Assembly (NCBI GenBank): GCA_002294285.1
Contig: DBFL01000094.1
Span: forward strand, 483 to 38,196
Direction of reading: 5' to 3'
DNA: 37,714 bases
Origin: Candidatus Neomicrothrix sp. UBA881
Lineage (GTDB): Bacteria; Actinomycetota; Acidimicrobiia; Acidimicrobiales; MedAcidi-G1
Made by a program: the position numbers and the translations under genes. Each line of letters opens with the position of its first letter. The stretch's first letter is position 1. The notes under the pieces were generated by a model, which was not told where the DNA came from, did not search any database, and saw nothing but the letters and a program-made list of their open reading frames with translations. Below, in pieces: positions 1-37,714 of the stretch.

Positions 1-523
1 TTAAAACATCGTCAACTGTCTTACCTGAGTAAGGACCGTCGCCGACATCCCAACCCCAAGACCCCAGAGTTCCTCCAACACCAATGTTTTCAAAACCTTT
101 TAAAACTGAACCTGGGTGAGCTACAGTGCCTGCTTCAACTGTGAAAGTGATACCATTTCGAGCGCTCTCAGCTAATACAAGGGTTGCTGAAATTTCATCG
201 TCCTCTGATGTGTGGGCTTCATGAATGGGTATGGCCCAATCAAAAATGGCTTCATTATCTGTGATCGAATCGGGAATGCACGATCGTATAAGCCGGTCAC
301 CTGTTAAGTGTTGGTGTGCGTTTATCAATCCGGGGATTAACAGGAAGTTGTCACCACCATGTATGACTAAATCAGAGTTCTTCTTTAAGATTTCTTCTCT
401 TTTACCTATTTCCGCTATTCGTCCGTTGGTAACTTTTATGGCAGCGTCATTAATGATTTGACGTTCTTCATTCATGGTAAGAACAGTCTTTCCCACAACC
501 AGACTTGATTTATTTTTTGTCAC
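1..523 (-). CDS. Amidohydrolase, N-terminal part (cut by window edge)
   Basis: This reading frame stays open to the left edge, so only about the first 174 residues are visible. The N-terminus shows a short beta-sandwich segment (SLVVGKTVLTMNEER, then NGRIAEIG) followed by PGLINAHQHLTGDRLIR, which carries the His-x-His metal-ligand pair (H70, H72) of the amidohydrolase superfamily. The arrangement resembles the AtzA/TrzN/guanine deaminase-like branch, whose members hydrolyse amine or halide substituents on heterocycles, but the substrate cannot be told. I chose the GTG at 521-523 over the ATG at 473-475 because the residues between them fit the usual family N-terminus. The gene is divergent from the Rieske oxygenase at 582 and may belong to the same catabolic block. 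The remaining metal ligands lie outside the window. Confidence 0.75.
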   Translation of the reverse strand, partial: MTKNKSSLVVGKTVLTMNEERQIINDAAIKVTNGRIAEIGKREEILKKNSDLVIHGGDNFLLIPGLINAHQHLTGDRLIRSCIPDSITDNEAIFDWAIPIHEAHTSEDDEISATLVLAESARNGITFTVEAGTVAHPGSVLKGFENIGVGGTLGSWGWDVGDGPYSGKTVDDVL

Positions 524-551
524 AACAACAGAATAGATGCAGTAAGTTTGA

Positions 552-565
552 CTTATGCAAATAAG
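552..565. promoter_or_regulatory. Small inverted repeat in the divergent amidohydrolase/Rieske gap
   Basis: The 58-base gap between the two divergent genes holds the inverted repeat CTTAT-GCAA-ATAAG. A TTGACT hexamer (548-553) overlaps its left arm, but no good -10 element sits at the right distance. It could be an operator, but the short AT-rich arms make chance a real alternative. Confidence 0.25.
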
Positions 566-581
566 AAAAAAAGCTTGTTAA

Positions 582-1583
582 ATGTCTAATACCTTCGACT
601 GTTTGACTGAAAATACAGGCCTTTTAGACCATTGGTATGCCGTAGGCCTTTCCAAGGAAATCAATGAAAAACCTCTTTCGGTAGAGCTATTGAATTCTAG
701 ATATGTGATCTGGAGAGACAGAAAAGGATCCTTGGTGGCTGCTAATGAATTATGCCCCCACCGCCAAATGCCTCTAACGGAAGGCCATATAGATGAAGGC
801 TGCTTGAGATGCCCTTATCATGGATGGCTTTTCGGGGAAAGAGGGGAGTGTAAAGAGATACCCTCCGCGTCTCCAGATTTACCTATTCCATCTAAGGCAC
901 ACCTCAACACTTTCAACACCATTGAAAAGTATGGATTGGTTTGGCTTTCGCCTGGTGAGCCCAAGAAACCCTTATTTGAAATCGAGCAGGATAACGACTC
1001 TTCATTTAGGAGAATTAATACTGAAATGCAGAGTTGGGAAGTAGCTGCAACCAGAATGGTTGACAATTTTTTAGATATCACTCATTTTCCTTTTGTTCAC
1101 ACTGGAACCTTTGGTTCCGTTCAGGAGAAAGAATCACCGCCTATCGAATTGAAAGAACTCGATGAATATTTTTTCGGTTATGAATATGACGTTTTAGCTG
1201 CAAACCCAGGTGAAGCAAAGTCTGTCTCGGGATCTGAAGAGGAAGTAGTTTCAAGATTTATGACTACAGGATTCAATCTGCCTTTTAATGTTAGGAGTAC
1301 CATTGCCTATGAGTCTGGCCTGCAACACATAATCTTGTTGCTTTCCACGCCTATAGATGAAATAAATTCGTATTTCACTTTCGTGGTATGGCGAAATGAT
1401 GATTTTCAGATCCCTGAAGAAGAAATTATCTCTTTTGATCGAGCGATTGGGGAGGAAGACAGGGTAATGCTCGAACGACTAAGTGGGTCAATGCCTCTCG
1501 GTCAAACCGATCTGGCAAATGTAAAAGCAGATAAAGCCTCTGTTGAATGGAAGAGACAATTTGTGGAGATGATCAACGGATAG
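582..1583 (+). CDS. Rieske non-haem iron oxygenase (VanA/phenylpropionate-dioxygenase-like), paralogue 1
   Basis: The 333-residue protein begins with a Rieske [2Fe-2S] domain (about residues 17-120) with C58-P-H60 and C77-PY-H80. The catalytic half contains MVDNFLDITHFPFVHTGTFG, in which D161 or D165, H168 and H173 fit the mononuclear iron site. This is the single-component-size oxygenase type (vanillate demethylase, methylxanthine demethylase, related hydroxylases), which takes electrons from a separate reductase. It is clearly paralogous to the protein at 5317-6321: both share CLRCPYHGWLFG, the RINTEMQ stretch and the D-x2-H iron region. Its 3' end converges on the 2-oxoglutarate dioxygenase gene with an 8-base gap. 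Substrate is unknown; oxidative demethylation or ring hydroxylation are both possible. Confidence 0.9.
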   Translation: MSNTFDCLTENTGLLDHWYAVGLSKEINEKPLSVELLNSRYVIWRDRKGSLVAANELCPHRQMPLTEGHIDEGCLRCPYHGWLFGERGECKEIPSASPDLPIPSKAHLNTFNTIEKYGLVWLSPGEPKKPLFEIEQDNDSSFRRINTEMQSWEVAATRMVDNFLDITHFPFVHTGTFGSVQEKESPPIELKELDEYFFGYEYDVLAANPGEAKSVSGSEEEVVSRFMTTGFNLPFNVRSTIAYESGLQHIILLLSTPIDEINSYFTFVVWRNDDFQIPEEEIISFDRAIGEEDRVMLERLSGSMPLGQTDLANVKADKASVEWKRQFVEMING

Positions 1584-1601
1584 CTCGTATTCTACTCGAG
1601 C
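1583..1601. terminator. Short hairpin spanning two convergent stop codons
   Basis: GCTCG (1583-1587) and CGAGC (1597-1601) form a five-base-pair GC-rich stem with a nine-base loop. It covers the last base of the Rieske stop codon and the stop of the opposite gene. No T-run follows on either strand, so it would be a weak or bidirectional terminator at best. Confidence 0.35.
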
Positions 1602-2575
1602 ATAGACATCGACTTCGCCGTAATCCATTCGCCCGAAATTACTGGTTCGTAAGAAGTTTCTTTTTTTTCAGTAAGAGTTGTTGGGATAGTTTTTATCTCA
1701 GCTGTATAAGTGGGCTGGAAAAAAAATGGAATAGAGATCCGATCCCGTTTGCGATGAGAAGGATCATCCGGAAGAACGACACGGTGGAGGGTCGATGTCC
1801 ACCTGTCGTTTGTCCATCTTGCCATTAGGTCACCTATGTTAATGACATAGCCATCTTCTACAAGATCCACGTCAACCCACTGGTCATTGACTGTAATTTG
1901 AAGACCTGGTATTTGCTCAGGTGCAACAATCGTGAAAGCGCCATAGTCTGTATGCTCTCCGCGTCTGAGCTGACCAGAAGGCACTTCACCATCGACGGGG
2001 GGATACCAGTTGGACATTAAAAGCGAAGTGGGGTTATCGAACTTGTCTTTAAACCAATTCTCTTCGAGATTAAGAGCAATTGCCATAAGTTTTAGAATCT
2101 CTGCACAGAGATTCTCCATTTTGGCAAAATAAGCTTCATAAGCAGGTCTTAACTCGACAGGCTCTTCTGGCCAGAGGTTTTCACAGAAAACAGCTTCTGC
2201 TCCAGGTTGTTGAAGCTTGGAACGTAAAACTGGATCATCAAATCTACTTACATTAAAAGACTCACAAAGGTCAGGAGGGGTTTCTATTTCAAGGGTAGAA
2301 GCAAGAGCAGTTGTGTCAAGCCCCAAGTATCCACGGAAATGATTGGGTCCTGGCGGGGCTACTTTACTTTTCTCAGATACAGGTAGATGAAAGAAATCCC
2401 GTGACGAATTAATAACATCCTCCAAGAGTTTTGGATCAACCCCATGGCCTACTGCTATAAAAAAACCTGTCGATCTGCATGCAGAGTCAATACGTTTTGC
2501 TATCTCAAGACGATCTGAATTAGAGCCTTCAAATGCAGGGCTTAAATCGATAGTTGGTGCAAATTCCATATTCAC
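1592..2575 (-). CDS. 2-oxoglutarate/Fe(II)-dependent dioxygenase (isopenicillin N synthase family)
   Basis: The 327-residue protein has the DIOX_N-type beginning (PTIDLSPAF, then STGFFIAVGHGV near residues 35-46) and the 2OG-FeII oxygenase domain in its second half. The iron triad is H208-T-D210 and H264, and the co-substrate-binding R279-x-S281 is present, so it should be catalytically competent. Family members hydroxylate, demethylate or desaturate small molecules using oxygen and 2-oxoglutarate. The start is the GTG at 2573-2575, with GGAG four bases upstream, and it overlaps the stop of the SnoaL-like gene (GTGA). This indicates translational coupling as the last gene of a four-gene minus-strand operon. 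Substrate is not predictable. Confidence 0.9.
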   Translation of the reverse strand: MNMEFAPTIDLSPAFEGSNSDRLEIAKRIDSACRSTGFFIAVGHGVDPKLLEDVINSSRDFFHLPVSEKSKVAPPGPNHFRGYLGLDTTALASTLEIETPPDLCESFNVSRFDDPVLRSKLQQPGAEAVFCENLWPEEPVELRPAYEAYFAKMENLCAEILKLMAIALNLEENWFKDKFDNPTSLLMSNWYPPVDGEVPSGQLRRGEHTDYGAFTIVAPEQIPGLQITVNDQWVDVDLVEDGYVINIGDLMARWTNDRWTSTLHRVVLPDDPSHRKRDRISIPFFFQPTYTAEIKTIPTTLTEKKETSYEPVISGEWITAKSMSMLE

Positions 2576-2985
2576 TTTTCTCCGAATCCATCTGACATGC
2601 CCATCTGTTTCAAAAAAGTAAGACTGTCAAAGTAGTCAACCCTTCGTTTGATCAAACCCTCTGAGATATGAAATAAGAAAACGCCTTTGATTTCTATGGG
2701 GGTATTATCGACATCAGCTCTCATCATGTAAGAGGTAAATACTCGCTCACCATCAGCAACCGCCTCCTCAAGCTCATAGCTGATACCTTGAAACTTTTCC
2801 AAGAAACCGTTTAAGTTATTTCTGTATGTAGTCCGACCTGTGCATGGTTCACCCAAAGCGCTTGTATGGATATTTTCAAAATCATCATCCACGTGTTGAG
2901 CTATGAAATCAGCATCACCTTTAGAGAATGAGCTTAAGTATGATTTGGCAACTTCTATAGGTTCCATTCTCGTATCATTTTTCAC
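2572..2985 (-). CDS. SnoaL-like/NTF2-fold protein
   Basis: A 137-residue protein with the cone-shaped NTF2/SnoaL pattern: an N-terminal helix (VAKSYLSSFSKGDADFIAQHV), a central DFENIHTSALGEPCTGR segment, and C-terminal strands ending FLFHISEGLIKRRVDYFDS. Such proteins act as isomerases, dehydratases or hydrolases on polar metabolites, or have no known activity. The start shown is a GTG overlapping the end of the upstream VOC gene; an ATG seven codons in (2965-2967) would leave a short gap instead. Neither has a strong ribosome-binding site. It sits between a VOC gene and the 2OG dioxygenase, so a role in the same pathway is inferred from position only. Confidence 0.75.
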   Translation of the reverse strand: MKNDTRMEPIEVAKSYLSSFSKGDADFIAQHVDDDFENIHTSALGEPCTGRTTYRNNLNGFLEKFQGISYELEEAVADGERVFTSYMMRADVDNTPIEIKGVFLFHISEGLIKRRVDYFDSLTFLKQMGMSDGFGEK

Positions 2986-3487
2986 TAATTAATTCTTGAA
3001 AAGTTGAGTAGACACCTTGGTCAAAAGAAAACTCGAGAGTGTTCCCATCAGGGTCTTTGGCCATAAACACCCAACCGATAGGTGGAGGCAACTCGGTTAA
3101 GGGCATTGCAACAGAACCTGTCGCAGAGAGTTTCTTTTCAAGTTCTTGAAGGGCTTCTAAGCTAGGCAACTCTATTCCTAGATGAGCGAAAGGCCCAAGA
3201 ACAGTATGAGGGGCACCTTCGAAAGGGTCCTTCCCTGGGAAAAATTGGGATACAACTAGTAGAAATGGGCTAGCAGGATTATCGGCATGCCCCAACCAAG
3301 CGGCATAGCCCATTTCATCCTCACGTCTTGTGATCAAAGACATTGGGGTATTGGTGGTGTACCACTCAATCGTCGCGTTGATATCGTTCACGCGCAATGC
3401 CACATGGGTCCAACGCGGCTCAGGTGGATGAACATCGTATGTAGTTTCGCCTGTCATGTCTTCACTCTTATTCAATTGTCCAGCCAT
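2975..3487 (-). CDS. VOC (glyoxalase/extradiol dioxygenase fold) protein, second in operon
   Basis: A 170-residue single-chain VOC protein. The first module starts with RWTHVALRVNDINATIEWY and the second with FAHLGIELPSLEAL, ending in DPDGNTLEFSFD. His near residue 27, the His in FAHLGIE and the Glu of NTLEFSF are placed like VOC metal ligands. The family covers glyoxalase I, methylmalonyl-CoA epimerase, extradiol dioxygenases and fosfomycin-resistance-like enzymes; this one is too short for a classical two-domain extradiol dioxygenase. The ATG at 3487 overlaps the preceding gene by 20 bases and has no clear ribosome-binding site. The ATG at 3455-3457 lies just past the upstream stop codon and is a reasonable alternative start. 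Confidence 0.8.
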   Translation of the reverse strand: MAGQLNKSEDMTGETTYDVHPPEPRWTHVALRVNDINATIEWYTTNTPMSLITRREDEMGYAAWLGHADNPASPFLLVVSQFFPGKDPFEGAPHTVLGPFAHLGIELPSLEALQELEKKLSATGSVAMPLTELPPPIGWVFMAKDPDGNTLEFSFDQGVYSTFQELISEK

Positions 3488-3995
3488 CTGGGATTAATGC
3501 TTCTCCAATCACCTGATGCGTGTCCTCATCAACTTCAACGCCTTCGAGATGCTGCCAGAGATTTATCTGATTACCCCAAGGGTCTATAAACGATGCATTA
3601 GCACCACCAAATTCAGTCCAAAAGTGATTTCTCCACAAAATGGTAGCTCCGAGTTCTTCCGCTGCGTCTAAGATCCGATCAAAAGAGTCATCATCACTGA
3701 CCATAATCCATGCTCTGATAGATCTACCTCCAGAACTCAACTCCGTAGGTTCAGAAGGCTCAGGGTTCGGATGTGGTCGAGCGTTAGCTGCATTGTAGAT
3801 ACCCATATGCAGATTGCCTGTGGGTCCCTGACTTCCATCATCCAATTTAAAGTTTTGACCAGGTACGATTCGGTTAAAAATACCGGGTATACGTGTTTCT
3901 ATTTCCCAATTAAAAACTTTGCTATAGAAATCAGTTGCAGCCTCAACATCATCGGTAGGAAAGTCAACGAAAACTAGAATATTAGGGTATGTCAT
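3468..3995 (-). CDS. VOC family protein, first in operon
   Basis: The start is set at the ATG 3993-3995 because AAGGAG lies four bases upstream; a nine-codon longer frame exists but lacks this signal. The 175-residue product opens with NILVFVDFPTDDVEAATDFY, a typical VOC first strand and helix, and ends its second module with FIDPWGNQINLWQH, which resembles the conserved DPxGNxxEL/W closing motif. The middle carries a proline-rich loop (RPHPNPEPSEPTE) and IRAWIMVSDDD. It is the promoter-proximal gene of the minus-strand operon and is divergent from the large Rieske oxygenase. Function could be isomerase, lyase or dioxygenase chemistry; the substrate is unknown. Confidence 0.82.
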   Translation of the reverse strand: MTYPNILVFVDFPTDDVEAATDFYSKVFNWEIETRIPGIFNRIVPGQNFKLDDGSQGPTGNLHMGIYNAANARPHPNPEPSEPTELSSGGRSIRAWIMVSDDDSFDRILDAAEELGATILWRNHFWTEFGGANASFIDPWGNQINLWQHLEGVEVDEDTHQVIGEALIPDGWTIE

Positions 3996-4034
3996 GGTTC
4001 TCCTTAATCGAACGGAATCCACAGAATACCAAAA

Positions 4035-4051
4035 GGTCTGATTGTCTGACC
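4035..4051. promoter_or_regulatory. Operator-like 17-bp dyad between divergent catabolic operons
   Basis: GGTCTGATTGTCTGACC reads as GGTC-x-GA-xxxxx-TC... partly symmetrical about position 4043: the outer GGTC/GACC arms match exactly and inner GA/TC pairs match. It lies in the 100-base gap between the VOC operon (-) and the large Rieske gene (+). This is where a GntR- or TetR-type repressor would control both directions. No regulator gene is visible in the window. Confidence 0.4.
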
Positions 4052-4095
4052 AATTGTCTTTAAGGTATATTTCATTATTAACAGAGGGGGGTTGT

Positions 4096-5316
4096 GTGGA
4101 AAGTCCAATTGAGCTTGAAGAGTTGCTTAAGTCGCGTGGAACTTATCGAGATGCGATCGGATTACCTCCAAAGGTATATAGCGATCCCGATTTTTTTGTT
4201 TTCGAACGTGAAGCCGTATTCGCGTCCGAATGGCTTTGCGTGGGACGGGAAGAACAGGTTCAGGAAGTAGGAGATTATTTTTCTGCAACACCAGCTGGAG
4301 AACCAATAATTGTTGTAAGAAATTCAGAATCTGAGATACGAGCAATGTCATCAGTTTGTCCTCACAGAGGTATGTGCGTTACAGCAGACCTTGATGGAAT
4401 AGATGATGAGAATATGCTTGAGCCCACCAAATTTCTTTCAGGCAACGTGAGATACTTTCGATGCCCCTACCATTGGTGGGTATTTAATTTAGAGGGCCAG
4501 CTCACAGGAGCTCCTGAAATGAAAGAGACGGACTGTTTCAAAGCAGAAGATACAAGTCTTGAAAATATCGCTTTGGAGATCTGGAACGGCTTTATATTTG
4601 TAAATTTTGACATCAATGCAGATCCTTTAGGCCCGAGTTTGGGAAAACTTGAAAAGGCAGTAAGGAATTACGATCTTTCCTCACTCAAAACCGTAGACCC
4701 TGCAGTAATTCCTGATGTCCCATTTAATTGGAAGATCATGATAGAGAATTTTATGGAGATGTACCATAACAGCCGTCTCCACAAAGGTATCCATGATTGG
4801 GCACCCTCAGCAGGAGCTCCTGGGACACCATCCTCATATTCAGATTTTGAAGAAGGCGATGGAGCAATGTTTGGATTTAATCCGTCCTTGGAAATGGATG
4901 GAGGCTTTAATCCAACTTACAAAGCCCTTTTTCCGCCTCTTCCAAACTTAACTGATGAAGAGAGACAAAGAGTCGTATTCGCTTTCGTTCCCCCAACTCT
5001 TTTAATTGGAATGCAATCAGATTCTGCATTTTGGTTCACAGTTAATCCAACCAGTCCCGAAACACACGAACTCAGTATGGCCTACTTATTCCCAGAAGAA
5101 GTTCTTGAAATCCCCTTATTTGATGAATTGCTTGAAGCCGCAATAAGGGGAGTTGGCTATTTTAATCGTCAAGATATACCAACAAATATTGCTACTCACT
5201 TGGGATTGAGTTCACGTTTTGCAAACCGAGCCCACTACTCCTGGCAAGAGGCCGTTATACCGCAATTTAATTCTTGGCTTGTTAACCGCTATGAGAAGCA
5301 AATGGAAGATAAATAG
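4096..5316 (+). CDS. Rieske ring-hydroxylating oxygenase alpha-subunit-like protein with extended Rieske loop
   Basis: The start is placed at GTG 4096 because GAGGGGGG lies directly upstream; an 18-codon longer TTG frame has no such signal. The 406-residue protein has a Rieske domain with C88-P-H90 and C123-PY-H126. The distance between the two ligand pairs is 32 residues, about 15 more than the usual 17 or so, and HWW replaces the common HGW after the second pair. The catalytic domain has NWKIMIENFMEMYHNSRLH, which matches the E-N-x2-E-x-YH-x4-H iron-site pattern of alpha subunits and choline-monooxygenase-like enzymes. It abuts the third Rieske gene with no intervening base, so the two are co-transcribed. 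No beta subunit is present. Substrate is unknown. Confidence 0.88.
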   Translation: MESPIELEELLKSRGTYRDAIGLPPKVYSDPDFFVFEREAVFASEWLCVGREEQVQEVGDYFSATPAGEPIIVVRNSESEIRAMSSVCPHRGMCVTADLDGIDDENMLEPTKFLSGNVRYFRCPYHWWVFNLEGQLTGAPEMKETDCFKAEDTSLENIALEIWNGFIFVNFDINADPLGPSLGKLEKAVRNYDLSSLKTVDPAVIPDVPFNWKIMIENFMEMYHNSRLHKGIHDWAPSAGAPGTPSSYSDFEEGDGAMFGFNPSLEMDGGFNPTYKALFPPLPNLTDEERQRVVFAFVPPTLLIGMQSDSAFWFTVNPTSPETHELSMAYLFPEEVLEIPLFDELLEAAIRGVGYFNRQDIPTNIATHLGLSSRFANRAHYSWQEAVIPQFNSWLVNRYEKQMEDK

Positions 5317-6321
5317 ATGTCTGATTCATATCAAATCCTGCAAAATTACTGGCATGCAGTAGCTACCAGTAAGTCTTTAGAATCTGACATCCTTTCTGTG
5401 AAACTTTTAGAAAAGGACTATGTTCTGTGGCGCACCCCAGATGGTTCAATCGGAGCGTCTCTAGATATCTGCTCACACAGGCAGGCTCCTTTGTCAAAAG
5501 GACATCTAGAAGAAGGTTGTTTAAGATGCCCCTATCACGGCTGGTTATTTGGAGATGAAGGGCAATGTTTAGAAATCCCTTCAGCTCAAAAAAATTTACC
5601 CATTCCTCCTAAAGCCCATTTGGAATTTATACAAACTCAAGAAAAATATGGTTTGATTTGGATGTGTCCAGGAGACCCTCATTCTCCAATACCTGAGGTA
5701 GTAGCAGAGAATGACGATTCCTTCACACGCATTAATACAGAAATGCAGATCTGGAACGTTGACAGCACGCGAATGATTGACAACATGCTCGACATTTCTC
5801 ATTTCCCATATACACATAGGGGCACTTTTGGAATCGAGCAAGAAACGGTTGTGCCAAAAATTAATCTAGAACAACTAGATGAGACTTTCTTTGGTTATGG
5901 CTACGAAGTGAAGATAAACAATGTTGGCGCTACAAAAGTTATGTCTGGAGGGGGAGATGATGTCCTAAAGCTTTTCATGACTACAGGATTTGCTTTACCT
6001 TTCTCCGTCCTGAGCACAATGAGCTATGAGACAGGTGTAGAACAAAAACTATTTATGACCGCAGCTCCGATACAGGAAGGCAAGTCCGCATACACTTTTG
6101 TACTTTGGCGTAACGACGACCTGAACGCGTTGGTGGCTCCAAACCGAACAATTGCTGATGAAGTACTTGAATTGGAACTAGCCGTAGTTTTGGAAGACCA
6201 AATGATGTTAGAAAAACTAAAAGGTCGACTTCCACTAGAACACGGTGCATTAGTGGATGTTCAAGCTGATAAGCCTTCATTGGAGTGGCGGAGACGATAT
6301 AAAGAACTAATCTCTAGCTAG
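5317..6321 (+). CDS. Rieske non-haem iron oxygenase, paralogue 2
   Basis: The ATG directly follows the TAG of the preceding Rieske gene. The 334-residue product has cluster ligands C52-S-H54 and C71-PY-H74 and an iron-site segment MIDNMLDISHFPYTH with D155 or D159, H162 and H167. It aligns along its full length with the protein at 582-1583, including CLRCPYHGWLFG, PPKAHL, EKYGL and the FMTTGF and YETG stretches near residues 215-240, so one arose by duplication of the other. Paired Rieske monooxygenases of this size are known to demethylate different positions of one substrate, as in the methylxanthine N-demethylases. Whether that applies here is only an inference. Electron-transfer partners are not encoded nearby. 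Confidence 0.9.
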   Translation: MSDSYQILQNYWHAVATSKSLESDILSVKLLEKDYVLWRTPDGSIGASLDICSHRQAPLSKGHLEEGCLRCPYHGWLFGDEGQCLEIPSAQKNLPIPPKAHLEFIQTQEKYGLIWMCPGDPHSPIPEVVAENDDSFTRINTEMQIWNVDSTRMIDNMLDISHFPYTHRGTFGIEQETVVPKINLEQLDETFFGYGYEVKINNVGATKVMSGGGDDVLKLFMTTGFALPFSVLSTMSYETGVEQKLFMTAAPIQEGKSAYTFVLWRNDDLNALVAPNRTIADEVLELELAVVLEDQMMLEKLKGRLPLEHGALVDVQADKPSLEWRRRYKELISS

Positions 6322-6364
6322 GTGTGCTGCAGCTTAAGCGTTGATAGGATCAATGTTTGTAGGT

Positions 6365-6441
6365 AATCCAAGGGGGATTGCTTGAGGTCGGGTTCGAGAC
6401 TCCGATCTCTCCTATAGCCTTGAAGGTATAAGTTTTCAAGG
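6365..6441 (+). promoter_or_regulatory. Structured rpsO leader with three hairpins
   Basis: Three consecutive stems precede rpsO: AATCC/GGATT (6365-6369 with 6375-6379), GAGGTCGG/CCGATCTC (6384-6391 with 6402-6409, eight pairs including one G-U, ten-base loop), and CCTTGAA/TTCAAGG (6418-6424 with 6435-6441). An AGAGG ribosome-binding site and the ATG follow. S15 often represses its own mRNA by binding such leaders, and lineage-specific leader folds are known. No T-run follows the stems, so a plain terminator is unlikely. Confidence 0.55.
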
Positions 6442-6465
6442 TTTGAATCCGAATTAGAGGAATAT

Positions 6466-6735
6466 ATGTCTAGTAGTACGCCTGTTAAGTCTGAGATGAT
6501 TTCTGAGCACCAGCTGCATGAGAGCGATACTGGTTCTCCAGAAGTCCAGATTGCTTTGATGAGTGGAAAAATTAACCACCTTACTGAGCATTTGAAAGTT
6601 CATAAAAAGGACCATCACAGTAGAAGAGGTTTGTTGATGCTGGTCGGCCGAAGGCGGAGAATGCTTGATTATCTAGAAAAAAATGATGTTGAGCGTTACA
6701 GGTCGATTATCACAAAGTTAGGTTTACGTCGTTAA
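6466..6735 (+). CDS. rpsO: 30S ribosomal protein S15
   Basis: The 89-residue length and sequence match S15: the conserved [36 protein letters not shown] core is present in pieces, followed by [12 protein letters not shown] and the terminal ITKLGLRR. S15 binds the 16S rRNA three-way junction in the central domain and nucleates platform assembly. AGAGG lies just ahead of the ATG. As in many bacteria it is followed by pnp, and its mRNA has a structured leader that is a plausible site of autoregulation. Confidence 0.98.
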
Positions 6736-6751
6736 GGCGTTTGATTAAAAA

Positions 6752-6832
6752 GTTCCTAAAATGGTATTTGATTAAGGAACAAGTAAAAAAAGACTCTAGC
6801 GATGAGCAGCTTTTAGAAATTAGTTTTCATCG
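6752..6832 (+). promoter_or_regulatory. rpsO-pnp intergenic hairpins
   Basis: The 160-base gap contains two inverted repeats: GTTCCT/AGGAAC (6752-6757 with 6775-6780) and CGATGA/TCATCG (6800-6805 with 6827-6832). Neither has a terminator-like T-run. In other bacteria the pnp leader carries a processed stem-loop used by PNPase to control its own message, so processing sites are a possible role here. Confidence 0.35.
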
Positions 6833-6870
6833 ACTGGTGTCGCCCTGATCGGAAATGTTTCGAACAGGTG

Positions 6871-6890
6871 AAGAAGAGAAAAGAAGAGAA
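6871..6890 (+). repeat. Perfect tandem 10-mer in the pnp ribosome-binding region
   Basis: AAGAAGAGAA occurs twice head to tail immediately before the pnp start codon (ATG at 6896). Both copies contain a Shine-Dalgarno-like AGAAGAG core. It may offer alternative ribosome-binding positions or be a simple slippage product. Confidence 0.5.
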
Positions 6891-6895
6891 TAATA

Positions 6896-9319
6896 ATGAA
6901 TGAACCAATTTCCGTATCCCATACATTTTCAGGGACAGAAAAGACAATTACTTTCGGTACAGGACGTCTGGCCGGATTAGCAGGAGGAGCGGTTTTGTCT
7001 CAACTAGGCAATTCAACCGTTCTGGTGACCGCAACCGGTGCAAAATCAGCTCGAGCAGGTGCTGACTTTTTCCCCTTGACAGTTGATATTGAAGAAAGAA
7101 TGTATGCCGCTGGGAAGATACCAGGATCTTTTTTCAGGCGTGAGGGTCGAGCGTCAGAATCGGCAATTTTAACTTGTCGACTGATTGACAGACCTTTAAG
7201 ACCTATGTTTCCAGAAGGTTTCCGCAATGAGGTACACATTGTCGGTACCGTAATGGGAGCTGATATGGAGAACCCTCATGATGTATTGGCCTTGAATGGC
7301 GCATCAGCAGCTCTTATGATTTCTGAAATTCCTTTTGATGGTCCTGTGGGGGCAGTTCGAATTGCTTGGGCGTCTTCAGGGGAATGGATTCCGCATCCAA
7401 CTTATGAAGAGGCTGCCGATTCAGCATTTGAAATGGTTGTGGCTGGACGTCTGCTGGAAGATGGAGATGTTGCAATCATGATGGTAGAAGCCGGAGGGAC
7501 AGAGGCAACTTGTGATGTTTATGACGCAGGTGCACCTTTTGTAGATGAATCTGTACTTGCCGACGGTCTTGAATTTTCCAAGCAATTCATAAAGGAAGTA
7601 ATTGAACTGCAACAAAAACTGGTTGAAGCAGTAGGTAATTCTGAAGTAATGGAATACGAAGCTTTTTCCGATTACACCAAAGAAATTTTCAATGCTGTCG
7701 AAACTGCAGGGTCGGAGAGAATTGCAGCCACTCAAACTATCGTTGACAAATCAGAAAGACAAAATGCTGAAGCGGAACTTAAAGAGGCAATCAAGAGCGA
7801 AATAATCACTGATTTCGAAGAAGTGGAAGGCGCTGAAGAACAGATTTCCGCAGCAATCAGATCAGTAACTAAGGAAACTGTCAGAGATCGGATAGTTAAT
7901 GAAGGTGTCCGAATCGACGGACGTGGAGTATCCGACATCAGAGCGCTTACATCAGATGTAGGAGTTATTCCCACGGCTCATGGTTCAGGTCTCTTCCAGA
8001 GAGGTGAAACTCAAGTTCTGAACATAACAACCTTGGGAACTGGTCGGATGGATCAGATGATTGATGGAATTGATCCGATTGAAAGAAAAAGGTACATGCA
8101 TCATTACAATTTTCCGCCTTTTTCAACCGGAGAAACTGGTTTCATGAGAGGACCGAAGCGGAGAGAAATAGGGCATGGCGCTCTCGCTGAGAGGGCCCTC
8201 TTCCCTGTAGTACCGAGTTTCGAAGAGTTCCCTTACACACTTCGCTTGGTCTCCGAAGTTCTTTCTTCAAATGGGTCAACCTCAATGGGCTCTGTTTGTT
8301 CATCCAGTTTGTCAATGATGGACGCCGGTGTTCCTATCAAGGCTCCAGTAGCCGGTATAGCTATGGGATTGATTTATAAGGACGGCAAATATGTAACACT
8401 TACAGACATTTTGGGGGCCGAAGACGCTTTTGGTGACATGGATTTCAAAGTTGCTGGCACTTCTGAGTTTGTTACAGCTCTGCAACTAGATACCAAAATC
8501 GATGGTATTCCCGCAGATGTCCTCGCTGACGCATTGAACCAAGCTAAAGAGGCTCGATTGAAGATATTAGAAGTTATGACTTCAGCCATACCCGAGCCAC
8601 GTGAAGATGTAGGTGAAAACGCTCCAAAAATTCTCAGTTTTGAAATACCTGTAGAAAAAATTGGTGAAGTAATTGGACCAAAAGGAAAGATGATCAACAC
8701 CATTCAGGCTGAAACCGGAGCTGAGATTGCTGTTGATGATGACGGCATGTCTGGAATCGTGTCTATAGCATCACCTGATAGAGAGAAAGTCACTGAAGCA
8801 GAGAGACAAATAATGTTAATTGTCGACCCTCCTTCAGCAAATGTTGGAGAAATTTACGAGGGAAGAGTAGTAAACATAACTAAGTTCGGAGCCTTTGTGA
8901 ACATACTCCCTGGACGGGATGGATTGGTCCACATTTCTAAACTGGGTGGAGGAAAACGCATCGACAAAGTTGAAGACGTTCTTGAACTTGGCGACGCCAT
9001 TGAAGTTGAGGTTGAAGATATAGACCCGAATGGGAAAATTTCTTTACGTCCTATTTTGGACGGTGAAGAGAGTAGCAACCACGAGGAAACTTCATCAGAT
9101 ACTTCTGAAGAGGAAGAAAATATCGATATGAATGATGATGAATCCTTTGACGAAGAAGACTACAACCAAAAGGAAACTGACTCTGGGTCTAACGAGACAG
9201 AAAGCAAAGTCAAGGCATCAGCCTCTTTTGAAGACGCTTTTCAAGCTGAACTAGAGGCTGTTCACGGTGACTTGGGTAAAAGTTCGTCTAGGAGAAGCGG
9301 TAACCGCAAAAGAAGATAG
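6896..9319 (+). CDS. pnp: Polyribonucleotide nucleotidyltransferase (PNPase) with acidic C-terminal tail
   Basis: PNPase degrades RNA 3' to 5' by phosphorolysis and can add tails in reverse. The 807-residue chain shows RNase PH domain 1 (FFRREGRASE, LIDRPLRPMFPEGF), an alpha-helical linker, RNase PH domain 2 from about residue 340 (GETQVLN, then GDMDFKVAGT near 515 with catalytic acidic residues), a KH domain with GPKGKM near 593, and an S1 domain at about 650-720 (KFGAFVNILPGRDGLVHISKL). Beyond about residue 725 it carries a long Asp/Glu/Ser-rich tail and a basic end (RRSGNRKRR), which is longer than in many PNPases. The gene follows rpsO in the classical order. Confidence 0.97.
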   Translation: MNEPISVSHTFSGTEKTITFGTGRLAGLAGGAVLSQLGNSTVLVTATGAKSARAGADFFPLTVDIEERMYAAGKIPGSFFRREGRASESAILTCRLIDRPLRPMFPEGFRNEVHIVGTVMGADMENPHDVLALNGASAALMISEIPFDGPVGAVRIAWASSGEWIPHPTYEEAADSAFEMVVAGRLLEDGDVAIMMVEAGGTEATCDVYDAGAPFVDESVLADGLEFSKQFIKEVIELQQKLVEAVGNSEVMEYEAFSDYTKEIFNAVETAGSERIAATQTIVDKSERQNAEAELKEAIKSEIITDFEEVEGAEEQISAAIRSVTKETVRDRIVNEGVRIDGRGVSDIRALTSDVGVIPTAHGSGLFQRGETQVLNITTLGTGRMDQMIDGIDPIERKRYMHHYNFPPFSTGETGFMRGPKRREIGHGALAERALFPVVPSFEEFPYTLRLVSEVLSSNGSTSMGSVCSSSLSMMDAGVPIKAPVAGIAMGLIYKDGKYVTLTDILGAEDAFGDMDFKVAGTSEFVTALQLDTKIDGIPADVLADALNQAKEARLKILEVMTSAIPEPREDVGENAPKILSFEIPVEKIGEVIGPKGKMINTIQAETGAEIAVDDDGMSGIVSIASPDREKVTEAERQIMLIVDPPSANVGEIYEGRVVNITKFGAFVNILPGRDGLVHISKLGGGKRIDKVEDVLELGDAIEVEVEDIDPNGKISLRPILDGEESSNHEETSSDTSEEEENIDMNDDESFDEEDYNQKETDSGSNETESKVKASASFEDAFQAELEAVHGDLGKSSSRRSGNRKRR

Positions 9320-9389
9320 CAGACTTATTCCTGTTTAATTTGATTTAAACAATTCCAACAAACCTGTCCGAAGTACTAACCTCGAACCT

Positions 9390-10175
9390 ATGGGAAAAAC
9401 ATCTTTAAAAGTAGGAGTTTTAGGTGCAGCAGGCCGTATGGGACAAACAGCGTGTTCTGCTGTGATGAGTGATGAATCTGTGGAGCTTTCGGCTGCTGTG
9501 GATCTAAATGCTGATAGTGCAGAAGTTAGCTTCGATGGAGTGACTTTAAGCGGTGAATTGGGCGACTTTTTCAAAGCAAAAGTTGACGTAGTAGTTGACT
9601 TCACCGTGGCTGAAGCCTCGAGAACAAATTTGCCACTACTAGCAGAAGAGGGAATTGATGCGGTAGTAGGAACAAGCGGCCTCTCTGAGCAAGATTTCGA
9701 ATGGATTGACCAAAAGTTCGATAAAAGCAGTTGTTTAGTCGTTCCAAACTTTGCAATAGGAGCAGTTTTGATGATGCACTTTGCAGCCACCGCTTCTCCA
9801 TGGTTCAAGACTGCGGAGATTATTGAGTACCACCACAATCAGAAAATAGATTCTCCTTCCGGCACGGCATTAGCAACAGCAGAAATGATGCATGCAGCTT
9901 CTGATGAATGGGAAAACGACCCGACAACTAAGGAAAATATTTTGGGAGCCAGAGGAGCAAAGCTAGAAGGAATACCTATTCATTCAGTTCGAATGCAGGG
10001 AATGGTTGCCCATCAAGAGGTAATACTTGGTTCAACTGGACAAACGTTGACTATACGTCATGACTCAACTGATCGGGAATCGTTTATGCCGGGGGTTCTA
10101 ATGGCAGTCAAAGGAGTAGGTGGTCTCTCTAATGGCTTAACTGTTGGATTAGAGAAATTGCTTGGAATTGAATGA
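9390..10175 (+). CDS. dapB: 4-hydroxy-tetrahydrodipicolinate reductase
   Basis: DapB reduces the DapA product with NAD(P)H in diaminopimelate and lysine synthesis. The 261-residue protein has the nucleotide-binding loop GAAGRMG (residues 12-18), VVDFTVAEA, VGTSGL and the signature EYHHNQKIDSPSGTA (from 146), which contains the active-site His pair H148/H149 and K152. The C-terminal fold ends FMPGVLMAVKGV...GLEKLLG as usual. Its TGA overlaps the ATG of the SURF1 gene by four bases (ATGA), indicating coupled translation. Confidence 0.96.
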   Translation: MGKTSLKVGVLGAAGRMGQTACSAVMSDESVELSAAVDLNADSAEVSFDGVTLSGELGDFFKAKVDVVVDFTVAEASRTNLPLLAEEGIDAVVGTSGLSEQDFEWIDQKFDKSSCLVVPNFAIGAVLMMHFAATASPWFKTAEIIEYHHNQKIDSPSGTALATAEMMHAASDEWENDPTTKENILGARGAKLEGIPIHSVRMQGMVAHQEVILGSTGQTLTIRHDSTDRESFMPGVLMAVKGVGGLSNGLTVGLEKLLGIE

Positions 10176-10900
10176 TTTTTGGTTCCCGCCGTTTATTGAA
10201 ACCCAGTTGGATAATTTCACATATTTTTGTTTTGGCTTTGATTGTCTCAACAATAAATCTCGGCTTCTGGCAACTTAGAAGACTGGAAGAACGTAAGTCT
10301 AACAATTCTCAGATATCGGAAGTCATCAATAGTGACCCAATCAAAATAGATACTGTAGTTTCAGGTGGAATCGGTACTACCCAAAATTTTTTGCCCGTTA
10401 CAGCCAAAGGGACTTTTGATGAAAACCATCAATTTTATTTGATAAACAGATCCCGCGATGGCGCTCCAGGGGTAGAGGTTATAACTCTATTTAAGCTAAC
10501 TACTGAACCGGTTTCTTACGTTGCAGTAAATAGGGGTTACTTGCCTAGTAAAATATTCAATAACGACCAATCAGAAACATGGAAACCTGCTTCACGGGAG
10601 GTCCAAATAAATGGATTCGTCATGCTCCCTTTTTCTGACGGAAAACTTAATGGCAATGAGATAAATAGAATCGATATCGACTTGTTGAGTGACGAATGGG
10701 ATGTGTCACTGTTACCCGTATATCTTCAAGAAACGCAAAAATCCGATGACCAGTGGCCGCTTGGACTAGATCCGCCTGAATTAACAGAAGGTCCACATCT
10801 CGCTTACGCGGTTCAATGGTTTATTTTTTCAGTAATAGGTTTAATTGGCTACCCTTTAGTCCTCAGACGCGTCGTAGCTGATGATCGACTGGTAGCGTGA
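10172..10900 (+). CDS. SURF1 family cytochrome oxidase assembly protein
   Basis: The 242-residue protein has the SURF1 architecture: an N-terminal membrane segment (about residues 12-33) followed by LGFWQLRRLEERK, a long extracytoplasmic domain containing FLPVTAKGTFD and VAVNRGYLP, and a C-terminal membrane segment (HLAYAVQWFIFSVIGLIGYP, about 211-232). SURF1 helps insert haem a into cytochrome c oxidase subunit I, so an aa3-type oxidase and aerobic respiration are implied. It overlaps dapB by four bases. The link between them is probably operon economy rather than shared function. Confidence 0.92.
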   Translation: MIFGSRRLLKPSWIISHIFVLALIVSTINLGFWQLRRLEERKSNNSQISEVINSDPIKIDTVVSGGIGTTQNFLPVTAKGTFDENHQFYLINRSRDGAPGVEVITLFKLTTEPVSYVAVNRGYLPSKIFNNDQSETWKPASREVQINGFVMLPFSDGKLNGNEINRIDIDLLSDEWDVSLLPVYLQETQKSDDQWPLGLDPPELTEGPHLAYAVQWFIFSVIGLIGYPLVLRRVVADDRLVA

Positions 10901-10904
10901 TTAC

Positions 10905-11552
10905 ATGTCGAATATAAGTGAAAATGCTCTCCTTGCGCTACAAGCAATCAGGGTTAAAGGGTTCGCCACTACTGAAACCGTGTCCGAGAGTGTTTCATTA
11001 GTTGAAGAAGACGTTCTTCAGTTGCTCAATGGATTTGCAGAAGAGGGCAAAGTTATTTACAGAGAAAATCAAGCTATGTGGATGCTTACACCGGACGGGA
11101 GATCTTACGGAGAGGAACTTTTGGCCTCAGAGATTGATGGCTTGGGAATTCGTTCAGAAATCGAAAATGCCTATAAAGAGTTTCTTCAAGTCAATGCAGG
11201 TTTTTTGAGTCTTTGTACGGATTGGCAACTGAGACCCTCACCAGAGGGTAGTGAAGAAGAGCAGGTGATAAATGATCATTCTGATTCTGAATATGACAGT
11301 GGGGTTATAAACCGTTTAGTTGAGTTGGATAACCATGTACAGCCAATTTGTTCCGATCTCAAAGAGTGTTTGGAGCGTTTTGCAAGCTACGGTGACCGAT
11401 TTACTTATGCTTTAAATCTCGTTCTGGAAGGCGAAGTTGATTGGTTTACCAAGCCCATGATCGAGTCTTATCACACTGTCTGGTTTGAGTTGCATGAAAA
11501 TCTTTTGTCAACTCTCGGTATAGATAGAGCATCTGAAAGCTCGGCTGAATAG
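10905..11552 (+). CDS. Conserved actinobacterial protein with winged-helix-like N-terminus
   Basis: A 215-residue protein of no established function. Residues 1-75 look like a winged helix: helices around ALLALQAIRVKG and TTETVSESVSLVEEDVLQLL, then a hairpin VIYRENQAMWMLTPDGR. The C-terminal part is helical with a characteristic WFTKPMIESYHTVWFELHENLLSTLGIDR segment, which I associate from memory with a conserved family of actinobacterial proteins annotated as MarR-like regulators. An acidic loop lies at about residues 115-130. It starts four bases after the SURF1 stop and ends 20 bases before dapA, so it belongs to the same transcript. DNA binding is an inference. Confidence 0.7.
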   Translation: MSNISENALLALQAIRVKGFATTETVSESVSLVEEDVLQLLNGFAEEGKVIYRENQAMWMLTPDGRSYGEELLASEIDGLGIRSEIENAYKEFLQVNAGFLSLCTDWQLRPSPEGSEEEQVINDHSDSEYDSGVINRLVELDNHVQPICSDLKECLERFASYGDRFTYALNLVLEGEVDWFTKPMIESYHTVWFELHENLLSTLGIDRASESSAE

Positions 11553-11572
11553 GGAAGAGAAGGTTAAGCAAA

Positions 11573-12460
11573 ATGACACCACGTTTTGGCAGAGTTCTCA
11601 CAGCAATGATCTCACCTTTTGACGAAGATGGTTCGCTTGATATCGAAGGAGCGCAAAAACTCGCAAAATGGCTTGTGGAGCAAGGAAATGAAGGTTTGGT
11701 TATTGCTGGTACAACTGGAGAGTCTCCAACTCTGACACACGAAGAGCAAATAGGCTTGATTGCTTCTGTAGTTGAGGCAGTTGATGTGCCTGTAATAGCT
11801 GGAGCAGGCAGTAACGATACAAGGGCAGCTATTGAATTGACGGAGCGTTGTACTGAGGTAGGAGCTTCGGGGATTCTTACAGTTACCCCCTATTACAACA
11901 GGCCTTCACAGTTAGGTTTGTTGTCTCATTTTTCGGCAATAGCAAAATCGACTGATTTACCTGTGATGCTTTATGACATACCAATTCGATCAGGAAGAAA
12001 AATTGATACTTCTACAATCTTGCAATTAGCAGATGAAGTAGACAATATTGTTGCGTTGAAAGATGCAGCAGGGGATGTTGCTGAGACTGCAAGATTGATA
12101 ACTGCCGCCCCAGAGGGTTTCGAGGTTTATAGCGGTGAGGATTCGCTGACTTTACCACTTCTCTCTGTTGGTGCCGTCGGCACGGTAAGCGTTGCTTCTC
12201 ACTGGTCCACACCAGAAACTGCAGAATTAATGAAAGCTTATTTTGAAGGCGATTTTCTTCGTGCATCTGAGATCAATCAAAGGCTTCTACCTTCATATGA
12301 ATTTGAATCGGGTGATCTCACACCAAACCCAATACCTACAAAAGCGATGATGAAGATACTTGATTTACCTGGAGGGGACTGCCGGTTGCCGATGGGCCCT
12401 GAGCCAGAGTGGTTAGCTGATAAGGCACGTGGAATTTTAAGTGGCTTAGGACGCGGTTAA
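11573..12460 (+). CDS. dapA: 4-hydroxy-tetrahydrodipicolinate synthase
   Basis: DapA condenses pyruvate with aspartate semialdehyde at the entry to the diaminopimelate branch. The 295-residue TIM barrel shows AGTTGESPTL (T47, T48), TPYYNRPSQ (Y107/Y108), LYDIPIRSG (Y134, R139) and the Schiff-base lysine K163 in VALKDAAGD. All catalytic positions known for the family are in place. The pyruvate-binding loop reads LYDIPIRSG where many homologues have LYNVPGRTG; R139 is retained. It is co-directional with and close to RNase J downstream. Confidence 0.96.
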   Translation: MTPRFGRVLTAMISPFDEDGSLDIEGAQKLAKWLVEQGNEGLVIAGTTGESPTLTHEEQIGLIASVVEAVDVPVIAGAGSNDTRAAIELTERCTEVGASGILTVTPYYNRPSQLGLLSHFSAIAKSTDLPVMLYDIPIRSGRKIDTSTILQLADEVDNIVALKDAAGDVAETARLITAAPEGFEVYSGEDSLTLPLLSVGAVGTVSVASHWSTPETAELMKAYFEGDFLRASEINQRLLPSYEFESGDLTPNPIPTKAMMKILDLPGGDCRLPMGPEPEWLADKARGILSGLGRG

Positions 12461-12478
12461 TAAACGAGAAGTAAGGTT

Positions 12479-14134
12479 TTGCAAAGTCCAGTACATATAA
12501 CCTTCTTGGGTGGATTGGGTGAAATAGGAAGGAATTGCGCAGCAATAGAGCTGGACAAACGCATTGTGCTTCTTGATTGTGGACAATTATTTCCCTACAG
12601 ACACCCTGGTGTTGACTCAATTCTCCCAGATTTCGGTTGGCTCCTTGAAAGGACAGACGACATAGAAGGGTGCATATTGAGCCACTCGCATGAGGACCAT
12701 GTTGGAGCAATTCCATATTTATTTCGTCAAATTTCAGTGCCGATATATGGATCCCCTTTCACTATCGGGATGGTTAAATCGAAATTAGAAAGTCATGACG
12801 TTAAAATTCCCCCGCTTGTAGAGGTTGGAGACAATGAAACTCATTCAATAGGTCCATTTAAATGCGAATTCCTACCTGTAACTCATTCAACTCCTGGCGG
12901 CCTCATGACTTTGTTCAGAACCCCTCAAGGGGTGGTTTTGCATTCAAGCGATTTTAAACTTGATCCAAATCCTGTAGATGGCCGGATCACTGACCTGAAG
13001 AGGGTTTCAGAGGTTTCCAAAGAAGAAGGAATTCGTTTACTGCTGGCAGATTCAACGAATACTGAAAATGATGGTGTGTCCAGTTCTGAATCTGAAATAG
13101 GCCCCATCATTGAGGAACTTTTTATTGAAAATGAAGGGCGTCGAATAATTGTTGGTACGTTCTCAAGTCACATCCATAGGATCCAACAAGTAGCTGATGC
13201 TGCAGTAAAGACTGGCCGTAAATTAGCAGTGTTAGGTCCCTCGATGGTGAGGAATGTCTCTCTGGCACGCGAATTGGGTTTACTGAAAATATCTGATCAA
13301 ATTATTTTGAATGAAAAAGACCTGAAAAAAACTAAATCAACAAAGGTTTGTATCATCTGTACAGGCTCACAAGGTGAGCCAAGAGCTGCGATTTCTATGA
13401 TGTCTGAAGGCAGACACCCCCTGATAGAAATAGATAAAAATGATACGGTAATTTTCTCTTCTTCTCCTATACCTGGAAATGAAGCATCCATTTTTAAAAT
13501 TCATAATTCTTTAGCGCGTCTAGGGGCGCAAGTTGTTCATAGTGGAAAGTTGAAAGTTCATACAACTGGCCACGGGAAAGCAGGAGAGTTGCTGGCATTG
13601 CATGAAGCAAGCGATCCCGAGTTTTTTGTCCCAGTTCACGGCGAATATACGCACTTATTGGCACATGAGAAAATTTCATTGAATAGAGGTATGGATACCT
13701 CCAAGGTTCTTAGTTGTGTTGATGGGGACAGAGTGCGTTTGGATGAAAACGGAATTCAAATCGAAGACCGAGTAAGTGATTCGTACCTGATGGTAGATGC
13801 CAGAGGTGTTGAAGTTAGCAGTGAACTAGTTAAACAAAGGATTTCTTTAGGTGGTGAGGGTTTCGTCCTGATTCGCGCGCGTGTAGATAAAAAAGCGAAA
13901 AGGCTTTTAGAACTTCCTTTTGTAGAGACTCTCGGTTGGATTGAGTTAGAAGATAAAGCCGAAACAGTAGATGAAATAATTGATGAAGTAGGAAATGTCT
14001 TGGATGTTGCGCTCAAAGACGGAGTGTTCGACCAAAATGAACTGATAAGACTTGTCAGAAGGGCAGTGGGAAAATTAGTGGACTTAAAAACAGGACGTCG
14101 CCCTGTGCTTATTCCATTGGTGGAAATCAACTAA
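12479..14134 (+). CDS. rnj: Ribonuclease J
   Basis: RNase J is a metallo-beta-lactamase/beta-CASP nuclease with endo- and 5'-3' exonuclease activity in mRNA decay and rRNA maturation. The 551-residue protein begins with LGGLGEIGRN, and has H69-S-H71-E-D73-H74, H136 and D158 as zinc ligands. Further on come LADSTN, GTFSSHIHR, CTGSQGEPRAA, and VHTTGHGKAGEL, where the usual text is HVSGHAxxxEL. The C-terminal domain (about 450-551) is the dimerisation and small-domain region. The start is a TTG with GAGAAG seven bases upstream. It lies directly after dapA, an order seen in other actinobacteria. Confidence 0.95.
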   Translation: MQSPVHITFLGGLGEIGRNCAAIELDKRIVLLDCGQLFPYRHPGVDSILPDFGWLLERTDDIEGCILSHSHEDHVGAIPYLFRQISVPIYGSPFTIGMVKSKLESHDVKIPPLVEVGDNETHSIGPFKCEFLPVTHSTPGGLMTLFRTPQGVVLHSSDFKLDPNPVDGRITDLKRVSEVSKEEGIRLLLADSTNTENDGVSSSESEIGPIIEELFIENEGRRIIVGTFSSHIHRIQQVADAAVKTGRKLAVLGPSMVRNVSLARELGLLKISDQIILNEKDLKKTKSTKVCIICTGSQGEPRAAISMMSEGRHPLIEIDKNDTVIFSSSPIPGNEASIFKIHNSLARLGAQVVHSGKLKVHTTGHGKAGELLALHEASDPEFFVPVHGEYTHLLAHEKISLNRGMDTSKVLSCVDGDRVRLDENGIQIEDRVSDSYLMVDARGVEVSSELVKQRISLGGEGFVLIRARVDKKAKRLLELPFVETLGWIELEDKAETVDEIIDEVGNVLDVALKDGVFDQNELIRLVRRAVGKLVDLKTGRRPVLIPLVEIN

Positions 14135-14200
14135 AAATAGGAATGTATACCCTCCGTCACGCCCTAGTGCTACCGTAAAACTGTTGTGGTAAGGGTTTCT

Positions 14201-16621
14201 ATGGGCGAAGAAAAATCTCAAAACGTCGATGCTGTTAAGAAAAGCAAATCAGCATCTTCAGCCAAGGCGCCTTTTATTCAGGAGAGTGCTGTAAAAAGGT
14301 TCTTTAAGACCGCTTTTGCCGGCCGCGGAAACGAGATGCTAGGTCTAGGGCTTGTCTTGGGTGGCCTTTTGGCGGGTCTTTCGATTTACTTGGAGCAGGC
14401 TGGGCCGGTTGGAGATTTAGTAGATGGGGCGGCTGGTTGGACAATTGGAATAATAAAACTTGTTTTACCCGTTTTAATGGTCGTGACAGGCTTGGCGATG
14501 TTCAGAGAGCGGTCAGAATTTGGAGAAATAACTAAGCGTTTGCCCGTTGGACTGTTTATTGGCCTGTTAGGCATTTCTGGATTGCTGCATTTGGGTCGAG
14601 GTCGTCCAGGTTTTGGCGATGGAGTCGATGAGCTAGGGGCTGCGGGAGGCGTGTTAGGTCTTGCGGCGGGCGGAGGACTAAAAGCAGCCATAGGAACATG
14701 GGGGGCTGTTTTGGTGCTTGTTGCATCCGTATTGGTATCTGTCGTAGTTGCTACGAGAATTTCAGCACGTGAAGTTGCAAGAATTACTGGGAAAGGAACC
14801 TTGCTAGCAAGCAAGCAACTTTTGAAAGGAATAGCACTGGTTATAGTTTCGTTTGGTCGAGCACTCACTAACTGGATCAGAGGATTGCTGACACCGCCTG
14901 GCTCGCTAGATCAGAGACAGGCGTCGAACGAAATCCAAGAGGAAGATACTGCCCAAGAAAGCCCTCCTGAGAAAACAGTTGTTGAAACTCTTGAAAAACC
15001 TCAAAACGAACCCAAGCCCAAAAAGAAAAAAGCAAAACCAAAGTCAACAATTAAGGGCAGTGAACAGTTGACGATCCAACTAGGTAAAGCAGTTGAAGGG
15101 TCATCTTGGTCATTGCCATCTTTGGACATTCTTTCTAGAAGTGACACCCATGATGTAGACGCGAAGGCTGCAGAGGAGCGCGGAAAGAGGCTTCAGGAAG
15201 CACTAGAGGCACATGGTGTTGACACTCGTTTGGTCGACATGACAATAGGTCCAACGGTCACCAGGTACGCCTTGCAACTGGGAGAAGGTGTCAAAGTTTC
15301 ACGTATAACAAGTTTAAATAAGGATATTGCTTACGCATTGGCTGCTGCTGACGTTCGCATCTTGGCGCCTATACCTGGTCAACAAGCAATTGGGATCGAG
15401 GTTCCAAACGAAGATAGAGAAGTAGTGGCTTTGGGTGATATTTTAAATTCGAAGGAATCGAAAAAAGCCACCCATCCTCTTGAATTGGCTGTCGGAAGAG
15501 ACATCAAGGGTCAAGCATTAATGCTCAATCTTGCTACAACTCCCCATCTTCTTATAGCTGGTGCTACAGGGGCTGGAAAGTCCTCTTGTATTAATGCGAT
15601 GGTCACCTCTGTTTTGATGAGAACCACACCTGACCAAGTTCGACTAATACTTATTGACCCAAAACGAGTTGAAATGGGACAGTACGAAGGAGTCCCACAC
15701 CTTTTGACAGCTCCAGTGACGGATCCAAAGAAGGCTGCAAATGCGTTGCACTGGGCTGTGAGGGAGATGGAGAGACGTTACGACATTCTATCGAACTGTG
15801 GTTTTAGAGATATAGGTGGTTACAACGCTGCGTATGACCGAGATGAATTACCTGATACAAATTTTGGTGAGGGTGACTCCACTGAGTATGAAAGGCTACC
15901 TTTCATAATGGTTGTAGTCGATGAGTTGTCCGATCTGATGATGGTTGCTGCTCGCGATGTGGAAGATTCAATTTGCAGACTGGCTCAAATGGCTAGGGCT
16001 GTTGGCATCCATTTGGTAGTAGCTACTCAGAGGCCTTCTGTCAATGTAATAACGGGTGTAATTAAAGCAAATATTCCTGCTCGACTAGCTTTTGCAGTTT
16101 CCAGTCTTGCCGATAGCAGGGTAATTTTGGATCAACAAGGAGCAGAAAGACTTGTAGGAAAAGGCGACATGCTTCTTCTGGGTCCGGCTTCAAGCACGCC
16201 ACAACGTATTCAAGGTGCTTGGGTTGAAGAAAGTGAAGTGCGTGAAATAGTTGCAGCATGGAAGTCACAGATTGAAAGCAAAAAAGAAGAGGAAGTCGAT
16301 CAAGATTTGCCCGACCTAGAAGTTTCATCCGTGAAGAATGATTCAGTAGCTGATATAACTGATGATTTTGCCAGACCGGCTTCGAGTTCTTCTGAGCAGG
16401 ATGACGAACTGTATGAAGAAGCCAGAAGTCTTGTTATTTCAAGTCAACTTGGTTCAACCTCAATGCTCCAGAGAAAGCTTCGTGTCGGGTTTGCCAGAGC
16501 AGGCCGTTTAATGGACCTGCTTGAGGAATCAGGAGTAGTGGGACCCTCTTCAGGTTCAAAAGCTCGCGAGGTCCTTATTGCAGCAGAAGAGTATGACACT
16601 TCAGACGGAGAAGAATTTTAG
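14201..16621 (+). CDS. ftsK: DNA translocase FtsK/SpoIIIE
   Basis: FtsK pumps chromosome ends through the division septum. I place the start at ATG 14201, with AAGGG five bases upstream, rather than a GTG five codons earlier. The 806-residue protein has four hydrophobic segments in the first 190 residues, a short Lys/Pro/Glu linker (about 230-285), an alpha-beta motor with Walker A GATGAGKSS near residue 455 and Walker B VVVDELSD near 572, and a C-terminal winged-helix gamma domain (about 735-795; SLVISSQLGSTSMLQRKL...GRLMDLLEESG) that would read KOPS-like sites. The linker is much shorter than in E. coli and closer to SpoIIIE. Confidence 0.96.
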   Translation: MGEEKSQNVDAVKKSKSASSAKAPFIQESAVKRFFKTAFAGRGNEMLGLGLVLGGLLAGLSIYLEQAGPVGDLVDGAAGWTIGIIKLVLPVLMVVTGLAMFRERSEFGEITKRLPVGLFIGLLGISGLLHLGRGRPGFGDGVDELGAAGGVLGLAAGGGLKAAIGTWGAVLVLVASVLVSVVVATRISAREVARITGKGTLLASKQLLKGIALVIVSFGRALTNWIRGLLTPPGSLDQRQASNEIQEEDTAQESPPEKTVVETLEKPQNEPKPKKKKAKPKSTIKGSEQLTIQLGKAVEGSSWSLPSLDILSRSDTHDVDAKAAEERGKRLQEALEAHGVDTRLVDMTIGPTVTRYALQLGEGVKVSRITSLNKDIAYALAAADVRILAPIPGQQAIGIEVPNEDREVVALGDILNSKESKKATHPLELAVGRDIKGQALMLNLATTPHLLIAGATGAGKSSCINAMVTSVLMRTTPDQVRLILIDPKRVEMGQYEGVPHLLTAPVTDPKKAANALHWAVREMERRYDILSNCGFRDIGGYNAAYDRDELPDTNFGEGDSTEYERLPFIMVVVDELSDLMMVAARDVEDSICRLAQMARAVGIHLVVATQRPSVNVITGVIKANIPARLAFAVSSLADSRVILDQQGAERLVGKGDMLLLGPASSTPQRIQGAWVEESEVREIVAAWKSQIESKKEEEVDQDLPDLEVSSVKNDSVADITDDFARPASSSSEQDDELYEEARSLVISSQLGSTSMLQRKLRVGFARAGRLMDLLEESGVVGPSSGSKAREVLIAAEEYDTSDGEEF

Positions 16622-16647
16622 GTGCGTCAATTAGGTAATTTTTAACA

Positions 16648-17613
16648 GTGTTTAAAGATTTTTCCATTCTGATAATCGGTTTATCCGTATTAGTGTTTGC
16701 AGCAGATCAATTTTTAAACGGCGCAGCGCGTTTAGCTGAAAGGTTCAAGGTTCCCAAAGCACTTGTGGGTGCTTTATTAGTCGGGTTTGGCACGAGCGCT
16801 CCGGAATTGGCCGCATCTTTAACAGCTGTATTTCAACAAGAAGTCGGCGGTGTGGAACTAGCCGTCGGAAACATAGTCGGATCCAATGTTGCTAATCTTG
16901 GGCTCGTTTTAGCTATACCAGTTTTGATTTGGGGTAATGTCATTCCTCCCCATGGAACGAGGGAACAAGCCGGGTATTCATTTATAGGTTCGTTGTTTTT
17001 TGCGGCTGTTGTGTACTTCAATTTGAATTCTGCATTGGGAGGAATAGGACTTTTTGCGATTTTCCTTATAACAAATTTTTTAATTTTACGTTTCTTTAAA
17101 AAATCTGGAGTTTTCCCTCAAAGTCCACCAAGACAGCACACTTGGCCACTGTCGCGAGAGCTTATTGTGATGATAATTGGCCTTGTGTTGACTGTGTCTT
17201 CACCACGTTGGATAGTTAGTTCAGCAGTTTCAATTGGAAATGAATTCGGATGGGAAGGTGGTTTCATAGGGTTCTCATTGATCGCAATCGGAACTTCATT
17301 ACCTGAATTGGTTACTTCGTTAGTTGGAGCCCGTAGAGGGGAATGGGGGCTGATTATAGGAAACCTTTTCGGATCGAATCTTTTCAACAGTTTGGGTGTC
17401 GGAAGTGCAATAATGCTCTCGCATGCTGGCTTAGATAGACCCACGGAACAACCATTTATGGATGGCTCAGTCTTAGTTGGAATGTGCTTCCTATGCCTAT
17501 TTGCTTATTGGATGATGAGAAGACCAGTAGCGATATCAAAATGGAATTCCTTGCCCCTCTTGTCAATTTATGCAATTCTGTTTTTGCAAATGGTGAGAAC
17601 TCTCTCTGGTTGA
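16648..17613 (+). CDS. CaCA-family Na+/Ca2+ (cation) antiporter, YrbG-like
   Basis: The 321-residue membrane protein consists of two inverted repeats of about five helices. The first alpha-repeat has GFGTSAPELAAS (residues 46-57) and GNIVGSNVANLG; the second has AIGTSLPELVTS (about 213-224) and GNLFGSNLFNSLGV. The acidic residue in each PEL and the Asn/Ser of GSN coordinate cations in the family. Proteins of this type exchange Ca2+ for Na+, sometimes with K+. The start is GTG, without a strong ribosome-binding site. It is one of the few transporters in the housekeeping array. Confidence 0.92.
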   Translation: MFKDFSILIIGLSVLVFAADQFLNGAARLAERFKVPKALVGALLVGFGTSAPELAASLTAVFQQEVGGVELAVGNIVGSNVANLGLVLAIPVLIWGNVIPPHGTREQAGYSFIGSLFFAAVVYFNLNSALGGIGLFAIFLITNFLILRFFKKSGVFPQSPPRQHTWPLSRELIVMIIGLVLTVSSPRWIVSSAVSIGNEFGWEGGFIGFSLIAIGTSLPELVTSLVGARRGEWGLIIGNLFGSNLFNSLGVGSAIMLSHAGLDRPTEQPFMDGSVLVGMCFLCLFAYWMMRRPVAISKWNSLPLLSIYAILFLQMVRTLSG

Positions 17614-17646
17614 TCAATTCTTGCCTTTCTTTGCGTCTAGCCTGAA

Positions 17647-18894
17647 GTGATGGAGAACGGTTCAAAATTTCACCTCGTTACTCTTGGATGTCCCAAGAAC
17701 GAAGTTGATTCTGAGAAAATAGCAGGAACTTTATTTGCTGACGGTATGGAATCTACTGATCATCCTGACGATGCAGATTTAATAGTCGTCAATACCTGTG
17801 CTTTTGTCGAAGAAGCTAGAGAGGAATCCATAGAGACGATTTTGAGTCTTGCTGAATTTAGAAATGAAAAAAGCAAGATTGTTGTAACCGGTTGTCTGGC
17901 AGAGAGATATGGGGGAGAAATACAGGACTCTTTGCCGGAAGTTGACCATGTAGCAGGTTTTGGCGTCCCAGTTTCGTTGAGCAGAAAAACCGATGTCCCT
18001 GAATTAGACCTTCTAAATCTTCCGCGTCCTGCTTCTGACAAACCGTGGGCGTATCTTAAGATTGCGGAAGGTTGTGACAGGGCTTGTGGTTACTGTTCCA
18101 TTCCATCTTTTAGAGGGCCGCAACGTAGCAGGTCAATAAATGCGATCATTGAAGAAGTGGAAGCTTTGCAAGTCAAGGAGGTTGTACTTGTTGCTCAGGA
18201 CCTTGCAGCTTATGGACGAGACCAAGGGGTTGGTCAAAAGTCAATAATTCCCCTGATGGAGGAAATAGGTGAAAAAGTTGAATGGGTGAGACTTCTTTAC
18301 CTTTACCCATCAGAGTTAAATACGCAGCTGATAGAGGCGATTAGCTCTTCAGCAGTTCCTTATTATGATTTGTCCTTACAACACGTTTCCTCACCTCTTC
18401 TCAGGAGAATGAAACGTTGGGGTGGTGATGAAAAGTTCAGGGCTTTGATTTCTAGAATCCGAGAAAGTTGTCCTGGGGCTGTGTTTCGCTCGAATTTCAT
18501 AGTCGGATATCCGGGAGAAACAGAAGAAGACCACGATCAACTAATTGATTTTGTCAGGGAAATGCAGTTGGACTGGTGCGGATTTTTCTCTTTTAGTGAT
18601 GAACAACACACCTACGCATCAGGTCTTGATGGCAAAGTCGACAGATCCTTAGTTTTGGAAAGACTGAAAGAACTTACTTCTATGCAAGACGAGATAACCT
18701 CTCTAAAAAGAGATTCTCTAATCGGTGAGAAGGTATCTGTTTTGGTTGATTCCCGCGGTGTCGGAAGAACATATCGAGAAGCACCAGAGATAGATGGGAT
18801 CGTTTCTGTTCCTGATTCTTGCAAGGTAGGAGAGTTTGTTGATTTGATTGTAAATGGAGCTATAGGACCAGATTTGGAGACAGAATTGCTTTGA
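17647..18894 (+). CDS. rimO: Ribosomal protein S12 methylthiotransferase RimO
   Basis: RimO methylthiolates an aspartate of ribosomal protein S12 using two [4Fe-4S] clusters and SAM. The 415-residue protein has the UPF0004 cysteines C15 (LGCPKNEVDSE), C51 (NTCAFVEEA) and C83 (TGCLAE), the radical-SAM cluster C143-x3-C147-x2-C150 (EGCDRACGYCSIPSFRG), and a C-terminal TRAM domain from about residue 355. CPKN and CAFVEEA distinguish it from MiaB, whose gene lies further downstream. GTG at 17647 or ATG at 17650 could be the start. It overlaps the pgsA start by four bases. Confidence 0.95.
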   Translation: MMENGSKFHLVTLGCPKNEVDSEKIAGTLFADGMESTDHPDDADLIVVNTCAFVEEAREESIETILSLAEFRNEKSKIVVTGCLAERYGGEIQDSLPEVDHVAGFGVPVSLSRKTDVPELDLLNLPRPASDKPWAYLKIAEGCDRACGYCSIPSFRGPQRSRSINAIIEEVEALQVKEVVLVAQDLAAYGRDQGVGQKSIIPLMEEIGEKVEWVRLLYLYPSELNTQLIEAISSSAVPYYDLSLQHVSSPLLRRMKRWGGDEKFRALISRIRESCPGAVFRSNFIVGYPGETEEDHDQLIDFVREMQLDWCGFFSFSDEQHTYASGLDGKVDRSLVLERLKELTSMQDEITSLKRDSLIGEKVSVLVDSRGVGRTYREAPEIDGIVSVPDSCKVGEFVDLIVNGAIGPDLETELL

Positions 18895-19478
18895 AAAATC
18901 AAGGAGAAGGTTACAGACATCCATTAGCCACTGTTGTAAGTCCTGCAAACCTGGTTTCTTTAGCGCGTTTGTTACTTTCCCCTCTATTATTCGTGTCGGT
19001 CTTGAATGCAGAAAAAAGTATTGGGACTTCATGGATGGCAGTTTTTTTGGGATTTGTTCTGGCCGCATCAGACATCCTGGACGGTTATTTGGCTCGAATT
19101 CGAGGCACTGTGAGCAAGTGGGGCGCCTTTATTGACCCTTTGGCTGACAAGGTTGTAGTCATCGGTACAGCTATTTGTCTAGTGGAAGTTCAAAGGTTTA
19201 ATTATTTGCCCGTTTTGATTCTTACAGGTAGGGAGATTTTTATTACTTTGTATCGGTTGAAAGTGGCAAAACAAGGTCTGGCAGTCCCAGCACGTAAATC
19301 TGCAAAATGGAAGACAACTGTTCAAGGTCTTGCTTTAATGATTGCTGTGATGCCTCCATTAGAAGAATCACAATGGGCTGTTGATCTCGGGATCTGGGTA
19401 GCTGCTGTTTTTACTGTTGTAACGGGAATCCAATATTTGCGAGACGGTATTCTTGCGACTAGCAGCACTGGTGAATAG
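18891..19478 (+). CDS. pgsA: CDP-alcohol phosphatidyltransferase, probably PgsA
   Basis: The 195-residue polytopic protein has the complete CDP-alcohol phosphatidyltransferase motif: D61-x2-D64-G65-x2-A68-R69, G78, D82 and D86. It probably makes phosphatidylglycerol phosphate from CDP-diacylglycerol and glycerol-3-phosphate; a phosphatidylinositol-type substrate cannot be excluded. The TTG start overlaps the rimO TGA. AAGGAGAAGG lies a little inside the frame with no ATG, GTG or TTG behind it, so the TTG is kept. The rimO-pgsA-cinA-recA order is common in Gram-positive and actinobacterial genomes. Confidence 0.9.
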   Translation: MKNQGEGYRHPLATVVSPANLVSLARLLLSPLLFVSVLNAEKSIGTSWMAVFLGFVLAASDILDGYLARIRGTVSKWGAFIDPLADKVVVIGTAICLVEVQRFNYLPVLILTGREIFITLYRLKVAKQGLAVPARKSAKWKTTVQGLALMIAVMPPLEESQWAVDLGIWVAAVFTVVTGIQYLRDGILATSSTGE

Positions 19479-19487
19479 AGTTCTTGC

Positions 19488-20732
19488 GTGCGTTGTGAAA
19501 TAGTTGCAGTTGGAACTGAGATTTTGCTTGGACAGATAGTTGATACCAACTCAGCTTGGATTTCAGAACGTTTAGCCGAAGCCGGCATTGATTGCCATCT
19601 CCAAACTGTCGTTGGTGATAATCCCGAAAGAATGTCAAAAACTTTTGAAGCGGCACTCGGAAGAGCAGAAGCTTTGATAATCACCGGAGGTCTCGGTCCT
19701 ACACAAGATGATTTGACGCGTGAAGTCGTGGCTGAGTTGATGGGCGTGGAGTTGGAGAGAGACGAGCAAATAGTTGAGAAAATTAGAGATCGTTTTGCTA
19801 ATCGCGGAAGAACAATGCCCGAGAATAATTTAAAGCAGGCTGATATTCCTGTCGGCGCACTGCCGATTCCAGAAATGCCTGGCACTGCTGCAGGTTTGAT
19901 TTGTCCAATAGGTGAAGAAAAAGTTATTTATGTTGTACCTGGGGTACCAATAGAAATGAAACAAATGCTGGAAGGAACCGTTATTCCTGATCTTGTTTCA
20001 CGTTCAGGAATCAAATCTGTAATTAGTTCTAGAGTTCTAAAAACGTGGGGGCACTCAGAGTCAGGCCTAGCTGAAGATCTGGCGGAAGAGATAAAGCGCC
20101 TTGACGGTGATGGCGAATTGACCCTTGCTTTCCAAGCGAGCGGCATAGAGGGTGTGAAGGTTCGTATTACAGCGAAAGCATCTGACAAGGAAAAGTCAGA
20201 TTTACTCCTGGATGCAGAAGAGGAAGTTTTGCGGGAGTTGATAGGGGAGTATATTTTTGCAATTGATAACGAAACTATGGAATCAGTAGTCCTAGGGTTA
20301 CTCAAGTCTCAGTCACTAACTTTTGCCACTGCTGAGTCGCTTACCGGAGGAATGATTGGAACTAGGTTGACTGATATTCCGGGTTCAAGCGATTCCTACA
20401 TTGGGTCAGTAGTTACTTATGAAGCGGGTTTAAAAAGTTCTTTGCTGAATGTCCCGAAAGATATTTCTTACGTTGGTCAGGAGGCTGTAGAAGCTATGGC
20501 TCTAGGAGTGTGTGAGGTTTTAGGGGCGGACGTTTCAGTTGCTGTAACCGGAGTGGCAGGACCATCTCCACATGAGGGAGAAGAAGTGGGAACGGTTTGG
20601 ATGGCCAGCAGTATAAAAGGTGAAGTTGAGTCATTTAAGGTTGTATTTCCTTTTGACAGATCTCAGATAAGACAGTTCACTGTAATTACGGTATTGAATG
20701 CTCTACGCAAACGTCTTGAATCACGTAAATAG
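19488..20732 (+). CDS. cinA: CinA family protein (MoCF domain plus nicotinamide-nucleotide amidase)
   Basis: The 414-residue protein fuses an N-terminal MoaB/Mog-like domain (VAVGTEILLGQIVDTNSAWI, TGGLGPTQDDLTREV) with a C-terminal PncC-type amidase domain from about residue 265 (TAESLTGGMIGTRL, VVTYEAG, AVTGVAGP). Such proteins recycle nicotinamide mononucleotide or remove pyridine-nucleotide by-products, and in some bacteria are competence-induced with recA. The start is GTG without a strong ribosome-binding site. It is the last plus-strand gene before recA's own promoter region; msrB lies between on the other strand. Confidence 0.94.
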   Translation: MRCEIVAVGTEILLGQIVDTNSAWISERLAEAGIDCHLQTVVGDNPERMSKTFEAALGRAEALIITGGLGPTQDDLTREVVAELMGVELERDEQIVEKIRDRFANRGRTMPENNLKQADIPVGALPIPEMPGTAAGLICPIGEEKVIYVVPGVPIEMKQMLEGTVIPDLVSRSGIKSVISSRVLKTWGHSESGLAEDLAEEIKRLDGDGELTLAFQASGIEGVKVRITAKASDKEKSDLLLDAEEEVLRELIGEYIFAIDNETMESVVLGLLKSQSLTFATAESLTGGMIGTRLTDIPGSSDSYIGSVVTYEAGLKSSLLNVPKDISYVGQEAVEAMALGVCEVLGADVSVAVTGVAGPSPHEGEEVGTVWMASSIKGEVESFKVVFPFDRSQIRQFTVITVLNALRKRLESRK

Positions 20733-20758
20733 ATTTCTTGAAAGTTAAATTTTCTGGA

Positions 20759-21163
20759 TTAATCAGGAATTAATTGCAGGCAGGCTGAGTTGATGCAAAA
20801 TCGTTGCCCAGTGGGTTGAGGACCGTCGGGAAAAACATGCCCTAGATGTGCTCCACATGATGCGCATGTCACTTCTATTCTTTGCATACCGTGACTATTG
20901 TCTATTTTTGTGTCCAGAGATTCCTCCCCGATAGGACTCCAAAAACTGGGCCAGCCACTGCCCGAGTCATACTTTTCGGCGCTGTGGAAAAGATTTTCAT
21001 TACAGACAATACATTTATAGGTTCCTTGGGTCTTTTCGTCTGTGTATATACCCGTAAAAGGCGGTTCAGTGCCAGATTCTTGAGTGCAGTAGTAAGACAT
21101 ATCGGATAGACGCTCCTTTAGGAGTTCCTTTTCGGTTTGGGAGTTCTCGTTATTTGAAGTCAT
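20759..21163 (-). CDS. msrB: Peptide-methionine (R)-S-oxide reductase
   Basis: MsrB reduces methionine-R-sulfoxide in proteins. The 134-residue protein has the structural zinc cysteines C51-x2-C54 and C100-x2-C103, the GSGWPSFW substrate loop, [10 protein letters not shown], and the catalytic C123 in RFCINSACL. The second site in SxCL is a cysteine (C128) where Ser is common, which could serve as a recycling cysteine. It is convergent with cinA (26-base gap) and divergent from recA. Membership of the SOS regulon is unlikely, although the LexA box lies between the two genes. Confidence 0.95.
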
Positions 21164-21219
21164 AGAAGAAAGTTACCAAAAAAGCTGATTTTTTAAAAAA
21201 TTTCATTTAATGCTTGCAA

Positions 21220-21233
21220 CGAACATATGTTCG
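21220..21233. promoter_or_regulatory. LexA (SOS) box upstream of recA
   Basis: CGAACATATGTTCG is a perfect 14-base palindrome matching the GAAC-N4-GTTC LexA box of Gram-positive bacteria and actinobacteria. It lies about 112 bases ahead of the recA start codon and about 57 bases from the msrB start. A LexA of the matching type is encoded at 30272-30916. Confidence 0.92.
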
Positions 21234-21344
21234 CAATTACGCTTATGTTATTAACAAGGTTTAAGTGGCCGTTATAAGGACTGTCACACAGGCTTCTTAT
21301 TGTTAGTTAAAGCAGTAATAAATAAAAATGAATGGAGAAATAAG

Positions 21345-22490
21345 ATGAGTAAGGCGGGTAAGGGAACAAAAACTCAAGAGGCTCAAGATAATTTTGATGC
21401 TCGAGCGGCTGACAGCAGTGAAAGGGTAAAAGCCCTCGATAACACCTTAGGTCAGATCGAAAAGCAATTTGGTCAAGGCGCGGTCATGAAAATGGGCGAT
21501 AAGGGTTCAATGTCTGTGGAAAGTGTTCCTACAGGAGCCCTGGCTCTTGACCTTGCGTTGGGTATAGGTGGTATGCCTCGAGGTCGAATAGCGGAAATTT
21601 TCGGCCCTGAAGGTTCTGGAAAAACCACGCTAGCTACACATGTTGTAGCGGAAGCTCAAAGGAATGGTGGGATATGCGCTTACATAGATGCAGAGCATGC
21701 AATGGACCCTGTTTATGCCAAAGCGATCGGTGTCGATGTAGATGAATTATTGATTTCACAGCCTGACACAGGAGAACAGGCACTAGAAATCGCAGACATG
21801 CTTATCCGTTCAGGAGCCCTTGATGTGGTGGTAATCGACTCCGTTGCAGCATTAACCCCTCGAGCCGAAATAGAAGGTGATATGGGTGATACACATGTGG
21901 GGCTACAAGCACGTTTAATGTCTCAAGCTCTTAGAAAATTGACTTCGAATTTAAACAAATCGAAGACGATCTGCATTTTCATAAATCAATTACGTGAAAA
22001 AATTGGCGTAATGTTTGGTTCACCGGAAACAACTCCTGGTGGACGAGCGCTGAAATTCTACTCTTCGGTTCGTCTCGATATAAGAAGAATTGAAGCAATC
22101 AAGGATGGAACTGAAATAGTAGGCAATCGCACTCGAGTAAAAGTTGTAAAAAACAAATGTGCACCACCTTTCCGTCAAGCAGAATTTGACATTATGTACG
22201 GTGCGGGAATCAGCCGAGAGGGTTCTGTTATAGATCTCGGTGCCGAGCTTGACATAGTTAAAAAATCAGGAGCTTGGTACACATATGAGGGTGAACAACT
22301 TGGTCAAGGAAGGGAAAATGCCAAGCGCTTCCTTACGGATAATCCTGAAGTAATGGTTGAAATCACCGATCGGGTTTGGCGTGAAGTGATGCCGGATAAT
22401 GAAGATCCAGTAAAAGCAGTTGATGAAAATGGTGAAATCTTGGATGAATTCACAGAAACTGATGACCTTCCAATCGAACTTGAGGAATAA
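21345..22490 (+). CDS. recA: Recombinase RecA
   Basis: RecA forms filaments on single-stranded DNA, drives strand exchange and triggers LexA self-cleavage. The 381-residue protein has Walker [10 protein letters not shown] (residues 87-95), [18 protein letters not shown], the DNA-binding loop 2 in the [16 protein letters not shown] region, and an acidic C-terminus. I set the start at ATG 21345, with GGAG seven bases upstream, rather than a TTG 15 codons earlier. No intein or insertion is seen. It leads the operon-like run with miaB, miaA, dapF and hflX. Confidence 0.98.
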
Positions 22491-22565
22491 AATCATTCCT
22501 CATTTGGCAGTTAAATCAAGACCTGTTTCTTAGTAAGTTTGGGTAATTTGACCTAGCCTGAATAT

Positions 22566-24032
22566 ATGAGGCGCCGAACGTATACGGTGCGCACCTACGG
22601 GTGCCAGATGAACGAACATGATAGTGAACGGATATCCGGCTTGTTGGAAGCCGACGGTATGGTTCCTGCTGTCTCAGAAGAAGAAGCAGATGTAATTGTT
22701 CTAAATACCTGTTGCATAAGAGAAAATGCTGATAATCGTCTTTACGGAGCTTTAGGAAACTTAAAAACTTTAAAATCAGAAAAGCCTGAACTCCAAATAG
22801 CAGTCGGTGGATGCTTGGCACAAAAAGATAGGGAGTTGATTCAAGAGCGGGCAAAACATGTAGATGTTGTTTTCGGAACCCACAATGTTCAAAACGCAGT
22901 GACGCTTTTGAAAAAAGCAAAAACAGATGGTCCTGTGATTGAGATTCTCGAAGAGATAGTCGAGGGTGATTATGAAGCATTTCCATCGGCTCTCCCTGTC
23001 CGAAGAGAGGTTGACCACCGAGCTTGGATGACGATCCAAATTGGTTGCGATAACACTTGCACTTACTGCATTGTGCCTTCGGTGCGCGGCCCAGAGATCA
23101 GTAGACCTTTCGGCCAGTTGCTTGAAGAGGCTAAGGATTTCGCATTACAAGGAGTGACAGAGATAACCTTGCTTGGTCAAAATGTCAATTCTTATGGTCG
23201 TGACTTGACAAAAAATTTAAAACATAACGACCCTTCGGATTTCGACATTCATCAAGCGGGTCTTGCCTGGGCTGATAACCAAAACCGTAGAGTCAAACCA
23301 CTTTTTGCTGATTTGTTAAAAAGCGTTGGATCTTTAGAAGGAATAGAACGAGTTAGATTCATAAGTCCTCATCCAAAAGATCTAACTTCAGAAATAGTTG
23401 AGGCAATGTCTGCAAGTGAGAGCGTTTGCGAGCATCTACATCTTCCACTTCAATCTGGCAGCGACTCGATTTTGTCCGCTATGCACCGTGGTTATACAGG
23501 CGAAAGGTTTTTGGAGAAAGCACGAGAAGCACGTAAAGGTATAGAAGACCTTTCATTGACGACTGATATCATCGTGGGTTTTCCTGGTGAAACTGAAAAT
23601 GATTTTACGGATACTCTCGAAGTGGTTGCTGAAGCTGCTTTTGATTCCGCTTATACGTTCATCTTTTCCCAAAGACCCGGTACTGCAGCTGCAGAGATGA
23701 CCTCAGAATTCGTAGATCATGATATTGCTGTAAAACGTTACGAAACTTTGAGAAAAGTTGTAAATAGATCTGCCCTGTTGAAACATAAAGACCGTATAGG
23801 TCGGATTGAGGAAGTTTTGGTTGAAGGTAAATCAAAAAAGGGAACAGACTTCGTAACTGCTCGCACAAGACAGAACAAAGTTATTCACTTGGAAACAAAT
23901 GAATCGCTTAAACCCGGAACTTTTGCTCAGGTCGAAGTGAAGGATGCAACTTATAACTATTTGGTTGGAGAACTAAGAGAAATAATTGCTACTCCTAAAC
24001 ATCGTAAACGTATCCCTGTAATGGCTGAGTAA
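22566..24032 (+). CDS. miaB: tRNA-2-methylthio-N6-dimethylallyladenosine synthase MiaB
   Basis: MiaB adds a methylthio group to i6A37 of tRNAs reading U-starting codons. The 488-residue protein has cluster cysteines C13 (YGCQMNEHDSE), C49 (NTCCIREN) and C83 (GGCLAQ), the radical-SAM C161-x3-C165-x2-C168 (GCDNTCTYCIVPSVRG), and a TRAM-like end. An extra loop lies around residues 215-240 (KNLKHNDPSDFDIHQ and following), which is a variable place in actinobacterial MiaB. It is one base from the miaA start, whose product makes the substrate. Confidence 0.96.
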   Translation: MRRRTYTVRTYGCQMNEHDSERISGLLEADGMVPAVSEEEADVIVLNTCCIRENADNRLYGALGNLKTLKSEKPELQIAVGGCLAQKDRELIQERAKHVDVVFGTHNVQNAVTLLKKAKTDGPVIEILEEIVEGDYEAFPSALPVRREVDHRAWMTIQIGCDNTCTYCIVPSVRGPEISRPFGQLLEEAKDFALQGVTEITLLGQNVNSYGRDLTKNLKHNDPSDFDIHQAGLAWADNQNRRVKPLFADLLKSVGSLEGIERVRFISPHPKDLTSEIVEAMSASESVCEHLHLPLQSGSDSILSAMHRGYTGERFLEKAREARKGIEDLSLTTDIIVGFPGETENDFTDTLEVVAEAAFDSAYTFIFSQRPGTAAAEMTSEFVDHDIAVKRYETLRKVVNRSALLKHKDRIGRIEEVLVEGKSKKGTDFVTARTRQNKVIHLETNESLKPGTFAQVEVKDATYNYLVGELREIIATPKHRKRIPVMAE

Positions 24033-24033
24033 A

Positions 24034-24993
24034 TTGTCTGAAGAAAATGAAGATTGTTTCCCAAACGGAAGTTTGTTCTTGGTGGGCAACACTGCTTCAG
24101 GAAAGTCATCTCTGGCTATTGAATTAGCCCGTCAACGACCCAATATAGAGATAGTTTCTGTCGACTCAATGGCGATTTACAAGGGAATGGACATAGGTAC
24201 AGCGACTCCGACTGTCGCGGAGCAACAAGAAGTTCCTCATCACGTGATAAATATTGCAAACCCATACGAGGACTTCGCTCTTCCTCTTTTTCAAATTGCG
24301 GTTAAAGATGCTTTGAAGAGTATTTCAAATCGCGGACACAGAGCGGTTCTGGTTGGAGGGACTGGACTACATGTCAGAGCTATAGTTGATGATTTAGAAG
24401 TACCTCCCAGATTTCTGGAAATTCGTACTGAAATAGAACTAGTTAATGAAACTTCCTTCTTGTATGAAAAATTGAAAGATTTGGATCCAGTTGCAGCTGA
24501 GAAAATAGAACCAGAAAATCGTAGAAGAATTGTGCGTGCGCTCGAAGTTACGCTTGGTGCCGGCCGTCCGTTTTCCTCTTTCGGACCCGGATTAGATGTC
24601 TACAAACCTTCTCCATTTACACAGATGGGAATAAGGCTTCCTAGAGAGGTGAATGATAAGAGAATTGCTGAAAGATATATAAAACAAATTGATGATGGGT
24701 TTGTCGAAGAAGTTCGTTCTTTAGTTGATGGGGGAAAAGAACTCTCGAAAACAGCCTCGCAGGCTTTGGGTTACAAAGAAATAATCTCCTATCTAAATGG
24801 AGAAAACACCCTTGAAGATGCTGTTGATTCTGCCGTTTCATCAACACGACGTTTCTCCAGGCGACAAGAGAGCTGGTTTCGCAGGGATCCCAGAATCGAA
24901 TGGATAGATGTTGAAAATGATCCTCTTGAAGCTCTTGAAAGCGTAATTAACAGATTTGACGCAATTGGGCAAAATACTTTTAATGAAGTGTAA
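24034..24993 (+). CDS. miaA: tRNA dimethylallyltransferase MiaA
   Basis: MiaA transfers dimethylallyl to A37 of tRNA, the step before MiaB. The 319-residue protein has the P-loop VGNTASGKSS (residues 17-26), D44 in VSVDSMAIYKGMDIGTATP, LVGGTGLHVRAI, and QALGYKEI with a C-terminal TRRFSRRQESWFRRDPRI basic stretch. The start is TTG, one base after the miaB stop, without a strong ribosome-binding site, so coupling to miaB translation is likely. Confidence 0.96.
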   Translation: MSEENEDCFPNGSLFLVGNTASGKSSLAIELARQRPNIEIVSVDSMAIYKGMDIGTATPTVAEQQEVPHHVINIANPYEDFALPLFQIAVKDALKSISNRGHRAVLVGGTGLHVRAIVDDLEVPPRFLEIRTEIELVNETSFLYEKLKDLDPVAAEKIEPENRRRIVRALEVTLGAGRPFSSFGPGLDVYKPSPFTQMGIRLPREVNDKRIAERYIKQIDDGFVEEVRSLVDGGKELSKTASQALGYKEIISYLNGENTLEDAVDSAVSSTRRFSRRQESWFRRDPRIEWIDVENDPLEALESVINRFDAIGQNTFNEV

Positions 24994-25023
24994 AAGTGCA
25001 GTATTTTCTGTGAAACTAGTTGT

Positions 25024-25830
25024 ATGGAATTAACCAGACATCACGGGCTAGGAAATGTTTTTTTGATCGCTCTTTTAGAAGAGTTACCAAAAGATCCATC
25101 TGGATTAGCCCAAAAATATTGTGATCCTCAGGAAGGGATTGGTGCTGACGGTTTGATACTCGGTACACCTTGCTCTGAAAATTCTAATGCTGTTAATCGG
25201 TTTAATCTTTTTAATAAAGACGGAGGACGAGCGGAACTTAGTGGCAATGGTCTCAGATGTTTTGCACAAGCCCTATCGATGACATCGAAACTTGAAGATG
25301 ACGTTTTCCATGTTGAAACAGATGTCGGATTAAGAGTCCTAAAAATTGAAGAATTTTTGAGCGACAATGAAATGCTGGTAACAGCTGAAATTGGAAAAGC
25401 ATCTTTTGTAACCGATTTTGACTTTGATCAACTCGAAGAAAAAGATTCCAAGATGGTCAGAGCTGTAAAAGTGGATATTGGTAATCCACATCTGATCGTG
25501 GAAGTGAGTGCTTTAGACAATATTGACTTAGAGCAGTTTGCTGTTAATGAAAATGAGAATGCATCACCAGAGGGTATAAATGTGCATTTGATGAAAGTAG
25601 ATGATTATTCGAATATAAGAATAAAAACATGGGAACGTGGAGTTGGAATCACTGAAGCTTGCGGGACGGGAGCCTGCGCATCGGCTTTTGCAGCTTCAAA
25701 TTGGGGGCTTATAGGTTCTAATGCAAATGTTCACATGCCAGGAGGAACTGCAATTGTCGAGATAGGTGAATCGATAGAACTTGCGGGTCTAACTACTTTC
25801 ATGGATAGGCATCAGGTGGGAAATGGGTAG
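25024..25830 (+). CDS. dapF: Diaminopimelate epimerase
   Basis: DapF interconverts LL- and meso-diaminopimelate. The 268-residue protein has the two catalytic cysteines C79 (SGNGLRCFA) and C213 (ACGTGACA) and GADGLI. The N-terminal substrate loop reads HGLGNVF, where most homologues have HGLGNDF; the substrate-contacting Asn is kept and the next Asp is Val. The start ATG has no strong ribosome-binding site. The end overlaps hflX by eight bases. It supplies the meso-isomer used in peptidoglycan and lysine synthesis. Confidence 0.94.
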   Translation: MELTRHHGLGNVFLIALLEELPKDPSGLAQKYCDPQEGIGADGLILGTPCSENSNAVNRFNLFNKDGGRAELSGNGLRCFAQALSMTSKLEDDVFHVETDVGLRVLKIEEFLSDNEMLVTAEIGKASFVTDFDFDQLEEKDSKMVRAVKVDIGNPHLIVEVSALDNIDLEQFAVNENENASPEGINVHLMKVDDYSNIRIKTWERGVGITEACGTGACASAFAASNWGLIGSNANVHMPGGTAIVEIGESIELAGLTTFMDRHQVGNG

Positions 25831-27184
25831 GTCATTCAGTGAAGACCAATTTGATGAACAAGAAACTCACAGAGGTGGTTTCGGAGAGTTTGCAGGTGAA
25901 GAACGGGGTCTGATCGACCGTTCTTTTAGAGAGCGTATAGTTTTAGCAGGTGTGTCGCTGGAAGGTGTAGACAAGGAAATTACCGAATCATCACTTGAAG
26001 AGTTGGAAAGACTTGTTGATACCGCAGGAGCTGACACTGTTGCTCAGATAGTTCAGAACAGACACGCACCTGATAAGGCTACTTTTGTCGGAAATGGCAA
26101 AGCTAAGGAAATAAGAGCTGTTTCTGAAGAATATGATGCAGATACCGTAGTTTTCGATAATGAACTTACTCCCGCTCAACAAAGAAACTTGGAAGGAATA
26201 CTGAAACGTTCAGCTCTTGATAGAACGGCAGTTATTCTTGATATTTTTGCTCAGAATGCAAGCAGTCTAGAGGGCAAGGCTCAAGTCGAGCTTGCTCAAT
26301 TACGTTATCGATTACCGAGACTTAGAAAGTCGGGTCGCAATTTCAGTCAGCAAGCTGGGGGAATAGGTACCAGAGGGCCAGGAGAAACCCAGTTGGAGGT
26401 TGACCGTCGAAGACTTATGCGTCGGGTTCGACGTTTAGAGCAAGACATAAGCAAATTACGTCAACATCGCTCGACTCAGTCGAAAGCTAGGTCTAGAACA
26501 AGTAACCGATCTGTAGCGATCGTAGGTTATACAAATGCAGGGAAATCGACGCTCCTCAACAAGCTTACTGATGCGGGAGTCCTAGTTGAAGACCGTCTGT
26601 TCGCAACCCTTGACACTACAACTCGCAGGATGCAGTTACCCGGAGGAGAGGCAGTTTATTTAACTGACACAGTCGGATTCGTGAGAAAATTACCCCATCA
26701 GTTGGTTGAGGCGTTTAAAGCAACTTTGGATGTAGTAGTTGAAGCTGACTTGTTGCTTCATGTCATAGATGTTTCAGATCCAGATCCCGAGGGATGCATA
26801 GAGGCCGTAAGGGAAGTGTTAAGTGCAATCGGTGCTTCTGAAGTGCCCGAGTTGATGGTTTTTAACAAAATCGATAAATCAAAAGGAGTAGACCAAAAAC
26901 TTTTCAAAAGAGATGAAAACTGTGTGTCAGTTTCTGCTTCAACTGGTGAAGGGATAGAAGAGCTAATCAATAGATTAGCCACCTTACTTAGAAAATCAGA
27001 AAGAACGATTACATTAAAAGTGCCTTTTGAAAGAGGTGATATTCGAGCTATGGCTCACCGGGAAGGCTCTGTAATTAAAGAGAATTTAGAGGAATCTAAC
27101 TGGCTCATTGAAGTTAGAGCAGATAAAAGTTCCATAGGTAGGCTTGAGCAGTTTCAAGCTGGTCTTAACCCGTCAGAGATTTGA
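25823..27184 (+). CDS. hflX: GTPase HflX
   Basis: HflX is a ribosome-associated GTPase that splits stalled or hibernating ribosomes. The 453-residue protein has an HflX N-terminal domain (ADTVAQIVQNR, ATFVGNGKAKEI), a GIGTRGPGETQLEVDRR coiled linker, and a GTPase domain with G1 GYTNAGKST (about residue 235), G2 FATLDTTTRR, G3 DTVGF and G4 NKID. The order miaB-miaA-dapF-hflX is classic for actinobacteria. It overlaps dapF by eight bases. Confidence 0.96.
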   Translation: MGRSFSEDQFDEQETHRGGFGEFAGEERGLIDRSFRERIVLAGVSLEGVDKEITESSLEELERLVDTAGADTVAQIVQNRHAPDKATFVGNGKAKEIRAVSEEYDADTVVFDNELTPAQQRNLEGILKRSALDRTAVILDIFAQNASSLEGKAQVELAQLRYRLPRLRKSGRNFSQQAGGIGTRGPGETQLEVDRRRLMRRVRRLEQDISKLRQHRSTQSKARSRTSNRSVAIVGYTNAGKSTLLNKLTDAGVLVEDRLFATLDTTTRRMQLPGGEAVYLTDTVGFVRKLPHQLVEAFKATLDVVVEADLLLHVIDVSDPDPEGCIEAVREVLSAIGASEVPELMVFNKIDKSKGVDQKLFKRDENCVSVSASTGEGIEELINRLATLLRKSERTITLKVPFERGDIRAMAHREGSVIKENLEESNWLIEVRADKSSIGRLEQFQAGLNPSEI

Positions 27185-27192
27185 GTGATTAA

Positions 27193-28311
27193 GTGAAGGA
27201 AATGTTTGTTCCACCTCCATACCCCTACGAACGACTTGATGAATATAGGGCAATAGCCGAGTTGTTGCCTGGTGGGGCTGTGGATTTGTCAGTAGGCACT
27301 CCATGTGATCCAGTACCAGAAATAGTAAGTAAAGCTTTCGTCTCCAATATGAGTGTTGAATCAGCTCGTCCTTACCCTTCCTCGGTGGGAAGTGAGGATT
27401 TTCTAAGAGCGGTTTCTGAATGGTTTCATCGTTGCCTGCAGGTAGAAGTCCCTGAAACATCGATAGGTGCTTGTATAGGGACTAAGGAAATCGTTACCGG
27501 CATACCTTCAATTCTTAAACTTAGAAATCCTGAAAAGGACACAGTCCTGTATCCGGAGGTCTCATACCCTTCTTATTCGATGGGTGCTGAACTAGCTAAC
27601 TGTCGTTCAGTTTCAGTTCCAGTTGATGACAAGTGGAGGATTGACCTTTCAAGAATCAGTCAATCTGACATTGAACGAGCTACTTGCTTGTGGGTGAATA
27701 CTCCCAGCAACCCCGCAGGAGCTATTGAGGATTTAGAAGCAATTGCTGAATGGGGTAAAGAAAATGGGGTAGTGGTTCTATCAGACGAATGTTATGTCGA
27801 GTTTGTTTGGAAAAGTGATCCTGAGTCAATTCTTCAAAAAAGCGCTAAGGGGGTGATAGCGGTTCATTCACTTTCAAAGCGTTCAAATTTGGCTGGGATG
27901 AGAGTCGGGTTTTATGCCGGAGATGAGGAAATAGTTGGATATTTGCGCGAGGTTAGAAAACATCAGGGCTTTATGATCCCAGGACCAGCGCAAGTGGCTG
28001 GAATAGCAGCCTTGAGCGATCAGAACCATGTTGAAGTTCAGAAAGGGCTATATTTCGAGAGGCTTTCAAGACTGATCACGATTTTTAAAACTCTCGGAAT
28101 TGAAGCGGTGATGCCTGAAGGTTCGTTCTATCTCTGGATAGACGTGCCTGCCAATGACGAATGGAAACTAGTGGAAACTTTGGCAAAAAATTTGGGAATG
28201 GTAGTCACACCGGGAGAGTTTTTTGGTGAAAAAGGGAAGGGGAACATCAGGGTTGCTGCCGTTGCTACTGAAGATCGAATTCAACTATTGGAGCAGAGAG
28301 CTGGTGTTTAG
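27193..28311 (+). CDS. dapC: PLP-dependent aminotransferase, probable succinyldiaminopimelate transaminase (DapC)
   Basis: A 372-residue class I/II aminotransferase with NTPSNPAGA, SDECYVEF and the PLP lysine K229 in HSLSKRSNLAGMR. Actinobacterial DapC converts N-succinyl-2-amino-6-ketopimelate with glutamate. The assignment rests on the fold, the SKRSNLAGMR signature and its position between dapF/hflX and dapD-dapE. Another aminotransferase role cannot be excluded from sequence alone. The GTG start (27193) is retained; an ATG three codons on is possible. Confidence 0.88.
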   Translation: MKEMFVPPPYPYERLDEYRAIAELLPGGAVDLSVGTPCDPVPEIVSKAFVSNMSVESARPYPSSVGSEDFLRAVSEWFHRCLQVEVPETSIGACIGTKEIVTGIPSILKLRNPEKDTVLYPEVSYPSYSMGAELANCRSVSVPVDDKWRIDLSRISQSDIERATCLWVNTPSNPAGAIEDLEAIAEWGKENGVVVLSDECYVEFVWKSDPESILQKSAKGVIAVHSLSKRSNLAGMRVGFYAGDEEIVGYLREVRKHQGFMIPGPAQVAGIAALSDQNHVEVQKGLYFERLSRLITIFKTLGIEAVMPEGSFYLWIDVPANDEWKLVETLAKNLGMVVTPGEFFGEKGKGNIRVAAVATEDRIQLLEQRAGV

Positions 28312-28356
28312 TTAAAAACTTGCTTTTTTAATCGAGATAAAGAGGTAATCTCAGGT

Positions 28357-29181
28357 ATGAACGATTTAGCCAAAGAAATAGAAAACATTTGGGAAAAAAG
28401 AGAAGAATTAGCAGTTGAAGATTCAGAGGTTAACTCGCTGATCCATGAAGCTATAAATTTACTCGACACGGGTCAAGAAAGAGTAGCCGTGTATGACTCT
28501 GAGCATGGTGTCCAGGTGAATGAATGGTTGAAATTAGCTATTTTGCTTTTATTTCGTCAATCAGAAATGTCGACTCAAGAGGTAGGCCCTTTTGAATTCG
28601 TAGACAAAATACCCTTGAAGAAGGATTATTCCGAACGTCAAGTAAGGGTTGTGCCGGGTGCATCTGCGCGTTGGGGAAGCTATCAAGCACCAGGTGTTGT
28701 GATGATGCCAAGCTACGTTAATATCGGCGCGTATGTGGGTGAAAACACGATGGTTGACACATGGGCAACCGTAGGTTCCTGTGCGCAAATAGGCAAAAAC
28801 GTACATCTTTCAGGAGGGGTGGGTATTGGTGGTGTTTTAGAGCCGCCTAATGCTGTCCCTGTTTTTATCGGAGACGAGTGTTTGATTGGCAGCAGATGCA
28901 TAGTGGCAGAAGGAGCGTCTGTTGGTGAAGGCTCAGTACTTGGCGCAGGAGCAGTTCTTACTGGATCTATACCTGTAATTGATGCCGAAACAGGAGATGA
29001 GATAAGTCGAGGAATGGTTCCGCCCTGGTGTGTTGCTGTGCAAGCAAGCCGCGAAAGGGAATTCAAAGGAGGCACTTTTGGGTTACCGTGCGTTTTAGTG
29101 GTTAGGTATTTAGAGCAGGGTGAAAGACATGACAAGTCAACTCTGAATGAAGTTTTGCGCACTCACGGAGTAACGACTTGA
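28357..29181 (+). CDS. dapD: 2,3,4,5-tetrahydropyridine-2,6-dicarboxylate N-succinyltransferase
   Basis: DapD succinylates tetrahydrodipicolinate. The 274-residue protein has a short helical N-terminal domain and a left-handed beta-helix of hexapeptide repeats, with MPSYVNIGAYVGENTMVDTW and ATVGSCAQIGKNVHLSGGVG followed by IGGVLEP. Both length and sequence fit the E. coli-like form rather than the longer mycobacterial type, whose text is different. This is unusual for an actinobacterium and could reflect an older transfer or a lineage difference. It sits between dapC and dapE. Confidence 0.94.
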   Translation: MNDLAKEIENIWEKREELAVEDSEVNSLIHEAINLLDTGQERVAVYDSEHGVQVNEWLKLAILLLFRQSEMSTQEVGPFEFVDKIPLKKDYSERQVRVVPGASARWGSYQAPGVVMMPSYVNIGAYVGENTMVDTWATVGSCAQIGKNVHLSGGVGIGGVLEPPNAVPVFIGDECLIGSRCIVAEGASVGEGSVLGAGAVLTGSIPVIDAETGDEISRGMVPPWCVAVQASREREFKGGTFGLPCVLVVRYLEQGERHDKSTLNEVLRTHGVTT

Positions 29182-29199
29182 TTTGCAGATGGTGTAGCT

Positions 29200-30255
29200 A
29201 TGCGTGATTTATTGGAGTTAACCGCGGAGTTGGTTGACATACCGTCAGTTAGTTTTGAAGAAGCTCAAATTGTTTCGCGTATCGAAGAAGAACTCAGTTC
29301 AATACCTCATTTATCTCTAGATCGGGTTGGAGATAATTTGATAGCTAGAACTACTTTCGGCAAAGAACAAAGACTTGTTTTAGCTGGTCATACAGACACG
29401 GTCCCTGGAAATACGGAACTGGGCTCCAGAATTGAGGGCGATACTTGTTGGGGTCTGGGTAGTGCAGATATGAAAGGCGGCATCGCTGTAATGCTTGAGC
29501 TTGCCAGATCTGTATCGGAATATGCAGTAGATGCGACATGGGTTTTTTATGCTCGTGAAGAAGTGGCAAGTGAACATAATGGTCTAAGAGAAGTTTTCAT
29601 TGAAGCGCCTGAATTGCTCAGTGGAGATGCAGCAATTTTGGGAGAACCGACAGGTGCGCTGATCGAAGCAGGCTGCCAGGGAACAATGAGGTTTCTTCTC
29701 ACCTTAAAAGGTGTACGAGCTCATTCAGCGCGACCATGGATGGGTCGAAATGCTGTACACAGATTGAGTGGAGTTCTTGATGCTTTGGAAAAGTATGAAT
29801 TTAGAGAACCAGTAATCGATGGATGCAAATTCCGTGAAGCTATGCAAGTAGTCGGAGTTGAAGGGGGAGTGGCGGGAAATGTCATACCTGATTCAGCGAC
29901 ATTGTTGATAAACCACAGACACGCTCCAGATCGTGATTCCGCACAAGCTGAAAACCATGTCAGAGAGTTTCTTTCACCGTTCATGGAGTCAGATGATTCA
30001 GTTGAGTTGGTTGACAGAGCACCTGCTGCATCGCCCGGTTTGGATCATCCTTTATTAGCTTCTGTAGGTGCAGAAATTGAAACTCGAGCGAAGCTGGGTT
30101 GGACTGATGTTGCTTTTTTCGCCGAACAGGGAATCCCCGCTATAAATTTCGGCCCTGGAGACGCGACCTTAGCTCACACTAGCGATGAGCGGATAGAGCG
30201 TGAAAATTTAAACGTTACTTTTAAAACAATTAAAAAAGTTTTAGAAGACAGCTGA
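29200..30255 (+). CDS. dapE: Succinyl-diaminopimelate desuccinylase
   Basis: DapE removes succinate from N-succinyl-LL-diaminopimelate. The 351-residue M20-family metallohydrolase has H64-T-D66 (AGHTDTVPG), GSAD90MKGG, the general-base Glu pair at 120-121 (AREEVASEHNGL), GEPTGA, and a final zinc His in LAHTSDE. The dimerisation lid domain lies at about 165-280. With dapA, dapB, dapC, dapD and dapF in the same window, the route from aspartate semialdehyde to meso-diaminopimelate is complete. It converges on lexA with a 16-base gap. Confidence 0.94.
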   Translation: MRDLLELTAELVDIPSVSFEEAQIVSRIEEELSSIPHLSLDRVGDNLIARTTFGKEQRLVLAGHTDTVPGNTELGSRIEGDTCWGLGSADMKGGIAVMLELARSVSEYAVDATWVFYAREEVASEHNGLREVFIEAPELLSGDAAILGEPTGALIEAGCQGTMRFLLTLKGVRAHSARPWMGRNAVHRLSGVLDALEKYEFREPVIDGCKFREAMQVVGVEGGVAGNVIPDSATLLINHRHAPDRDSAQAENHVREFLSPFMESDDSVELVDRAPAASPGLDHPLLASVGAEIETRAKLGWTDVAFFAEQGIPAINFGPGDATLAHTSDERIERENLNVTFKTIKKVLEDS

Positions 30256-30271
30256 AAAAGTGACAAAAGGT

Positions 30272-30916
30272 TCAAATTTTTCTTAAAACAGTCACGACCT
30301 TGCCTATGATGCTTACTTCATCTGCTTTGTATTCAACGTCCTTATACTCTGGATTCGATGAACGTACTGTTACCTTTTCGCCTTGTTTTTTAAGACGCTT
30401 AACTCCAACTGTTCCATCAGCTTCAGGTAGTTCAACAACCAGGAGTTCGTTTTCTGAACTTGATGAACTCTCAGCTTTTACTACCACATAGTCGTTGTCG
30501 AGTATTCCATCACCTGTCATCGAGTCTCCTTTGACCCTGAGCATAAACAGATTACCGTTGCCCGTGAATTCAGCTGGAAGTGGCAGAGATTCCTCTATGT
30601 TCTCCTGTCGGAAAACTGTAACACCAGCTGCTACGTCACCGACTAGTGGAACATGCTGCACTGCTCCACGATCGACAGCGGCTCCGCTTATCGGATCGAA
30701 GCAAACTTCTATAGACCTAGCCTTATCTGGGTCGGAACGGCGTAAATATCCAAGTTTTTGAAGAGTCGCAAGATGTGTGTGAACAGTAGAAGGTGACGTC
30801 AGTCCCACTGCTTTGCATATTTCACGTACTGAAGGTGGAAAACCACGTTCTCTAGTTTCACTGTCAATAAATTCGAGTATTTGAACTTGTCGTTGTGTTA
30901 GTGAATTTTCATTCAT
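30272..30916 (-). CDS. lexA: SOS repressor LexA
   Basis: LexA represses DNA-damage genes and cleaves itself when RecA filaments form. I set the start at ATG 30914-30916, with AAAGG seven bases upstream, since a longer frame would run through the LexA boxes. The 214-residue protein has the winged-helix domain (TQRQVQILEFIDSE, PPSVREICKAVGLTSPSTVHTHL), the A97-G98 cleavage bond in GDVAAGV, catalytic S132 (GDSM) and K173 (VKRLKK). The recognition helix fits the Gram-positive GAAC-N4-GTTC box, four versions of which lie directly upstream. Confidence 0.97.
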   Translation of the reverse strand: MNENSLTQRQVQILEFIDSETRERGFPPSVREICKAVGLTSPSTVHTHLATLQKLGYLRRSDPDKARSIEVCFDPISGAAVDRGAVQHVPLVGDVAAGVTVFRQENIEESLPLPAEFTGNGNLFMLRVKGDSMTGDGILDNDYVVVKAESSSSSENELLVVELPEADGTVGVKRLKKQGEKVTVRSSNPEYKDVEYKADEVSIIGKVVTVLRKI

Positions 30917-30940
30917 AATAAAACCTTTTTTAGTTGTAAT

Positions 30941-30954
30941 CGAACAAATGTTCG
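30941..30954. promoter_or_regulatory. LexA box 1 (lexA-proximal)
   Basis: CGAACAAATGTTCG has both GAAC and GTTC half-sites intact with matching flanking C and G. It is 25 bases from the lexA start, so it should mediate LexA autorepression. Confidence 0.9.
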
Positions 30955-30972
30955 ATATCATAGTATCATGAT

Positions 30973-30986
30973 CGAACACTTGTACG
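30973..30986. promoter_or_regulatory. LexA box 2 (one mismatch)
   Basis: CGAACACTTGTACG matches the box except for GTAC in place of GTTC. It lies 32 bases from box 1. Confidence 0.75.
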
Positions 30987-30988
30987 AC

Positions 30989-31000
30989 GCACATATGTTC
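30989..31000. promoter_or_regulatory. LexA box 3 (degenerate left half)
   Basis: GCACATATGTTC matches the recA box core (GAACATATGTTC) except for one base in the left half-site. It begins 15 bases after box 2 and 15 before box 4. Confidence 0.5.
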
Positions 31001-31003
31001 CCC

Positions 31004-31015
31004 GAACAAACGTTC
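31004..31015. promoter_or_regulatory. LexA box 4 (LysM-gene proximal)
   Basis: GAACAAACGTTC has both half-sites intact. It ends just before a TTGTCA hexamer (31017-31022) that may be the -35 element of the LysM gene, so LexA bound here should block that promoter. Confidence 0.85.
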
Positions 31016-31016
31016 T

Positions 31017-31048
31017 TTGTCAAGTATTTGCTCGTTTTTCCCTATAAA
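31017..31048 (+). promoter_or_regulatory. Probable promoter of the LysM gene
   Basis: TTGTCA (31017-31022) and TATAAA (31043-31048) are separated by 20 bases, longer than the ideal 17. The -10 match is good and lies about 36 bases ahead of the start codon. Confidence 0.45.
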
Positions 31049-31083
31049 AAAGCTATGTCACACCCTCATGAAAGGATGTGTAT

Positions 31084-31467
31084 ATGAATACAGCAGCAAT
31101 TTACAACGCATACGAGTTCCCCCAAACCCCGTTAAATCATCTATCTGTAAGACCTTTACCTCAGAGTGTTTATAGACGCCGCCGCTTGGCGTTACTCGCA
31201 ATTGTTGGAATGATTGTATTTGTTAGTGTTTTATTAGCTAATGAAATCATGGGTCGAATCCACGGTGTTCCTGGAGGCTCGATAGTAGAAGCTTCCGGTA
31301 GTTCAGTCGTATATGTAGTTCAGCCTGGAGACAGTCTTTGGGGAATAGCTGAGAAGTTCAACCCGAAAGATACTGATATAAGACATACAGTTGATGAGTT
31401 AGTAAAAATTGTTGGGAGCTCGCAACTACAACCCGGTCAGCGACTTGTTTTTAACAAAGGCTTATAA
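31084..31467 (+). CDS. LysM membrane protein, probable SOS-induced division inhibitor (YneA/Rv2719c-like)
   Basis: The start is put at ATG 31084, with AAAGG eight bases upstream, two codons after an in-frame GTG. The 127-residue protein has a short cytoplasmic N-terminus, a basic RRRR anchor, one membrane segment (about 32-52) and a C-terminal LysM domain (VVYVVQPGDSLWGIAEKF to LQPGQRLVF) that would bind peptidoglycan outside the cell. The same architecture, next to and divergent from lexA, is found in Bacillus YneA and mycobacterial Rv2719c, which delay cell division during DNA damage. The multiple LexA boxes upstream support that role. The function is inferred from layout and position, not sequence identity. 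Confidence 0.85.
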   Translation: MNTAAIYNAYEFPQTPLNHLSVRPLPQSVYRRRRLALLAIVGMIVFVSVLLANEIMGRIHGVPGGSIVEASGSSVVYVVQPGDSLWGIAEKFNPKDTDIRHTVDELVKIVGSSQLQPGQRLVFNKGL

Positions 31468-31474
31468 ACAAGTC
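31442..31474. terminator. Nine-base-pair hairpin over two convergent stop codons
   Basis: GACTTGTTT (31442-31450) pairs perfectly with AAACAAGTC (31466-31474), leaving a 15-base loop. The stem covers the TAA of the LysM gene and most of the stop of the RibD-C gene on the opposite strand. Neither side has a strong T-run, so it may act as a barrier or mRNA 3' end stabiliser as well as a bidirectional terminator. Confidence 0.55.
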
Positions 31475-32225
31475 ATCTGATTGTTAAATATCTACAGAAA
31501 AGAAACTCATCTTCAAAAAGTACTCGATCTAGAGATAGTTCTGTAGGGGAGTCGACTGCTTGTTCTAGAAGCAATGGAAAAGTTTCTCCTCCTACCGCTC
31601 TAGGTGAAATACTCAAACAGAACTCATCTATGAGACCAGCGGTTAAAAGTTTTGAGTTCAGAGTGGGGCCGCCTTCACAGACCACAATTTTTCCGTTCTG
31701 TTTTAAAATATCCTCAAGTATTTTTGAAATATCCAACTCTTCGCCTGGGAAATCAATTACTTCAGCAAATGAGGAAAAGTTGGACCCATTTTTTTCAACT
31801 GATCCACTCTTTGTATAAATCAGAGGCGGCTTGTCTTCAGGAAGATTTTCGGAGAATAGACCCATTTCCGGGTCTAAATTAAGCTCCCCGGAAACAACAG
31901 CTATTCTTGGTCGTTTTTGTTGTCCTCTTGACTCACGAAATTCGGCTAAGGCACCCTCGGGTGTCCTTGGGGGTCTGTAATTTTCAGCTCTGACAGTTCC
32001 TGCGCCAACGAGGATTATGTCAGCTAGTCCTCTGATAATTTGATAAATGCTTTTATCTGCGGGTCCGCTTAAACCTCCAGCTCTTCCTTCAAAGGAAATG
32101 AAACCATCAATTGAGTTGACCATATTAAGCAAAACCCAAGGTCTTGATTTTAAAGGTTGTCTCGCGTCATTGTTGTAAACAGATATTGGGTCTACTTCAC
32201 CTTCGTCTGGAAAAATTTGCTTCAT
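31473..32225 (-). CDS. RibD C-terminal-domain reductase (pyrimidine reductase family)
   Basis: A DHFR-fold protein of about 250 residues with RPWVLLNMVNSIDGFIS, GLADIILVGAGTVRAENY, VVCEGGPTLNSKLLTAGLIDEFCLSISP. This is the reductase half of RibD that reduces the ribosylamino-pyrimidine in riboflavin synthesis; no deaminase domain is attached. Stand-alone copies are common in actinobacteria and some act on other substrates, and no other riboflavin gene is nearby. The start is ATG 32223-32225, preceded closely by AGG; a TTG nine codons upstream is possible. Confidence 0.87.
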   Translation of the reverse strand: MKQIFPDEGEVDPISVYNNDARQPLKSRPWVLLNMVNSIDGFISFEGRAGGLSGPADKSIYQIIRGLADIILVGAGTVRAENYRPPRTPEGALAEFRESRGQQKRPRIAVVSGELNLDPEMGLFSENLPEDKPPLIYTKSGSVEKNGSNFSSFAEVIDFPGEELDISKILEDILKQNGKIVVCEGGPTLNSKLLTAGLIDEFCLSISPRAVGGETFPLLLEQAVDSPTELSLDRVLFEDEFLFCRYLTIR

Positions 32226-32434
32226 ACACCTGACAGTACCGGCATTGATCAACTTTTCATTTAGAAGATTAAATTTACTTATCTGGTGAACGTTAATTTT
32301 ATTTAATTCTGAGTGGCAGGTTTAGGTATTTCCTCAATATTTCATTACTATCCTAATCAGGCGTTAAAAAATAGGTTTTAGACATTCATGAATATGCTTC
32401 CAGTTTCAACAGTTGCTTTTTGTACGGGTTTTTG
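32226..32434. other. Divergent gap between RibD-C reductase and tdk genes
   Basis: About 209 AT-rich bases. An ATTCATGAAT palindrome lies at 32384-32393 and several AT-rich hexamers could serve as promoters, but I see no confident -35/-10 pair and no RNA gene. Confidence 0.3.
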
Positions 32435-33082
32435 ATGGCATCTTTACGTTTTTCATTTGGGACCATGGGATCGGGAAAAAGCACGTTGGCTTTGCAGATC
32501 CACCACAATCTTTCCTCTAGAGGTCTTACTGGAATCCTCTGTAGTCAGTTGGACAGAGCAGGCGGAAAAGTTTCTAGTGCTCTGGGAGTTTCTGCTGATG
32601 CAGTTCAAGTTTCGCCAGGCTTCAATCTTTATGAGTTTGCTTTGAAAGAACGAGAAGACAAAGGGTCTCTTGACTACATGATCTGTGATGAGGCACAGTT
32701 CTATTCAGTTGACCAAATTGAACAGTTAGCTCGCGTAGTGGACGAATTAGACGCAGAAGTTTATGCCTTTGGACTTCTCACATCGTTTCAGGGAGAGCTG
32801 TTTGAAGGGACTAGAAGGCTTCTGGAGCTTTCGGATGAGAGAATAGAGGTCCAAGTAGAAGCACGATGCTGGTGCGGTCGCAGAGCCACTCACAATGCGA
32901 GGCTGGTAGAAGGTGAACAAGTTTATGATGGAGATTTGGTGGTAGTGGACGACCCCGAGGACCAGAAGGTAACTTATGAACTTCGTTGCCGTCAGCACTG
33001 GCTGGAAGGTGACTCTGGCCCTGAACGACAAGTTGTTCCTATACATGCCCCGCATAAGGAAATGAAAGCAGCAAACGGATAG
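32435..33082 (+). CDS. tdk: Thymidine kinase
   Basis: TK phosphorylates thymidine in the salvage route. I place the start at ATG 32435, five codons inside a TTG-starting frame. The 215-residue protein has the P-loop GTMGSGKST (residues 9-17), the catalytic DEAQFY (85-90), and a zinc lasso with C145, C147, C185 and H188 (ARCWCGRRATHNAR, CRQHW) as is typical of actinobacterial type II kinases. It lacks a strong ribosome-binding site apart from a GGG. Confidence 0.93.
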   Translation: MASLRFSFGTMGSGKSTLALQIHHNLSSRGLTGILCSQLDRAGGKVSSALGVSADAVQVSPGFNLYEFALKEREDKGSLDYMICDEAQFYSVDQIEQLARVVDELDAEVYAFGLLTSFQGELFEGTRRLLELSDERIEVQVEARCWCGRRATHNARLVEGEQVYDGDLVVVDDPEDQKVTYELRCRQHWLEGDSGPERQVVPIHAPHKEMKAANG

Positions 33083-33123
33083 TTGAACAGCGTGTCGCAC
33101 CTCAATTTCGCTAACCTTAAGAT

Positions 33124-34920
33124 ATGACTGAATATAAACCTCCCCTTAACGACATTCGCTTAGTTCTAAACGAAATAAGCGATATAGGTGCACTATGTGA
33201 TCTGCCCGAATATGAACATGTAGATAGAGAGACGGTTGATGGAGTTCTCGAAGAACTTGGACGGTTTGCTGCTGAGGTCGTATCACCAGTAAATCAAATA
33301 GGGGACAAAGAGGGATGTTCAGTTGAAGATGGTGTGGTGACCATGCCGAAAGAATTTGGAGAAGCTTGGGACCGTTTTGTCGATGCTGGATGGGGTGCCA
33401 TTTCGCAAGATCCAGATTATGGGGGAGGCGGTTTCCCGTTAGCTATTCATACCGTTTTAACAGAGTTGTTAGCAACTGCCAGCAGGGCTTGGTCAATGGG
33501 GCCCATGTTGACCGCAGGTGCAATTGACTGTTTGCATACTTTTTCAGATGAGACTCAAAAGGAAACTTTTTTACCAAAACTAGTTTCAGGAGAGTGGTCA
33601 GGAACAATGAATCTGACTGAGCCACAAGCAGGTTCGGACGTGGGCGCTTTGACTACAAAAGCAATACCGCAAGAAGATGGAACTTACAGAATTTTCGGCA
33701 CTAAAATTTTCATCACATTTGGAGAACATGAACTTGTTGAAAATATTGTCCAGTTGGTATTGGCTCGAACTCCGGATAGTCCGCCAGGAACAAAGGGAAT
33801 TTCCTGTTTTATCGTCCCAAAGTATTTGATTGAGGACGATGGTTCTCTAGGTGAGCGAAATGATTATCGTTGTTTGTCGCTTGAGCATAAATTGGGCCTC
33901 CATGCAAGTCCTACATGTGTGATTTCATATGGTGATGACGGTGATGGAGCTGTCGGTTACTTGATAGGTGAAGAGCATCAGGGAATGCGTTATATGTTCA
34001 AAATGATGAATAATGCCCGTTTAGGGGTTGGTGTTGAGGGTCTGGCAGTAGCAGAAAGAGCTTTGCAACAGGCTTCTGCTTTTGCTTTGGAAAGACGCCA
34101 AGGCAAAGCAATAGGAGCACAAGCTGGTGAACAATCATTAATAATTGAGCATCCTGATGTGCGTCGGATGTTGTTGACTATGAGGGCATATACAGATGCG
34201 ATGAGATGTGTTCTTTACGCTAATGCTGCAGCTCTGGATGTAGCAAAATGCCACCCTGATGCAGAAGAGAGGCAATCAGCGTCAGACAGAGCTGAATTGT
34301 TGACGCCAATTTCAAAAGCTTGGTGCACCGATTTAGGCGTTGAAATGACTTCACTAGGAATCCAAGTTCATGGAGGGTACGGGTATATCGAAGAAACCGG
34401 AGCTGCTCAACATTTGAGAGACTCACGTATTTCGCCAATCTATGAAGGCACGAATGGTATTCAAGCTATTGACCTGGTTGGAAGAAAGTTGAGAATGGGC
34501 GAAGGCAAGGTAATGAGAGATCTCCTGGACGAGATAGGAGGTTTTGTTGAGGGTCTTGCTGAGATGGGTCCTGAATATGAAACTATCAAAGTGAATCTTG
34601 CTGACAGTTTGCAAGCAGTTGAAGAAGCTACTATTTGGCTTAACGAAAAAGGAAAAGAAGATCCGTTGCAAGCTATTTCAGGAGCTACACCTTTTTTACG
34701 TATGTTGGGACAACTTGTTGGCGGATGGTTTTTAGCACGTCTAGCGATTGGTGCAATTAACAATGAGGAGATTGGTGATGAAGAATTCCGTAAAAGCAAG
34801 CTAACAGTTGCCAATTTTTATGCTGAACAACTATTGCCTTTGACCCGAGCTCAACTGGGTGCAGTAACAGCTGGGTCTTCGGACTTGTTCGCAGTTCCTG
34901 AAGAGCTTTTCTCTGTATAG
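33124..34920 (+). CDS. Large acyl-CoA dehydrogenase (FadE5/DmdC-like)
   Basis: A 598-residue flavoprotein of the long acyl-CoA dehydrogenase type. It has the N-terminal helical domain, the middle strand motif NLTEPQAGSDVGALTT, a helical C-terminal core (VHGGYGYIEETGAAQHLRDSR, then IYEGTNGIQAIDLVGRK with the base candidate E441), and an extra C-terminal domain from about residue 465. This architecture is shared by mycobacterial FadE5 and by 3-methylmercaptopropionyl-CoA dehydrogenase (DmdC), which takes part in marine DMSP demethylation. Which substrate it uses cannot be read from the sequence. It stands between tdk and lgt with no obvious partner. Confidence 0.93.
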   Translation: MTEYKPPLNDIRLVLNEISDIGALCDLPEYEHVDRETVDGVLEELGRFAAEVVSPVNQIGDKEGCSVEDGVVTMPKEFGEAWDRFVDAGWGAISQDPDYGGGGFPLAIHTVLTELLATASRAWSMGPMLTAGAIDCLHTFSDETQKETFLPKLVSGEWSGTMNLTEPQAGSDVGALTTKAIPQEDGTYRIFGTKIFITFGEHELVENIVQLVLARTPDSPPGTKGISCFIVPKYLIEDDGSLGERNDYRCLSLEHKLGLHASPTCVISYGDDGDGAVGYLIGEEHQGMRYMFKMMNNARLGVGVEGLAVAERALQQASAFALERRQGKAIGAQAGEQSLIIEHPDVRRMLLTMRAYTDAMRCVLYANAAALDVAKCHPDAEERQSASDRAELLTPISKAWCTDLGVEMTSLGIQVHGGYGYIEETGAAQHLRDSRISPIYEGTNGIQAIDLVGRKLRMGEGKVMRDLLDEIGGFVEGLAEMGPEYETIKVNLADSLQAVEEATIWLNEKGKEDPLQAISGATPFLRMLGQLVGGWFLARLAIGAINNEEIGDEEFRKSKLTVANFYAEQLLPLTRAQLGAVTAGSSDLFAVPEELFSV

Positions 34921-34943
34921 CAGAGGTTATTCAAATTTTTATT

Positions 34944-35741
34944 TTGGCTTCTTTGCCCAGTCCATCTTCTAGTTCTCTTGATATTGGACCTATTGAGTTG
35001 CGAGCTTATGGACTAATGATTGCCCTTGGGGTTTTGGTTGCAATTTGGTGGTGTCAGAAACGCTGGCAAAAAAAGGGCGGTACAGCGGAAGACATTTCGG
35101 AAATAATGATCTGGGCAGTGCCTTCTGGTCTTATAGGGGCAAGGCTTTACCATGTTGTTACCGATTGGCGTTCCTTCCGAGGACGTTGGGAAGATGTGCC
35201 TGCTATTTGGCAAGGGGGATTAGGTATTCCAGGCGGCCTGATAGTTGGTGTTGCAGTAGGAGTGCTTGTTGCTAAAAAACGAGGGATAAGCATCTCGGAG
35301 GTACTTGACGCTGTGGTTCCTTCGATTCCCGTTGCGCAAGCAATAGGCCGATGGGGAAATTGGTTTAATCAGGAGTTATTTGGGAAACCCACAGAACTTC
35401 CCTGGGCCTTGGAGATAGATGCACGACATAGACCTAGAGAATTTATAAATGAGTTGACCTTTCATCCGACTTTCTTGTACGAATCAGTCTGGAACTTATT
35501 TTTGGCTTTTTTGCTAGTCAAATGTGACCGGTCAGGTTTTTTGAAGCCCGGAAGATTGATTGGAGTTTGGATATTTGGCTATGGCCTTGGAAGACTTTGG
35601 ATAGAGCTTTTAAGAGTTGATAGTGCCTCATTGATAGCCGGTGTTAGGGTCAATGTTTGGATGAGTCTTATAGCTATTGCCTCGGGTCTATATGTTGCTA
35701 TTTCTGGCCGACAAAAATCTATTGATTCAATAAATTCCTAA
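34944..35741 (+). CDS. lgt: Prolipoprotein diacylglyceryl transferase
   Basis: Lgt transfers diacylglycerol from phosphatidylglycerol to the lipobox cysteine of prelipoproteins. The 265-residue protein has about seven membrane segments, ELRAYGLMIALGVL at the N-terminus, the Lgt signature GRWGNWFNQELFG (about residues 137-149) and HPTFLYES. The start is TTG, as no ATG lies near the first membrane segment. It is followed by the cyclase-like gene after 28 bases. Confidence 0.94.
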   Translation: MASLPSPSSSSLDIGPIELRAYGLMIALGVLVAIWWCQKRWQKKGGTAEDISEIMIWAVPSGLIGARLYHVVTDWRSFRGRWEDVPAIWQGGLGIPGGLIVGVAVGVLVAKKRGISISEVLDAVVPSIPVAQAIGRWGNWFNQELFGKPTELPWALEIDARHRPREFINELTFHPTFLYESVWNLFLAFLLVKCDRSGFLKPGRLIGVWIFGYGLGRLWIELLRVDSASLIAGVRVNVWMSLIAIASGLYVAISGRQKSIDSINS

Positions 35742-35769
35742 AAGAAGTTTTAAGAACTACGGTCTTTGT

Positions 35770-36282
35770 GTGGACAGCGATTTTGTTTCAAGAAGAATTG
35801 ATAGAACTTTTGCTTTTATAGACCTTTCAGGTTTCACTGCTTTTAATGAAAGGGCAGGCGATGAACAGGCAGTTGATGTTCTAGTCGATTTTCGTAACGC
35901 GGTACGCAATATCGCGAGCAAGAGAGGTGTAAGAATTGCAAAATGGTTGGGGGATGGTGTCATGCTCGTTGGGGTGGAGCCTGAAGAGACGGTTGATTCG
36001 GTACTAGAAATCAATGCACTAATCAATGATTCTGACTTCGAACTACCGGTACGAGCTGGAATAGCACGTGGTTGGGTCCTTCTCATTGAAGGCGATGATC
36101 ATGTGGGAAGAGAAGTCATCCTGGCTTCCAGACTTTGCGATAGTGCCAAACCGGGCCAGGTTTTAGCGCCAAAAGAACTAGTTTCGCCGCTAATGAATCT
36201 AACTCAAATTGAGCTGGGTGAAGTACTAGTTGATGGGTTCGCTAAACCCTTTCAATTGGTGCAACTGGAACAAGCTGAGTGA
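35770..36282 (+). CDS. Class III adenylate/guanylate cyclase-like domain protein with altered catalytic residue
   Basis: A 170-residue stand-alone cyclase homology domain starting with GTG. The two metal aspartates are present, D18 (FAFIDLSGFTAFNE) and D62 (WLGDGVM), as are K58 and D110 at the positions that select adenine. The transition-state Asn of the usual V-N-x-A-A-R motif is replaced by I117 (VILASR121), while the Arg is kept. Loss of this Asn normally cuts activity strongly, so it may be a weak enzyme, a heterodimer partner or a sensor. No membrane or regulatory domain is attached. It lies between lgt and a DEAD-box helicase. Confidence 0.82.
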   Translation: MDSDFVSRRIDRTFAFIDLSGFTAFNERAGDEQAVDVLVDFRNAVRNIASKRGVRIAKWLGDGVMLVGVEPEETVDSVLEINALINDSDFELPVRAGIARGWVLLIEGDDHVGREVILASRLCDSAKPGQVLAPKELVSPLMNLTQIELGEVLVDGFAKPFQLVQLEQAE

Positions 36283-36350
36283 TCAATTAGTGAGTGGAGA
36301 AATTTAAAAAGTTCAAATCTCTCAAGATTTGAACTCAAGGGTAGAGAAGC

Positions 36351-37517
36351 ATGAGTGCTGGATTTTCTGAGTTGGGAATAGAAAAGGATCTAGTTGAAGC
36401 GTTGGACGTTTCAGGTATCAGCAAGCCTTTTGAAATACAAAAAATTACCATTCCAGACATTTTAAAAGGTCGAGATGTGTGCGGAAAAGCAAAAACAGGG
36501 TCAGGTAAAACGATTGCTTTCGGTCTTCCTATAGTGCAACTCCTACAGCGATCAAAACCTGGTAAACCGACAGGGTTGGCTTTAGTGCCGACACGTGAAC
36601 TAGCTGTTCAGGTATGTAAAGAAATTGACCCTTTAGCTTCAAAGAGAAAACTGCGGGTAAAAGCAATTTACGGAGGTTCTCCAATAGAGAAACAGATTGA
36701 GTCGCTGAAAAAGGGAGTCGATTTTGTAGTTGCCACCCCAGGACGTTTGATAGATCTATTAGAGAGAGGTGATATTTCTGTAATAGATGTTGAGAAAATT
36801 GTTATAGATGAAGCTGACCGGATGGCAGATATGGGATTCATGCCGCAAGTGGAATGGATTCTCCGTCAAGTGAAACGAGAACACCAAACTTTGTTGTTCT
36901 CAGCGACCCTCGACGGAATGGTCAGCGGCTTGATAAGCCGTTATCAGCGAGATCCTGTCATGCACGAAATTGTTTCACATGAAGTCACAGTTTCAGAGAT
37001 GCAACACCGATTTATCGCCGTTCATGAGATGGACCAAGTGAAGGTTGCGGCTGCGATCATTAACTCTTCTGCTAAGACAATAGTTTTTACGAAAACACGA
37101 TGGGGAGCAGACAAGCTGGCATCCAAACTTTCACAGGAAAATGTAACTGCAGCAGCCATACATGGAGACTTGAGGCAGTCGCAACGTGAAAAAGCTTTAA
37201 AAGATTTCACTAAGGGAAAAATCAGAGCATTGGTAGCAACTGACGTAGCAGCAAGAGGGATACATGTAGATGATGTTGAGGCAGTAATACACTATGACCC
37301 GCCTTCTGACGCTAAGACCTATCTTCATCGTTCTGGTAGAACAGCACGGGCAGGAGAGAGTGGGCTAGTGGTGAGTTTAATATGTTGGAATCAAGAGCTT
37401 GACATTAGAAAACTCATGCGTCGACTCGGTCTCAAACAGCCAATAGTCGAAATGTTCTCAAATGATAACAGGTTGCAAAATTTGCTTGAGTGGAACGCTG
37501 ACACAACTACTATCTAA
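36351..37517 (+). CDS. DEAD-box RNA helicase
   Basis: A compact 388-residue helicase with all core motifs: Q motif (F27, Q30), I AKTGSGKT (47-54), Ia PTRELA, TPGR, II DEAD (153-156), III SAT (184-186), V and VI (TDVAARGIHVD, HRSGRTARAGE). It has almost no C-terminal extension, unlike DeaD/CsdA or RhlE proteins that carry RNA-binding tails, so it may work with partners in ribosome assembly or RNA decay. The ATG at 36351 is preceded by AGAGAAG. Confidence 0.94.
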   Translation: MSAGFSELGIEKDLVEALDVSGISKPFEIQKITIPDILKGRDVCGKAKTGSGKTIAFGLPIVQLLQRSKPGKPTGLALVPTRELAVQVCKEIDPLASKRKLRVKAIYGGSPIEKQIESLKKGVDFVVATPGRLIDLLERGDISVIDVEKIVIDEADRMADMGFMPQVEWILRQVKREHQTLLFSATLDGMVSGLISRYQRDPVMHEIVSHEVTVSEMQHRFIAVHEMDQVKVAAAIINSSAKTIVFTKTRWGADKLASKLSQENVTAAAIHGDLRQSQREKALKDFTKGKIRALVATDVAARGIHVDDVEAVIHYDPPSDAKTYLHRSGRTARAGESGLVVSLICWNQELDIRKLMRRLGLKQPIVEMFSNDNRLQNLLEWNADTTTI

Positions 37518-37576
37518 AACCACAAAAGCATTTTGTTAACTCTGTGCATCATGTAGCTCAGCTTCTTCTAGAATGA

Positions 37577-37673
37577 TATTACATCAAGAGTGGCTCAAAT
37601 TTGGGTCCGGCAACCTGGGAGGACACCCAAGGTGCTCGCTTGCAATAAGCAGGGATGCGGTTTCGCGAGAAAC
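37577..37673 (+). ncRNA. Candidate SAM-I/SAM-IV-clan riboswitch
   Basis: The sequence ATCAAGAG (37583-37590) followed by a small hairpin (GCTCA/TGGGT, 37593-37606), then CCGGCAACC (37607-37615) and a hairpin CCTGGG/CCCA-A-GG (37614-37632) leading to GGTGC (37631-37635) matches the conserved core of the SAM-I clan. TATT (37577-37580) can pair with AATA (37644-37647) to close P1 directly after P3, without the internal P4 of SAM-I, which is more like SAM-IV or the SAM-I/IV variant. A perfect GTTTC-GCGA-GAAAC hairpin (37660-37673) follows. A controlled gene for methionine or SAM metabolism would lie beyond the window. Confidence 0.65.
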
Positions 37674-37682
37674 AATAAAGTG

Positions 37683-37712
37683 TCCGGCGGGTGGTTATTT
37701 TTCTGTGCCGGA
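37683..37712 (+). promoter_or_regulatory. Possible expression-platform hairpin after the riboswitch
   Basis: TCCGGC (37683-37688) and GCCGGA (37707-37712) can form a six-base-pair GC-rich stem with an 18-base loop containing a T-rich stretch. It may be a terminator or translation-blocking stem, but the window ends here. Confidence 0.35.
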
Positions 37713-37714
37713 TC

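Follow-up and report, generated by a model that had tools for sequence, protein, structure and literature searches.

A recurring Acidimicrobiales gene island with Rieske oxygenases and amidohydrolases, probably for feeding on methylated, nucleobase-like ring compounds

The described systems that come closest to the locus considered here are the N-demethylation of caffeine and other methylxanthines by NdmA/NdmB in Pseudomonas putida CBB5, a pathway with a dedicated Rieske reductase, NdmD; saxitoxin tailoring by GxtA/SxtT; the Group V oxygenases CntA (carnitine), GbcA (glycine betaine) and Stc2 (stachydrine); the guanine/SAH/5'-deoxyadenosine-deaminase-like amidohydrolases, with AtzA/TrzN; the N-methylhydantoinase/caprolactamase/acetophenone carboxylase family; and the PnrA/BMP importers PnrA, BmpD, RfuA and AtzT. 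Likenesses to all of them meet in a gene cluster that enters a 37,714-nucleotide stretch of Candidatus Neomicrothrix sp. UBA881 (contig DBFL01000094.1, positions 483 to 38,196), hereafter the window. Its gene content and recurrence, the location of its two halves, its families and their active-site residues are observed. The families are known ones, and no published description of their combination was found among the matches listed in a full-text literature search (titles and abstract openings), preprints and most subscription journals lying outside its scope.

Layout, extent and recurrence of the cluster

The original prediction placed eight genes of oxygenase or hydrolase type beside the housekeeping genes rpsO and pnp. 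ORF and profile checks recovered all eight with the families as named, and rpsO-pnp as the right border; every protein of the window stays below the NCBIfam cut-offs. The features are as follows.

2-523, minus strand: AHY1, amidohydrolase; first 174 of ~460 residues, running off the window's left edge
524-581: divergent gap between AHY1 and RO1, 58 bases, possible control region
582-1583, plus strand: RO1, Rieske oxygenase of VanA/NdmA type (Rieske and VanA_C domains)
1592-2575, minus strand: 2OG-Fe(II) dioxygenase (DIOX_N and 2OG-FeII_Oxy)
2572-2985, minus strand: SnoaL-like protein (family match)
2975-3487, minus strand: VOC1, single-domain VOC protein with H-H-E, the pattern of a metal site
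3468-4022, minus strand: VOC2, VOC-fold protein without VOC1's H-H-E pattern
4023-4095: divergent gap between VOC2 and ROa, ~73 bases if ROa starts at GTG 4096
4096-5316, plus strand: ROa, Rieske oxygenase (Ring_hydroxyl_A) with Glu as bridging residue
5317-6321, plus strand: RO2, second VanA/NdmA-type Rieske oxygenase, paralogue of RO1 in a separate clade
6466-9319, plus strand: rpsO and pnp, right border of the cluster, outside the pathway

The minus-strand operon is as predicted, with neighbouring genes overlapping by 4, 11 and 20 bases. For ROa, a start at GTG 4096 seems more likely than TTG 4042, because the frame in the sister genome starts so, and the length of the second gap follows from this choice. 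Both divergent gaps predicted as control regions thus exist, but promoter- and terminator-like sites in a consensus scan were no more numerous than in shuffled sequence.

The eight genes do belong together, though not as the whole unit for which they had been taken: they make up the right-hand portion of a catabolic cluster that is found repeatedly and continues past the window edge. AHY1 crosses a run of Ns on contig C7 and goes on along contig C66; its fragment in the window has an NCBIfam match and no Pfam match, and the full-length gene in a sister genome (L040:7298-8680) matches PF01979. On the neighbouring contig of the same genome, recognized by a 24-base end overlap, follow TauE, an enzyme resembling luciferase, another amidohydrolase (AHY2) and a methyltransferase (MT). 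In sister genomes these are joined by an enzyme like quinone oxidoreductases and by an ABC importer whose binding protein (SBP) is of PnrA/BMP type. Another contig of the own genome holds, beside ribF, HyuA/HyuB, a CoA ligase, another Rieske oxygenase, a cupin, GntR and a VOC protein. Since ribF lies 2.7-4.7 kb from rpsO in all nine readable cluster-free relatives, the island is most simply placed between ribF and rpsO, no family contig spanning the whole. Sister G002 has no HyuA block and carries other genes beyond BMP. The stretch beside rpsO holds VOC1-like genes (38-41%) in three cluster-free relatives and a solitary CoA ligase in G021.

Recurrence was assessed in 80 loci picked via AHY2, a gene outside the window, with orthologue-like identity thresholds for each family. 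Of these loci, 68 contain one or more of the eight window families, 12 contain none and 4 contain all eight; as a control, the thresholds were reached nowhere in 8 segments (155 kb) or in 28 kb of the window. The search of other genomes therefore upholds the predicted linkage in most loci examined, the exceptions being L062, L065 and L068, where RO1 occurs without any of the other seven families (3 of the 26 loci whose RO1 match reaches 50%). Because matches above the thresholds for RO1, SnoaL and VOC1 occur in no more than 22, 20 and 22 of the 80 loci, many of which are cut by contig ends, the core of the cluster may work without these three. ROaA and LIG are together in none of the 80. Mutual exclusion of RO2/ROaA and the ligase block was considered and rejected, the own genome holding both on different contigs. 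Further afield, a 33% AHY homologue on Shinella pShin-03 has a different neighbourhood.

Active-site residues and nearest relatives

RO1 and RO2 are ~50% identical and are paralogues, as predicted. Their alignment retains the Rieske residues C58, H60, C77 and H80 in 65 of the 65 rows with a letter, and D165, H168, H173 and D293 in 66 of 66, so that both proteins show the CxH...CxxH motif, bridging Asp and 2-His-1-carboxylate iron site of Rieske non-heme iron oxygenases. In a tree of 52 of the 66 rows, kept for length and distinctness, with 3 outgroup rows repeating three of them and 15 forks open, RO2 forms a separate, fully supported clade of rows from several families, nested in a larger group that includes the RO1 rows of the window's family. 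Recent tandem duplication as the origin of the pair is rejected on this tree, which dates the duplication no more closely than 'not recent'.

Among solved structures, GxtA/SxtT stand closest to RO1 in both sequence and fold, at ~25% identity, and NdmA and dicamba monooxygenase tie with them by Z; NdmA/NdmB belong to the same fold group, at 22-26% identity. The window's cluster differs from saxitoxin tailoring in that its other genes look degradative, and from caffeine demethylation in its additional genes (ROa, 2OG, VOC, amidohydrolases) and its BMP-type importer. The own, 80%-complete MAG has no match to an NAD_binding_1 (PF00175) reductase and six Fer2 matches. For the 2OG enzyme, thymine dioxygenase is the best PDB match, with the 2OG ethylene/succinate-forming enzyme a close second (142 bits); H208, D210 and H264 of the HxD...H iron triad are kept in 15/15 rows, as is R279, the 2OG-binding Arg.

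The amidohydrolase had been called deaminase-like. AHY1 and AHY2 match the guanine/SAH/5'-deoxyadenosine-deaminase-like family and keep all metal ligands (HxH, H, H, D) in 53/53 and 85/85 distinct rows, but they differ at position +3 of the beta-5 His: the Glu of the HxxE motif, the deaminase glutamate, is replaced by Pro in all of the same rows (138/138), which weakens a plain deaminase reading. These counts cover rows of at least 400 aligned residues with identity of at least 42% or at least 60%. A looser count, taking in 2 references and the 142 family members out of 165 that passed a length filter, gives Pro in 142 and Glu in 2, both Glu rows being absent under the stricter identity limits. 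HxxE is present in all three other amidohydrolases looked at in the same genome (contig C56 paralogues).

In sister genomes, SBP has the BMP fold, with a Pfam Bmp score above the 24.1-bit cut-off, and is accompanied by BPD_transp_2 permeases and an ABC ATPase, as in PnrA/BMP importers; it differs from these in its identity of ~15% and, in sister G002, in consisting of two fused BMP domains. The single-domain SBP matches no PDB sequence at E 1e-10, while its fold search is clear; the own 80%-complete MAG gives no BMP match. Two stacking Phe and nucleoside binding are described for BMP/PnrA binding proteins (PMC7093131).

The HyuA/HyuB-CoA ligase block is found in the own genome, and HyuA/HyuB, of the N-methylhydantoinase/caprolactamase/acetophenone carboxylase family, also in relatives. 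Against the NCBIfam caprolactamase CapAB equivalogs, which have a cut-off of 1000 bits, the G147 copies reach 450 and 186 bits, and are therefore not caprolactamase by the curated rule. Among the neighbours tested, urease alone passes an NCBIfam cut-off, and urease alpha in the window's family gives partial matches only, of at most 27 bits. An XDH-type purine route inside the cluster was rejected, genes of this type existing on another contig.

Proposed route and alternatives

The island probably allows feeding on a methylated, nucleobase-like ring compound. We put at roughly 0.5 the probability that it takes up and breaks down a single class of methylated N-heterocycle resembling purines, pyrimidines or pterins/flavins. 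The PnrA/BMP-type ABC importer would take up the compound; RO1, RO2 and the 2OG dioxygenase would oxidise methyl or ring carbons by oxidative demethylation or hydroxylation; ROa, given its type of bridging glutamate, might act on an amine- or ammonium-like N-methyl group; and the two glutamate-less amidohydrolases could hydrolyse amide or amidine bonds in the ring. Ring opening would be completed by VOC1, the oxidoreductase-like enzymes, the HyuA/HyuB lactamase-type pair and the CoA ligase, the pieces being passed to central metabolism. The demethylation or ring-opening route of the original prediction is thus favoured by the importer, by the relatedness of RO1 to GxtA/SxtT and NdmA, by the likeness of the 2OG enzyme to thymine dioxygenase and by the HyuA/HyuB-CoA ligase block, whereas the substrate class, each reaction and the reaction order are what we infer, the substrate hints being nearest-relative comparisons at ~15-30% identity. 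Several observations sit less easily with this reading: GxtA/SxtT are tailoring enzymes; the methyltransferase, present in 74 of the 80 loci, fits plain degradation poorly; and the close second match of the 2OG enzyme, the low frequency of RO1, SnoaL and VOC1, the weak urease alpha matches, the lack of a BMP match in the own MAG and the differing gene content of G002 also count against it.

ROa bears on a first alternative, which we consider unlikely: that the compound broken down is of quaternary-ammonium or betaine type, resembling carnitine, stachydrine or trigonelline, with ROa splitting or demethylating the N-methyl group and an enzyme like carnitine-CoA ligase activating the acid. Carnitine monooxygenase CntA is the best PDB match of ROa, and the bridging residue, E239 in the 424-aa frame from TTG 4042, is Glu in all 20 ROa rows at least 47% identical to the window protein, like E205 of CntA (PMC7948474). 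For the CoA ligase, the top-scoring family is crotonobetaine/carnitine-CoA ligase (284 of 651 bits, below the cut-off), and a sponge study assigned Acidimicrobiales bins to a 'carnitine' guild (PMC5649159). However, the HyuA-linked ROaB type has Asp in all 28 of its rows (at most 43% identity, one a distant stray; a few genomes are represented twice among the ROa rows). With positions counted from the bridging residue and not by alignment to CntA, Phe237 takes the place of CntA Tyr203 in 47/48 ROa rows, and Met240/Asn243 in the window's ROa that of Cys206/Cys209, a pair present in some Group V members. ROa scores 99 bits against the GbcA equivalog (NCBIfam, cut-off 670 bits), the importer is of BMP type, and two metal amidohydrolases would have no obvious use.

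It is also rather improbable that the same kind of SBP serves another ring compound, such as a flavin/lumichrome, a triazine or an aromatic, with VOC1 as a ring-cleaving dioxygenase. This would suit the presence of RfuA (riboflavin) and AtzT (the atrazine periplasmic binding protein) among the closest folds of SBP, of atrazine chlorohydrolase among the PDB matches of AHY2, of the H-H-E residues of VOC1 (H28/H102/E152) in 46/46 rows and of a luciferase-like gene in 28 of the 80 loci. Yet none of the members tested reaches a family cut-off for such pathways, and phthalate-type oxygenases are more distant from RO1 than GxtA/NdmA are, even if the dicamba and guaiacol demethylases come close to it.

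A role in biosynthesis or tailoring, with a small heterocyclic natural product made by the methyltransferase, SnoaL and the Rieske enzymes, would account for the frequency of MT and for the kinship of RO1 with GxtA/SxtT, and SnoaL-like proteins do occur in polyketide clusters; we regard it as a poor candidate, as a catabolic role is suggested by the importer with its SBP, by HyuA/HyuB, by the CoA ligase and by the GntR regulator, and no scaffold-building enzyme was recognised among the families that were identified. A mere pile-up of unrelated accessory genes at a hot spot, suggested by the lone genes beside rpsO and the three loci with RO1 alone, is largely contradicted by the joint recurrence of the families in other families (co-occurrence uncorrected for relatedness), by their presence together at ~3.24-3.27 Mb in the single-contig genome G053, far from rpsO-pnp at 1.51 Mb, and by a related form of the gene set on two Streptomycetaceae plasmids.

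Returning to the methylated N-heterocycle, we tentatively suggest a more specific form of this reading: a hitherto undescribed marine salvage route for methylated nucleobase-like heterocycles, occurring among Acidimicrobiales and related to the plasmid sets of soil Streptomycetaceae, in which the BMP importer would feed three Rieske oxygenases and the thymine-dioxygenase-like enzyme and a new amidohydrolase subfamily without the deaminase glutamate would open the ring.

Meaning for the family

We know of no cultured member of the window's family. The idea of the cluster is testable, because the isolate Ilumatobacter nonamiensis and the two Streptomycetaceae strains carry relatives of the gene set; the I. 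nonamiensis locus (L172) has BMP, QOR (the quinone-oxidoreductase-like gene), MT, AHY2, AHY1 and RO1. The habitat of the window's family is described as reaching from the lower photic zone to the deep sea (PMC10205998), and a recurring uptake-and-degradation island points to a source of dissolved organic nitrogen that may be overlooked.

The window genes and the cluster beyond its left edge

Family searches of the window proteins bore out the original prediction of eight genes, namely an amidohydrolase (AHY1), three Rieske oxygenases (RO1, RO2, ROa), a 2OG dioxygenase, a SnoaL protein and two VOC proteins, in both coordinates and families. Genes of the minus-strand operon overlap by 4, 11 and 20 bases, 58 bases separate AHY1 from RO1, and the GTG at 4096 is probably the start codon of ROa. 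The Rieske and iron sites of RO1 and RO2 are intact and conserved (66 rows), as are the 2OG triad (15 rows) and the active-site residues of ROa (48 rows), and VOC1 keeps H28, H102 and E152 in 46 of 46 rows; these rows are non-independent, several genomes having been entered twice under differing names.

The cluster extends past the window. In the UBA881 MAG (1.79 Mb, 80% complete), the window is C7:483-38196; this contig starts within AHY1 and carries an N-run at 160-482. The final 24 bases of contig C66 are the first 24 of C7, and C66 carries a cut methyltransferase gene (MT), a second amidohydrolase (AHY2), a luciferase-like gene (LLM), TauE and the end of AHY1. The sister genome G002, whose RO1 is 99% identical to that of the window, carries BMP (a fused tandem substrate-binding protein), an ATPase, two permeases, a quinone-oxidoreductase-like gene (QOR), MT, AHY2, LLM, TauE, AHY1, RO1, 2OG, SnoaL, VOC1, VOC2, ROa, RO2, rpsO and pnp. 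A search for BMP in the 80% complete UBA881 MAG gave no match. G002 may be a mixture of two strains, since the cluster versions at its two rpsO-pnp places differ: L040 on contig C17, and L238 on contig C39 with QOR, MT, AHY2, TauE, VOC1 and VOC2.

Fused binding proteins are frequent in the lineage (L074:1662-3827, L096:2-1330, L218:14548-17565). The G002 protein has two BMP domains, and those of G006 and G017, judged by eye, have other upstream or partner domains; the BMP-type domain contains several invariant cysteines. In G004, RO2 (L046:8612-10186) consists of several broken or duplicated pieces adjoining rpsO, and in G019 two open frames share AHY1 (L053:3718-5084).

Recurrence and core of the cluster

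RO1 relatives (E 1e-30 or better) occur in 38 of 149 genomes searched, UBA881 included; matches reach at least 50% identity in 27, those of G109 and G034 being clearly partial. A profile search of representative genomes returned 151 AHY2 relatives, the best 80 of which were examined as loci. Most of these records are titled Acidimicrobiia, lower groups or plain Actinomycetota, and a few only 'bacterium'; sponge symbionts are among them, as is Ilumatobacter nonamiensis, an isolate. An Acidimicrobiales-like copy (L110, CALPPJ020000050.1; AHY2 76%) is titled Bifidobacterium breve, a label that is probably wrong.

Genes found at AHY2 loci (80 loci; then, where given, the 37 with 8 kb on both sides), at set identity limits and ignoring kinship
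MT: 74; 36
QOR: 65; 33
AHY1: 48; 23
PERM2 (importer permease): 46
BMP: 36; 21
VOC2: 34
ROa: 33
LLM: 28
RO1: 22; 8
VOC1: 22
SnoaL: 20
RO2: 12
2OG: 7; 2

These counts identify MT-QOR-AHY2, with AHY1 and the importer, as the core, and RO2, ROaA (the window-type ROa) and 2OG as an added module. RO2 and ROaA occur together in 10 loci, and RO2 is present in all seven with 2OG. Control segments held no window-set gene at the identity limits. Plasmids of Streptomyces NBC_00841 and Embleya NBC_00896 carry related sets, with identities of 24-72% for the individual genes.

The HyuA block and the likely position of the island

Contig C63 of UBA881 carries VOC3, GntR, cupin, HyuA, HyuB, a CoA ligase and ROaB (the HyuA-linked ROa), adjoining ribF, ribA and truB, the last three named by eye. 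This block occurs in 12 of 61 genomes (E 1e-150; kinship ignored), all 12 of which carry window-set genes; in G034, six such genes lie on a contig piece. RO1-side genes occur without the block in G002, G003, G004 and G064, and the other 45 genomes gave no RO1 match of at least 50% among the matches listed.

Most simply, the island lies between ribF and rpsO, because the HyuA block adjoins ribF, RO2 or VOC2 adjoins rpsO, and relatives lacking the cluster have ribF near rpsO. A ribF-like gene stands directly beside VOC3 in 10 of the 11 family loci with the block (our own and 10 fetched), the remaining contig ending there, and VOC2 or RO2 adjoins rpsO in family loci reaching it. Nine fetched family members lack the RO1 cluster and offer sufficient sequence (G009, G010, G011, G014, G015, G016, G018, G021, G022; the contig of G001 was too short); in all nine, ribF ends 2.7-4.7 kb from rpsO without such an island. 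Two points count against this placement: no family contig was seen to carry both halves, contigs breaking between ROaB and BMP, and in G002 the HyuA block is missing and different genes lie past BMP. In G017, the genes after ROaB encode a further fused binding protein and an ABC permease. G053, a single-contig genome, has HyuA-HyuB-ligase-ROa-BMP as a contiguous run far from rpsO-pnp. Four loci (L215, L216, L217, L221) have two ribF-like genes each, and the VOC3-side copy may belong to the island, as it is closer to our own ribF. Among the cluster-less genomes, VOC1-like genes (38-41%) adjoin rpsO in G010, G011 and G016, and a lone CoA ligase (59%) between ribF and ribA-rpsO in G021 (L234), without the rest of the island, is a possible remnant.

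The UBA881 genome holds a second heterocycle-type island (C56:1-20000, L191) with three XDH-type matches, at least three HxxE amidohydrolases, two luciferase-like genes and, named by eye, XdhC-like and allantoate-amidohydrolase-like genes.

Function and occurrence in sponge symbionts

The cluster is very likely (about 85%) a catabolic uptake cluster. A methylated purine- or pyrimidine-like heterocycle is the foremost candidate for the substrate class, at roughly even odds. Full-text literature searches yielded no published account of the cluster among the matches listed. According to excerpts of a sponge metagenome study (PMC5649159), hyuA and hyuB are enriched across phyla, and bin134 (MPNQ) belongs to group I of a 'carnitine' guild. 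The MAG of this symbiont (L131, MPNQ01000015.1) carries the ligase-ROa-BMP-AHY2 set of the present cluster, the ligase being carnitine-CoA-ligase-like, and part of the 'carnitine'/hyuA signal described in those excerpts may therefore reflect this pathway.
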